From: a virus
Direction: 5' to 3' (one strand)
Virus record (IMG/VR): IMGVR_UViG_3300034022_000288
Span: 1-35,484 of that record
Length of the DNA stretch: 35,484 nucleotides
Below are positions 1-35,484 of this stretch, piece after piece. Position 1 is the stretch's first letter. Each line of letters opens with the position of its first letter. Below the pieces are notes generated by a model. It was not told the DNA's origin, made no database searches, and saw only the letters and a program-made list of their open reading frames with translations. The position numbers and the translations under genes are program-made.

Positions 1-239
1 CCTCTGCGCCACAAACCACCAGGGTTGATAGCAGCCTCACCAGGGCTAGTTGAATCATCCGTAGAGTCTCGAACACGTTGTTCATAACCGCGTTGAAACT
101 TGCCTGATTTTTGGTCAACCATAAACGGGCGACCATCAATAGCGACAGGGAAAACATTAGGAACTAATACTGATACTGCGGTGCCGGAATAGTAAGGGGG
201 TGTCCCAAAGTACGGCAGGGTGAAGGTCGTAACCGTCAT
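1..239 (-). CDS. Virion-associated hypothetical protein, N-terminal part (runs off left edge)
   Basis: The frame opens with ATG at 239 and stays open to the window edge (79 complete codons, beginning MTVTTFTLPYFGTPPYYSGT). It lies 3 bases downstream of the stop of the next gene, in the late minus-strand operon of tail and structural genes. No signal peptide or catalytic motif is visible. The segment VAIDGRPFMVDQ followed by a charged stretch with INPGGLWRR is compatible with a tail or neck structural protein, but the family is not recognised. The virion role is inferred from position only. The C-terminal part lies outside the window. Confidence 0.6.
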   Translation of the reverse strand, partial: MTVTTFTLPYFGTPPYYSGTAVSVLVPNVFPVAIDGRPFMVDQKSGKFQRGYEQRVRDSTDDSTSPGEAAINPGGLWRR

Positions 240-242
240 TAG

Positions 243-1130
243 TTAATCCCTGCTGAGGAAAGTTGGGTATTGCCTTGCAAGTCGTGCCGCTTCAGCAGTG
301 ATACGGTCACGGCGCATACGGATGATGTTGTTAATAGAACTAGACACCGACCCTGTTGGGACTTCTTCTGAACGGCGGGTGTCGCCTTGGGATTCGGTGA
401 AGTTACGTTTCACTTCTCGTGGTGATACAAGCCTGATTTGTGCGCCCATCATCAGGATGTCTTCAGCAGTGGTGGGGAAGCCAGAAACGTTTTGTAGATT
501 TTGGGCTTCGGTGGTGACGTTGGTGTATGGGGCTTTGTATACGACAATCATTTTTCCGGCACGGACTTGTTCATCAAAACGGATTGCGTATCCTGCACTG
601 AAATCATCGTTGGGTAGGTCACGGATGAGTCGGCATTTACGGATGACTGGATAGTCGGTGGCTATGTAGCGGATGGTTACAGATACAAGGTCGATAATTT
701 TGTCTATGGTTGGCAAGCTAATCATGTTCCAAGTGCCGTTGTAGTTTAGTTCTAGGCTTTTGATTTGGTACAGGCCGTTCATGGGGCTTGATAAATCGTC
801 TATTTCGGCGTTGATTGCTTCAAGGATTTGCGCTCGTGGGAACTTCGGGTCGATGGTTGCGACTGAACCCGTGACGTGGGCGGCTGGGGTGGTGCCGTTA
901 TAGCCTCGTTCGACTACGGCGGTTTTGGCTCCTGGTGCTGTTTCCCATACGTACATGAGTTCGGCATCTATTTGGATTACTCCACCTGGGCGTAAACCGT
1001 TGAGGTCGTATTGGAAGACAATAGATGTGGAGGTGGCGGTTAAGGCTCCGACTGTTTTGTTGCGTTCCTCTACGGTGCCGGACATTAGTTGACGGACAGT
1101 ACGGTCAATGACTGTAGCTACTGTCGACAT
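243..1130 (-). CDS. Structural protein of neck/tail region (hypothetical)
   Basis: A 295-residue protein with ATG at 1130 preceded by a strong AAGGAG ribosome site 6 bases upstream. Residues about 15-95 read as a small beta-rich domain (IQIDAELMYVWE, then AVVERGYNGTTPAAH), a pattern seen in phage proteins that start with an Ig-like or OB-like module. The middle is alpha/beta and the C-terminus is basic and helical (RMRRDRITAEAARLARQY). No enzyme motif is seen. Its place between the fibre and glycosyltransferase genes and the left-edge gene suggests an adaptor, tail-hub or head-tail connector component. The family is not named with certainty; a virion role is likely from context. Confidence 0.65.
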   Translation of the reverse strand: MSTVATVIDRTVRQLMSGTVEERNKTVGALTATSTSIVFQYDLNGLRPGGVIQIDAELMYVWETAPGAKTAVVERGYNGTTPAAHVTGSVATIDPKFPRAQILEAINAEIDDLSSPMNGLYQIKSLELNYNGTWNMISLPTIDKIIDLVSVTIRYIATDYPVIRKCRLIRDLPNDDFSAGYAIRFDEQVRAGKMIVVYKAPYTNVTTEAQNLQNVSGFPTTAEDILMMGAQIRLVSPREVKRNFTESQGDTRRSEEVPTGSVSSSINNIIRMRRDRITAEAARLARQYPTFLSRD

Positions 1131-1158
1131 TCATACTCCTTGTATTGGGACAAGGCAA

Positions 1159-2196
1159 TCATAGCCTATAGTGAGTTAGGTTTGTTTTTAGTCTTGTATC
1201 GTCAGGGTTTAAGGCCAGGGCGTTGGAGCCGTGGTAGAACGCTTCGTCGCTGTCTCCAAGGTGGTAGCAGGCAACAGCCATCAGGTCGTGTGGTAGCCAA
1301 CCCCAAGCATCTGCTTCACATAGATAATCCAATGGTTTCTCTGTGATTGCTAAAGCCATAGACGCTGTGTTTCTCACTGCCAGCCAGTTGCGTTTCTCGT
1401 GGTAGTACATCGCTAATGCAACCCATGATTCACGACGGGTTGGGTCTTCGGCGATGGCACGGTACAGGTGGTAGTCGGCTACAAGCGGGACCATCTTGGC
1501 TAGGTACCTGTGGGATGCGGCTCGTTCTGGGTTCCATGTGGATATGTCTAGATGCCGTGCAAAATGATACTGACTTAAGGCATAGTCACCGTGAAAGAAC
1601 AACTCACGGGCTAGGTAAAACTGGTTGCGGTCATCCCTAGGGTCTTCTTCTACAGCCAGTTTGAGTAGTGGTAGGTATTGACTACGGGACTTGGATGCGT
1701 CGGGGTGGTGGTGGATTTGTAGCCCGTCTACCCAGTGTTGGGTTTCTCCGTCGGTGGGTTTGAGGACTTCATGTACTGGGTGTTTCCATGTGTATCCGTG
1801 TCGTGCGTGGATTTTGTCGCCACCATAGACAAGTCCTTCGGTGCCGTCGGGGTTCCATGACCATATGTATTTGTATCGGGGGCGGGTCGTACCAGCGGGG
1901 ATTGTTTCTAGGGCTTCACGCCATCCTGGTTGCAGTTGTTCATCCATGTCTAAAGCAATGCACAGGTCTATGTCTTTGGGGAGCATGGAGAGTGCCATGT
2001 TGCGGGCTGTGTCAAACCGCCACGGACTGATAACACGGGTAACGGTGTGGATGCCGAGTTGGTGGGCGAGGGTGGTGGTTTGGTCTGTTGAGCCTGTGTC
2101 TAGGATGAGGCGATAGTCAGCATCGGTGCAGGAGTCTGCCCATTGCTGGACATGTTGTTCCTCGTTGAGAGCGATTGTATATACAGCAATACGCAT
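1159..2196 (-). CDS. Family 2 glycosyltransferase with C-terminal TPR-like helices
   Basis: A 345-residue protein. The N-terminal half has GT-A fold landmarks: the nucleotide-binding start ending IALNEE (residues 8-13), LDTGSTD (32-38), FDTARN (61-66) and the metal-binding DxD-type motif ALDMDE (81-86). Such enzymes transfer a sugar from a nucleotide-sugar donor. Roughly residues 180-345 form helix pairs resembling tetratricopeptide repeats (AVEEDPRDDRNQFYLARELF; DEAFYHGSNALALNPDD). The start has an AGAAGGGA ribosome site. It sits among tail-fibre genes, so the acceptor may be a virion protein (for example the collagen-like fibre) or a host surface polymer. No membrane segment is seen, so it is probably cytoplasmic. 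Family assignment is firm; the acceptor is unknown. Confidence 0.88.
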   Translation of the reverse strand: MRIAVYTIALNEEQHVQQWADSCTDADYRLILDTGSTDQTTTLAHQLGIHTVTRVISPWRFDTARNMALSMLPKDIDLCIALDMDEQLQPGWREALETIPAGTTRPRYKYIWSWNPDGTEGLVYGGDKIHARHGYTWKHPVHEVLKPTDGETQHWVDGLQIHHHPDASKSRSQYLPLLKLAVEEDPRDDRNQFYLARELFFHGDYALSQYHFARHLDISTWNPERAASHRYLAKMVPLVADYHLYRAIAEDPTRRESWVALAMYYHEKRNWLAVRNTASMALAITEKPLDYLCEADAWGWLPHDLMAVACYHLGDSDEAFYHGSNALALNPDDTRLKTNLTHYRL

Positions 2197-2220
2197 GCTG
2201 GTTCCCTTCTATTGGCAGGT

Positions 2221-2763
2221 TTAGGCTGCCTCGTAAGTTAAAACAGCAACGATTCGTTCACCAGAACCCAAAGCACCAGATGGGTTTATACCCCAAAGGT
2301 TTCCCGCAGTACTTACGCCAGCAAGTTTGGAACTATCAAACCATGCAGTCATAACTGTATAGATATTGGTACCACTTGTAGAAATAGTCAAGGTACCCAA
2401 TATGTCTGTGCCAGACCTAGGAGCAACAGGCAATGTCATTAGCAACTTGTTTGATGATGTTCCAGCCGAAGAAGTGGTTAGAGACAACTGAGCAATAACA
2501 GTTTTACCTATCTGGGTGTATCTAGAGTTATTAAAACTGGTTGTTATTGTTGCACCTTGGGTTACAACTGGAGTCCAAGATTGCCAAATTCCTATTTCGG
2601 TTGTTTGTGGTGTCGCTGAATACAACCAAGCAGAGCCGTTCCAAACCAACACCTTGTCCGTGTCAGTCTCGTATATGGTCTGACCCTCGTACGGGGCGGT
2701 AGGGCGTGTCGTAGAGGTGCATACACCAGGGCGTAACCCAGTTGAATTATTACTAATAGCCAT
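2221..2763 (-). CDS. Tail-fibre / adhesin-type protein with N-terminal WNGSAW module
   Basis: A 180-residue protein. Residues about 5-50 contain a module seen in many phage fibre proteins: GLRPGVCTSTTRPTAPYEG, then ETDTDKVLVWNGSAW. The same module opens the neighbouring 221-residue gene. The rest is Ser/Thr-rich beta sequence (residues 60-180), as expected for a fibre or knob domain. The start ATG overlaps the stop of the upstream gene by one base (TAATG), indicating coupled translation. It is probably a distal tail or receptor-binding component. The receptor cannot be inferred. Confidence 0.72.
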   Translation of the reverse strand: MAISNNSTGLRPGVCTSTTRPTAPYEGQTIYETDTDKVLVWNGSAWLYSATPQTTEIGIWQSWTPVVTQGATITTSFNNSRYTQIGKTVIAQLSLTTSSAGTSSNKLLMTLPVAPRSGTDILGTLTISTSGTNIYTVMTAWFDSSKLAGVSTAGNLWGINPSGALGSGERIVAVLTYEAA

Positions 2764-3428
2764 TATGAGTTCCTGTATCCATATACACGCATTGAACCAG
2801 TAAGCGTGCCAGAGTCACCATAGATTTCAATTCCTGTATAAACAGTATCTGAAGTAACACGCCCAGGCATAAAATAGGTAGCCCCAGTAGCACTACTCCA
2901 CGCATACGGCAAAGTATTTGTGCGCACAGCCAGGTTGGGACTAAACAAGTCAAAAACATACGGCGTTTGTTCTCCGCTATAATAACCACCTAAAAATAGC
3001 GAGGTTTGGTTTGATGATGTTTCGTTAGTAACTGCTCCTGCCAACACAGAAAAACCCCACCGAGAGTAAATACCACCTGTTTCTGGCGTGCTAGTTCCTG
3101 ACCTAACTCTCATTCGTAAATTAGTAATGTCTGTGCCTGCAATATTTATTACTACACGATAGTTTTGATAACTAGAAGAAAAACAGCCGTTAATAAATGG
3201 ATTAGCCGTGGTTGTAAATGTTGTTGTTGCAACCAGTTCTAAGCCTTCAGGGTTTTGTGTTGTCTGGTTCGGGATAACCCACGCCGTACCATTCCACACA
3301 AGCAACTGGTCCGTGTCCTTCTGAAAAATCACTTGACCTTCATACGGTGATGCAGGTCGTGCGGCTGTGTTGTCTATAACGCCTGGTTTGATTAGCGAAC
3401 TAGCACCCGTGTTTTGTGTGATACCCAT
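2763..3428 (-). CDS. Tail-fibre / adhesin-type protein, paralogous N-terminus
   Basis: A 221-residue protein. Its N-terminus (SLIKPGVIDNTAARPASPYE, then QKDTDQLLVWNGTAW) repeats the layout of the next gene downstream, so the two share an attachment module with different C-terminal domains. Residues 60-221 resemble a jelly-roll surface domain: a run ending FINGCFSSSYQNYRVVIN, later IYGDSGTLTGSMRVYGYRNS at the C-terminus. Start and stop overlap neighbouring genes by one base. Likely a virion surface protein for host recognition, inferred from module and context. Confidence 0.72.
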   Translation of the reverse strand: MGITQNTGASSLIKPGVIDNTAARPASPYEGQVIFQKDTDQLLVWNGTAWVIPNQTTQNPEGLELVATTTFTTTANPFINGCFSSSYQNYRVVINIAGTDITNLRMRVRSGTSTPETGGIYSRWGFSVLAGAVTNETSSNQTSLFLGGYYSGEQTPYVFDLFSPNLAVRTNTLPYAWSSATGATYFMPGRVTSDTVYTGIEIYGDSGTLTGSMRVYGYRNS

Positions 3429-3598
3429 TAGTTACCTGTCCATTCTTCGGCGGTGTTACCTTCTGCAACCCACGCAAGATACTCAACATCATTCTGTCCA
3501 TCAGCAAGGGTCCAAACAATACCGTCATCACCAACACGCAAAACGCTTGTGATGGTTTCCTTTGGTAGTTCAACTGTGTGCAAATAATACTGTGTCAT
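3428..3598 (-). CDS. Small tail-associated protein (56 aa)
   Basis: This short gene has ATG at 3598, reads MTQYYLHTVELPKETITSVL and ends AEGNTAEEWTGN. Its stop overlaps the ATG of the 221-residue gene (TAATG) and its own start overlaps the stop upstream, so the whole frame fits exactly between two coupled genes. The pattern of a short beta hairpin then WVAEGNTAEEW is typical of small proteins beside tail-fibre genes, where they may cap or chaperone fibre assembly. That role is inferred. The tight fit makes the gene call itself strong. Confidence 0.75.
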   Translation of the reverse strand: MTQYYLHTVELPKETITSVLRVGDDGIVWTLADGQNDVEYLAWVAEGNTAEEWTGN

Positions 3599-4590
3599 TA
3601 CAACTCCGCATCTGCTTGGATGGAGGATGTGTTGCTGCTTGATTGAAGAACACCACCCTGACCTACTGGACCTGCCGCTGCTGGTTGTGCATAAGCACTG
3701 TAACTATACGCAGTTGTTTTAGTTGTCATGGCTCCAATAGAGCCACCGCCTGATGTGCTGTCAACAATCATTGATACTTGGGCAAGGTCGGGTTGTCTGC
3801 GCATTGTTACGGGAAAAGCAGTTGCCCAATAAAAAATGTTTGCTGTTGCGTAGTAACCCATTGCCCAACCTAATGACCCGCCTGTAAATACTGCTTTGTA
3901 AAAGTACCGTTGGCATAGGGCTAGTTCTATACCGATTGGTCGTTGCTCAAACGGGGTTGGCTGGTAGTTCTGTTCCAACTGGACACCCGTAATCTCAAAG
4001 TAATCAGCAGCACCAGCAGTGCCAGTAGGTGTGTAATCAAAAAGAATTCTTGCAGCAGTTGCAGTAGTTGGGACAACAACAGTACGAGTTACATATTGCC
4101 AAGAAGTAGTCAAAGTAGTAGAGATATTTGTAACAGATGCAGATGTCGGTTGAGTGGTAAATCCTAAATCTGTTCCTGTCCCAAATTCAATCTGTGTATC
4201 TAAAATAGACCCACTAAAGTTTGCACCTTTACGAACATAAAAAGACAAAGTAACCGTCTTGCCTGCCAGTGCTTTGACCGTAATACTTTCAAAAGTCCTG
4301 CCCATATACAAGACGCCCAAATCTGTATTTCCAGAAGTTCTTTGAAAGCGGGCGCAATAGTTAAAACCAGAAAGTTCTGAAGGAACCATTGCTTGTTGGC
4401 TTAAAGAATACCCTGCTACTGCTGACCTAAAAATACACCATCTATCAGCAGTATAGGAAGTTGTGTTTGCGATACCTGTAAATGATGTGCCTCGTTGCCA
4501 AACATCAAACCCGCCGTTAATCAGGACATTGCGGAACCCCAAACCCGCAGGCAACAACGCAGACGAACCCAAACCACTAGAAATAGCCAT
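3598..4590 (-). CDS. Tail-fibre protein with carbohydrate-binding-like jelly-roll domain
   Basis: A 330-residue protein. After a short start (SSGLGSSALLPAGLGF), residues about 20-60 read NVLINGGFDVWQRGTSF and then TADRWCIF, the hallmark of phage and prophage fibre proteins that open a carbohydrate-binding-module-like beta sandwich. Further matches are VTLSFYVRKGANFSG, YVTRTVVVPTTATAARI, YFEITGVQLEQ and PTPFEQRPIGIELALCQRYF, which is the usual order to the end of that domain (about residue 235). The remainder is a smaller beta-rich tip. Probably binds host surface glycans. The family pattern is clear; the ligand is not known. Confidence 0.85.
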   Translation of the reverse strand: MAISSGLGSSALLPAGLGFRNVLINGGFDVWQRGTSFTGIANTTSYTADRWCIFRSAVAGYSLSQQAMVPSELSGFNYCARFQRTSGNTDLGVLYMGRTFESITVKALAGKTVTLSFYVRKGANFSGSILDTQIEFGTGTDLGFTTQPTSASVTNISTTLTTSWQYVTRTVVVPTTATAARILFDYTPTGTAGAADYFEITGVQLEQNYQPTPFEQRPIGIELALCQRYFYKAVFTGGSLGWAMGYYATANIFYWATAFPVTMRRQPDLAQVSMIVDSTSGGGSIGAMTTKTTAYSYSAYAQPAAAGPVGQGGVLQSSSNTSSIQADAEL

Positions 4591-4928
4591 TAGATAGTAC
4601 GGTCCCAGCCAGTCACCGTGACGGTCACCTTGCTTGCCGTATCGCTACAACCTTGCAATGTTTCAGTCGCTTCCAACACAAGTCCTGTGTCCATAACAAT
4701 CGTGTCGTAACCAGCAATCGGAAGTAGAAAAACAGAAGACAACGCAGCCGTCACACCACCAATACCAATCGTAATCGTGCGGTCAACACCATCCGTGTTG
4801 CAAATAACAATCTGCTTAATTGTGTACTGATGCCCTGAAGGCACCGTAAACAAAGTTGTTGGGGTTGCAGACACGCTGACCTGTGTAGGTCCGCCAAGTC
4901 TTTTTGGGAATACATCACCACTAGCCAT
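4590..4928 (-). CDS. Small beta-sandwich virion protein
   Basis: A 112-residue protein whose N-terminus (PKRLGGPTQVSVSATPTTLF) and following segments (SGHQYTIKQIVICNTDG; TITIGIGG) match a small beta-sandwich type common beside phage fibre genes, where it is usually annotated as a virion or minor tail protein. It lies between the collagen-like and jelly-roll fibre genes with one-base stop/start overlaps on both sides. No enzymatic motif. It may decorate or connect the fibre; the exact role is unknown. Confidence 0.7.
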   Translation of the reverse strand: MASGDVFPKRLGGPTQVSVSATPTTLFTVPSGHQYTIKQIVICNTDGVDRTITIGIGGVTAALSSVFLLPIAGYDTIVMDTGLVLEATETLQGCSDTASKVTVTVTGWDRTI

Positions 4929-5764
4929 TAGAACTCCATGTTCATCATTGTGTAAGTCATTAGATTACTTGTTGTTTGTGTTGGTGCAGACGGTCCAGTC
5001 GGACCTGTTGGTCCTGTTGGTCCTGTGGGTCCTGTCACTGTGGATGCTGAACCTGTTGCACCCGTTGGACCTGTAGGTCCTGTAGCCCCGTCAACCCCGA
5101 TAGTTCCATTAGTACCCGTCGCACCCGTCGGACCTGTGGGTCCTGTAACTCCTTGTGCGCCAGTCGGACCAGTCGGACCTGTAGCACCGTCAACACCAAT
5201 GATGCCGTTTGTACCAGCAGGACCCGTTGGACCTGTGACTGTTGAGGCTGCCCCCGTAGGTCCTGTTGCACCTGTCGGACCAGTTGGTCCTGTAGGACCC
5301 GTTACTGTAGACGCTGCGCCTGTAGCACCGGTAGGACCAGTAGGTCCTGTGACACCCTGCGCACCAGTAGGACCAGTAACAAACGAATCAGCTCCGGTAG
5401 GTCCAGTCGGTCCAGTTACGGTTGAGGCTGCACCAGTTGCTCCAGTTGGTCCTGTAACGGTACTAGCGGCACCTGTCGGACCAGTCGGTCCTGTAGGTCC
5501 AGTAACACCTTGAATACCTTGTGAGCCTGTAGGACCAGTAACACCCTGTGCGCCTGTTGGACCTGTCGGTCCAGTCGGACCAGTAACTCCCTGTGCCCCT
5601 GTAGGACCTGTAGGTCCTGTGACACCCTGAATACCCTGTGGACCTGTCGGTCCAGTAGCACCCAACGGTCCAGACTGTGAAGTAGAAACAACCGTGATAG
5701 TCCCCGAAGTAATCAACCCTACGGTTTCAGTTGCCCTTGTAACAATGATGTTAGTTGTAGCCAT
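4928..5764 (-). CDS. Collagen-like fibre protein (Gly-X-Y repeats)
   Basis: A 278-residue protein. Residues 1-32 are a short beta-rich head ([15 protein letters not shown]). Residues about 33-262 are almost pure Gly-X-Y triplets, mostly GPT with GAQ, GIQ, GAS and GAT variants. The C-terminal cap is [17 protein letters not shown]. Gly-Pro-Thr collagen sequences form triple helices without hydroxyproline, and Thr in the Y position can be glycosylated; a glycosyltransferase gene lies 2.7 kb away in the same operon. It is probably a trimeric fibre on the tail or capsid. Repeat length often varies between relatives. The assignment as collagen-like is certain; the location on the virion is inferred. 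Confidence 0.93.
4985..5675. repeat. Nine-base-periodic repeat tract encoding the collagen-like stretch
   Basis: The DNA is a degenerate tandem array with unit close to GGACCTGTAGGTCCTGT on the plus strand, reflecting Gly-Pro-Thr codons. Synonymous codons vary from unit to unit (cct/cca/ccc, ggt/gga), so the array is not perfectly identical. Slippage or recombination here would change fibre length in steps of whole triplets. Confidence 0.85.
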
Positions 5765-5766
5765 TG

Positions 5767-6105
5767 CTACCTCGTCACATCAGCAAGAACCGTGACTGTG
5801 CCCGCTAGGATAGTAGAGACAACACCTGAAGCGGTTTCCTGCAAATCCCAGAAGTAAAGCCCAGCCGACAAAGCAGCCGAAGAAGTAGAAGACAATACAC
5901 AAGTAACTTGACCTGCGGCCCCTGAAGTAACAGTACAAGTAAACGAAGCCTTGATAGTGGTCGAGTCCTGCTGGCTACGAATCTGAGACAAATACGTACG
6001 CCCCGTAATATCAACAGCTGTAGACCCGTCAGTCGTGATAGTCACAACGAGGGTTTCAGTATCACCACGAGTGATAATTAGGTCTTGGTCAGCAGGTTGA
6101 GCCAT
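5767..6105 (-). CDS. BppU-like N-terminal domain protein (baseplate/fibre anchor)
   Basis: A 112-residue beta-rich protein: [32 protein letters not shown], and [14 protein letters not shown] near the end. This order resembles the Ig-like N-terminal domain of phage upper-baseplate proteins (BppU-N type), which anchors receptor-binding proteins to the tail. It directly precedes the collagen-like fibre gene with 2 bases between stop and start, consistent with an anchor for that fibre. The fold assignment is from pattern memory and moderate; the structural role is likely. Confidence 0.7.
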
Positions 6106-6123
6106 ACACCACAGATAATAGCA

Positions 6124-6408
6124 CTAAAGCGGAGCCGGAGTTCCTTCAATTTGATGGCGAGAAGTCGCCAACTGTTCAACCGCATGACAACCATCAATCG
6201 TCTTCGGCTGTAAACCTTCAGCCCGTAAACGCTTATACGCAGGCATATCCTTCTGCCAATTCTTTTCGCGCTGGTTAATATGAGCAACCGATTCACCGCG
6301 GCTAGTTGTCGAGTTAGGACCAATCTGAACCCCTGCAACCCTGCAACCAAAACAACCCTCAACATCCAAATCAGGATGTGTTTCCCTATGCTTCAATGTA
6401 ATCCCCAT
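6124..6408 (-). CDS. Small Cys-containing phage protein, function unknown
   Basis: A 94-residue protein starting MGITLKHRETHPDLDVEGCF. The CFGC pair at residues 19-22 with His 7 and His 11 nearby could bind a metal, followed by SRGESVAHINQREKNWQKDM. It overlaps the end of the next upstream gene by 23 bases, typical of coupled phage genes. It lies between the capsid and the fibre cluster. Several phages encode similar short proteins with an N-terminal CxxC and an ERNWNKDM-like segment next to structural genes. No function is known to me. Confidence 0.68.
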   Translation of the reverse strand: MGITLKHRETHPDLDVEGCFGCRVAGVQIGPNSTTSRGESVAHINQREKNWQKDMPAYKRLRAEGLQPKTIDGCHAVEQLATSRHQIEGTPAPL

Positions 6409-6643
6409 ATCCAGCCGCTATAAGGTCTGCTTCTTCTGTGGCATCAATCGTATGGACATGACCACCGTGGTAGGTGATAGCAATATCTTCTTGTTCTGCC
6501 GGTTGGTACTCAGTGAAAGAACCGTCGTTCATTTTGAACACGTTGCGACCACGACGACCTGGCCTTAACACGGCAAGGATGCCACGCTCCCCTGGTAATG
6601 CCCAGTTCACGTAGTTATCTGTGGGCGGTTTGAAAGTTGTCAT
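6386..6643 (-). CDS. Hypothetical structural-region protein (85 aa)
   Basis: Starts MTTFKPPTDNYVNWALPGER and continues with beta-rich sequence (ILAVLRPGRRGRNVFKMN) ending in an acidic tail. No catalytic or membrane motif. It begins just after the capsid terminator, so expression probably depends on read-through of that hairpin or on an unseen promoter. It may be a head-completion or decoration protein from its place after the major capsid gene, but that is only positional inference. Confidence 0.6.
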   Translation of the reverse strand: MTTFKPPTDNYVNWALPGERGILAVLRPGRRGRNVFKMNDGSFTEYQPAEQEDIAITYHGGHVHTIDATEEADLIAAGYGDYIEA

Positions 6644-6649
6644 AACTAG

Positions 6650-6690
6650 AGAATAACAAAAGCCCCCACCTTTCGGCAGGGGCTTCCGTT
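6650..6690 (-). terminator. Intrinsic terminator after major capsid gene
   Basis: On the minus strand AAGCCCC (6679-6685) pairs with GGGGCTT (6660-6666), with an inner CC/GG pair and a GAAA loop, followed by TTTGTTATTC. This is a classic rho-independent terminator placed 20-50 bases after the capsid stop. It probably limits downstream tail transcription and lets capsid mRNA accumulate. Confidence 0.85.
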
Positions 6691-6709
6691 ATAAATTCCT
6701 TGTCGGAAA

Positions 6710-7693
6710 TTAAGCGGCGTTTGAACCGATGCTTGAAGCTGATTCGATGCGACGGAGTGCTTCCTGACGGAATACTGCGTAACCAACAAAGTGCTTCCAA
6801 CCGACTGGGCGGAAACGCTGCAAGAGGTCTGTAACTGTTCCGTAGACGATTGTTGGCTGTGCGCCATACTCGCCACCCATAGATACAGCCTTGGCAAGAG
6901 CCTGCTGTCCCATGATGAGGGTTCCGTATGAGTCACCAGTACCTGCGGAACCTGAACCGTTGAAAGCGTTTGCAAAGATTGGCGCACGGGCCGATTCCAT
7001 GAAGCGTACGCCTTCAAACATACCAATTTCACCGTTGTAAAGAGGCATTGCGTTGGTGTACTTGTATGAGTCACGCCAACCTGATGCGTCTGTAATACCA
7101 CGAAGGTCGTACGAAACGTCTGGGTGGATGAAACCGACATAGTTGCCACCGATTGTTGGAACGTTAGCTCCACGCAATTGAGCAACAGCACGACGGACAT
7201 CTTTAGCGGTAAGGGTGTCATCAACATCCATGTCAACACGAGCCGTAGCGGTATCTGTACCACCCGTTGCGTAAATGACGTTTGTTCCAGCCTGAACAGC
7301 ATTACGAGCGATGGTGTCAATTGACAAACCAGCGTTGTAACCAACAGCGTTAGCGGCTACTGGGTCCACAGGGAGGAATGAAGAAGCACGGAGCTTGGCG
7401 GTTGTTACCGTTGCGTTACCGTATTCTTCAAGGGTCACAGTAACTTGTGCGTCGCTCATTGCGACTGGAGTTACATCTTCTGCTTCACCAAGAGCAGTGG
7501 TTGCTGCTGCAAGGTCTGCGAAGACTGTGAACTTAACGGATGCACCTGGGTTAGTTGCGTTTGTTGCTTGAACATCTGCGAACTGGTCGAAGTACATTTC
7601 TGGGCGAAGGGCAAAATATGCCAACTTCTCAAAAGCAACCTGGTCAACGTTGAGGTTGGAGGTGCCTGTTTCTGCTGCGTAATAATCAGCCAT
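6710..7693 (-). CDS. Major capsid protein (N4-gp56-like / HK97-fold type)
   Basis: A 327-residue protein with an AAGGAAAAA ribosome site. The layout matches N4-gp56-type capsid proteins: N-terminal AFEKLAYFALRPEMYFDQFA, then GASVKFTVFADLAAATTALG, EEYGNATVTTAKLRA, and a middle region with NAVQAGTNVIYATGG. It lacks an obvious N-terminal protease-processed delta domain; a separate scaffold gene lies immediately upstream. It assembles into the icosahedral shell. A terminator follows, as expected for the most abundant virion protein. Confidence is high from sequence pattern and gene order. Confidence 0.9.
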   Translation of the reverse strand: MADYYAAETGTSNLNVDQVAFEKLAYFALRPEMYFDQFADVQATNATNPGASVKFTVFADLAAATTALGEAEDVTPVAMSDAQVTVTLEEYGNATVTTAKLRASSFLPVDPVAANAVGYNAGLSIDTIARNAVQAGTNVIYATGGTDTATARVDMDVDDTLTAKDVRRAVAQLRGANVPTIGGNYVGFIHPDVSYDLRGITDASGWRDSYKYTNAMPLYNGEIGMFEGVRFMESARAPIFANAFNGSGSAGTGDSYGTLIMGQQALAKAVSMGGEYGAQPTIVYGTVTDLLQRFRPVGWKHFVGYAVFRQEALRRIESASSIGSNAA

Positions 7694-7727
7694 TTGGGTT
7701 TTTCCTTAAATTTTAGAGGGGGTTTGG

Positions 7728-8186
7728 TTAACCAAGGTTGACACCTTGGGCTTGTGCCTCTGCAAAAATGTCGGAAATTTCTTCTGCTGACGCAGCATCC
7801 CTGATTCGTTTAACCCATGATGGTCCTTCAGAAGCAGTTTCGGCTCCGGCAGCAATCCTATTGGACTGCTTCCATGCTGCCTGGTCTGGGTCTTCCTGAA
7901 CAGTTTGGGGTGTAATCAGTTGTGCTTCTTCTGCGGCCCGCCTAATAGCTTCTGGAGTTAAGTCACCGTCGTAGCCTTTAACGAAATACTTGGCTTGTGG
8001 AGAAGCAGGGTCTACACCCGCTTTTACAAAAGCTAGTTCACGTTGGCTGGCTGAGAATTCCGCAACTTGTTTGCGTAACTCTTTGGCTTCCTTTTCCAGT
8101 TGTTTCATCCTTGCACGAACTGGGTTCGTTTCAGATGCTGGCTGGTCGTAGTCGTCTTCGTTGAAATCATCTTCAAAATTTGACAT
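7728..8186 (-). CDS. Capsid scaffolding protein
   Basis: A 152-residue protein. The start at 8186 (MSNFEDDFNEDDYDQPASET) is chosen because AAGGAG lies 9 bases upstream; a longer in-frame start at 8213 has no such site. The sequence is highly charged, with an acidic N-terminus, a coiled-coil helix near residues 22-48 (ARMKQLEKEAKELRKQVAEF) and a short helical C-terminus (AASAEEISDIFAEAQAQ). This composition and its position directly before the major capsid gene are typical of scaffold proteins that nucleate procapsid assembly and then leave. Confidence 0.82.
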   Translation of the reverse strand: MSNFEDDFNEDDYDQPASETNPVRARMKQLEKEAKELRKQVAEFSASQRELAFVKAGVDPASPQAKYFVKGYDGDLTPEAIRRAAEEAQLITPQTVQEDPDQAAWKQSNRIAAGAETASEGPSWVKRIRDAASAEEISDIFAEAQAQGVNLG

Positions 8187-8207
8187 TATGGCACTCTCCT
8201 TGGTCCA

Positions 8208-8285
8208 CATCACACCGGAGGGTTGTGATGGCTACATATTTTTTACACCCCGTTTTGCGCTGATAACTCAGGGGGTGGTTATCAG
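8208..8285 (-). promoter_or_regulatory. Two inverted repeats in the leader of the scaffold-capsid genes
   Basis: The 136-base gap upstream of the scaffold gene contains CTGATAAC (8260-8267) repeated inverted as GTTATCAG (8278-8285), and CATCACA (8208-8214) repeated inverted as TGTGATG (8224-8230). Both would form hairpins in the minus-strand transcript just before the ribosome site near 8195. Neither has a T-run, so they are not ordinary terminators. They may be RNA-stability or processing elements raising capsid expression, or protein-binding sites. I see no convincing -35/-10 pair here. Confidence 0.5.
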
Positions 8286-8322
8286 GTTCTCCCATCGGGA
8301 TACGTTTTTACATTAGCACATT

Positions 8323-9159
8323 TTATTGGCCGACGGTGCCTAAGGCTGTGGTTCCTGTTTGTGTTGCTGCGAAGCCTCCACCTTGCTCGAAGGATGCTTT
8401 GCGTTTCCGTTGACGAGCCGCAATACGCTGGGCTGCTGCGGCATTGGTGCCGAGTGCACCACTGATTTGTTCTTGACGGGTGATTGTTTCTTCGCCAGCC
8501 AAAGTTGTATCAAACAATTCCTTTGCACCTGAAAGACTTGCAAATCCTTTACGTGCTTCGGTTGGGTCAATGCCTTGTAGTGAAATTGATTCTGCTTCTT
8601 GGGCGGACAATTGAATTTGAGCTTGTGTTTGTGCTTCAGCCGCAATTTGGGCAGCTTGTGCTTGCCTAAGAACAATGTCTTTTGATTTAGTTGGGTCAAT
8701 AAAGAAAGCGGCGAGAGTGTCGTCAGTCACCATGTAGAGGCGTTTCATTTCCGCAATAATTTGCGGGTCAGCATCTTTCACTGCTTTGTAGCCAAGCGAA
8801 ATTCTTTGAGCCAATTCGTCAGGGTCGGTGTCATTGCCAATAAATTTTGCAAAATCCTGTGGTGTATCGTAAAACCCTACCGGCATACCCGCAGTACGTA
8901 ACTTTTGACGGTACCCCTCCTCATATTGGAGATAAGCCGCAGGGGAAAGTTCAGGAAGTTTTGCAGCGATGCGGGCGGCATTGCCGGCAAACCTATCCTT
9001 ATAAGTTTTGGTATCACGGGCTGCGTTAATGAGCAGATTTTGATTGCTTACTAATCCAGGGTTTGCTTGGGCAAAACCCCAAACAGCATCAATTGCATCC
9101 TGCCCTTCAAGTCCGTAAGGGCGGAGGTATGAAGCTATGATTTCTTTTGAGTCAGCCAT
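8323..9159 (-). CDS. Internal virion / ejection-type protein
   Basis: A 278-residue protein starting MADSKEIIASYLRPYGLEGQ. It is mainly helical, with a long Ala/Gln-rich coiled-coil-like section near residues 165-195 (RQAQAAQIAAEAQTQAQIQ) and a Gly/Thr-rich tail. Stop/start overlap by one base with the upstream gene links it to a run of four helical proteins behind the giant protein. In short-tailed phages such genes often encode inner-core proteins ejected with DNA. The assignment rests on composition and position; no domain family is recognised. Confidence 0.68.
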   Translation of the reverse strand: MADSKEIIASYLRPYGLEGQDAIDAVWGFAQANPGLVSNQNLLINAARDTKTYKDRFAGNAARIAAKLPELSPAAYLQYEEGYRQKLRTAGMPVGFYDTPQDFAKFIGNDTDPDELAQRISLGYKAVKDADPQIIAEMKRLYMVTDDTLAAFFIDPTKSKDIVLRQAQAAQIAAEAQTQAQIQLSAQEAESISLQGIDPTEARKGFASLSGAKELFDTTLAGEETITRQEQISGALGTNAAAAQRIAARQRKRKASFEQGGGFAATQTGTTALGTVGQ

Positions 9160-10268
9160 TATTTAACCTTACCAAAAGCACGAGTTAAAGAAAAACCAAT
9201 CTGATGGGCAAGGTCATTAGCTTGCTGTGTTTGGTTCCAGCCGTAAGAATCTTCAGTGCGCAATTTCCGGCTCCAATCAGAAAACGACATTGGCGCATTA
9301 GCTTTTTCTGGGCCTTGGTTTAAAGCCTGAGAATACAAAGGGTCAGTCCAGTCGATAGATGCCTGGTCCTTCTCTAAGGTACTGGCAGCAATGCGGGCAT
9401 ACGGGTCAATAATTTGTTTGAAGGTCCGGCCCGATTCAAACTCGTTAGCAAAAGACGGGTACCAAGATTTTGCTTGTTCTTTCATGTAGGTCTGTAAAGT
9501 TTCGGTTGATTCAGCACCAGTAGCAATTTTACTAATCCACTCATTTACAAAAGTCTGACGAGTGCCACCACGGGTAGGGTATCCCCAAGTGTCAAGTGTT
9601 TGGTTTACTTTTGTGCCGACAAGACCTTGACGTAGTTGGACAGTATCGGAATCATCCTCGACAAGAAGACTTCCTAAACCGTTAGAAATCATTTGGTCAG
9701 TCCACCCTTCACGGATAGATTTAACAGCCAAGTCTTTAAACTTTGCTTCGTTAACGTCAATTTTTACGCCGCTACTTTGAGCGAGTGATTGTATTTTTAA
9801 TACATTTCCGTCAACCATTTGTTTGCGTGTCGCATCATTGGCTGTGTCGTAAGCAACAGCAGAATCGGTTAATGTCTGCCAGAATTGTGTTCCACGCATC
9901 TTGGCATTTAGAATCTGTGCCGACGGGGGTGTTGGTGAAGTAACAGCATCACGGAAAATCTGTTGCAACTCAGGGTACTGCTTCATATATGCAGACAAAG
10001 AAGGGTACATCTTTTCAATCTGTTGCTGATACGCAGGAAGAAGTTTCCCAGATTGAACACCAGCTTCGTTTAGGTTTGATTTCCAATCTTCGGAAAAGTT
10101 TTTGTATGCAGACATACGGCGGTTGTATACAACACTGCCAATAGGGACTTTCCCACCATCGGTATAGTAGTCCTTAACAGATTTGTATGATTTTGTTAAT
10201 TGGTTATTTTTGAATCCAAGGAAATCTTTATCGAGGGATTTTTTTAGTTTTTGTACTTCGTCAGCCAT
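9159..10268 (-). CDS. Internal virion / ejection-type protein
   Basis: A 369-residue, mostly helical soluble protein (MADEVQKLKKSLDKDFLGFK; PAYQQQIEKMYPSLSAYMKQ; IDPYARIAASTLEKDQASI). No signal peptide, transmembrane helix or enzyme motif is evident. It is flanked by one-base overlaps with genes on both sides, inside the block between portal and scaffold that commonly encodes internal proteins. Likely co-assembles with the neighbouring 273- and 278-residue proteins and the giant protein; this is positional inference. Confidence 0.65.
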   Translation of the reverse strand: MADEVQKLKKSLDKDFLGFKNNQLTKSYKSVKDYYTDGGKVPIGSVVYNRRMSAYKNFSEDWKSNLNEAGVQSGKLLPAYQQQIEKMYPSLSAYMKQYPELQQIFRDAVTSPTPPSAQILNAKMRGTQFWQTLTDSAVAYDTANDATRKQMVDGNVLKIQSLAQSSGVKIDVNEAKFKDLAVKSIREGWTDQMISNGLGSLLVEDDSDTVQLRQGLVGTKVNQTLDTWGYPTRGGTRQTFVNEWISKIATGAESTETLQTYMKEQAKSWYPSFANEFESGRTFKQIIDPYARIAASTLEKDQASIDWTDPLYSQALNQGPEKANAPMSFSDWSRKLRTEDSYGWNQTQQANDLAHQIGFSLTRAFGKVK

Positions 10269-11089
10269 TATGAACCTTTAATAATTTCTAGCATTGAGTC
10301 GGCAACATTCATTGCCTGGAAATCTTGTGCTTCGCCCTTAAATTTTGAACGCAAATTTTCATTAGCGTACGTTTGCATATTAGGGGCGTTTGTGGAACCG
10401 TATGCTGCGTTGCGTTCAAGTTGCTGGTATGACTGGACCATGCCATCGATTTGTGCTGATGACAAACCACGACCAAGTGTCGACATTGAAACTGATTGAA
10501 ACACGCTTTTCAAATCTGTTGGGTTTGTAACGTTTGCTGCGCCCCTTCCAGCTCCCGAACTAAACATGCCGGAAGTGTCTTGCCTTGCAAGAGTCAACGC
10601 AGATGTCATTTCTAAACCTTGTTGGTTGGCATAACGAAGAAAACCTGCAACAGCACTAATGTCTGATGACGAGTTGCCGTTTCCTACTTCTCCGCCGCCG
10701 TAATAACCAAGCGATTTAAGATTGCGAAGAAACTTTAAAAGTCCTTGTGGCCCTTCTTTGGTTAACTTGTCTCCAATTATTGCAGTTGGGTCTTGGTCAA
10801 TCAAATACATTGGGCGTTCTGCGCCAGTTTTAGTATTTAAAAGCTGTGTTCCATCGTAAGTTTGAACAACTCCAGACGGGTCTGTCCATTTACGAGCCGG
10901 CAAAACATACGTTGAAGGGAGGCCGGTCGTTCCTGTTGATGTGCCTTGCGAAGCCATCCACGCAAAGTATTTTTGTTGTTCTGTTTTGGAAAGTTTTGCT
11001 ACTTGTTCTGGTGTCAAGCTTGCATAATCAGGACTTGCTGGAGGGGTGGTTGTTGTTGGAGTTGTTGTCTCCATAGGTTTAGGGGCCAT
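10268..11089 (-). CDS. Internal virion protein with Pro/Thr-rich N-terminus
   Basis: A 273-residue protein. Residues 1-25 are low-complexity Pro/Thr (PMETTTPTTTTPPASPDYAS), followed by LTPEQVAKLSKTEQQKYFAW and a region YVLPARKWTDPSGVVQTYDG that suggests a small beta domain. The C-terminal half is helical. One-base overlaps link it to both neighbours. The flexible N-terminus may act as a tether. No family recognised; structural role inferred from its place right after the giant protein gene. Confidence 0.65.
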   Translation of the reverse strand: MAPKPMETTTPTTTTPPASPDYASLTPEQVAKLSKTEQQKYFAWMASQGTSTGTTGLPSTYVLPARKWTDPSGVVQTYDGTQLLNTKTGAERPMYLIDQDPTAIIGDKLTKEGPQGLLKFLRNLKSLGYYGGGEVGNGNSSSDISAVAGFLRYANQQGLEMTSALTLARQDTSGMFSSGAGRGAANVTNPTDLKSVFQSVSMSTLGRGLSSAQIDGMVQSYQQLERNAAYGSTNAPNMQTYANENLRSKFKGEAQDFQAMNVADSMLEIIKGS

Positions 11090-14000
11090 TAGTTATCCAA
11101 TTCTGGTAGAAGTAATCTGTCAAAAACACGGGCAAACTCAGGCGTTTCTTTTACAAGACGTTCACCTTGGAAACGTAAAGTAGCACGAAGCCCTGCAGCA
11201 TCATCGCTATTCCAAGGTTTTTTGGCAGCCATTGCTCCGCGCATAGCCATGTCACGCAAGTCAAGATATTCTGTTAACGCCATAGCAGTTTCATTATTTT
11301 TCAAACGAGGGTCTGCAACAGCAAGACGGAGCATCTTCATGTTTTTGTCATTCTTTGTGACATCCATAACAGACTCTGAAACCATACCAGGATATTCTTT
11401 TTCAAGGAGAAGTTTCTGTTGTGCGAGTGACAAACGGGTTGCGGCATTTGGTTTCGGTCCAGCCATCTCAACAAAAGAACGGTACTTATGCATACCTAAA
11501 ACGTATTCAGCCATTGCAACTTGCGTAGGGATAGGCGGTACACGTTCACGTTTGCCGGTATTGATTTGGTAAAGCCAAGCAGCATGGTCATAGTTAGAAC
11601 CTTTAGGTGCAAAATAACCAGCAATATCACCATAAGGAGTGTCGAACAAATCGGAATTTTCCAATTCCCATTTAGTGAACTCTGTTGATGCTTCAACACC
11701 GGACATAAGTGACTTTGTTTTACCAGCCATAAATGCATAAGCTTCTTCACCAAACATGTGAATATACCGTTCTACTGCGGTGTCGTAGTCTTGGCTTTGT
11801 AGTTTGTGAAACTCTGCCGTTAAAGAACCAGAAAAAATATTGCCTGATTTTGTACGAACTTTTGCTTCTACGGTTGGGGAAGCAGGTCCAATTCCTTGGC
11901 CAATACCACGCATCATTGTAAGAATTCTAGCTTTGTGTTCAGCTTCTTGGTCGAACTGTTTACGTTCTTCAGGGATGCTTAAATCGTATTTACCTGTTGC
12001 CATTTCAACACGGATAACTTCAGACAAAGTATCTGCATAAACTCCAGCAGAGCGTGGGTTGGAAACAAACGCGGAAATAACTTTACTTAACCAGCCAGGA
12101 GCATATTCAGATATGTCTGTTGGTGATTTTGATATACCGTAAGGCATAAAGAACGTTGCAAAGTCACGCAGTTTTGGTGAACCATACGCAATTTTTCCAA
12201 GTGGGAAACCAACAACAGGACTAAATCCTGGGGTGAAGTTGAACGCCATGTTTAAACCTTTAAGTGGTGCTTGAAGGTTGTAGTTGGAACCAGTGTCTTC
12301 GCCGCCAGTAATTCTGTTAAACAATTTAAACACTTGACCCGACATTGGAAGGCTATACATCCAGTCGCCAGAAATAGGGTCCTTGTGCAATATGCCTTTA
12401 TTGCGCAAAGATTCGCTTTCTTTGTTTCCTGCAAGAATTTCAAATTTACGGCCAGCACTAACAACTTTGTCTGGGTTTTTAGCGAGCAAACCAATCCATG
12501 TTTTTGTTACTTCTGCCCATGCAGCACCAAACGGGGCGACAATTCGAGCAGCATCAGTAACAGAGTTGCGGGCGGATGCGTCAAACAACAACCCTTCAAT
12601 TTTGTCAAGTGTTAAAGAGTTAGCAAAAGCGTGGATTTCATCACGACTCATCCAGCCTTTAGCGTTGTCAAGAGATGCAAACAATTCATCAGCATCAACA
12701 TTTCTACCAAGGTAATCCTTAACTGTAAATGTGCGGGCAAATCCTTTTGACTTAGCCATGCTTGCATAGTTTTCGGTGCGTGAAATAATTATTTGTTTCA
12801 TTTCTGCTGCTGCTTCAGGTGACAACAACGGGGCAAGACGATTAACTTCTTTTGTATATTCTTGTCGCCAAAGTGGTGAACGGTCAAGGAAGTTATGCGC
12901 ACGACCCATCAAACCATCAAAGAACATACGTGTTGCCTGGTCAAGTTGAGAAACTCTGGCCGCCATAAACTTAGGGTCAGTACCGCGACCTTTATAGAAG
13001 TTAGGAAGTTTAGGGTCTTCGACCTTTGAAGCCAGATAAGAAATCAATTCTTTACTTGCTTCACCCTTTGGACCAAATGCTGGTGCGTCATTAAATGTTC
13101 CACTTGAAACAACTTCTGTTAATACAGGGTCGGAACCAGTTTTGAGAGACAAACGTTCTTTCTGCATCGACTCAATACGTAAACGGATGTTGGCAGGGGT
13201 TGGCTCAACAGGGACAATTTTTGAACGGCCAGCAGCATCGTAAAAAACTTCACCGCTAGACATTGTGTTTTTTATTTCACGTAATGCTTTTTGTGCGGAA
13301 GCATCTTCGGAGTTAAGCCATTTAATAACGTCTTCAACTTTTGCTCCGGCAGCTAAACGTCGAGTGATTGGGTCATTAAACAACTGACGGAGTTCGTAGC
13401 TTCCAGCTTTAGCCCATTTAGCTGGGTCGCTTTTACTGATTACAACAAAATCACTGTTTTTAAATTGTGATGTAACCATATCCATGCGGCCTTCGGAACC
13501 ATAAAATGCTGCGCCAAGCATCTCTTTGTATCCTTCTCCGGCACCTTCGTGTGCTGATGCAATATTTTTCCAACCGTTAGGGTTGAATTCTTCGCCAAGA
13601 GCAATGTCGTCTGGAAGACGGTTGTGTGTTGCAACTAGAATATGGTCGACAGAATGTGTGAACATGTTGTCCATATCGGAAAAAGCAAGACGAGCTTGTG
13701 CTTCCATAGTGTTACGTACGCCATAAGCAAGAGAAAGTTTCTTAGCGTTCTTCCATACCTTTGTCATTGCAAAATCAACAAGACGTAACGGTACGCGGAT
13801 ATCACCAAGTTTTTCTAAATCTTTTTTAGAAAGGTCAACACCAAATTTCTTTAAAGCATTAGTACGCAATTCGCTTTTTTTAATGAAACGTTGCAAACCC
13901 TGTTTACCTGTGAACACACCGAGGAACGATGTCATGCGGCGTAACTGTTGAACATCTGGAAGTTCTAATGGTGTTAGCTGAAGTTCGCTAAGCAACCCAG

Positions 14001-17000
14001 GGCCGCCATGTTCCATGCCTTTTAGTTCGTACTGTCCGTTATCTGCAAGAACTGCCGCATATCCATTATCGGTACGTAGACCTGCTTCACCAACACTGTA
14101 AATTCCTCGGCCTGAAGCGGCATCATAAGCTGTTCTCCACATGTCTGACGATGCTTGTGCTTCTAATATGTCACCAGTTTCTTTCAGAATACGACTGTAA
14201 ACAATGTTTGATATTTGGTTTGATATTTCAAACAACTTGCTGCGTTCACCAGTGTTCATTGCTTCTGCAAACCTGGCAACAATTTGACCCCTCATAGGGA
14301 TAGCTGTATCTGCCTTGTCTACTACGTTTAAATTTTTTCCTCGAACACCAGTTTTCAAAAATGAATCAAGGTCCCTTAAAGCTTGGAGTTGCGCACGTTG
14401 AGAACCAAAAATATCTAGAGTTTTTGATTTTGGACTACGACCAAACAAAGGACCAGCAAAGTCTCCTGCTTTTTCCATGATTGTGTCAACACGTGAAACA
14501 GCTTTTAACCTGTCAAAAGTTTTAGACAAACCAAAATTCATATCACCAAGATTGGATAAGCCAGGTGTGTAGCCAACGTTTTTATTGATAATGCCAACCA
14601 TTTCTGATTTTGATTCAGCACTAATAATTTCATCCATAATGTTTAGTGGGAGTCTTCCATCAAACATTTCCCACAGTTGGTACCAAGATTCGTAGCGTGA
14701 AGTTACATTTCCTTTTTCTGCTTTTTCTGCTACGGCCCAAATTTTATCTGCCGCATATTTGCCGGCGCGAGATTGTGTAAAGAATGAGTTAAATGTTTCT
14801 GGGTCAACCATGTCACCGTAACCTGGGATGTGTCCAGCTTCTTTCATTGCTGTAAACTCGTCTGCTTGTGTACGTAGTTCGCCGGCACGTTCGGCTAGTC
14901 TTCCTGATTCACGGGCTGCGTTAATTGCTTCGTTGACTGGTAGACGTTCGCCAGTTAAAACATCTGATATATCAACGTGTTTCATTGGGTCGAACAAGAT
15001 TCTTACTTTGTGGTTGAACTGTCCACGACCGGCAATATTGCCACCCATGTGTTGGAAACCGTCAACACCATTTTGAGAAAGCCAAGAATTTATTGACAAC
15101 CATGTGCGAATTTTATTTGTTCCGCCAGGCCGCCAAAGATAAGGTAGCTCCCCTTGGTATCCTGGAGATGTTGACCTTAGTTCAAGACGTTGTCTTGTAG
15201 CATCATCAATATTCATACGCGATATGCGTTCGGAAACAGTTGGATTAAACTTTTCAGCCAATTCAGTCATTGCTTCTCTAAATACTAAATCAAGTTCAGG
15301 AGCCATACTGACAGTGCTAACAGCCCGTGGGTCTAAAGAATCAACAGAAGCATTAAAAAACTCATCTGTTTTTCCGCTTATAAGTTGGGACAAATGTTCG
15401 TTAAAGCCAACTTTATAGTCAAGATAAAGAACGTTACTTACATTAAGCAAATCATATTCTGCTCTTAATTCAGGATTTTGTTTTATCCACTGCTCGAACG
15501 GCAACGCTGTTCCGGTTTTTTCTAATGAATCCACATTAGCTTGATAACCTTGTAAATTTATTTCAGAGATACGCGTTTGTAATCTTTCAATAATTTTTTC
15601 TTGATTAGAAACAGGAACAATATTTCTGTCAATATTAAGACTTGTAATATTGTTTTCCGCAATAAGTTTGTCTCCATTAGCAGCAGAAATTGGTTTTGTT
15701 GTTATGTCATCAAAAGAAAGAGTGCCTTTAAAAGATTTTAATTCATCAGCAGACAATGGGGCGCGCCCGTTGTCAATAATAAATTCAGATAAATGATTAA
15801 CAAAACGTGTTTGAACAGCATTAGCAGTTAAAGAAAAATCTTTAGTAATAATGTTGTTTATTCCACCACCAAACAATTTTTCGTTAATTAAATTATTAAT
15901 GGAACCTGATAATGATGTAAACTCTGGGTTAATTGAGCTATGTGTGCGATTAATACCATTTTTAGTTAAACGTTCCACAATAAAAGCATGGCTATCTTCA
16001 ACAACTTTTTTGACATCTAAAGATTTAAACAATTGTGATATTGGGTCATCAGGTCCAAGCAAATCAATACCGTTCATTGTTGTGTTGTTAACATCAACCC
16101 ATTGATTTGCAAGTTGTGCAATAAATTCTGGTGTTGTTTGGTCTACTAAAGGAAGCTCAGGGTTAAGAAGATTTGGGGTTGCGCCTTCTGTTTCCTTAAA
16201 ACGATAAATTGTTCCTGGAGCGTCATTTGGATTAAAACCCATGTATTCGTCGGTTTGCCCCAATCGAACATCCGGAGCTTTAGAAGCAGCGGGGTTTACT
16301 TGCGGAACCAAACCTTCAAACAATTTTGGTTCATCGAAATACATAGGTCTTGTGCCACGCGTGTTGACGCCGGCGTATGACTGCCCAACAATTGGCGATT
16401 CCGTTAAATAAAGACCAGGACCGTAAAGGTTTCCTTCTGGTGTTGGGTAACGTGGGTCTTCAATAGAAACTAAAGGACCATCAAGTGGACCGCTGCGAGA
16501 ACCGTGATACCAAGTACCTGATTGTGGAGAAAGCATTTCAACTGCTGCGTCATTTGCGGCAAGACCAGAAACTTCAAAGTCGTTAGCCAAAACATTTATT
16601 GCGTCAACGTTTGCCATGTGTTCGGCTTCAGCACCGTTCTGGGCAATGTTGCGGGTATCCATAAGGAAGTTGCCAGCGTCATCTACATAACTGATTCCTT
16701 TTCCGTATGCAAACAAAGGCTTGGCAACGTTTCTCCAGGCAGTTACAGCGGCATCTGGAATTACAACTGCGGCTCCTAAACCAGCAACAATGGAAGCCAT
16801 TGCATATTCTGGCGTTCCAATATCGCCAAATTCAAATTGATTTCGAACTCCTAATGAACTTGTAGAACCTAAAGCTAATGGGATTACCGAAAACGTCTGC
16901 ATGGACATTCGTGCCTGAGAACGAATTAATCTGTTTGCTTCGGCGTATGCTTCTTCATAACTAATATCTTTTGTTGCAAGAATTTGCATAGCGACAGTAT

Positions 17001-17700
17001 TGATTTGGTCTGGGTCTGCTTCAAATGCTGTGTTTTCCCCGGCACCAGCTTCAATAGTTAAAGGGATGGAACCAGCAAAATCCATTTGTTTACGTGATTT
17101 GTAGTCGCCAGCTTTACCGCCAGCACCAAAAATTCCTTCGCCTGTATCTTTAGGGTTCGCCAACATTGCGCCAAACTCTGTTGAAGCAAATACACCACTT
17201 CGCAACGGATTTTTTAAGTTAAAATCATAAAGTTGTTTTTGTGATGCGTTAGGGGCAACATCAAAAAATGTTGATGCAATACCATTTTGAGCCAAATCCC
17301 ACGGCAACTGGCCAAATGCCGATGCCCAACGTGTGCCAGTTTTTAATGCGGCGTATGCATCACCAAAAATACCGCGGTCACTATCGTCTTCAGCGTTTGC
17401 TTTTTCAACAGCCATCGCAGCCAAACCAACCTTGGCAATGGTTTGGTCATTAGCACCAGAATTAACTAAAGAAAAAATAACACCAGGCGTTAAATGCGGA
17501 GCCATTTTAAAAATACGGCCATACGTTTCAGCTTGTTGTTTGGTTTTAGCTGCAAGTGCAGCAGCTTCAGGAGTAACCTGACCAAACAATTTAGAATTTG
17601 CAACATTAGCTGCATACCCAGTATTTTTATCTACATATTCTTTCATTGCCCCTAAAGCATTTGTTTCATCTTTTGCTTGAAAAATGTCATTTAGTTTCAA
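11089..17700 (-). CDS. Giant internal/ejection protein (2203 aa) with ADP-ribosyltransferase-like module
   Basis: The largest gene in the window; ATG at 17700 overlaps the end of the upstream 123-residue gene. The N-terminal 390 residues are helical with hydrophobic stretches (about 265-330: IPLALGSTSSLG; ASIVAGLGAAVVIPDAAVTA). Residues about 397-445 read TWYHGSRSG, then YGPGLYLTESP and SYAG. The His-Gly-Ser and Gly-x-Tyr-Leu-Thr motifs resemble ADP-ribosyltransferase (ART) strands 1 and 2. About residues 875-910 (SQNGVDGFQHMGG, then HKVRILFDPMKHVDI) resemble the C-terminal strands of such domains, with a long insertion between. The remaining roughly 1300 residues are mainly helical, with no recognised enzyme. 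Giant proteins beside a portal are often ejected into the host cell. Activity is unproven. Confidence 0.8.
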   Translation of the reverse strand: MKLNDIFQAKDETNALGAMKEYVDKNTGYAANVANSKLFGQVTPEAAALAAKTKQQAETYGRIFKMAPHLTPGVIFSLVNSGANDQTIAKVGLAAMAVEKANAEDDSDRGIFGDAYAALKTGTRWASAFGQLPWDLAQNGIASTFFDVAPNASQKQLYDFNLKNPLRSGVFASTEFGAMLANPKDTGEGIFGAGGKAGDYKSRKQMDFAGSIPLTIEAGAGENTAFEADPDQINTVAMQILATKDISYEEAYAEANRLIRSQARMSMQTFSVIPLALGSTSSLGVRNQFEFGDIGTPEYAMASIVAGLGAAVVIPDAAVTAWRNVAKPLFAYGKGISYVDDAGNFLMDTRNIAQNGAEAEHMANVDAINVLANDFEVSGLAANDAAVEMLSPQSGTWYHGSRSGPLDGPLVSIEDPRYPTPEGNLYGPGLYLTESPIVGQSYAGVNTRGTRPMYFDEPKLFEGLVPQVNPAASKAPDVRLGQTDEYMGFNPNDAPGTIYRFKETEGATPNLLNPELPLVDQTTPEFIAQLANQWVDVNNTTMNGIDLLGPDDPISQLFKSLDVKKVVEDSHAFIVERLTKNGINRTHSSINPEFTSLSGSINNLINEKLFGGGINNIITKDFSLTANAVQTRFVNHLSEFIIDNGRAPLSADELKSFKGTLSFDDITTKPISAANGDKLIAENNITSLNIDRNIVPVSNQEKIIERLQTRISEINLQGYQANVDSLEKTGTALPFEQWIKQNPELRAEYDLLNVSNVLYLDYKVGFNEHLSQLISGKTDEFFNASVDSLDPRAVSTVSMAPELDLVFREAMTELAEKFNPTVSERISRMNIDDATRQRLELRSTSPGYQGELPYLWRPGGTNKIRTWLSINSWLSQNGVDGFQHMGGNIAGRGQFNHKVRILFDPMKHVDISDVLTGERLPVNEAINAARESGRLAERAGELRTQADEFTAMKEAGHIPGYGDMVDPETFNSFFTQSRAGKYAADKIWAVAEKAEKGNVTSRYESWYQLWEMFDGRLPLNIMDEIISAESKSEMVGIINKNVGYTPGLSNLGDMNFGLSKTFDRLKAVSRVDTIMEKAGDFAGPLFGRSPKSKTLDIFGSQRAQLQALRDLDSFLKTGVRGKNLNVVDKADTAIPMRGQIVARFAEAMNTGERSKLFEISNQISNIVYSRILKETGDILEAQASSDMWRTAYDAASGRGIYSVGEAGLRTDNGYAAVLADNGQYELKGMEHGGPGLLSELQLTPLELPDVQQLRRMTSFLGVFTGKQGLQRFIKKSELRTNALKKFGVDLSKKDLEKLGDIRVPLRLVDFAMTKVWKNAKKLSLAYGVRNTMEAQARLAFSDMDNMFTHSVDHILVATHNRLPDDIALGEEFNPNGWKNIASAHEGAGEGYKEMLGAAFYGSEGRMDMVTSQFKNSDFVVISKSDPAKWAKAGSYELRQLFNDPITRRLAAGAKVEDVIKWLNSEDASAQKALREIKNTMSSGEVFYDAAGRSKIVPVEPTPANIRLRIESMQKERLSLKTGSDPVLTEVVSSGTFNDAPAFGPKGEASKELISYLASKVEDPKLPNFYKGRGTDPKFMAARVSQLDQATRMFFDGLMGRAHNFLDRSPLWRQEYTKEVNRLAPLLSPEAAAEMKQIIISRTENYASMAKSKGFARTFTVKDYLGRNVDADELFASLDNAKGWMSRDEIHAFANSLTLDKIEGLLFDASARNSVTDAARIVAPFGAAWAEVTKTWIGLLAKNPDKVVSAGRKFEILAGNKESESLRNKGILHKDPISGDWMYSLPMSGQVFKLFNRITGGEDTGSNYNLQAPLKGLNMAFNFTPGFSPVVGFPLGKIAYGSPKLRDFATFFMPYGISKSPTDISEYAPGWLSKVISAFVSNPRSAGVYADTLSEVIRVEMATGKYDLSIPEERKQFDQEAEHKARILTMMRGIGQGIGPASPTVEAKVRTKSGNIFSGSLTAEFHKLQSQDYDTAVERYIHMFGEEAYAFMAGKTKSLMSGVEASTEFTKWELENSDLFDTPYGDIAGYFAPKGSNYDHAAWLYQINTGKRERVPPIPTQVAMAEYVLGMHKYRSFVEMAGPKPNAATRLSLAQQKLLLEKEYPGMVSESVMDVTKNDKNMKMLRLAVADPRLKNNETAMALTEYLDLRDMAMRGAMAAKKPWNSDDAAGLRATLRFQGERLVKETPEFARVFDRLLLPELDN

Positions 17701-18068
17701 CGAAAATACCTATCGTATGCGGAGATTAGTTGTGCAAGGTCATCATTAGGGTATGCGTAATACAACTGTTTAATTTGGTCCATTACAGGGTCACCAAAAG
17801 AATACTGTTGTGGTGGCATATCTGCAACAAAGTTGTTGTTCATTGGCATGTCAGGTCGTTGTGTTGGTGCGTTTAAGTCAACAACAGAACCAGGCATAGG
17901 CCCAGGACCACGAGACGGAGATTGCGGTTGCATGTCTGCAGGTGATGCACCCATAGGGACAACTGATTGTGTTGCAAGTTGTTTACCTGCCTCACCATAC
18001 CCTTGTCCTTTGGCAGCCATTTTTGCTACAGGATTTCTTAAATCGCTACGGTTTGAATAGTCAGCCAT
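17697..18068 (-). CDS. Small disordered protein between portal and giant protein
   Basis: A 123-residue protein rich in Pro, Gln, Gly, Met and Asn (ADMQPQSPSRGPGPMPGSVV), with a short ordered C-terminus (DQIKQLYYAYPNDDLAQLIS). The start overlaps the portal stop by one base and the stop overlaps the giant gene by four. Disordered proteins here may act as assembly linkers or plugs between portal and internal core. No family is recognised. Confidence 0.65.
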   Translation of the reverse strand: MADYSNRSDLRNPVAKMAAKGQGYGEAGKQLATQSVVPMGASPADMQPQSPSRGPGPMPGSVVDLNAPTQRPDMPMNNNFVADMPPQQYSFGDPVMDQIKQLYYAYPNDDLAQLISAYDRYFR

Positions 18069-19927
18069 TATTGCCCTCCAAGTCGACCAGCAAGACTAAG
18101 TACAGAACCAGGTGAACCAGGTTGTGCAGCAGCACCAGCAATTGCTGGACCGCCTGGTGGCATACCGCCACCTCCGCCAAGTTGTGCAAGCATTGCTTCA
18201 AGACCGCCAGGTCCTTGTGGTGGGCCGGCTGGTTGTTCAGCTCCCATTCCTGGTGGGGCCAAGCCTGGCATTGTTTCGGGTGCGCCAGCTGGTGCAGGTG
18301 TTGCTTGACGTTCTTGTGCGCGTTTCTGTGCAGCCATGATTGCTTCGGAAAGATTCATTTTGTTAGATGCAACTTGTGTTGCAATGTATGCAAGGTCATC
18401 TGGCTGGTATGGACCGTTAGGGTCTGCTGCTTGTGTCTGAATAGAAGACAACAGTGCGGCTTCGATACCTTCAGAAACAAGACGGTCTTTTTCTAGTTCT
18501 GGGTCTGCAATGAGAGGGTCTGCTTCACGGGCTGATTCTTTAGACATAAGCCCTGTACCAAGACGCTGACCTAAACCAACAATCAGGCTGTTGACATCTG
18601 AACCTGCTGCGGAGTATGCAACATAGTGGAAATCTGTTTCCCATAGTTTATTTGGTGTGTAATCTTTAATGCCACCACCCATGCCTGGCATGAAGAATGA
18701 TTTGCCGGTGTTGCCCCAATAGTTTTTTTCGATTGCAATAGCAATTTTGTCTTCTTCAATCATGGATGATGAGAAGATTTCTTGTGCTTCTTGAACTCGG
18801 AAGTCTACGGTTGCTGCAAGGATTGAATCCCCACGGCGACCTGTACGGATGTTCGTTCCTGATTCGCCACCGAACTCGGCAGGGATGGCACCTTCAAGGC
18901 GTTCTTGGCGTTCAAGTCTGTCTAGTGCAACGTCTGTTTTGTAGCCAGGGTTTGACTGCAACTGTTGAATGTCGCCACCTTTTACAACACCCAGCTGTCC
19001 TGATTTGCCTTCAGCGATTTGAATAATCTCTGGGTTTTCACCAGGTCGGGCAATGAGGTATTCATCTGGGAAGATGCCACGTTCGATAGCAATTTCAGTT
19101 AGTGCTTGCAACCTTGCACGGGTGTAATACATACCGAGAAGACCATCAAACTGTCCGTGTGCTTTGTCAAGGGTAATTCTTTGCGGAACGATTACAAGTG
19201 GCATACCAGTGCGGTTGACAATGCGGGATAGTTCTACAGATGGGGAACCAAAGTACGCACTACCGCTAATAGGGTCGCGTTCTTTTTCGTATCCCATAAC
19301 AAGAGTTACTACTTCGTCTGCTGATACATATTCGAGGATTGTGAACATGTCATCTTGTTGTGGTTTACCCACACGAAGGGTGCCATCTACTGCATAACCA
19401 AAGTTTTGTGTCAACCATTGGTAGCTGCGACTGTACGAGAAGATGCAATCCATTGGTACTGGGTTGTCTAGGTCTACTGATGGTGCAGGGAAGGTATCTA
19501 GTGGGTTGCGTAGCTGCCACTCTGGGATGAGTTTGTCAAAGTTGGGCTTGATATAGATAGGTGAGTTGCTGTATGCAAGAAGGTGACGCGCACGTCGACG
19601 CATCTTCATATTCATACGGTTCTGGTCCCAAATAGAAAGCATTGCGCGCTTGCGGTCACGGGCCATCTGCATTGAACGGTCTTGGCCTTCACGCAAAGCA
19701 GGGAAATAAGGTACCGGCATTGTCGAAGATACACGCATAGCCATCTGGTCTAGACCTTGTACCAGTAGGTTTGCAACGGAAGATTTAGTGTTACGGTCCA
19801 ATTCGTTCAATGGGACAACCACGTCACCGTTAGCGAGTTGACGGACTTGGCGCATTTGTGAAAGGACAGGACCTTGTGCTGTTACACGTTGGCGGTAAAG
19901 GTCAACTATTTCTTCGATTGATTTCAT
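18068..19927 (-). CDS. Portal protein
   Basis: A 619-residue protein directly downstream of the large terminase, the usual place for the portal. It has the mixed alpha/beta portal layout: N-terminal helical wing (IEEIVDLYRQRVTAQG), a region ending YIKPNFDKLIPEWQLRNPLD, a stem/clip region with GYKTDVALDRLERQERLEGA, and the typical turn IPAEFGGESGTNIRTGRRGD before a long helix. The last 80 residues are Pro/Gly/Ala-rich and disordered, an extension beyond the core fold. It forms the dodecameric channel at one vertex for packaging and ejection. Assignment by order and pattern is strong. Confidence 0.88.
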   Translation of the reverse strand: MKSIEEIVDLYRQRVTAQGPVLSQMRQVRQLANGDVVVPLNELDRNTKSSVANLLVQGLDQMAMRVSSTMPVPYFPALREGQDRSMQMARDRKRAMLSIWDQNRMNMKMRRRARHLLAYSNSPIYIKPNFDKLIPEWQLRNPLDTFPAPSVDLDNPVPMDCIFSYSRSYQWLTQNFGYAVDGTLRVGKPQQDDMFTILEYVSADEVVTLVMGYEKERDPISGSAYFGSPSVELSRIVNRTGMPLVIVPQRITLDKAHGQFDGLLGMYYTRARLQALTEIAIERGIFPDEYLIARPGENPEIIQIAEGKSGQLGVVKGGDIQQLQSNPGYKTDVALDRLERQERLEGAIPAEFGGESGTNIRTGRRGDSILAATVDFRVQEAQEIFSSSMIEEDKIAIAIEKNYWGNTGKSFFMPGMGGGIKDYTPNKLWETDFHYVAYSAAGSDVNSLIVGLGQRLGTGLMSKESAREADPLIADPELEKDRLVSEGIEAALLSSIQTQAADPNGPYQPDDLAYIATQVASNKMNLSEAIMAAQKRAQERQATPAPAGAPETMPGLAPPGMGAEQPAGPPQGPGGLEAMLAQLGGGGGMPPGGPAIAGAAAQPGSPGSVLSLAGRLGGQ

Positions 19928-19973
19928 GCAGGACCTTTAGTGTGACTCAAACAATATAACGATAACACACGAT

Positions 19974-21950
19974 TCACGAGTTAAGCCACGAAGGTCGCCA
20001 TTGTCGGGGTGGAAGTTTAGATGTAGACAGGTTCGGGATGTTGAGAACAGCCATCCATATCGACATCACAATATCGGTGCCGTTCTTTTTGTCGGTAGTC
20101 CACGAAGTTAACTCCCCAACAGCAGCCATAGTCTTCCAAGTTATACGGTTATTCGGCAAACGTATATTGCCTGTCCTGAAAATCTGAGGAAGCAACGCTT
20201 CAACACCAAGCTTCTCATCCAGTTTGTTACGGCTAGTGGTGTGAGGAAGGATGTTGACCATGCTACGGGATGCCCATTTACGTACAAAGTCATGCTGCAA
20301 AAGGAACCGTTGTGCGGCGTTGATTTCAACAATCCAATGGGAAATTGGGTACCCCAAACGGAAGGACCGTTCCTGCCATTCATCCATAATGCCTGAATAC
20401 TCACCTGTGGTGGTGTTGTACCCCAGTAGTTCTTCAGCGGTTAGTTTGCAACGCTCGATATCCACTACATGATAAAGGTTTAGTTCTGGTTGGTACAGCA
20501 TCCACGTTAAAGCCCAGAACTTTGTAGGGGAAGGGTCAATGGATACTACGGATAGAACAGGCGGGGCTAGTCCTGCGGGGATTTGCCCATGATTACGGGT
20601 GTCGTCAATACAACCAGGGTATATAACCCCGTCATCTCCTTGGCCGCCATATATCCAAGTCTTAGATATGAGGTATCCGTCTAGTTCTAATTCTTCTTGC
20701 TGATAGACAACACGGAAAATGTCGGGTTTGGAGTGCCTAATAAACGATAGGTCTTTCCAAGGTAGACGTTTAGGGTCAAGTAACGGCCCGTCAGGGTAGG
20801 CAGGGGAGTCAAAACGACGGGATTCTTTGCCGGTATCAAGCTCTGGGTAGTACGCCTGATACACAATATGGCGGTACTTGGATGATTTTAGGGGTTCCAT
20901 AGCGTCAACCTGTTCAGGTGTCTCGATATCTGACCCGTCGTAATCTTCATCAAGGTCGTCATACGAAACTTTGGCTAAACAATGGGCGTACAAGTCACCT
21001 GACCCTAGACGCTGACCGATAACACATAGCAAACCACCTGGGTCTACACGGGCTTCCGCGACACCATCCCAGCGTTCCAACAGTTTGTCTCGTGAAGCTG
21101 ACTCACGGGTGTTGTCGGGGGAGGCTACGTCGTCAAAAAGGCAAAGGTCGGCGCGGTGTCCAATGAATTCTGCTTCGATACCGTAGGCGCGTACGGTTGG
21201 TTCTTTGTTGTCCAACCCGTTGCCACCGATTTGTTCCACAACAAACTCGTCTGCCCTCCATAACGCTCCTTTATCTGTAGGTCTGAACCTGCCATAGTCA
21301 ATACTTAGACAACCCAAAGCATCCTGGGCTAGTCCTTTCTTGACAAGCATCGGGTCGGGAAGCATAGGCATAGGTCGTTCAAGGGTTTCACGGATACGGC
21401 GGGAGTACAGCTTTGCCATGTTCTGCGATACAGACCCAATCATTATTCGAATGTCTCGTTTACGGCAGATAGCCCACACCGCAACATCATGGAACAACGT
21501 TGATTTACCAGCACCAGGGGGGACATTGATTACTACGAATTCTTTTTCTTCTGATTCGAGCCATTCAACAATTTTCAACGCCGCATCCACCTGCCAAGGT
21601 GAAGGTACACGACCAAGGTAATACTCACGGAAAAACCCGAAGTCTTCCAAGCCTCGTAGGGCTTCTTCACAGAGATGGTCATGCGGGATAGCCGATGGTA
21701 AATCGATGGCTTCCATGAAAGCGTTGTAGGAGTCGTTTTGGACTCCCCCGCCACGGGCTGTTGACTTGTTACCTTTAAGGGTTTCAAGGTCGTGGGATGC
21801 TTGTGCAGCTTTTGCTTTAGACAGCCATTTAGAACCTGTGTTGATGTGGATACCAGCAACACGGGAAGCATCTCCGATGGTTTTACCGGAGGAGATAGCA
21901 GCAAAGAATTTAGCTTTGTCTGCTGGGGAGACAACTCGTTTTGTACCCAT
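19974..21950 (-). CDS. Terminase large subunit with N-terminal helix-turn-helix
   Basis: A 658-residue packaging motor. ATPase motifs: Walker A VPPGAGKST (about 143-151), Walker B LCLFDD (269-274), and a coupling-type Ser/Asn segment GSVSQNMAKLYSRRIRETL (172-190). The nuclease half has VVSIDPSPTKFWALTWM with its acidic strand and later HWIVEINAAQRFLL. Residues 7-45 (SPADKAKFFAAISSGKTIGD, then VAGIHINTGSKWLS) look like a helix-turn-helix of the type usually found in the small terminase subunit. No separate small terminase gene was recognised nearby, so the DNA-recognition function may be fused here. The enzyme cuts concatemers and pumps DNA into the procapsid through the portal. Confidence 0.93.
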   Translation of the reverse strand: MGTKRVVSPADKAKFFAAISSGKTIGDASRVAGIHINTGSKWLSKAKAAQASHDLETLKGNKSTARGGGVQNDSYNAFMEAIDLPSAIPHDHLCEEALRGLEDFGFFREYYLGRVPSPWQVDAALKIVEWLESEEKEFVVINVPPGAGKSTLFHDVAVWAICRKRDIRIMIGSVSQNMAKLYSRRIRETLERPMPMLPDPMLVKKGLAQDALGCLSIDYGRFRPTDKGALWRADEFVVEQIGGNGLDNKEPTVRAYGIEAEFIGHRADLCLFDDVASPDNTRESASRDKLLERWDGVAEARVDPGGLLCVIGQRLGSGDLYAHCLAKVSYDDLDEDYDGSDIETPEQVDAMEPLKSSKYRHIVYQAYYPELDTGKESRRFDSPAYPDGPLLDPKRLPWKDLSFIRHSKPDIFRVVYQQEELELDGYLISKTWIYGGQGDDGVIYPGCIDDTRNHGQIPAGLAPPVLSVVSIDPSPTKFWALTWMLYQPELNLYHVVDIERCKLTAEELLGYNTTTGEYSGIMDEWQERSFRLGYPISHWIVEINAAQRFLLQHDFVRKWASRSMVNILPHTTSRNKLDEKLGVEALLPQIFRTGNIRLPNNRITWKTMAAVGELTSWTTDKKNGTDIVMSIWMAVLNIPNLSTSKLPPRQWRPSWLNS

Positions 21951-21961
21951 CGGGTTTTACA

Positions 21962-22222
21962 CTACCACTTGACTTTGTTTGCCCAATATGCGGCAGACAT
22001 TTTACCTTTAGCAATGTTAGAAGCATGACGGTCTTTGAACGCTTTGTTACGTGCAGACCCGTCAGGAGAACCTGACACGCCCTGTTGCCCAAACCGAATC
22101 GTTTTAACTTGGTTGCCAACTTTGGCTACAACCACGTGTGATTTAGTTGGATGCTTAGGAGTTGCCTTTGGTTTGTTATATCCAGTGACACCTGCCCGTT
22201 TAAGGCGGGAATCTTCAGGCAT
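21962..22222 (-). CDS. Conserved small phage protein upstream of terminase
   Basis: An 86-residue basic protein: MPEDSRLKRAGVTGYNKPKA, then HVVVAKVGNQVKTIRFGQQG, ending KMSAAYWANKVKW. Close relatives with the same RFGQQGVSGSPDG core and the SAAYWAN ending occur in many marine and freshwater phages next to terminase genes (from family memory). The function is not established. The basic charge and terminase neighbourhood suggest DNA binding or packaging. One-base overlap with the upstream tiny gene. Confidence 0.78.
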   Translation of the reverse strand: MPEDSRLKRAGVTGYNKPKATPKHPTKSHVVVAKVGNQVKTIRFGQQGVSGSPDGSARNKAFKDRHASNIAKGKMSAAYWANKVKW

Positions 22223-22338
22223 TACTTCTTCTTTTTAGAAGCCGAAACCATCTTCTTACCGGACTTCTTAGCTGCCATCTTGGCATCCTTCATTCCAGCT
22301 GCTGTGTATGGGAACTTCTTTTTTCCTACTTGTGGCAT
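22222..22338 (-). CDS. Tiny lysine-rich protein (38 aa)
   Basis: ATG at 22338, reading MPQVGKKKFPYTAAGMKDAK and ending SASKKKK. The stop overlaps the start of the 86-residue gene (TAATG) and the start lies one base after the stop of the next tiny gene. About one third of residues are Lys. Short proteins of this form (VGKKKFPYT) are recurrent near terminase genes of aquatic phages. Probably a nucleic-acid-binding virion or packaging factor; this role is inferred from charge and place. Confidence 0.72.
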   Translation of the reverse strand: MPQVGKKKFPYTAAGMKDAKMAAKKSGKKMVSASKKKK

Positions 22339-22339
22339 G

Positions 22340-22504
22340 TTACTTTCCTTTTTTGTTTCGGGATGCCGCCATATTATCAACAAGATTCGGATACGGCCGA
22401 CCAGCCTTCTTCGCCCGTGCCTTCGCTGAAGCTTTCTGAGAAGACGTTAAAGGAGTTGATTTCTTTTTAGGGTTTTCTTTTTCCCAAACAGGCTTTTGTT
22501 TCAT
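22340..22504 (-). CDS. Tiny basic protein (54 aa), first gene of late operon
   Basis: ATG at 22504, reading MKQKPVWEKENPKKKSTPLT, then SSQKASAKARAKKAG and RPYPNLVDNMAA. The motif of small/Lys residues then GRPYPNLVDN recurs in many aquatic phages beside packaging genes (from memory). Highly basic, probably DNA binding. It is the first gene of the leftward operon; no clear ribosome site precedes it, so a leaderless start is possible. Confidence 0.72.
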   Translation of the reverse strand: MKQKPVWEKENPKKKSTPLTSSQKASAKARAKKAGRPYPNLVDNMAASRNKKGK

Positions 22505-23192
22505 GCCGAAACACTAACACCACATGCTATGCTGAAGGCAACTTCACAAGACCTCCCCGCTGGGATAGCGGCAAGGCAGGCATGGCTGTATACCGTTTGC
22601 ATGGTACGGGGCGTTTCACACCAGGTAACTGGGGTAGACGAAACCTGCAATCAAGAACATCTGAAAAAGATGGTTGTTCCCCTATTGTGTAAATGTTTCG
22701 AGCAGCGTAATAAACGTCATCTTATTAAAATTCCGGTGTCGGCTAAAACAAAATTGGCTACGGCGACCGTGGTATCAGTTTGGTATCTAAACAGTGGGGG
22801 AAGCTAAAGACACCCCAGTCAGTTCCGCTGGCGCGGCTAACGCCCTCGCCTACGGCATCGGTTGTTGGCAGTGAAAGGGAGTACGTCTGGTGGACAGGTT
22901 CCGCCCCGTTCCTTCGCCATAGAAATTTACAGTCTTCAGGAAAGCGGCCTCCAGTCAACCGTGCCACAAGATAAGCACGTCGACCACACACAGTCACTAT
23001 CCAACCACCCAAAGTGACACACACCAAAAGAGTGAATCCCGACCAAAGCGATATGATATATATATAGGGGTGGGGTGCCTCGGCACATACCCCCGTTGGT
23101 GTTTTTCGGGGTGTCGGCTACGGGCAACGCGTCTGTCGTTGCGGGTGGTGTTGCGTATTTTGTTGGGCTAGGGCATGGGTGGGGGTGGTATA

Positions 23193-23208
23193 TGTTTCAC
23201 GTGAAACA
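23193..23208. promoter_or_regulatory. Perfect parS (ParB-binding centromere) sequence
   Basis: TGTTTCACGTGAAACA is a perfect 16-bp palindrome and matches the bacterial chromosomal parS consensus at every position. ParB (Spo0J) binds this site, loads CTP and spreads on flanking DNA. No ParA- or ParB-like gene is seen in the window, so the host ParB is the likely partner if the site is functional. Chance occurrence of a given 16-mer in 35 kb is about one in 10^5. Confidence 0.85.
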
Positions 23209-23209
23209 T

Positions 23210-23224
23210 TGAGAACCATTCTCA
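23210..23224. promoter_or_regulatory. 7-1-7 palindrome resembling a Zur/Fur-family box, adjoining parS
   Basis: TGAGAACCATTCTCA is an inverted repeat (TGAGAA, CCA, TTCTCA) starting two bases after parS. On the other strand it reads TGAGAATGGTTCTCA, matching 12 of 15 positions of the actinobacterial Zur consensus TGAAAATGATTTTCA as I recall it. It may be a regulator-binding site or an accessory site to parS. The palindrome is certain; the regulator is a guess. Confidence 0.45.
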
Positions 23225-23261
23225 TATTGTAAAGCCCGCGACTGTTGACGTGCTTGCAATA

Positions 23262-23278
23262 GTTAGCAGTCCGCTAAC
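23262..23278. repeat. Inverted repeat GTTAGC-N5-GCTAAC
   Basis: GTTAGC (23262-23267) and GCTAAC (23273-23278) flank AGTCC. A partly overlapping second pair TAGTTA/TAACTA extends the symmetry to about 23290. It lies between parS and the iteron-like repeats and could be an operator or a hairpin in an origin region. No T-run follows, so it is not a terminator. Confidence 0.5.
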
Positions 23279-23347
23279 AGTAACTAGCACTGTGTTCTAC
23301 CTATGGCGTGGGGTGGTGGTGTTGTGGGAATGATTCCCGATATTAGG

Positions 23348-23413
23348 AGTCTGTGACTGTTGGTGGGGAGTCGGGGACTGTTGGTGAAATTGGGGGTTAG
23401 TCGGTGACTGTTC
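23348..23413 (+). repeat. Three iteron-like 15-bp direct repeats
   Basis: Copies are AGTCTGTGACTGTTG (23348-23362), AGTCGGGGACTGTTG (23369-23383) and AGTCGGTGACTGTTC (23399-23413), spaced 21 and 30 bp start to start. A further core copy GACTGTTG lies at 23240-23247. Direct repeats of this size beside an AT-rich tandem repeat are typical of replication origins where an initiator binds. No initiator gene is identified in the window. Confidence 0.6.
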
Positions 23414-23415
23414 CG

Positions 23416-23440
23416 AGATTATTTTTAGATTATTTTTAGA
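23416..23440 (+). repeat. AT-rich tandem duplication (candidate DNA-unwinding element)
   Basis: The 11-mer AGATTATTTTT occurs twice in direct tandem (23416-23426 and 23427-23437), followed by AGA. It starts 3 bases after the last iteron-like repeat. AT-rich short tandems next to iterons are where origins melt; the same sequence could instead be an UP-element-like tract for the promoter 50 bp downstream. Confidence 0.55.
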
Positions 23441-23478
23441 GCCTTATTCCGTAAGGGTTTCGTGGGGTGGTGGTGGTG

Positions 23479-23516
23479 GTTCAATGGTTGAACAGTGGCA
23501 CGTATGTCTATATAGT
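23479..23516 (+). promoter_or_regulatory. Rightward sigma-70-type promoter with overlapping operator palindrome
   Basis: A -35 TTGAAC (23488-23493), 17-base spacer and -10 TATAGT (23511-23516) give a near-consensus promoter reading into the plus-strand operon, with predicted start near 23523. The palindrome GTTCAATGGTTGAAC (23479-23493) overlaps the -35 box, as repressor operators do. A single-promoter layout fits the continuous gene order downstream. Confidence 0.72.
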
Positions 23517-23523
23517 TCATGTA

Positions 23524-23538
23524 TCGGAATTATTCCGA
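23524..23538 (+). promoter_or_regulatory. Palindrome at predicted transcript start (operator or leader hairpin)
   Basis: TCGGAATTATTCCGA is a perfect 7-1-7 inverted repeat lying right at the expected +1 of the rightward promoter and 16 bases before the AGAAAGGG ribosome site of the first gene. As DNA it may bind a repressor. As RNA only a shortened stem could form, because the palindrome has no loop. Confidence 0.55.
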
Positions 23539-23560
23539 GCTACTTAGAAAGGGTAGAGCA

Positions 23561-23725
23561 ATGAATAAATGGGAGAGAGAGCCGCAAGCGTTCACGTGCG
23601 ATTATTGCGGCGGGGATAAGGCCACGAATATGACCGACATGGGCGACATAGTTTGCGACCCGTGTCTAATCGGGCGGCCTATCTATGAGGCTCCGAGCGC
23701 GGCACAATCGCCGTGGGGTCACTAA
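23561..23725 (+). CDS. Small double-CxxC zinc-ribbon protein
   Basis: A 54-residue protein, first gene of the rightward operon. The start at 23561 is set by AGAAAGGG 10-15 bases upstream; an upstream in-frame ATG at 23519 lies before the predicted transcript start. It reads FTCDYCGGDKATNMTDMGDI, then VCDPCLIG: two CxxC pairs (about residues 12-15 and 32-35) that should bind one zinc ion, as in small zinc ribbons that bind nucleic acid or polymerase. The stop overlaps the next start (TAATG). Function unknown; early host-takeover or regulatory role is possible from position. Confidence 0.78.
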   Translation: MNKWEREPQAFTCDYCGGDKATNMTDMGDIVCDPCLIGRPIYEAPSAAQSPWGH

Positions 23726-23997
23726 TGTTCGACGTGATATGTAGGAATTGCGGCGAGCCGTGGGAGAATGACACGCTCCATGAGGTAGCCGAGGAATTAG
23801 GGACAACATACGCGGCAATGGCTCGCGCGTTCTCGAATAAGGGTTGCGGCGCGTTCAGTGGTTCAAGCTATGAGGCCGCGCCATGTGCCGCCGATAGTAA
23901 GGCCGCGGCGCGGGGAATGTTGGCAGACTTGCTAGGTGAAGATATGGATGGATATGCGGCCATGCTCGATGACGCGGAATATATGAACCTCATCTAA
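23725..23997 (+). CDS. Cys-rich actinophage-type small protein
   Basis: A 90-residue protein starting MFDVICRNCGEPWENDTLHE. CxxC at residues 6-9, His 19 and later NKGCGAF and APCAAD (about residues 41 and 55) suggest a zinc-binding fold. Small proteins with the same start (CxxCGEPWE, LHD/LHE) recur in actinobacteriophages from memory, with no assigned role. TAATG coupling to the first gene supports this start over an earlier in-frame ATG at 23713. The first tRNA-like element begins 5 bases after its stop. Confidence 0.75.
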   Translation: MFDVICRNCGEPWENDTLHEVAEELGTTYAAMARAFSNKGCGAFSGSSYEAAPCAADSKAAARGMLADLLGEDMDGYAAMLDDAEYMNLI

Positions 23998-24002
23998 ACG
24001 GG

Positions 24003-24052
24003 TCGCGGGGTGGTATGGCCACTATCGCGGGGTTCGATTCCCCGCCCGCGCA
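24003..24052 (+). ncRNA. tRNA-like element 1 (acceptor + D-arm-like + T-arm, no anticodon arm)
   Basis: The acceptor-like stem CGCGGG (24004-24009) pairs with CCCGCG (24045-24050). A 4-bp hairpin GTGG/CCAC (24010-24022) has loop TATGG. The T-arm is CGGGG-TTCGATT-CCCCG (24028-24044), with the canonical T-loop pattern including the G-C closing pair. Only 5 bases join hairpin and T-arm, so there is no room for an anticodon arm. A second hairpin TGCCC/GGGCA (24056-24070) follows and then the ribosome site of the next gene. It may be an RNase P/RNase Z substrate or a structured mRNA spacer. No CCA is encoded. Confidence 0.7.
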
Positions 24053-24093
24053 CTATGCCCACTACGGGCAGAACTACTAGAAAGGGTAGCAAC

Positions 24094-24519
24094 ATGACAA
24101 CATACGAACAGACAGACAAGGCCACGGGGTTATCGTTCCCGTGTACGTGTGGCGGGTGCCGTGGGCGTTCCGCGAATCTCACTGACATATGGGATAGCGG
24201 CCAGATTCCTAACAAGGTTGAGGGCTATTACTTTTCGGAATCGACACGCCGATTCTTTCATTCCCGCATTCTTTCATTCCGTCACTTAGACAATGGCGCG
24301 CTTGCCGTGCGGGAATCACTCGCGGGAGACATGAACAATGAAACACGGGTGCATCGTGTGACGGTATGGTGCCGCTATGGGCATATTCTGCCGCGTGATA
24401 TGGCCGCCGATACGTTCACTAATGGGACTAAGGCCGTGGGTGCCATACGTGCATTGCCTGCCGATTCCGCGCAAGCTTGCGAATGCCACGGGTGCCAACT
24501 TGACAAGGCAGGCCGCTAA
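24094..24519 (+). CDS. Cys-rich hypothetical protein (141 aa)
   Basis: The start at 24094 (MTTYEQTDKATGLSFPCTCG) follows AGAAAGGG by 9 bases; the frame is open further upstream through the tRNA-like element but that part is not credible coding. An N-terminal FPCTCGGCRGRS and a C-terminal ACECHGCQLDKAG give two clusters of three cysteines each, likely zinc-binding. The middle has a beta-rich segment (HRVTVWCRYGHILPRDMA). No family recognised. Stop and next start overlap by one base. Likely an early protein of unknown role. Confidence 0.75.
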   Translation: MTTYEQTDKATGLSFPCTCGGCRGRSANLTDIWDSGQIPNKVEGYYFSESTRRFFHSRILSFRHLDNGALAVRESLAGDMNNETRVHRVTVWCRYGHILPRDMAADTFTNGTKAVGAIRALPADSAQACECHGCQLDKAGR

Positions 24520-24752
24520 TGGATAACGGGGTTCGATACATGATTCATAAGATAGGAACGCCACGCCTACAACGTACGACAATGGGCGGGATAGTACCCG
24601 CGGGCGAATGGTACCGCGCCAATACGGGCGAATGGGTAGCGGCGAAAGATGCGCACGTGTTCGTCAAGTGGGAACGCAAGATATACAACTTGCCCGATGG
24701 CGGCGAATGGATAGAAATATACGTGAACGTTCCCGTAGAGGTAACGCGATGA
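24519..24752 (+). CDS. Hypothetical small protein (77 aa)
   Basis: Starts MDNGVRYMIHKIGTPRLQRT and continues with beta-rich sequence (EWVAAKDAHVFVKWERKIYN; GGEWIEIYVNVPVEVTR). It overlaps both neighbours by one to four bases. No motif, membrane segment or signal. Compact size suggests a single beta-barrel or SH3-like domain, but that is only composition. Gene call supported by coupling and by the continuous frame. Confidence 0.65.
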   Translation: MDNGVRYMIHKIGTPRLQRTTMGGIVPAGEWYRANTGEWVAAKDAHVFVKWERKIYNLPDGGEWIEIYVNVPVEVTR

Positions 24753-25018
24753 CGCGCCGATACTCTCCTAATCATCCCGCCGTGAAAAGCTCGCCGCACG
24801 TGATGACCCCGCAACAGTGGTCACGCCTATATAGGTGGCCGCTTGCCGCTATCGGTGGCGGGTTCACCCTTGCGATGTTGGGGTGGTTCATGCCGCCTAT
24901 CGCGCTATACGGCCTGCCGATATCGTTCCTATGGTGCCTACCACCCACCGGAATCTGTCTCGCGGGGTTCGCCCGTTGTCAGGCTATCTACGAAATAGAA
25001 AAGGAATACGACAAGTAA
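24749..25018 (+). CDS. Small membrane protein, two transmembrane segments
   Basis: An 89-residue protein; ATG at 24749 overlaps the previous stop (ATGA). N-terminal basic tail (MTRRYSPNHPAVKSSPHVMT), then two hydrophobic spans around residues 30-48 (PLAAIGGGFTLAMLGWFM) and 51-74 (ALYGLPISFLWCLPPTGICL), and a charged C-terminus (IYEIEKEYDK). An in-frame extension to 24608 lacks a ribosome site. In an early operon a membrane protein could act in superinfection exclusion or host membrane control; holin is less likely away from the lysis genes. Role unproven. Confidence 0.68.
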   Translation: MTRRYSPNHPAVKSSPHVMTPQQWSRLYRWPLAAIGGGFTLAMLGWFMPPIALYGLPISFLWCLPPTGICLAGFARCQAIYEIEKEYDK

Positions 25019-25026
25019 CCCCGACA

Positions 25027-25072
25027 GGGTAGGCGGTATGGCCGCGGCGCACGTTCGATTCGTGCCTACCCA
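25027..25072 (+). ncRNA. tRNA-like element 2 (no anticodon arm)
   Basis: Acceptor-like GGGTAG (25027-25032) pairs with CTACCC (25066-25071). Hairpin GCGG/CCGC (25033-25045) has the same TATGG loop as element 1 and shares the 9-mer GGTATGGCC with it. The T-arm is GCACG-TTCGATT-CGTGC (25049-25065). Stem sequences differ from element 1 while pairing is kept. The following hairpin is TGCCCG/CGGGCA (25076-25096). It lies between the membrane protein gene and the sliding-clamp gene. Confidence 0.72.
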
Positions 25073-25123
25073 CAATGCCCGCCACAATGACGGGCAGACA
25101 ACCATAGAGAAAAGGAAACCACT

Positions 25124-25738
25124 ATGAAAATTACACTAACCACCGCGCAAGCGGTAGCCCTAGCCAAAGGTATCGCGCCCGCGATATCCACGGAACCAAT
25201 GAAATACAACCTACATTCTATTCAGATAGAGACAACGGGCGAGTATGCCACGTTCACTGCTACTGATGGATACCGCCTCCATAGAATCACTGTCCCACAG
25301 ACAGACATTGACCCTATCCCTACGTTTCAAGTAGGCGGGGTCGAGCTAGTAGGCGCGTTACTTGGTACCGCTAAGGCCATAGGTAAGGGTAGTGGGGACA
25401 TTGTATTGACCACCGATATTGGCGGCAAGGTAATCGCCACGGGCGCGGGCGTAACAATGAACGTGCCTATTGTAAACGTAGAGTTTCCCGCTTGCGCGGC
25501 CATTCTTGACGTAGGTATCGAGACAGAATCGGGCGCAAGTTATGACACTGTGTACCTTGCGGAAATTGTGACGGCCGCGGGGCATATCAGTGGCAAGGCT
25601 AAGAAGAATGTCTATGACGATTCGCAACTTGTCAAGATAGAGAACATCCACCCCAAGAAACCTATGCACGTTACCGCGCAAAGTGTTGCCACCGGAATGC
25701 AATTCCACGGGGTACTGATGCCACGCCGCGCGAGCTAA
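25124..25738 (+). CDS. Short DNA sliding-clamp (DnaN-like) protein
   Basis: A 204-residue protein with an AGAAAAGGAAA ribosome site. Residues 41-52 (YATFTATDGYRL) match the strand and turn ATDG-[HY]-RL of bacterial beta clamps, preceded by the usual YNLHSIQIETTG. The C-terminus (MHVTAQSVATGMQFHGVLMP) matches the clamp end YVxMP. At about 55% of the length of a 370-residue beta clamp it has room for only two of the three domains. It would encircle DNA and tether a polymerase, with more subunits per ring than the usual dimer. No polymerase or clamp loader is in this window, so partners lie elsewhere or are host proteins. Other possibility: a clamp mimic that diverts the host replisome. Confidence 0.75.
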   Translation: MKITLTTAQAVALAKGIAPAISTEPMKYNLHSIQIETTGEYATFTATDGYRLHRITVPQTDIDPIPTFQVGGVELVGALLGTAKAIGKGSGDIVLTTDIGGKVIATGAGVTMNVPIVNVEFPACAAILDVGIETESGASYDTVYLAEIVTAAGHISGKAKKNVYDDSQLVKIENIHPKKPMHVTAQSVATGMQFHGVLMPRRAS

Positions 25739-25745
25739 TCGCGTC

Positions 25746-25793
25746 ACGCGGGGTCAGTGGTGGCCTTGTCACGTTCGATTCGTGACCCGCGTA
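25746..25793 (+). ncRNA. tRNA-like element 3 (no anticodon arm)
   Basis: Acceptor-like ACGCGG (25746-25751) pairs with CCGCGT (25787-25792). D-arm-like hairpin GGTC/GGCC (25752-25765) has loop AGTGGT, close to a real tRNA D-loop. The T-arm is GTCACG-TTCGATT-CGTGAC (25768-25786). Two bases join them. A second hairpin CGCC-TACG-GGCG (25797-25808), with a UNCG-type tetraloop, follows, then AGAAAGGG and the next gene. Confidence 0.7.
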
Positions 25794-25839
25794 CCGCGCC
25801 TACGGGCGTGACTATTACCACTAGAAAGGGTAACTACCA

Positions 25840-26004
25840 ATGAAAACTAAGATACTAATAACTATCGAACACCCCGACGATACGTCGGCCGATGGCCTTA
25901 TCACTTATCACTTCAACCCGATGTTGAATGACATGAACCATGACTTAGGCGAGGGATACTCTGTCACGCTTGAACGCCTAACGGAAAAGTTGGGAGCTTA
26001 CTAA
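25840..26004 (+). CDS. Hypothetical small protein (54 aa)
   Basis: ATG at 25840 follows the recurrent AGAAAGGGTA leader. It reads MKTKILITIEHPDDTSADGL and ends TLERLTEKLGAY. The stop overlaps the next ATG (TAATG). Acidic, alpha/beta, no motif recognised. The ribosome site and overlap make this a solid gene call; function unknown. Confidence 0.7.
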   Translation: MKTKILITIEHPDDTSADGLITYHFNPMLNDMNHDLGEGYSVTLERLTEKLGAY

Positions 26005-26291
26005 TGAATTATCAGGAGCTAAGGGACTACGCATTACAAGTGTCACTAGAACACCACCTTTGCAATGTCGAGCAATTATTGAATGACGGGGAATCTATCG
26101 CCACGATTATGAACCTTGTGGAGAATGGGCGGGAGGCAGTAGATATCTACGAGCCGTACGAGTTCTATGAAACGCCTTCGCTTGTGGAATCTATTGAAGA
26201 TATGCGCGGCGTGAATCTTTACGAGTTCATGCACGTGCTACGCCTTGTGAATGGCGATGAATGGTCAGCTAATTTCAAGGGAGCGAACTAA
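26004..26291 (+). CDS. Hypothetical acidic protein (95 aa)
   Basis: Starts MNYQELRDYALQVSLEHHLC, strongly acidic and helical (NVEQLLNDGESIATIMNLVE; PSLVESIEDMRGVNLYEFMH). No metal or catalytic motif. One-base overlaps with both neighbours. Small acidic early proteins are often inhibitors of host enzymes or DNA mimics, but nothing in the sequence selects a target. Confidence 0.65.
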   Translation: MNYQELRDYALQVSLEHHLCNVEQLLNDGESIATIMNLVENGREAVDIYEPYEFYETPSLVESIEDMRGVNLYEFMHVLRLVNGDEWSANFKGAN

Positions 26292-26581
26292 TGGGTTACT
26301 CATGCCGACAAGATGCCGACGTGACCTATCGGTCGTGGCTTGACATATGCAAAGAAACAACGGGAATGGGAAACGTGTACGCCATTGGCGGAACGGAATA
26401 CATGCTCGAACTAGGCCGCGAGCAACGTGACGGGGCGATGACGGGGACAGTGTGCCGCATGGAGCGCGACGGGGAGCAGCTACTTGCCTATCCTTGCGGG
26501 TCGTTCCGTATCGAGCCTGATGGCACTGTCAAGCGTTACCCTACTGGCCTGAAGAATCTACTCACCGGAGTTACAGCATGA
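26291..26581 (+). CDS. Hypothetical protein (96 aa)
   Basis: Starts MGYSCRQDADVTYRSWLDIC. It is beta-rich (EYMLELGREQRDGAMTGTVC; SFRIEPDGTVKRYPTG) and has four cysteines spread through the chain. Overlaps the previous gene by one base and the next by four. A compact single domain; family not recognised. Confidence 0.63.
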   Translation: MGYSCRQDADVTYRSWLDICKETTGMGNVYAIGGTEYMLELGREQRDGAMTGTVCRMERDGEQLLAYPCGSFRIEPDGTVKRYPTGLKNLLTGVTA

Positions 26582-26793
26582 ACGTAATAGTCACAGCAGA
26601 AGTAACCTACGAACTAACCAACGTAGAAAACTTCGATGAAGTAATAAGCATATTTCAGACATGCGTAATGTCGGTAAGGAATATGGAGGGAGTATCTTAT
26701 ATCGGAACTAAGCAGCTATTCGCCACCGAGATGACAGATGAGGGAACCTTCATGGAATCGCCACAGATATGGGAAATGGAGGAAGTACAATGA
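26578..26793 (+). CDS. Hypothetical protein (71 aa)
   Basis: Starts MNVIVTAEVTYELTNVENFD. A beta strand, helix, strand order (VISIFQTCVMSV; YIGTKQLFATEM) suggests a small ferredoxin-like fold, from composition only. The start overlaps the preceding stop (ATGA), as does its stop with the next gene. Function unknown. Confidence 0.62.
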   Translation: MNVIVTAEVTYELTNVENFDEVISIFQTCVMSVRNMEGVSYIGTKQLFATEMTDEGTFMESPQIWEMEEVQ

Positions 26794-26999
26794 GATACGT
26801 AATCAACACTACTGATGGCACCATTACTGATGCCGCCGACACGTTCATACTTGACACGAGCCTGATGGATAACACCACCTACGCCACGTTCCTAGAGATA
26901 GATGACGAGCATGAGCTAATTGACATGGCCAAGAAACTTGGTGTACCCATTGCGGGGATATCTGATTCGTTCCTAGAAAATACCGGAGCGACAGTATGA
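26790..26999 (+). CDS. Hypothetical protein (69 aa)
   Basis: The start at 26790 (MRYVINTTDGTITDAADTFI) is preferred because ATGA overlaps the preceding stop and GGAGG lies 7 bases upstream; an ATG at 26769 is less good. Acidic, with the segment EHELIDMAKKLGVPIAGISD. No motif recognised. Confidence 0.65.
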   Translation: MRYVINTTDGTITDAADTFILDTSLMDNTTYATFLEIDDEHELIDMAKKLGVPIAGISDSFLENTGATV

Positions 27000-27160
27000 G
27001 CAATAAAACAACAAAGTGTTTTCATTGTGGGCGCACAATTACCGCAACACCTACGGGGTGGGCAGATATGCAGGCCACGGGCGACGACAAAATATGGAAA
27101 TATGTTTGCGACGAAAATGACACTTTTCCATCAGACCATGAAACAGAAGGAACAGTATGA
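26996..27160 (+). CDS. Small CxxC zinc-finger-like protein (54 aa)
   Basis: ATG at 26996 overlaps the previous stop (ATGA) and its own stop overlaps the next start. It reads MSNKTTKCFHCGRTITATPT, then KIWKYVCDENDTFPSDHETE. CxxC at residues 8-11, Cys 38 and His 48 could bind a zinc ion, like the two finger proteins at the start of this operon. Acidic C-terminus. Function unknown. Confidence 0.68.
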   Translation: MSNKTTKCFHCGRTITATPTGWADMQATGDDKIWKYVCDENDTFPSDHETEGTV

Positions 27161-27408
27161 ACCACGTAATAAAGAAACTTTACGAACTGACAATGTTTCG
27201 TGATGGTGACACCATTGGTACGTTCATGTTCAGTACCATCCACGGCACCGATGAGAGTGACCCGATAGCGTTCTGTGAACGGTTCCTAGTAGGCGTGGCC
27301 AGTGACCTTGCAGAACTATGTGAGATTACCCCCGCGGTACTGTACGAGAACGAGATACGTGAATCACACGTAGCGCATCTTGTGGCCACATGGCCGCCGT
27401 TGGTTTGA
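27157..27408 (+). CDS. Hypothetical protein (83 aa)
   Basis: Starts MNHVIKKLYELTMFRDGDTI and continues as a mixed alpha/beta chain (FCERFLVGVASDLAELCEIT). GGAACAG lies before the ATG. The four-base overlap with the preceding gene supports the start. Family not recognised. Confidence 0.62.
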   Translation: MNHVIKKLYELTMFRDGDTIGTFMFSTIHGTDESDPIAFCERFLVGVASDLAELCEITPAVLYENEIRESHVAHLVATWPPLV

Positions 27409-27412
27409 CGTT

Positions 27413-27670
27413 ATGCGGCCAGCTCCGGTACGGATGGCACGTAACTGTGCCGCTACGTTGCGGCGTATCCGCAAGCGACACGGTAAGAGGTACATCATCA
27501 CCCGCAACAACCCACGGTCACGGCAGTATTACTGTATGCAGATAGATGGGTACCGTTGGACTGTAACGCCGTCTAACGCCACTATATTCCGCGGTCGTGA
27601 GGCAGTTCATAATGAGATTGAATCAACGTGGATGCAGTATGAAAGTGACTACTCAATAGTGCCACTGTAG
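27413..27670 (+). CDS. Basic hypothetical protein (85 aa), last gene of rightward operon
   Basis: ATG at 27413 lies 4 bases after the previous stop; an in-frame ATG at 27380 would add 11 residues, and neither has a strong ribosome site. The N-terminal half is very basic (RMARNCAATLRRIRKRHGKR), suggesting nucleic-acid binding; the rest reads TRNNPRSRQYYCMQIDGYRW, then FRGREAVHNEIEST. The gene ends 21 bases before the terminator stem. Confidence 0.58.
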   Translation: MRPAPVRMARNCAATLRRIRKRHGKRYIITRNNPRSRQYYCMQIDGYRWTVTPSNATIFRGREAVHNEIESTWMQYESDYSIVPL

Positions 27671-27690
27671 AATCTGTTATTCTCATATCC

Positions 27691-27740
27691 GTAGCCCCTA
27701 TCTCCCGCTGACCCCTTCCGGCGGTTGAGATAGGGGTTAC
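27691..27740. terminator. Long bidirectional terminator between convergent operons
   Basis: GTAGCCCCTATCTC (27691-27704) pairs with GAGATAGGGGTTAC (27727-27740), with one G-T pair in 14, and an inner CCGC/GCGG. It lies between the stop of the rightward operon at 27670 and the stop of whiB at 27737, in fact overlapping the whiB stop codon. Flanking T-rich tracts (TTACTTATGTTTC on plus; AGAATAACAGATT side on minus) allow termination in both directions. Confidence 0.8.
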
Positions 27741-28015
27741 TTATGTTTCACGCCTAGTTTCCAGTTCGGGTCATACAACCAACGTTCGTGCGGCGTTAGT
27801 CCACCCCATAGGCCATACCGCCACCGTTCGTCTTGTTCACAGTTCATTGCGTATTCGAGACATTCAGCTTTCACCGGACAATGGCGGCAGATAGCCCGCC
27901 CATACAGATAGTGGTCTGTCTTCTTGTCTGTTGCTTCGTTAGGCGGGAAGAAATAGTCTGTTGGTTTATCGAGACAGGCAGCTTGTTCATGCCAGCTGTT
28001 GTTATTTCCTGCCAC
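27737..28015 (-). CDS. WhiB-family transcription regulator
   Basis: A 92-residue protein beginning with GTG at 28015. It has the four WhiB cysteines: C14 (QAACLDK), C43 and C46 (AICRHC) and C52 (KAECLEYA), which hold a [4Fe-4S] cluster, followed by the turn GLWGG (68-72) and a short C-terminal region. WhiB proteins bind the primary sigma factor and alter promoter choice; they are confined to actinobacteria and their phages. It is the last gene of the leftward right-arm operon, two genes past SSB. Likely acts in host takeover or phage promoter control. The start is tied to the overlap with the upstream gene. Confidence 0.93.
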   Translation of the reverse strand: MAGNNNSWHEQAACLDKPTDYFFPPNEATDKKTDHYLYGRAICRHCPVKAECLEYAMNCEQDERWRYGLWGGLTPHERWLYDPNWKLGVKHK

Positions 28016-28202
28016 GTTTAGCCTTTGGTTTAGTTGGTTTCATACCGCGTTTAGCGGCAGTGGTTTTGTTTTGGTGGCATATACATGGGCAAGTGTCGTG
28101 AATCTCTTGTGGGTATTCCCTGATGGCGCGTTCACCCGTACCACAGTGCGTACAGAACGGGTCGGCACGGGTGAATGGCCAGAGTTCAAACTCCGTAGTC
28201 AT
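28002..28202 (-). CDS. Small Cys/His basic protein (66 aa)
   Basis: Starts MTTEFELWPFTRADPFCTHC, then RAIREYPQEIHDTCPCICHQ and a basic tail (AAKRGMKPTKPKAKRGRK). Cys pairs CTHC and CPCIC with His residues predict a zinc knuckle, and the tail predicts DNA or RNA contact. Overlaps whiB by 14 bases and the upstream gene by 17. Function unknown; may be co-regulated with whiB. Confidence 0.7.
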   Translation of the reverse strand: MTTEFELWPFTRADPFCTHCGTGERAIREYPQEIHDTCPCICHQNKTTAAKRGMKPTKPKAKRGRK

Positions 28203-28434
28203 TACGCCATTGCGATGGTGAATGATTATCTTCCACCATTAGGCGATGCTCCGGAGCTGGATATAGGCGGATGATATGGATACATATATCATCACCGTTG
28301 TCGTACATGTCTTCTTCTTCGGCGGCCGACATTGGGGTGCCATCGTGAATCTCACAGACTGGTGGGCCGCACCAATTTTGTTGTATTCCGAAGGCTACCC
28401 ACTCGTCGAACGTGGGGCTAAAAGGGTTCTTCAT
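28186..28434 (-). CDS. Actinophage-type conserved small protein (82 aa)
   Basis: Starts MKNPFSPTFDEWVAFGIQQN, then WCGPPVCEIHDGTPMSAAEE. The segment WCGPPVC followed by HDG-x-P recurs in many small actinobacteriophage proteins (family memory) with no known role; Cys/His may bind metal. Overlaps the ssb stop by 17 bases, so translation is coupled. Confidence 0.75.
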   Translation of the reverse strand: MKNPFSPTFDEWVAFGIQQNWCGPPVCEIHDGTPMSAAEEEDMYDNGDDICIHIIRLYPAPEHRLMVEDNHSPSQWRNDYGV

Positions 28435-28834
28435 CAGAGAATGTCGATGGTGACGGAATCGCCTTGCCTACCGTACCAACGTGAGCCAGTGTCTTACCTG
28501 TTTGGTCTTTAACCCATGCGTTCCAACGGCATGACGCACCCACTTCATCTGCGATGAGCGAGGTGAACTTGCCTTGCGTACCGTCTTTTTTGGTGTACTC
28601 ATCTGTTTCCATGCGGCCGGTGATGACTACGTTGTCGCCTTTTGTGAGCGTGTTCGCTACATTTTCTGCGAGCTGACCAAAGACTTTGACTTCGAACCAA
28701 GTTGTTTTTTTCTTGTCGTCTTTGCCGGATGTTGTGGCTACGGAGAATTCAACAACAGCCATTTGACTGCCGGTGTATCTAAGGTCGGGTTCTTTACCGA
28801 GTTTTCCGTGGATGGTGATTACATTACTTGTCAT
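28418..28834 (-). CDS. ssb: Single-stranded DNA-binding protein
   Basis: A 138-residue protein with a GGAAGGGG ribosome site. The OB-fold pattern is clear: VITIHGKLGKEPDLRYTGS, then VAVVEFSVATTS-type strand (MAVVEFSVATTSG), TTWFEVKVFGQLAENVANTL, KGDNVVITGRME and a final ASCRWNA strand. The acidic tip DEEPF is the docking peptide that recruits recombination and repair proteins. It binds ssDNA during replication and recombination, likely with the annealing protein and exonuclease in the same arm. Assignment is firm. Confidence 0.94.
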   Translation of the reverse strand: MTSNVITIHGKLGKEPDLRYTGSQMAVVEFSVATTSGKDDKKKTTWFEVKVFGQLAENVANTLTKGDNVVITGRMETDEYTKKDGTQGKFTSLIADEVGASCRWNAWVKDQTGKTLAHVGTVGKAIPSPSTFSDEEPF

Positions 28835-29036
28835 TAGATACCCCTTCCGAGGGTTGTAGTGGTTTGGTTTGGTTCGCAGCCTTTAGACAACGGTGTTGTG
28901 GCGGGGTTGAGAGGGTTATGTAGGTGGTCACAGCTACTTTGCATCGTGGGCAGTGCCAGTGTTGTTTCAGTGAGATGCCCTTCATTGGGTTCATAGTATA
29001 GACAGATTCAAGGGTTGTCAACAGTATCTTTTCCAC
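28824..29036 (-). CDS. Small zinc-finger-like protein (70 aa or less)
   Basis: CxxC in QHWHCPRCKVAVTTY and a downstream HRC give a possible Cys3His finger. Three starts are possible: GTG at 29036 (overlapping the previous gene, with GAAAG upstream), ATG at 28994 (MNPMKG) or ATG at 28985 (MKGISLK). The two later ones lie on a promoter-like sequence and could be leaderless. The stop overlaps ssb by 11 bases. Function unknown; start uncertain. Confidence 0.6.
   Translation of the reverse strand: MEKILLTTLESVYTMNPMKGISLKQHWHCPRCKVAVTTYITLSTPPQHRCLKAANQTKPLQPSEGVSNDK
28995..29021 (-). promoter_or_regulatory. Candidate promoter before ssb-whiB genes
   Basis: On the minus strand TTGACA (29016-29021) and TATACT (28995-29000) are separated by 15 bases. 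The hexamers are near consensus but the spacer is short. If used, transcription would start near 28988, giving a leaderless mRNA from ATG 28985. It lies inside the end of the Rpf-like gene region, so chance is possible. Confidence 0.45.
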
Positions 29037-29443
29037 CGTTTAACTTTCGGGTGGGTTGAGCGACATATGAATTGTTGTAGGTTCATGCAGTTTTGGGACT
29101 TCACCACAGCCCATCCGTACGGGCCAACTGGATGGACAAACTCACCATCGGGTTCGGTGTGGCCGAGCCAGGCGATGCGGTCTACGACCCGTGCTTGTTG
29201 TAGTGGGGTGTAGCGGTCTGCATTGGAGCTGTTACTGAACCGCATCCACGTGCCTTTCGCTATGCCGTAGCCGGATGTGTAATTACGGGTGCTGGTATGC
29301 CAACGTGAATCTGTCTCACATTGGGCCAACCTCTTGTACCATCGCCAGGGCATGACGAGTTCATCTCCGTAGCTTTTGGCTTGGGTTGTTGTTGGTATTG
29401 CAAGTGTCGCCACTATCGCAATGATGGGTATGATTTTTCGCAT
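29018..29443 (-). CDS. Secreted Rpf-like transglycosylase (141 aa)
   Basis: Residues 1-22 are a Sec signal peptide (MRKIIPIIAIVATLAIPTTT, cleavage after QA). Residues 38-70 read RLAQCETDSRWHT, then TSGYGIAKGTWMRF, matching the resuscitation-promoting-factor/lysozyme-like fold with the catalytic Glu at residue 43 after a conserved Cys. Such enzymes cleave the glycan chain of peptidoglycan. A strong AAGGAGG ribosome site precedes it. It is far from the lysis genes and exported by its own signal, so it may weaken the wall early, help lysis, or affect host dormancy. The fold is a good match; the role is inferred. Confidence 0.82.
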   Translation of the reverse strand: MRKIIPIIAIVATLAIPTTTQAKSYGDELVMPWRWYKRLAQCETDSRWHTSTRNYTSGYGIAKGTWMRFSNSSNADRYTPLQQARVVDRIAWLGHTEPDGEFVHPVGPYGWAVVKSQNCMNLQQFICRSTHPKVKRWKRYC

Positions 29444-29501
29444 GGTGCCTCCTTGTTGGTTGGCTGCGTTCCCGTTTCTCTACGCAAACGAAGTCTATCA
29501 G

Positions 29502-29927
29502 TCAGTCGTAAAGTTCTGACGTTTGTAGGTCTTGTACGTGATGGGGAAACAAGAGGAATCCTCTTGCGGGGTTGTCTGATTGTGGGGCGAAGTCTCTTTT
29601 TTCGAGGCGGTCATAGTTGTGGCGTAGATAGTTCTTCAAGCGTTGAACAGATACAAGTACGTATGAGTCCGGAGCGAACCGATATGCCCACCATTGTGCG
29701 GTGGTCACGTTGATTCCAGAGTCCTTCCATACGCCTTGTGCGGGCTTCTGCTGTGTCTCCACAGCCATTCTGCCATTGCGGTACCTGTCTGCTTTAACTT
29801 CTACTGTGCCTGCGTTTAACGCATGAAAGAAATCAATAAGATTCTGCTCTCCTTCATGGCCATACGCAAGGTCAGTTTTGAAATCGAACTTAGGGTTGTA
29901 CCCTGTTATCTCCATACCATCACTCAT
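29502..29927 (-). CDS. PD-(D/E)XK-like nuclease (141 aa)
   Basis: The start at 29927 (MSDGMEITGYNPKFDFKTDL) follows the previous gene by ATGA overlap; an in-frame ATG at 29966 falls inside that gene. Asp 19, Glu 25 or 27 and the core TVEVKADRYRNGRMAVETQQ (residues 41-60, E43-x-K45) give the pattern of restriction-endonuclease-fold nucleases, with INVTTAQWWAYRF next. Related short phage proteins are annotated as endonucleases. Substrate unknown; probably acts in recombination or DNA processing beside ssb. Confidence 0.7.
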   Translation of the reverse strand: MSDGMEITGYNPKFDFKTDLAYGHEGEQNLIDFFHALNAGTVEVKADRYRNGRMAVETQQKPAQGVWKDSGINVTTAQWWAYRFAPDSYVLVSVQRLKNYLRHNYDRLEKRDFAPQSDNPARGFLLFPHHVQDLQTSELYD

Positions 29928-30066
29928 CTTTATTGGCTCTTTCAAGTTCAGCAGTAAGGCGTTCAATTTCGGTGCAAGCCATCAATGAAAAATCGGGTAG
30001 ATATTCAAGGTCGGTCCTGTCTGTTGCCATTTTGCGGATGATTGCTATTAACTCACGGTTATGCAC
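29920..30066 (-). CDS. Small coiled-coil protein (48 aa)
   Basis: GTG at 30066 overlaps the upstream stop and the stop overlaps the nuclease start (ATGA). It reads HNRELIAIIRKMATDRTDLE and ends IERLTAELERANKDE, a helical heptad pattern. A shorter form from ATG 30030 (36 aa) is possible. Fits exactly between two genes. Function unknown. Confidence 0.55.
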   Translation of the reverse strand: MHNRELIAIIRKMATDRTDLEYLPDFSLMACTEIERLTAELERANKDE

Positions 30067-30232
30067 GGGCCAGCTCCCTTGATAGGCGTTCAACTTCGGT
30101 TGATAGTTCCTGCACTTTAAGTTTCAGCGCGTCACGTTCCGCCTGTACTTTGGCAAAGTCATCTTCAGCAAACTGAATCTCTTTGTCTCGAAGCCATGCA
30201 TACGCATCATCCTGGTGTATGTATTCACTCAT
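30059..30232 (-). CDS. Small coiled-coil protein (57 aa)
   Basis: The start at 30232 (MSEYIHQDDAYAWLRDKEIQ) is set by ATGA overlap. Residues 25-57 form a heptad coiled coil (QAERDALKLKVQELSTEVER). One of three adjacent short coiled-coil genes that may assemble together. No family recognised. Confidence 0.62.
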   Translation of the reverse strand: MSEYIHQDDAYAWLRDKEIQFAEDDFAKVQAERDALKLKVQELSTEVERLSRELARA

Positions 30233-30513
30233 CGTTTCCACCATGCTTTCTTCTTGTAAATAAAATCAAGAGCCTTTTGGTTTAGGTCAAATCGTTCGTG
30301 ATAATGGTCACGGTCTGATTCTGCAATGTAAAGCAATGCTTGTAGGCGTTCAATTGTTGTTTCTAATTCATAAACTTTTTTTTCTAATTCATAGATACAG
30401 TTGTAGGCATTGTTCAATGTGGTGTTCAATTCACCTTCTTCGGTTTTGCAAGCAAAGTACCCAAGGCGTTCACGGACTGAACCGAGTGTTGGTATTACGT
30501 CAAAATCCATCAT
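30229..30513 (-). CDS. Coiled-coil protein (94 aa)
   Basis: Starts MMDFDVIPTLGSVRERLGYF, then a long coiled coil about residues 30-70 (NAYNCIYELEKKVYELETTI) and a basic end (YKKKAWWKR). ATGA overlaps on both sides. May form hetero-oligomers with the two smaller coiled-coil neighbours. Function unknown. Confidence 0.65.
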   Translation of the reverse strand: MMDFDVIPTLGSVRERLGYFACKTEEGELNTTLNNAYNCIYELEKKVYELETTIERLQALLYIAESDRDHYHERFDLNQKALDFIYKKKAWWKR

Positions 30514-30845
30514 GCTGCATACTCCTCATCGAAACATCCACGGTAAAAGTCAGACCCGAACACTTCAGTTGGGTGGTAGCCAAGTTTGGTACACCAAAAG
30601 TCGGCAGTGTAAACGTTCACACCGTTAGCCTTCCAGCGTTCAATCTGATGGCGGTCAAAGTCTCGAAGTCTTCCGGCCCGTTCAATAATGTCAATCAACG
30701 GCGCACCATCAAGAATAACTTTAGGTGGTTTCAGTTTCGTGTATTGCTTTTTCTTGGCTGCATTAGCGGCCTTACAGATGTCGCATCTGCATCCGATACG
30801 GCGATACATTGCTCTGCCGTGTTCAGCTGGTGGTGGTTTCTTCAT
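30510..30845 (-). CDS. Actinophage-type GCRC/CxxC protein (111 aa)
   Basis: The start at 30845 (MKKPPPAEHGRAMYRRIGCR) has GAGGGA 6 bases upstream. The motif HGRAMYRRIGCRC followed by DICKAANAAKKKQY is common in actinobacteriophage proteins, usually an N-terminal zinc-binding module followed by a helical DNA-binding part. Residues 60-90 (ERAGRLRDFDRHQIERWKAN) look helical, possibly helix-turn-helix. Likely a DNA-binding regulator; inferred. Confidence 0.72.
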   Translation of the reverse strand: MKKPPPAEHGRAMYRRIGCRCDICKAANAAKKKQYTKLKPPKVILDGAPLIDIIERAGRLRDFDRHQIERWKANGVNVYTADFWCTKLGYHPTEVFGSDFYRGCFDEEYAA

Positions 30846-31050
30846 TGTTCCCTCTTGTTGTTTGTAGGTACACGTCGATGGCGGTTCGTTCCCGTTCTGA
30901 GATGGGGCCGAGCCTGTCAAAGTCGCTGGCGTTATAGATACGGTTCATTAAACATTCGAATAGTTCTTTGCCGATACTTATTAGTTCGGACTGTGATGGT
31001 CCGAGACATTCAAAACAGAAGCATGAATCGGGGTGTTGCACATCGGTCAT
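30823..31050 (-). CDS. Hypothetical Cys-containing protein (75 aa)
   Basis: The start at 31050 (MTDVQHPDSCFCFECLGPSQ) is set by ATGA overlap and an AGGAAAG site. The N-terminal DSCFCFEC cluster with His 6 may bind zinc. The rest is helical (ELISIGKELFECLMNRIYNA). The frame upstream of 31050 belongs to the next gene's region and is discounted. Function unknown. Confidence 0.68.
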   Translation of the reverse strand: MTDVQHPDSCFCFECLGPSQSELISIGKELFECLMNRIYNASDFDRLGPISERERTAIDVYLQTTRGNNEETTTS

Positions 31051-31175
31051 TTCTTTTTCTTTCCTCTTTCGATTTGGATAACAATTCCTCCGAAGACTCC
31101 AAGACTCATACCGAATAGGCAGTAGGCAAGGTCGCGCCATTCTTGACCGAGATGAATAACTACTTCAGCCAACAT
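31047..31175 (-). CDS. Tiny single-pass membrane protein (42 aa)
   Basis: ATG at 31175, reading MLAEVVIHLGQEWRDLAYCL, with a transmembrane helix about residues 17-35 (AYCLFGMSLGVFGGIVIQI) and a basic cytoplasmic end (ERGKKKK). It starts one base after the resolvase-like stop, and its stop overlaps the next start. Positive-inside rule puts the C-terminus in the cytoplasm. Function unknown. Confidence 0.62.
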   Translation of the reverse strand: MLAEVVIHLGQEWRDLAYCLFGMSLGVFGGIVIQIERGKKKK

Positions 31176-31176
31176 G

Positions 31177-31518
31177 TCAGTACCCCGCTTGCTTCAACAG
31201 GCGTACAGCATCAGCGAAACGCATCACTGCATACTGTTCTTCGCCGGTGCCATGACCCTGGCGTTTCACAACCAACACACCGTAGTCGGCGTTGGCGTTG
31301 ACCCGTTCCGTTTCTGTTTCTTGTAGCCAGGCTGACAGTTCATGTCGTTTAGCTGCTTTACATTCGAACACTAACGGCCCGCACCCTGTCACGTCACCTT
31401 TGTCTAAGTTGCCGTGCAATGCACGACGCTCCGCATAGGGGAACCCAACTGTTTGTAGATACCTGACGATGAGTGTCTCGAACGATGTTCCTTTTTGTTT
31501 ACCAGGTGACATTCTCAT
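31177..31518 (-). CDS. Holliday-junction-resolvase-like nuclease (Hjc-type PD-(D/E)XK)
   Basis: A 113-residue protein. GTSFETLIVRYLQTVGFPYA carries Glu 14; then GDVTGCGPLVFECKAAK gives Asp 42 and E52-x-K54, the full PD-(D/E)XK set in the spacing of archaeal Hjc and related phage resolvases. It probably cleaves branched DNA made by recombination or replication before packaging. It lies in a recombination cluster with the annealing protein and exonuclease. Start overlaps the RHH gene. Confidence 0.78.
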   Translation of the reverse strand: MRMSPGKQKGTSFETLIVRYLQTVGFPYAERRALHGNLDKGDVTGCGPLVFECKAAKRHELSAWLQETETERVNANADYGVLVVKRQGHGTGEEQYAVMRFADAVRLLKQAGY

Positions 31519-31681
31519 GTGCCTTTCTAATCAAGTCACGTAGTAGACCTGACCGTGATTGGTTGCATAGTTTTGCAAGGTTGTCTAGTTCTGCTGTTTG
31601 TTTTGTTGACAGTCGAACCCCAATGAATACCGTTCCGGCTTCGTTGTTGGTTGTGTCAATGGTTCGTTTCGCTGACATCAT
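31499..31681 (-). CDS. Ribbon-helix-helix DNA-binding protein (60 aa)
   Basis: Residues 17-56 read TVFIGVRLSTKQTAELDNLA, then NQSRSGLLRDLIRKAHEN, matching the CopG/Arc fold: one strand for DNA contact and two helices, with SRSGLLRDLI typical of helix two. Such proteins dimerise and repress by binding short inverted repeats. Start overlaps the annealing-protein stop (ATGA). An 8-bp inverted repeat over the promoter of this operon (33308-33332) is a candidate operator, making it a possible autoregulator. Confidence 0.85.
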   Translation of the reverse strand: MMSAKRTIDTTNNEAGTVFIGVRLSTKQTAELDNLAKLCNQSRSGLLRDLIRKAHENVTW

Positions 31682-32343
31682 TCCTCCGTTTCGGCTGGTG
31701 CTGGCTTTGCGGTTGCTTCTTTGAAAGCTTTACGCAATGCGGCAAGGTCTGATTGTTTTGCTGAACCGAACTTAACTTTGGCTGTTTTGTATACACCGAT
31801 GGGTGATAGTTCTGCTTTGCCACACGCTGCATTGAACGCTTCGATTTGTTCTTGGGTTAGTGGTGCGTCAGCATCTACTGGTTCTGTTGATGGTTTCGGT
31901 GTGGCTGCACGAGTGGTGGTGACGCTCGATGGTTTGCCACCAAGGTCTTCCCATTCTTGCTTTGTCCACAATGACAGGCAGATACCGAAGCGCATTGCTG
32001 CGTTACGTAGGAAGTCACCGACAAGTTCTTTGTCAAGTTCTTGTTTGTCTGCGCGTACTGAACCGACACCAAGGCGGGCTTGTCCGAGGATTGTCAGCTC
32101 GCCCCACATGGTTGCCATGCCGTTCTCAACGTGGATTGCTGGTCGGCCATTGTCCCATGCGATAGGCACCCAACGCCATGTCTCGTCGATTTCGAGAAGG
32201 ATGCGGGTGATATCCGCGTGGCCGACAAAATCCAAGGAAGTTCCGCCCTTGGGTAGTTTGCCTACAATCTTCGGGTCTGGTACCGCATACTTTGTAAGTA
32301 TGTTTGCCAGTGGGTTGACTGGTGGGTTGGTTGATGTTGTCAT
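31678..32343 (-). CDS. Single-strand annealing protein (Rad52/Erf-like, actinophage type)
   Basis: A 221-residue protein. Residues 17-115 (LTKYAVPDPKIVGKLPKGG; DFVGHADITRILLEIDETWR; MWGELTILGQARLGVGS; VGDFLRNAAMRFGICLSLW) follow the order of phage recombination mediators of the Rad52/Erf superfamily. The C-terminal third is a Pro/Thr linker then a small helical domain (LTQEQIEAFNAACGKAELSP), which may bind DNA or SSB. It anneals complementary ssDNA, acting with the adjacent YqaJ exonuclease, 3 bases upstream, as a Red-like pair. Confidence 0.8.
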   Translation of the reverse strand: MTTSTNPPVNPLANILTKYAVPDPKIVGKLPKGGTSLDFVGHADITRILLEIDETWRWVPIAWDNGRPAIHVENGMATMWGELTILGQARLGVGSVRADKQELDKELVGDFLRNAAMRFGICLSLWTKQEWEDLGGKPSSVTTTRAATPKPSTEPVDADAPLTQEQIEAFNAACGKAELSPIGVYKTAKVKFGSAKQSDLAALRKAFKEATAKPAPAETEE

Positions 32344-32345
32344 TT

Positions 32346-33293
32346 CTATTCTCCTTTAAGGCGCAGTGTTCTACTGCTTGTTGTTTTTGTATATTGTTTG
32401 GCGGTGTCAGGGTTTTCAATTTGGAAACGTTTGGCATCAAACCATTCCCGCTTCTGTCCCTTCCATGTGGCAACGACTGTGCCGTTGATGGTTGCTGTTT
32501 CTGCCGGACCAATAAGGTCGCACAGTTCTGCTTTCAGTCTGTCTTCTAATGCTTTGTATGAAGACAGTTCTGATTTGACGTGCTTCAACTGGGCGATTAA
32601 ATCGGCAGCTTCTTTTGGTATCTCAACAGGTTCAGCAAGTGATTGCATGTAGCGGGTTGAGATTGTTTCGTAGGTGTAGACAACACCTGCGGGGTCCATG
32701 CCTAGCTCGATGGCGTTGAGCCATTGTGCAGATGCGTTGATGTGGTCTTCCATTTCGGCGGCTGTAATGTCTTGCTCAACCAATGTAAGGCGAAGCGTGT
32801 TGTCGAAGATGGCCCACGTAACACGGTCTGCATTGGAACAGATGGCTTGTTGGATGCCTTGGATTTTCCAGTAGTCAGGAAGTGTGCCTGAGTATTCACG
32901 GCTGGTTGTTTTCACTTCAAGGATGTGTTTGGTTTCTTCATTCCAACCATCAAGGGTGGAGATAAGGTGGCACCCATTGTCATCGTCGTAGCAGAACAGT
33001 TCGTCAGGTGTCGAGAATTTGATTCCGAGTCTGTCGCCTGCCCATTGGATGATGGTGTCTTCTAAACGGTTGCCTGTTTCCATGGCTGCGTTTGGTTGGA
33101 TTGGTGTTGGTGCTACACCGGATAACAGTTCAGCTGCGTATTGGTCTTGTTTGACGAATGGGTGCAGGCCGTAGATGGCTGCTGCTGCTGATGCTGATAT
33201 TCGGCGGTTGCCTTGGTCATCTTGGTATCTCTGGTTGAGCCAAGCTTGTGAACCGTGTGGTTGTTTTTGTATGCGGTAACGGTGGTTTCCCAT
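32346..33293 (-). CDS. YqaJ-family (lambda-exonuclease-like) viral recombinase
   Basis: A 315-residue protein with a GGAAGGGG ribosome site. It has the exonuclease core: GNRLED (74-79), STLDGW (Asp 115), HILEVKTT (E126-x-K128) and YWKIQGIQQAI (about 141-151), matching G-LE...D...ExK...Q. YqaJ enzymes digest one strand from dsDNA ends to load an annealing protein. Residues 225-315 are helical with a Lys/Arg-rich end. It starts the recombination operon behind a good promoter. Confidence 0.88.
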   Translation of the reverse strand: MGNHRYRIQKQPHGSQAWLNQRYQDDQGNRRISASAAAAIYGLHPFVKQDQYAAELLSGVAPTPIQPNAAMETGNRLEDTIIQWAGDRLGIKFSTPDELFCYDDDNGCHLISTLDGWNEETKHILEVKTTSREYSGTLPDYWKIQGIQQAICSNADRVTWAIFDNTLRLTLVEQDITAAEMEDHINASAQWLNAIELGMDPAGVVYTYETISTRYMQSLAEPVEIPKEAADLIAQLKHVKSELSSYKALEDRLKAELCDLIGPAETATINGTVVATWKGQKREWFDAKRFQIENPDTAKQYTKTTSSRTLRLKGE

Positions 33294-33307
33294 GTCGTTG
33301 CCCCTTC

Positions 33308-33357
33308 CTCTGTGTTGTACTGTTACACAGAGTACAGGTGGGGTGCGTCAATGTCAA
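33308..33357 (-). promoter_or_regulatory. Promoter with overlapping 25-bp inverted repeat ahead of recombination genes
   Basis: On the minus strand TTGACA (33352-33357), 17-base spacer, TACTCT (33329-33334). CTCTGTGT (33308-33315) and ACACAGAG (33325-33332) form an 8-9-8 inverted repeat covering the -10 and start region, the classical place for a repressor. The downstream operon encodes an RHH protein that could bind it. Confidence 0.65.
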
Positions 33358-33635
33358 CAGGAAAGAAGAATTATTTTACGAATCATTGCGACGGGGATGT
33401 AAAACAGGTTTATTCCTTCGCCATCGTGGAAGCTTTGGAGCAGGGTCACATGGTTTTGTTTGGCACCTGGGTCCTCAGTGGGTACTAAGAAACCTGTTGA
33501 TTGCACTAACACTTCGCCGTCATCTTCAACGTCTTCGAGCGTCAACCAACCTGCGTCACCCCCGCAAGCGTCAGCCCAATAGACAAGGGCCATTGGGTAT
33601 GCAGGTGGGTCGTATTCAGTCGTCTGTGGATTCAT
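33354..33635 (-). CDS. Conserved small phage protein (93 aa)
   Basis: Starts MNPQTTEYDPPAYPMALVYW, then DDGEVLVQSTGFLVPTEDPG and HVTLLQSFHDGEGINLFYIP. Short proteins with this GFLV...DPG...H...Q.....G order are widespread in aquatic phages (family memory), where function is unassigned. GGAG lies 8 bases before the start. It overlaps the zinc-ribbon gene by 20 bases. Confidence 0.7.
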   Translation of the reverse strand: MNPQTTEYDPPAYPMALVYWADACGGDAGWLTLEDVEDDGEVLVQSTGFLVPTEDPGAKQNHVTLLQSFHDGEGINLFYIPVAMIRKIILLSC

Positions 33636-33741
33636 CTAGGGGTTCTCCTTCAACGCGACATTCGACGCAGTACCGACCTGTTTGTGATAGCCATGCTTCT
33701 CCGCATTGGGGGCAGACATACAGGTTTCGTGGGCTGGTCAT
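33616..33741 (-). CDS. Tiny zinc-ribbon protein (41 aa)
   Basis: ATG at 33741, reading MTSPRNLYVCPQCGEAWLSQ, then GRYCVECRVEGEPLDESTDD. Two CxxC pairs (10-13 and 24-27) form a zinc ribbon. Acidic tail. Overlaps the next gene by 20 bases in another frame. Such ribbons often bind RNA polymerase or nucleic acid; function unknown. Confidence 0.65.
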   Translation of the reverse strand: MTSPRNLYVCPQCGEAWLSQTGRYCVECRVEGEPLDESTDD

Positions 33742-33753
33742 AGCCTGATGTTA

Positions 33754-33894
33754 CTAGGCAGCTGGTACCTGGCGGGGTTGTGCTAACAGGGCATCTATCC
33801 GTGCCACAAGATGAAGAAGTTGGTCTTCTTCGGTGCCTCTTACCACCACTTTTGATAGGAAATTACGGATGAGAAGCAGGTCTGTGAGTGTCAT
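33754..33894 (-). CDS. Small helical hypothetical protein (46 aa)
   Basis: ATG at 33894, reading MTLTDLLLIRNFLSKVVVRG, then TEEDQLLHLVARIDALLAQP. Two amphipathic helices; no membrane span. It lies between the zinc-ribbon and holin-like genes in the only gap there. No strong ribosome site, so the call is moderate. Confidence 0.5.
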   Translation of the reverse strand: MTLTDLLLIRNFLSKVVVRGTEEDQLLHLVARIDALLAQPRQVPAA

Positions 33895-33910
33895 AGGACT
33901 TGTCACATTA

Positions 33911-34141
33911 TCAGCGTGGAATTGTTAAATGTTCCTCTACAACAGTTAAACGTGATTCTATTCTGTTGACTGAATCTCGAAGGGATGACCCGCCATTTGG
34001 AAGCATTTGTTGCTCTACAAACGTCATGGTTTTTTCAAGTCGTCTTGCCCACTTAAAGACAGGAAGGACAAGGGTTCGAAAGATTATGCCGAGCGCACCG
34101 ACTGTTGCGCCTGTCGTAATAATCCATTGCGCGAACGTCAT
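33911..34141 (-). CDS. Holin/spanin-like membrane protein with coiled coil (76 aa)
   Basis: One transmembrane span about residues 7-30 (IITTGATVGALGIIFRTLVL) followed by a basic stop (KWARRLEKTM) and a coiled coil to the end (SVNRIESRLTVVEEHLTIP). ATGA overlap with the 39-aa membrane gene. In the lysis cluster after the M15 peptidase; such proteins are commonly annotated as holins or accessory lysis proteins in actinophages. Function inferred from cluster. Confidence 0.65.
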   Translation of the reverse strand: MTFAQWIITTGATVGALGIIFRTLVLPVFKWARRLEKTMTFVEQQMLPNGGSSLRDSVNRIESRLTVVEEHLTIPR

Positions 34142-34257
34142 TCGGGTTCTTCGTTACTAATTTTGACGGCCTCAAACCATACAGCAAGTAACAAACATAT
34201 GCAGCCAAGGCCAGTGATGCCGAACAAAGCAAATAGAATAATCGCCGCATTGCTCAT
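34138..34257 (-). CDS. Tiny membrane protein (39 aa), lysis cluster
   Basis: ATG at 34257, reading MSNAAIILFALFGITGLGCI, then CLLLAVWFEAVKISNEEPE. One long hydrophobic helix (5-28) and a charged end. Start and stop overlap both neighbours by ATGA, which is why this frame is preferred over a longer overlapping frame (34053-34250). Possible holin or antiholin-like partner. Confidence 0.68.
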   Translation of the reverse strand: MSNAAIILFALFGITGLGCICLLLAVWFEAVKISNEEPE

Positions 34258-34781
34258 GCTGGTTTAGGTAGGGAACGCCAGGCTGCTTCAAACTTTTCAG
34301 GGTCTTTAGCCATCTCTGGGGATAGTTCTAGATGCAACCAAAAACCGCCGAATGAACCGGCATTATCGGACTCACTAAACACCTTGACCCCTTGCAAATT
34401 TTCGCCTCTTGAACAGCGGAAACCTCTGCCGTAGCCCTTGTTTTTATCCTTAGGGTTTGCATCAAACGCATAGTCATGGATTTCTTCAATGCCTAGCTCT
34501 TTGGTGTACTTAATAAACCAGTCCCACATAGCAACGCCAACCTTGCGGTCTGAATAACCAACGTCTACCGCGGCCCCAGTGGCGTGGACTGATAGGAATT
34601 TCTCCATGCCAGGGTCGCCAATCTTCTTACCTTCGGTATGAGAGTTCCTCATCAATCGCGGGGAATAAATCCCCAGGTTCTTGGTTTTCCATCTGGCCGC
34701 ACAAAGCGCAGCGAGTTTTTCGGTGCCAGGCTGTGCGCCTTTGCCGTCAAACGCAGGGTAGTAGCTGTATTTTCTTGGCAT
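34254..34781 (-). CDS. M15-family peptidoglycan peptidase (endolysin)
   Basis: A 175-residue protein. The start at 34781 (MPRKYSYYPAFDGKGAQPGT) is preferred for its GAAAG site; a GTG at 34799 is in frame. Zinc-peptidase motifs are SVHATGAAVDVGY (His 66, Asp 73) and FWLHLEL (His 150, Glu 152), as in VanY/L-alanyl-D-glutamate or D-Ala-D-Ala peptidases. It cuts the peptide stems of peptidoglycan. Lack of a signal peptide means it needs a holin, and two or three small membrane proteins flank it. It is probably the main lysin. Confidence 0.85.
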   Translation of the reverse strand: MPRKYSYYPAFDGKGAQPGTEKLAALCAARWKTKNLGIYSPRLMRNSHTEGKKIGDPGMEKFLSVHATGAAVDVGYSDRKVGVAMWDWFIKYTKELGIEEIHDYAFDANPKDKNKGYGRGFRCSRGENLQGVKVFSESDNAGSFGGFWLHLELSPEMAKDPEKFEAAWRSLPKPA

Positions 34782-34836
34782 AAATTTCTTTCGGTTCACT
34801 AAGTTTTTGTATCGTTGTGGTGTTATGATTCTGTTG

Positions 34837-34876
34837 CCTCTAGCAAGGTCGTTTCCCCTTTCTCCCTTGCTAGGGG
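34837..34876. other. 12-bp stem-loop in front of lysin gene
   Basis: CCTCTAGCAAGG (34837-34848) pairs with CCTTGCTAGGGG (34865-34876) with one G-T pair and a 16-base loop. On plus the stem is followed by CTTTTACAT, resembling a rightward terminator. On minus, which is the coding direction, it sits in the leader of the lysin gene without a T-run. It may be a two-way insulator between gene groups or a leader hairpin. Confidence 0.55.
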
Positions 34877-34887
34877 CTTTTACATAT

Positions 34888-35058
34888 CTAATCGTCTACG
34901 CCAACTCCAAGAGCAATAGCGATGATGTTGATAGTAAAGGTGACTGCGCTGATGATTAGGGCTTTACTAAGTGCAGCTCCTGACAGGGTGATGAGTACAA
35001 GGCCGGTACCTGATGCCCACAGAACCAGTGATGCGATTGCGCCGAAGTATTTACTCAT
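34888..35058 (-). CDS. Holin-like two-span membrane protein (56 aa)
   Basis: ATG at 35058, reading MSKYFGAIASLVLWASGTGL, with hydrophobic spans about residues 5-26 and 32-52 (ALIISAVTFTINIIAIALG), an acidic end (VGVDD) and a short loop. Size, two spans and adjacency to the lysin are the holin pattern. No ribosome site better than GGGTAGC-type context was seen, so the start is moderately sure. Confidence 0.65.
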   Translation of the reverse strand: MSKYFGAIASLVLWASGTGLVLITLSGAALSKALIISAVTFTINIIAIALGVGVDD

Positions 35059-35071
35059 GGGTAGCACATTA

Positions 35072-35484
35072 TCAGTTTCGGCGTTTAATGGCGGGGGCTA
35101 CTGACATGACTGTTGTGATTGCGATGAGGGCGCGTCGTGTTTTGACGGGAACTGTGGAACCGATTGGTACGTAGGTGTCGGTGGCTCCGCTGAAGATGTC
35201 AATTTCTTCTTCGAAACTGGCGCGAACGGCGAGAGGTGCGGATTGGACTGATGCGACAAGTTGTTCTAACTGGGTGTCTGATAGGTCGTCTAAGACTAAC
35301 GCATCGAAGACTTGGGTTGCTTCAGCTGCCGTGACTGTGGCTAGGACTTCGGCGTTGAGGGCGACTGCGGTGGCTTCAGCTGCGGTGATGGTCGGCAAGA
35401 TGACAGGGATTGTTGTGGTGGTTGTTGGAGCCACAGTGGTGGAAGTTGTGGTCGTAGTCGGGGGGACTGTCGTAGACGAGGTTG
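35072..35484 (-). CDS. Thr/Pro-linker protein, C-terminal part (runs off right edge)
   Basis: The frame is open to the window edge. Visible residues begin TSSTTVPPTTTTTSTTVAPT, a Thr-rich linker typical of actinobacterial surface proteins, then helical repeats (AAEATAVALNAEVLATVTAA; LSDTQLEQLVASVQSAPLAV), FEEEIDIFSGATDTYVPIGS and a hydrophobic end (RRALIAITTVMSVAPAIK). GTG 35434 might look like a start but the linker continues upstream, so the gene is longer. The ending with a membrane-like helix and arginines suggests surface anchoring; it could be a virion or secreted protein. Confidence 0.65.
   Translation of the reverse strand, partial: TSSTTVPPTTTTTSTTVAPTTTTTIPVILPTITAAEATAVALNAEVLATVTAAEATQVFDALVLDDLSDTQLEQLVASVQSAPLAVRASFEEEIDIFSGATDTYVPIGSTVPVKTRRALIAITTVMSVAPAIKRRN

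Follow-up and report, generated by a model that had tools for sequence, protein, structure and literature searches.

Introduction

In the early polycistronic mRNA of phage T7, host RNase III cuts hairpins that lie between genes. Mitochondrial transcripts are punctuated by real tRNAs, which stand between genes and mark where RNase P and RNase Z cut, and cleavage of some bacterial mRNAs by RNase P is likewise already known, its listed targets including E. coli operon mRNAs, the T4 gene 32 mRNA and the phage C4 and M3 RNAs (PMC11143913). The tRNA elbow is the surface on which both enzymes measure (PMC4919913, PMC11693755); RNase P, measuring from the elbow, needs a T-loop or similar loop and can dispense with the D-loop, and CCA is a known antideterminant of RNase Z (PMC4919913). 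The two enzymes also act in succession on mascRNA, which is embedded in a longer RNA and is cut by RNase P and then by RNase Z (PMC11693755). Type II hammerhead ribozymes (RF02276) are known from phage intergenic regions (PMC3088659).

The phage RNA elements analyzed here resemble each of these systems in part. Like mitochondrial tRNAs, they are tRNA-shaped structures between genes at which we propose that RNase P and perhaps RNase Z cut; unlike them, they have no anticodon arm and are unable to decode. As with the listed RNase P targets, some of which are intergenic, host RNase P would act on transcripts other than tRNA, but whereas those targets are isolated substrates, the phage elements form a recurrent, dedicated unit that is locked to stop codons in many phages. 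The RNase III sites of T7 differ in both enzyme and substrate, a long duplex rather than a tRNA elbow. Type II hammerheads occupy the same slot between stop codon and ribosome site in two phages and cleave themselves, whereas cutting at the tRNA mimics would depend on a host enzyme.

Results

An early phage operon contains three tRNA-like elements

The window, by which we mean the whole 35,484-nucleotide (35.5 kb) IMG/VR virus record under analysis, comprises a leftward late block and a rightward early operon that begins at about 23.5 kb. Comparison of the DNA of the window region and of its clamp protein with named phages returned no match; the presence of a WhiB-like protein, together with the occurrence of the same elements in actinophages, points to an actinobacterial host. 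The features referred to below are as follows.

18068-19927, leftward late block: portal
19974-21950, leftward late block: terminase large subunit
23488..23516, plus strand: candidate promoter of the rightward early operon, TTGAAC-17-TATAGT, a consensus match only
23525..23537, plus strand: leader hairpin CGGAATTATTCCG, close to where the candidate promoter would start transcription and followed by AGAAAGGG and ATG 23561
24004..24050, plus strand: tRNA-like element 1, 41.8 bits with the covariance model
24056..24070, plus strand: hairpin behind element 1
24079..24086, plus strand: ribosome site AGAAAGGG ahead of ATG 24094
24094..24519, plus strand: first gene after element 1, without a family match
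25027..25071, plus strand: tRNA-like element 2, 70.3 bits with the covariance model, of which it is itself a seed
25076..25096, plus strand: hairpin behind element 2
25124..25738, plus strand: gene after element 2, whose sliding-clamp-like product weakly matches DNA_pol3_beta_2 and phrog_947 (DNA polymerase processivity factor)
25746..25792, plus strand: tRNA-like element 3, 24.9 bits with the covariance model
25795..25810, plus strand: hairpin behind element 3
25840..26004, plus strand: first gene after element 3
27737-28015, minus strand: WhiB-like protein, recognized by sequence and not by family search

An initial annotation of this DNA had described three tRNA-like RNAs without an anticodon arm. 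All three are present, at 24004-24050, 25027-25071 and 25746-25792 once their ends are trimmed by 1-2 bases, and they have the acceptor pairs (CGCGGG/CCCGCG, GGGTAG/CTACCC and ACGCGG/CCGCGT), the 4-bp D-like hairpins (loops TATGG, TATGG and AGTGGT) and the G-C-closed T-arms around TTCGATT that had been ascribed to them. Their parts are:

Element 1: acceptor 24004-24009/24045-24050; D-like arm 24010-24022, loop TATGG; linker 24023-24027; T-stem 24028-24032/24040-24044; T-loop 24033-24039
Element 2: acceptor 25027-25032/25066-25071; D-like arm 25033-25045, loop TATGG; T-stem 25049-25053/25061-25065; T-loop 25054-25060
Element 3: acceptor 25746-25751/25787-25792; D-like arm 25752-25765, loop AGTGGT; T-stem 25768-25773/25781-25786; T-loop 25774-25780; 12 bp in all

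Each element is 45-47 nt long and combines an acceptor/T helix of 11-12 bp with the T-loop TTCGATT and a GG in the D-like loop; with only 2-5 nt between the D-like arm and the T-stem, there is no anticodon arm. The described structures closely approach the predicted minimum-energy folds, which are very stable (z between -1.8 and -2.6 for each). An architecture test that asks for an acceptor of at least 6 bp, an acceptor plus T helix of at least 11 bp and a D-like hairpin with GG in its loop finds three instances in the window, as against a mean of 0.025, and never more than one, in 200 dinucleotide shuffles. When run without filters, the covariance model described below returns exactly these three elements above noise in the window (70.3, 41.8 and 24.9 bits, the first not an independent score because element 2 is one of the model's ten seed sequences), the next match scoring 10.2 bits.

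As judged by features of tRNA genes, the elements possess an acceptor stem and a T-arm with a TTCRA loop, and lack both the anticodon arm and an encoded CCA end (C74 is kept, C75 is rare). The last is a weak criterion, as many genuine bacterial tRNA genes are also without an encoded CCA. ARAGORN called no tRNA on the window elements, and no Rfam family reached its cut-off on them. The nearest Rfam model is mascRNA-menRNA (RF01684), which matches element 1 (24003-24051) at 24.9 bits (E 0.034), far below its gathering cut-off of 42.5. Like mascRNA and menRNA, which form the ends of MALAT1 and NEAT1/MEN beta, the phage elements have an acceptor stem, a T-arm, a reduced D-arm and two G residues docked in the T-loop, and no proper anticodon loop. 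The mammalian RNAs differ in being nuclear, in keeping an anticodon-like stem and in occurring as one copy near the 3' end of the transcript, whereas the phage elements occur in many copies between cistrons; the relationship is one of likeness and not of descent. By this analogy the phage elements probably work as mascRNA does, yet they fall outside RF01684.

Pairing is maintained by compensatory change

In records that share the clamp or the terminase gene with the window, elements recur at the same gene borders, with stems that have changed yet remain paired. The initial annotation had staked its reading on relatives keeping the T-loop and the pairing, and both are kept, with compensatory changes. 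A covariance-model search of the kind that it had suggested was carried out with a model, R1, built from ten elements (seed A5), and found further copies and subtypes among 187 sources. Because MAFFT misplaced stems in mixed-subtype alignments, N was added to the linker of the R1 seed; within the seed, double changes occur in 10 of 15 pairs, and all pairs are formed (100%), compared with about 40% when the partners are slid. The further subtypes are:

Type B: T-loop TTCGCCA
Type C: core ACTGGCAGACA, without a D-stem
Type D: core ATGGTCGNAG, which led to cultured phages

Additional copies were fetched independently of pairing, by patterns that specify only letters of the D-loop and T-loop, with five free positions. 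A fixed architecture with at most one mismatch describes 77 of 79 type C elements (11 bp), and 69 of 73 type D elements (12 bp) in IMG/VR and 85 of 90 in genomes. Among 64 distinct type D copies obtained from IMG/VR by the pairing-free pattern, 96.7% of cells are paired, as against 60.8% after shuffling and at most 56.5% after sliding; doubly changed cells number 246 versus 67 in shuffles, and the covariation score is 0.88 versus 0.18. As judged from these alignments, the structure of the element is under selection.

These data bear on whether the elements might be decayed tRNA genes or attachment-site remnants devoid of function. Such an origin would account for the resemblance of the T-arm and acceptor to those of tRNA genes, but not for compensatory change in 10 of 12 pairs across the 64 diverse copies, for a fixed spacing from stop codons or for several copies in one operon; the covariation refutes it as a general explanation, and we consider it very improbable indeed.

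The class extends to cultured phages of Mycobacterium (Sheen, HINdeR, Konstantine and Journey13), Streptomyces (Endor1) and Gordonia (MakoManhole and Morgana), in which the copies occupy unannotated gaps, mostly a few bases past stop codons. Endor1 carries eight elements within 5.1 kb (48,604-43,485), all on the minus strand, and Konstantine at least seven (38,871-42,205), on the plus strand. A pattern scan of bacterial genomes yielded 88 stretches, nearly all from Actinomycetota. Positions 1-30000 of phiC31 contain no element, which indicates that not every actinophage needs the device. Some matches to a first degenerate pattern (L038, L041, L074 and L145, for example) were set aside as probable chance hits or fragments, since they lack the tail and the slot. 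Neither Rfam nor ARAGORN recognizes the class, and no described family of such a kind was found in the open-access papers searched; within that literature, the RNA family appears to be undescribed.

The elements retain the elbow and ruler of a tRNA

The acceptor/T helix measures 11 or 12 bp in 70 of 75 distinct elements, in keeping with the helix of about 12 bp plus T-loop that marks an RNase P substrate. The R73-C74 tail that RNase P substrates also carry is present in the pattern-only type C set (R73 in 77 of 77, C74 in 76 of 77), and C74 is kept in the pattern-only type D sets as well (64 of 69 in IMG/VR, 82 of 85 in genomes). C75, by comparison, is avoided, occurring in 3 of 77 type C elements and in 2 of 69 (IMG/VR) and 15 of 85 (genomes) of type D. 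Pair 1-72 is mostly G-C (74 of 77 in type C).

Within type C, D-loop position 18 (G18 of tRNA) covaries with T-loop position 55 (U55 of tRNA). Across 102 distinct elements, the 18-55 combination is G-T in 92, A-G in 9, A-T in 1 and G-G in 0; once loci fetched with the TGG/TTC pattern are removed, the corresponding counts are 13, 8, 1 and 0. The A-G copies have different acceptor stems and come from different phages or genomes (L095, L162, L302 and L364), and therefore probably arose more than once. This covariation argues that the D-loop and T-loop make an elbow contact as they do in tRNA. The strict T-loop and variable middle of the elements also fit the behavior of RNase P, which requires the T-loop and not the D-loop.

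Not all of the sequence around the helix favors RNase P. U is found at position -1 in only 13 of 231 elements, whereas bacterial pre-tRNAs favor U there, and the rarity of a full RCCA should weaken contact with the enzyme; both features count against a role for RNase P. For RNase Z the picture is likewise mixed, as the elements show the elbow and avoid CCA, yet keep C74, which may hinder that enzyme.

Elements and hammerhead ribozymes share a slot behind stop codons

The three window elements all lie on the coding strand and begin 6, 8 and 7 nt past the upstream stop codon. They had been said to sit only at gene-group boundaries, and they do fill the three real gaps of this region, most other neighboring genes overlapping or abutting. 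Behind every element, as had also been noted, there follow a second hairpin and then a ribosome site ((A)GAAAGGG / GAGAAAAGG), so that the order is hairpin, GAAAGG-type ribosome site, ATG. The leader of the first gene of the operon has this same layout (hairpin, AGAAAGGG, ATG). The resemblance to a promoter-made leader is as expected if the element creates a new mRNA 5' end. Promoter-type matches in the region are no more numerous than in shuffles, and the candidate at 23488 is weak.

The same arrangement holds more widely. For 58 of 75 distinct elements, the stop codon of an open reading frame of at least 35 codons lies within 25 nt upstream, and 36 of the 75 begin 6-8 nt past that stop, where about 2.5% would be expected at random positions. 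A start codon that has a ribosome site lies downstream of 69 of the 75, the median distance being 47 nt, and a hairpin of at least 6 bp occurs within the next 40 nt for 42 of the 75, compared with 15% in shuffles. A promoter-like sequence follows an element in L032, L192 and L137, and one element in L163 has a stop codon before it and a terminator behind; in these cases a 3'-UTR role is possible, a point against the processing reading. L137 is a terminase relative of the window's phage.

Rfam identifies a type II hammerhead in the record of L032 (43.5 bits) and another in that of L137 (49.5 bits), both from phages that also carry elements; these are the two clear cases, six further matches being sub-threshold. 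Open frames of 98 and 151 codons end 0-1 nt ahead of the two hammerheads, each of which leads directly into a Shine-Dalgarno sequence and start codon, and in the L137 record an element, a hammerhead and an element succeed one another within 1 kb. No other sequence evidence speaks as strongly for the slot being a place where the RNA is cut as its use by two unrelated RNA devices, one of them self-cutting.

An uncut, mRNA-bound structure might also reside here, serving as a 3' cap or a 5' guard against exonucleases, or as a dock from which a tRNA-binding protein regulates how the following gene is translated. The great stability of the folds and their location between stop codon and ribosome site, or between stop codon and terminator in L163, would suit such roles. 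Simple hairpins, however, would do as caps, and the fixed helix length, C74, the elbow covariation and the self-cleaving ribozymes in the slot would all be left unexplained, which makes this reading unlikely in our view.

A predicted element coincides with the end of the mycobacteriophage L5 Pleft RNA

Copies in cluster A phages (D29, Kerberos, RedRock, SWU1 and Journey13) have an insert of about 70 nt between the acceptor and the T-arm, a feature that counts against the processing reading. The model's single strong match in D29 lies at the right end:

47977-48089, minus strand: D29 element

The D29 RNA between genes 63 and 64 described in PMC5712189 coincides with no element, the only strong match of the model being the right-end copy.

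Projection from D29 and SWU1, rather than from the L5 sequence itself, places an L5 counterpart at about 51,150-51,255 (by right-end distance in D29) or 51,130-51,230 (by the SWU1 offset). According to Dedrick et al. (2017, PMC5712189), L5 Pleft, which starts at 51,672, gives rise to an abundant, stable RNA of about 500 nt with a 3' end at 51,140-51,190, part of which is processed to smaller species of 100-400 nt that share their 5' end. The Pleft start is some 525 nt from the end of the predicted element and some 418 nt from its beginning, and the published 3' end falls on the predicted element. The same study also reports that deletions 51,195-51,619 and 51,195-51,407 were not obtained or purified, whereas 51,407-51,619 was; only the two unobtainable deletions would cut into the predicted element. 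The 3' end and the deletions are consistent with processing at this site. In the sections covered, the authors mention no tRNA-like structure.

The L5 data can be read in other ways. The same source reports a transcript drop of some 90% where the homologous element lies, and its authors propose termination (PMC5712189). The elements could be terminators or attenuators, and element and hairpin do make a two-stem unit. Alternatively, they could be antitermination sites comparable to the put RNA of phage HK022. No U-run follows the elements, however, and a search for intrinsic terminators (hairpin plus U-run) found no such site at the three in the window, a form of the idea that we reject. The elements also lie inside operons with closely spaced genes downstream, and covariation keeps a tRNA elbow that neither termination nor put function needs. 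We judge a role as transcription signal to be decidedly unlikely.

Another possibility is that mimics of about 45 nt are released as the product, a decoy or trans-acting RNA that occupies RNase P or RNase Z, the CCA-adding enzyme, tRNA-modifying enzymes or the ribosome. The many copies per genome (eight in Endor1, at least seven in Konstantine) would serve this purpose, as would the great abundance and stability of the L5 Pleft RNA and the toxicity of its region when cloned (PMC5712189). A decoy, though, could be made anywhere from a strong promoter, whereas the elements are mostly locked 6-8 nt past stops, run along transcription and have a hairpin and ribosome site behind them; hammerheads in the same slot, moreover, release no tRNA mimic. 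The initial annotation had offered decoys as its alternative, which was neither borne out nor contradicted, and with the cis layout and the hammerheads weighing against it we rate its chances as slim, a shade below those of an uncut structure.

Discussion

The presence of tRNA mimics without an anticodon arm at gene borders of early mRNAs is strongly supported by structure, conservation, position and elbow geometry. The case for cleavage is indirect, the 11-12 bp ruler, the R73-C74 tail, the stop-codon lock, the hammerhead slot and the L5 data all pointing to it. From the structure, its covariation (including a tertiary contact), its wide occurrence, the lock to stop codons and the hammerheads in the slot of two phages, we infer that RNase P and RNase Z recognize and cut the elements and that mRNA stability is affected as a consequence. 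Our preferred interpretation, which we hold to be probable, is that the elements are cis-acting processing sites at which host RNase P splits the early mRNA.

In such a scheme, once the ribosome has gone from the upstream stop codon, the RNA behind it would fold into a tRNA-like elbow, with an R73-C74 tail, an 11-12 bp acceptor/T-arm helix and a T-loop docked on a D-like loop that bears GG. Taking the folded element for a pre-tRNA, host RNase P would cut at the 5' end of the acceptor, and RNase Z, given the avoidance of CCA, may cut behind the discriminator. The polycistronic early mRNA would thereby be split at gene-group borders, leaving a downstream piece that starts with the element or its hairpin and continues into a ribosome site, much like the promoter-made leader of the first gene. 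Upstream and downstream genes could in this way receive separate stability and dosage.

We lean, with somewhat less assurance, toward a broader proposition drawn from the comparative data: that undescribed, anticodon-less tRNA mimics, widespread in actinobacterial phages and mobile elements, constitute a modular mRNA cleavage mark that acts through host RNase P and is interchangeable with hammerheads. If true, a large structured-RNA family that is missing from Rfam and from phage annotation would be added, and tRNA punctuation of mRNA would exist outside mitochondria and without real tRNAs. An explanation would be offered for the non-coding RNA that is abundant, toxic and seemingly essential in L5-like mycobacteriophages and maps to their right end, and a minimal natural RNase P substrate of about 41-47 nt would be defined. 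For the phages themselves, the elements would provide a simple, host-dependent means of setting gene stability and dosage within one operon.

Occurrence in phage leaders and bacterial chromosomes

Anticodon-less tRNA-like elements recur beyond the window, and in the early leaders of cluster A mycobacteriophages (stretches L205, L206-L208 and L201) the tRNA-like structure carries an insert of ~70 nt.

L205 11978-12090 (D29 47977-48089), (-): tRNA-like structure with ~70 nt insert, early leader

The reported 3' end of the abundant L5 Pleft RNA (PMC5712189) falls at the predicted counterpart of this structure, the L5 position being placed from D29 and SWU1. In actinobacterial chromosomes, Nonomuraea genomes (L397, L395, L377) hold up to five elements of the type D subtype within 8 kb. 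Both phages found to encode type II hammerhead ribozymes also contain tRNA mimics.

L448 (G010:C1:17319-17386): type II hammerhead ribozyme, directly 3' of a stop codon and 5' of a ribosome site
L449 (G001:C1:18771-18835): type II hammerhead ribozyme, in the same position

Within the window, a short sliding-clamp-like protein (25124-25738, 204 aa), whose beta clamp matches are weak only, lies between elements 2 and 3. A WhiB-like protein gene (27737-28015, (-)), recognized by the cysteine pattern of its translation, suggests an actinobacterial host for this phage.

Placement near promoter-like and terminator-like sequences

In stretch L014, a promoter-like TTGACA/TACACT is followed by a GTGCTAG..CTAGCAC stem with a degenerate T-loop-like hairpin inside it. 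ACTATG and a further hairpin come next, and the whole arrangement is possibly a promoter-proximal variant of the element.

L014 about 4090-4170, (+): candidate element variant, just 3' of the promoter-like sequence

In four other stretches (L032, L192, L138 and the terminase relative L137), a promoter-like TTGAC(A/C) overlaps or follows the hairpin 3' of the element; some elements may therefore mark the end of one transcript just ahead of the next one's start. A different phage carries two elements.

L163 6862-6913, (-): element
L163 3007-3056, (-): element

One of these lies directly 3' of a promoter-like TTGACA/TATAAT sequence; the other has a stop codon on one side and a hairpin resembling a terminator on the other. 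Their placement suggests that the same fold has been put to other uses.
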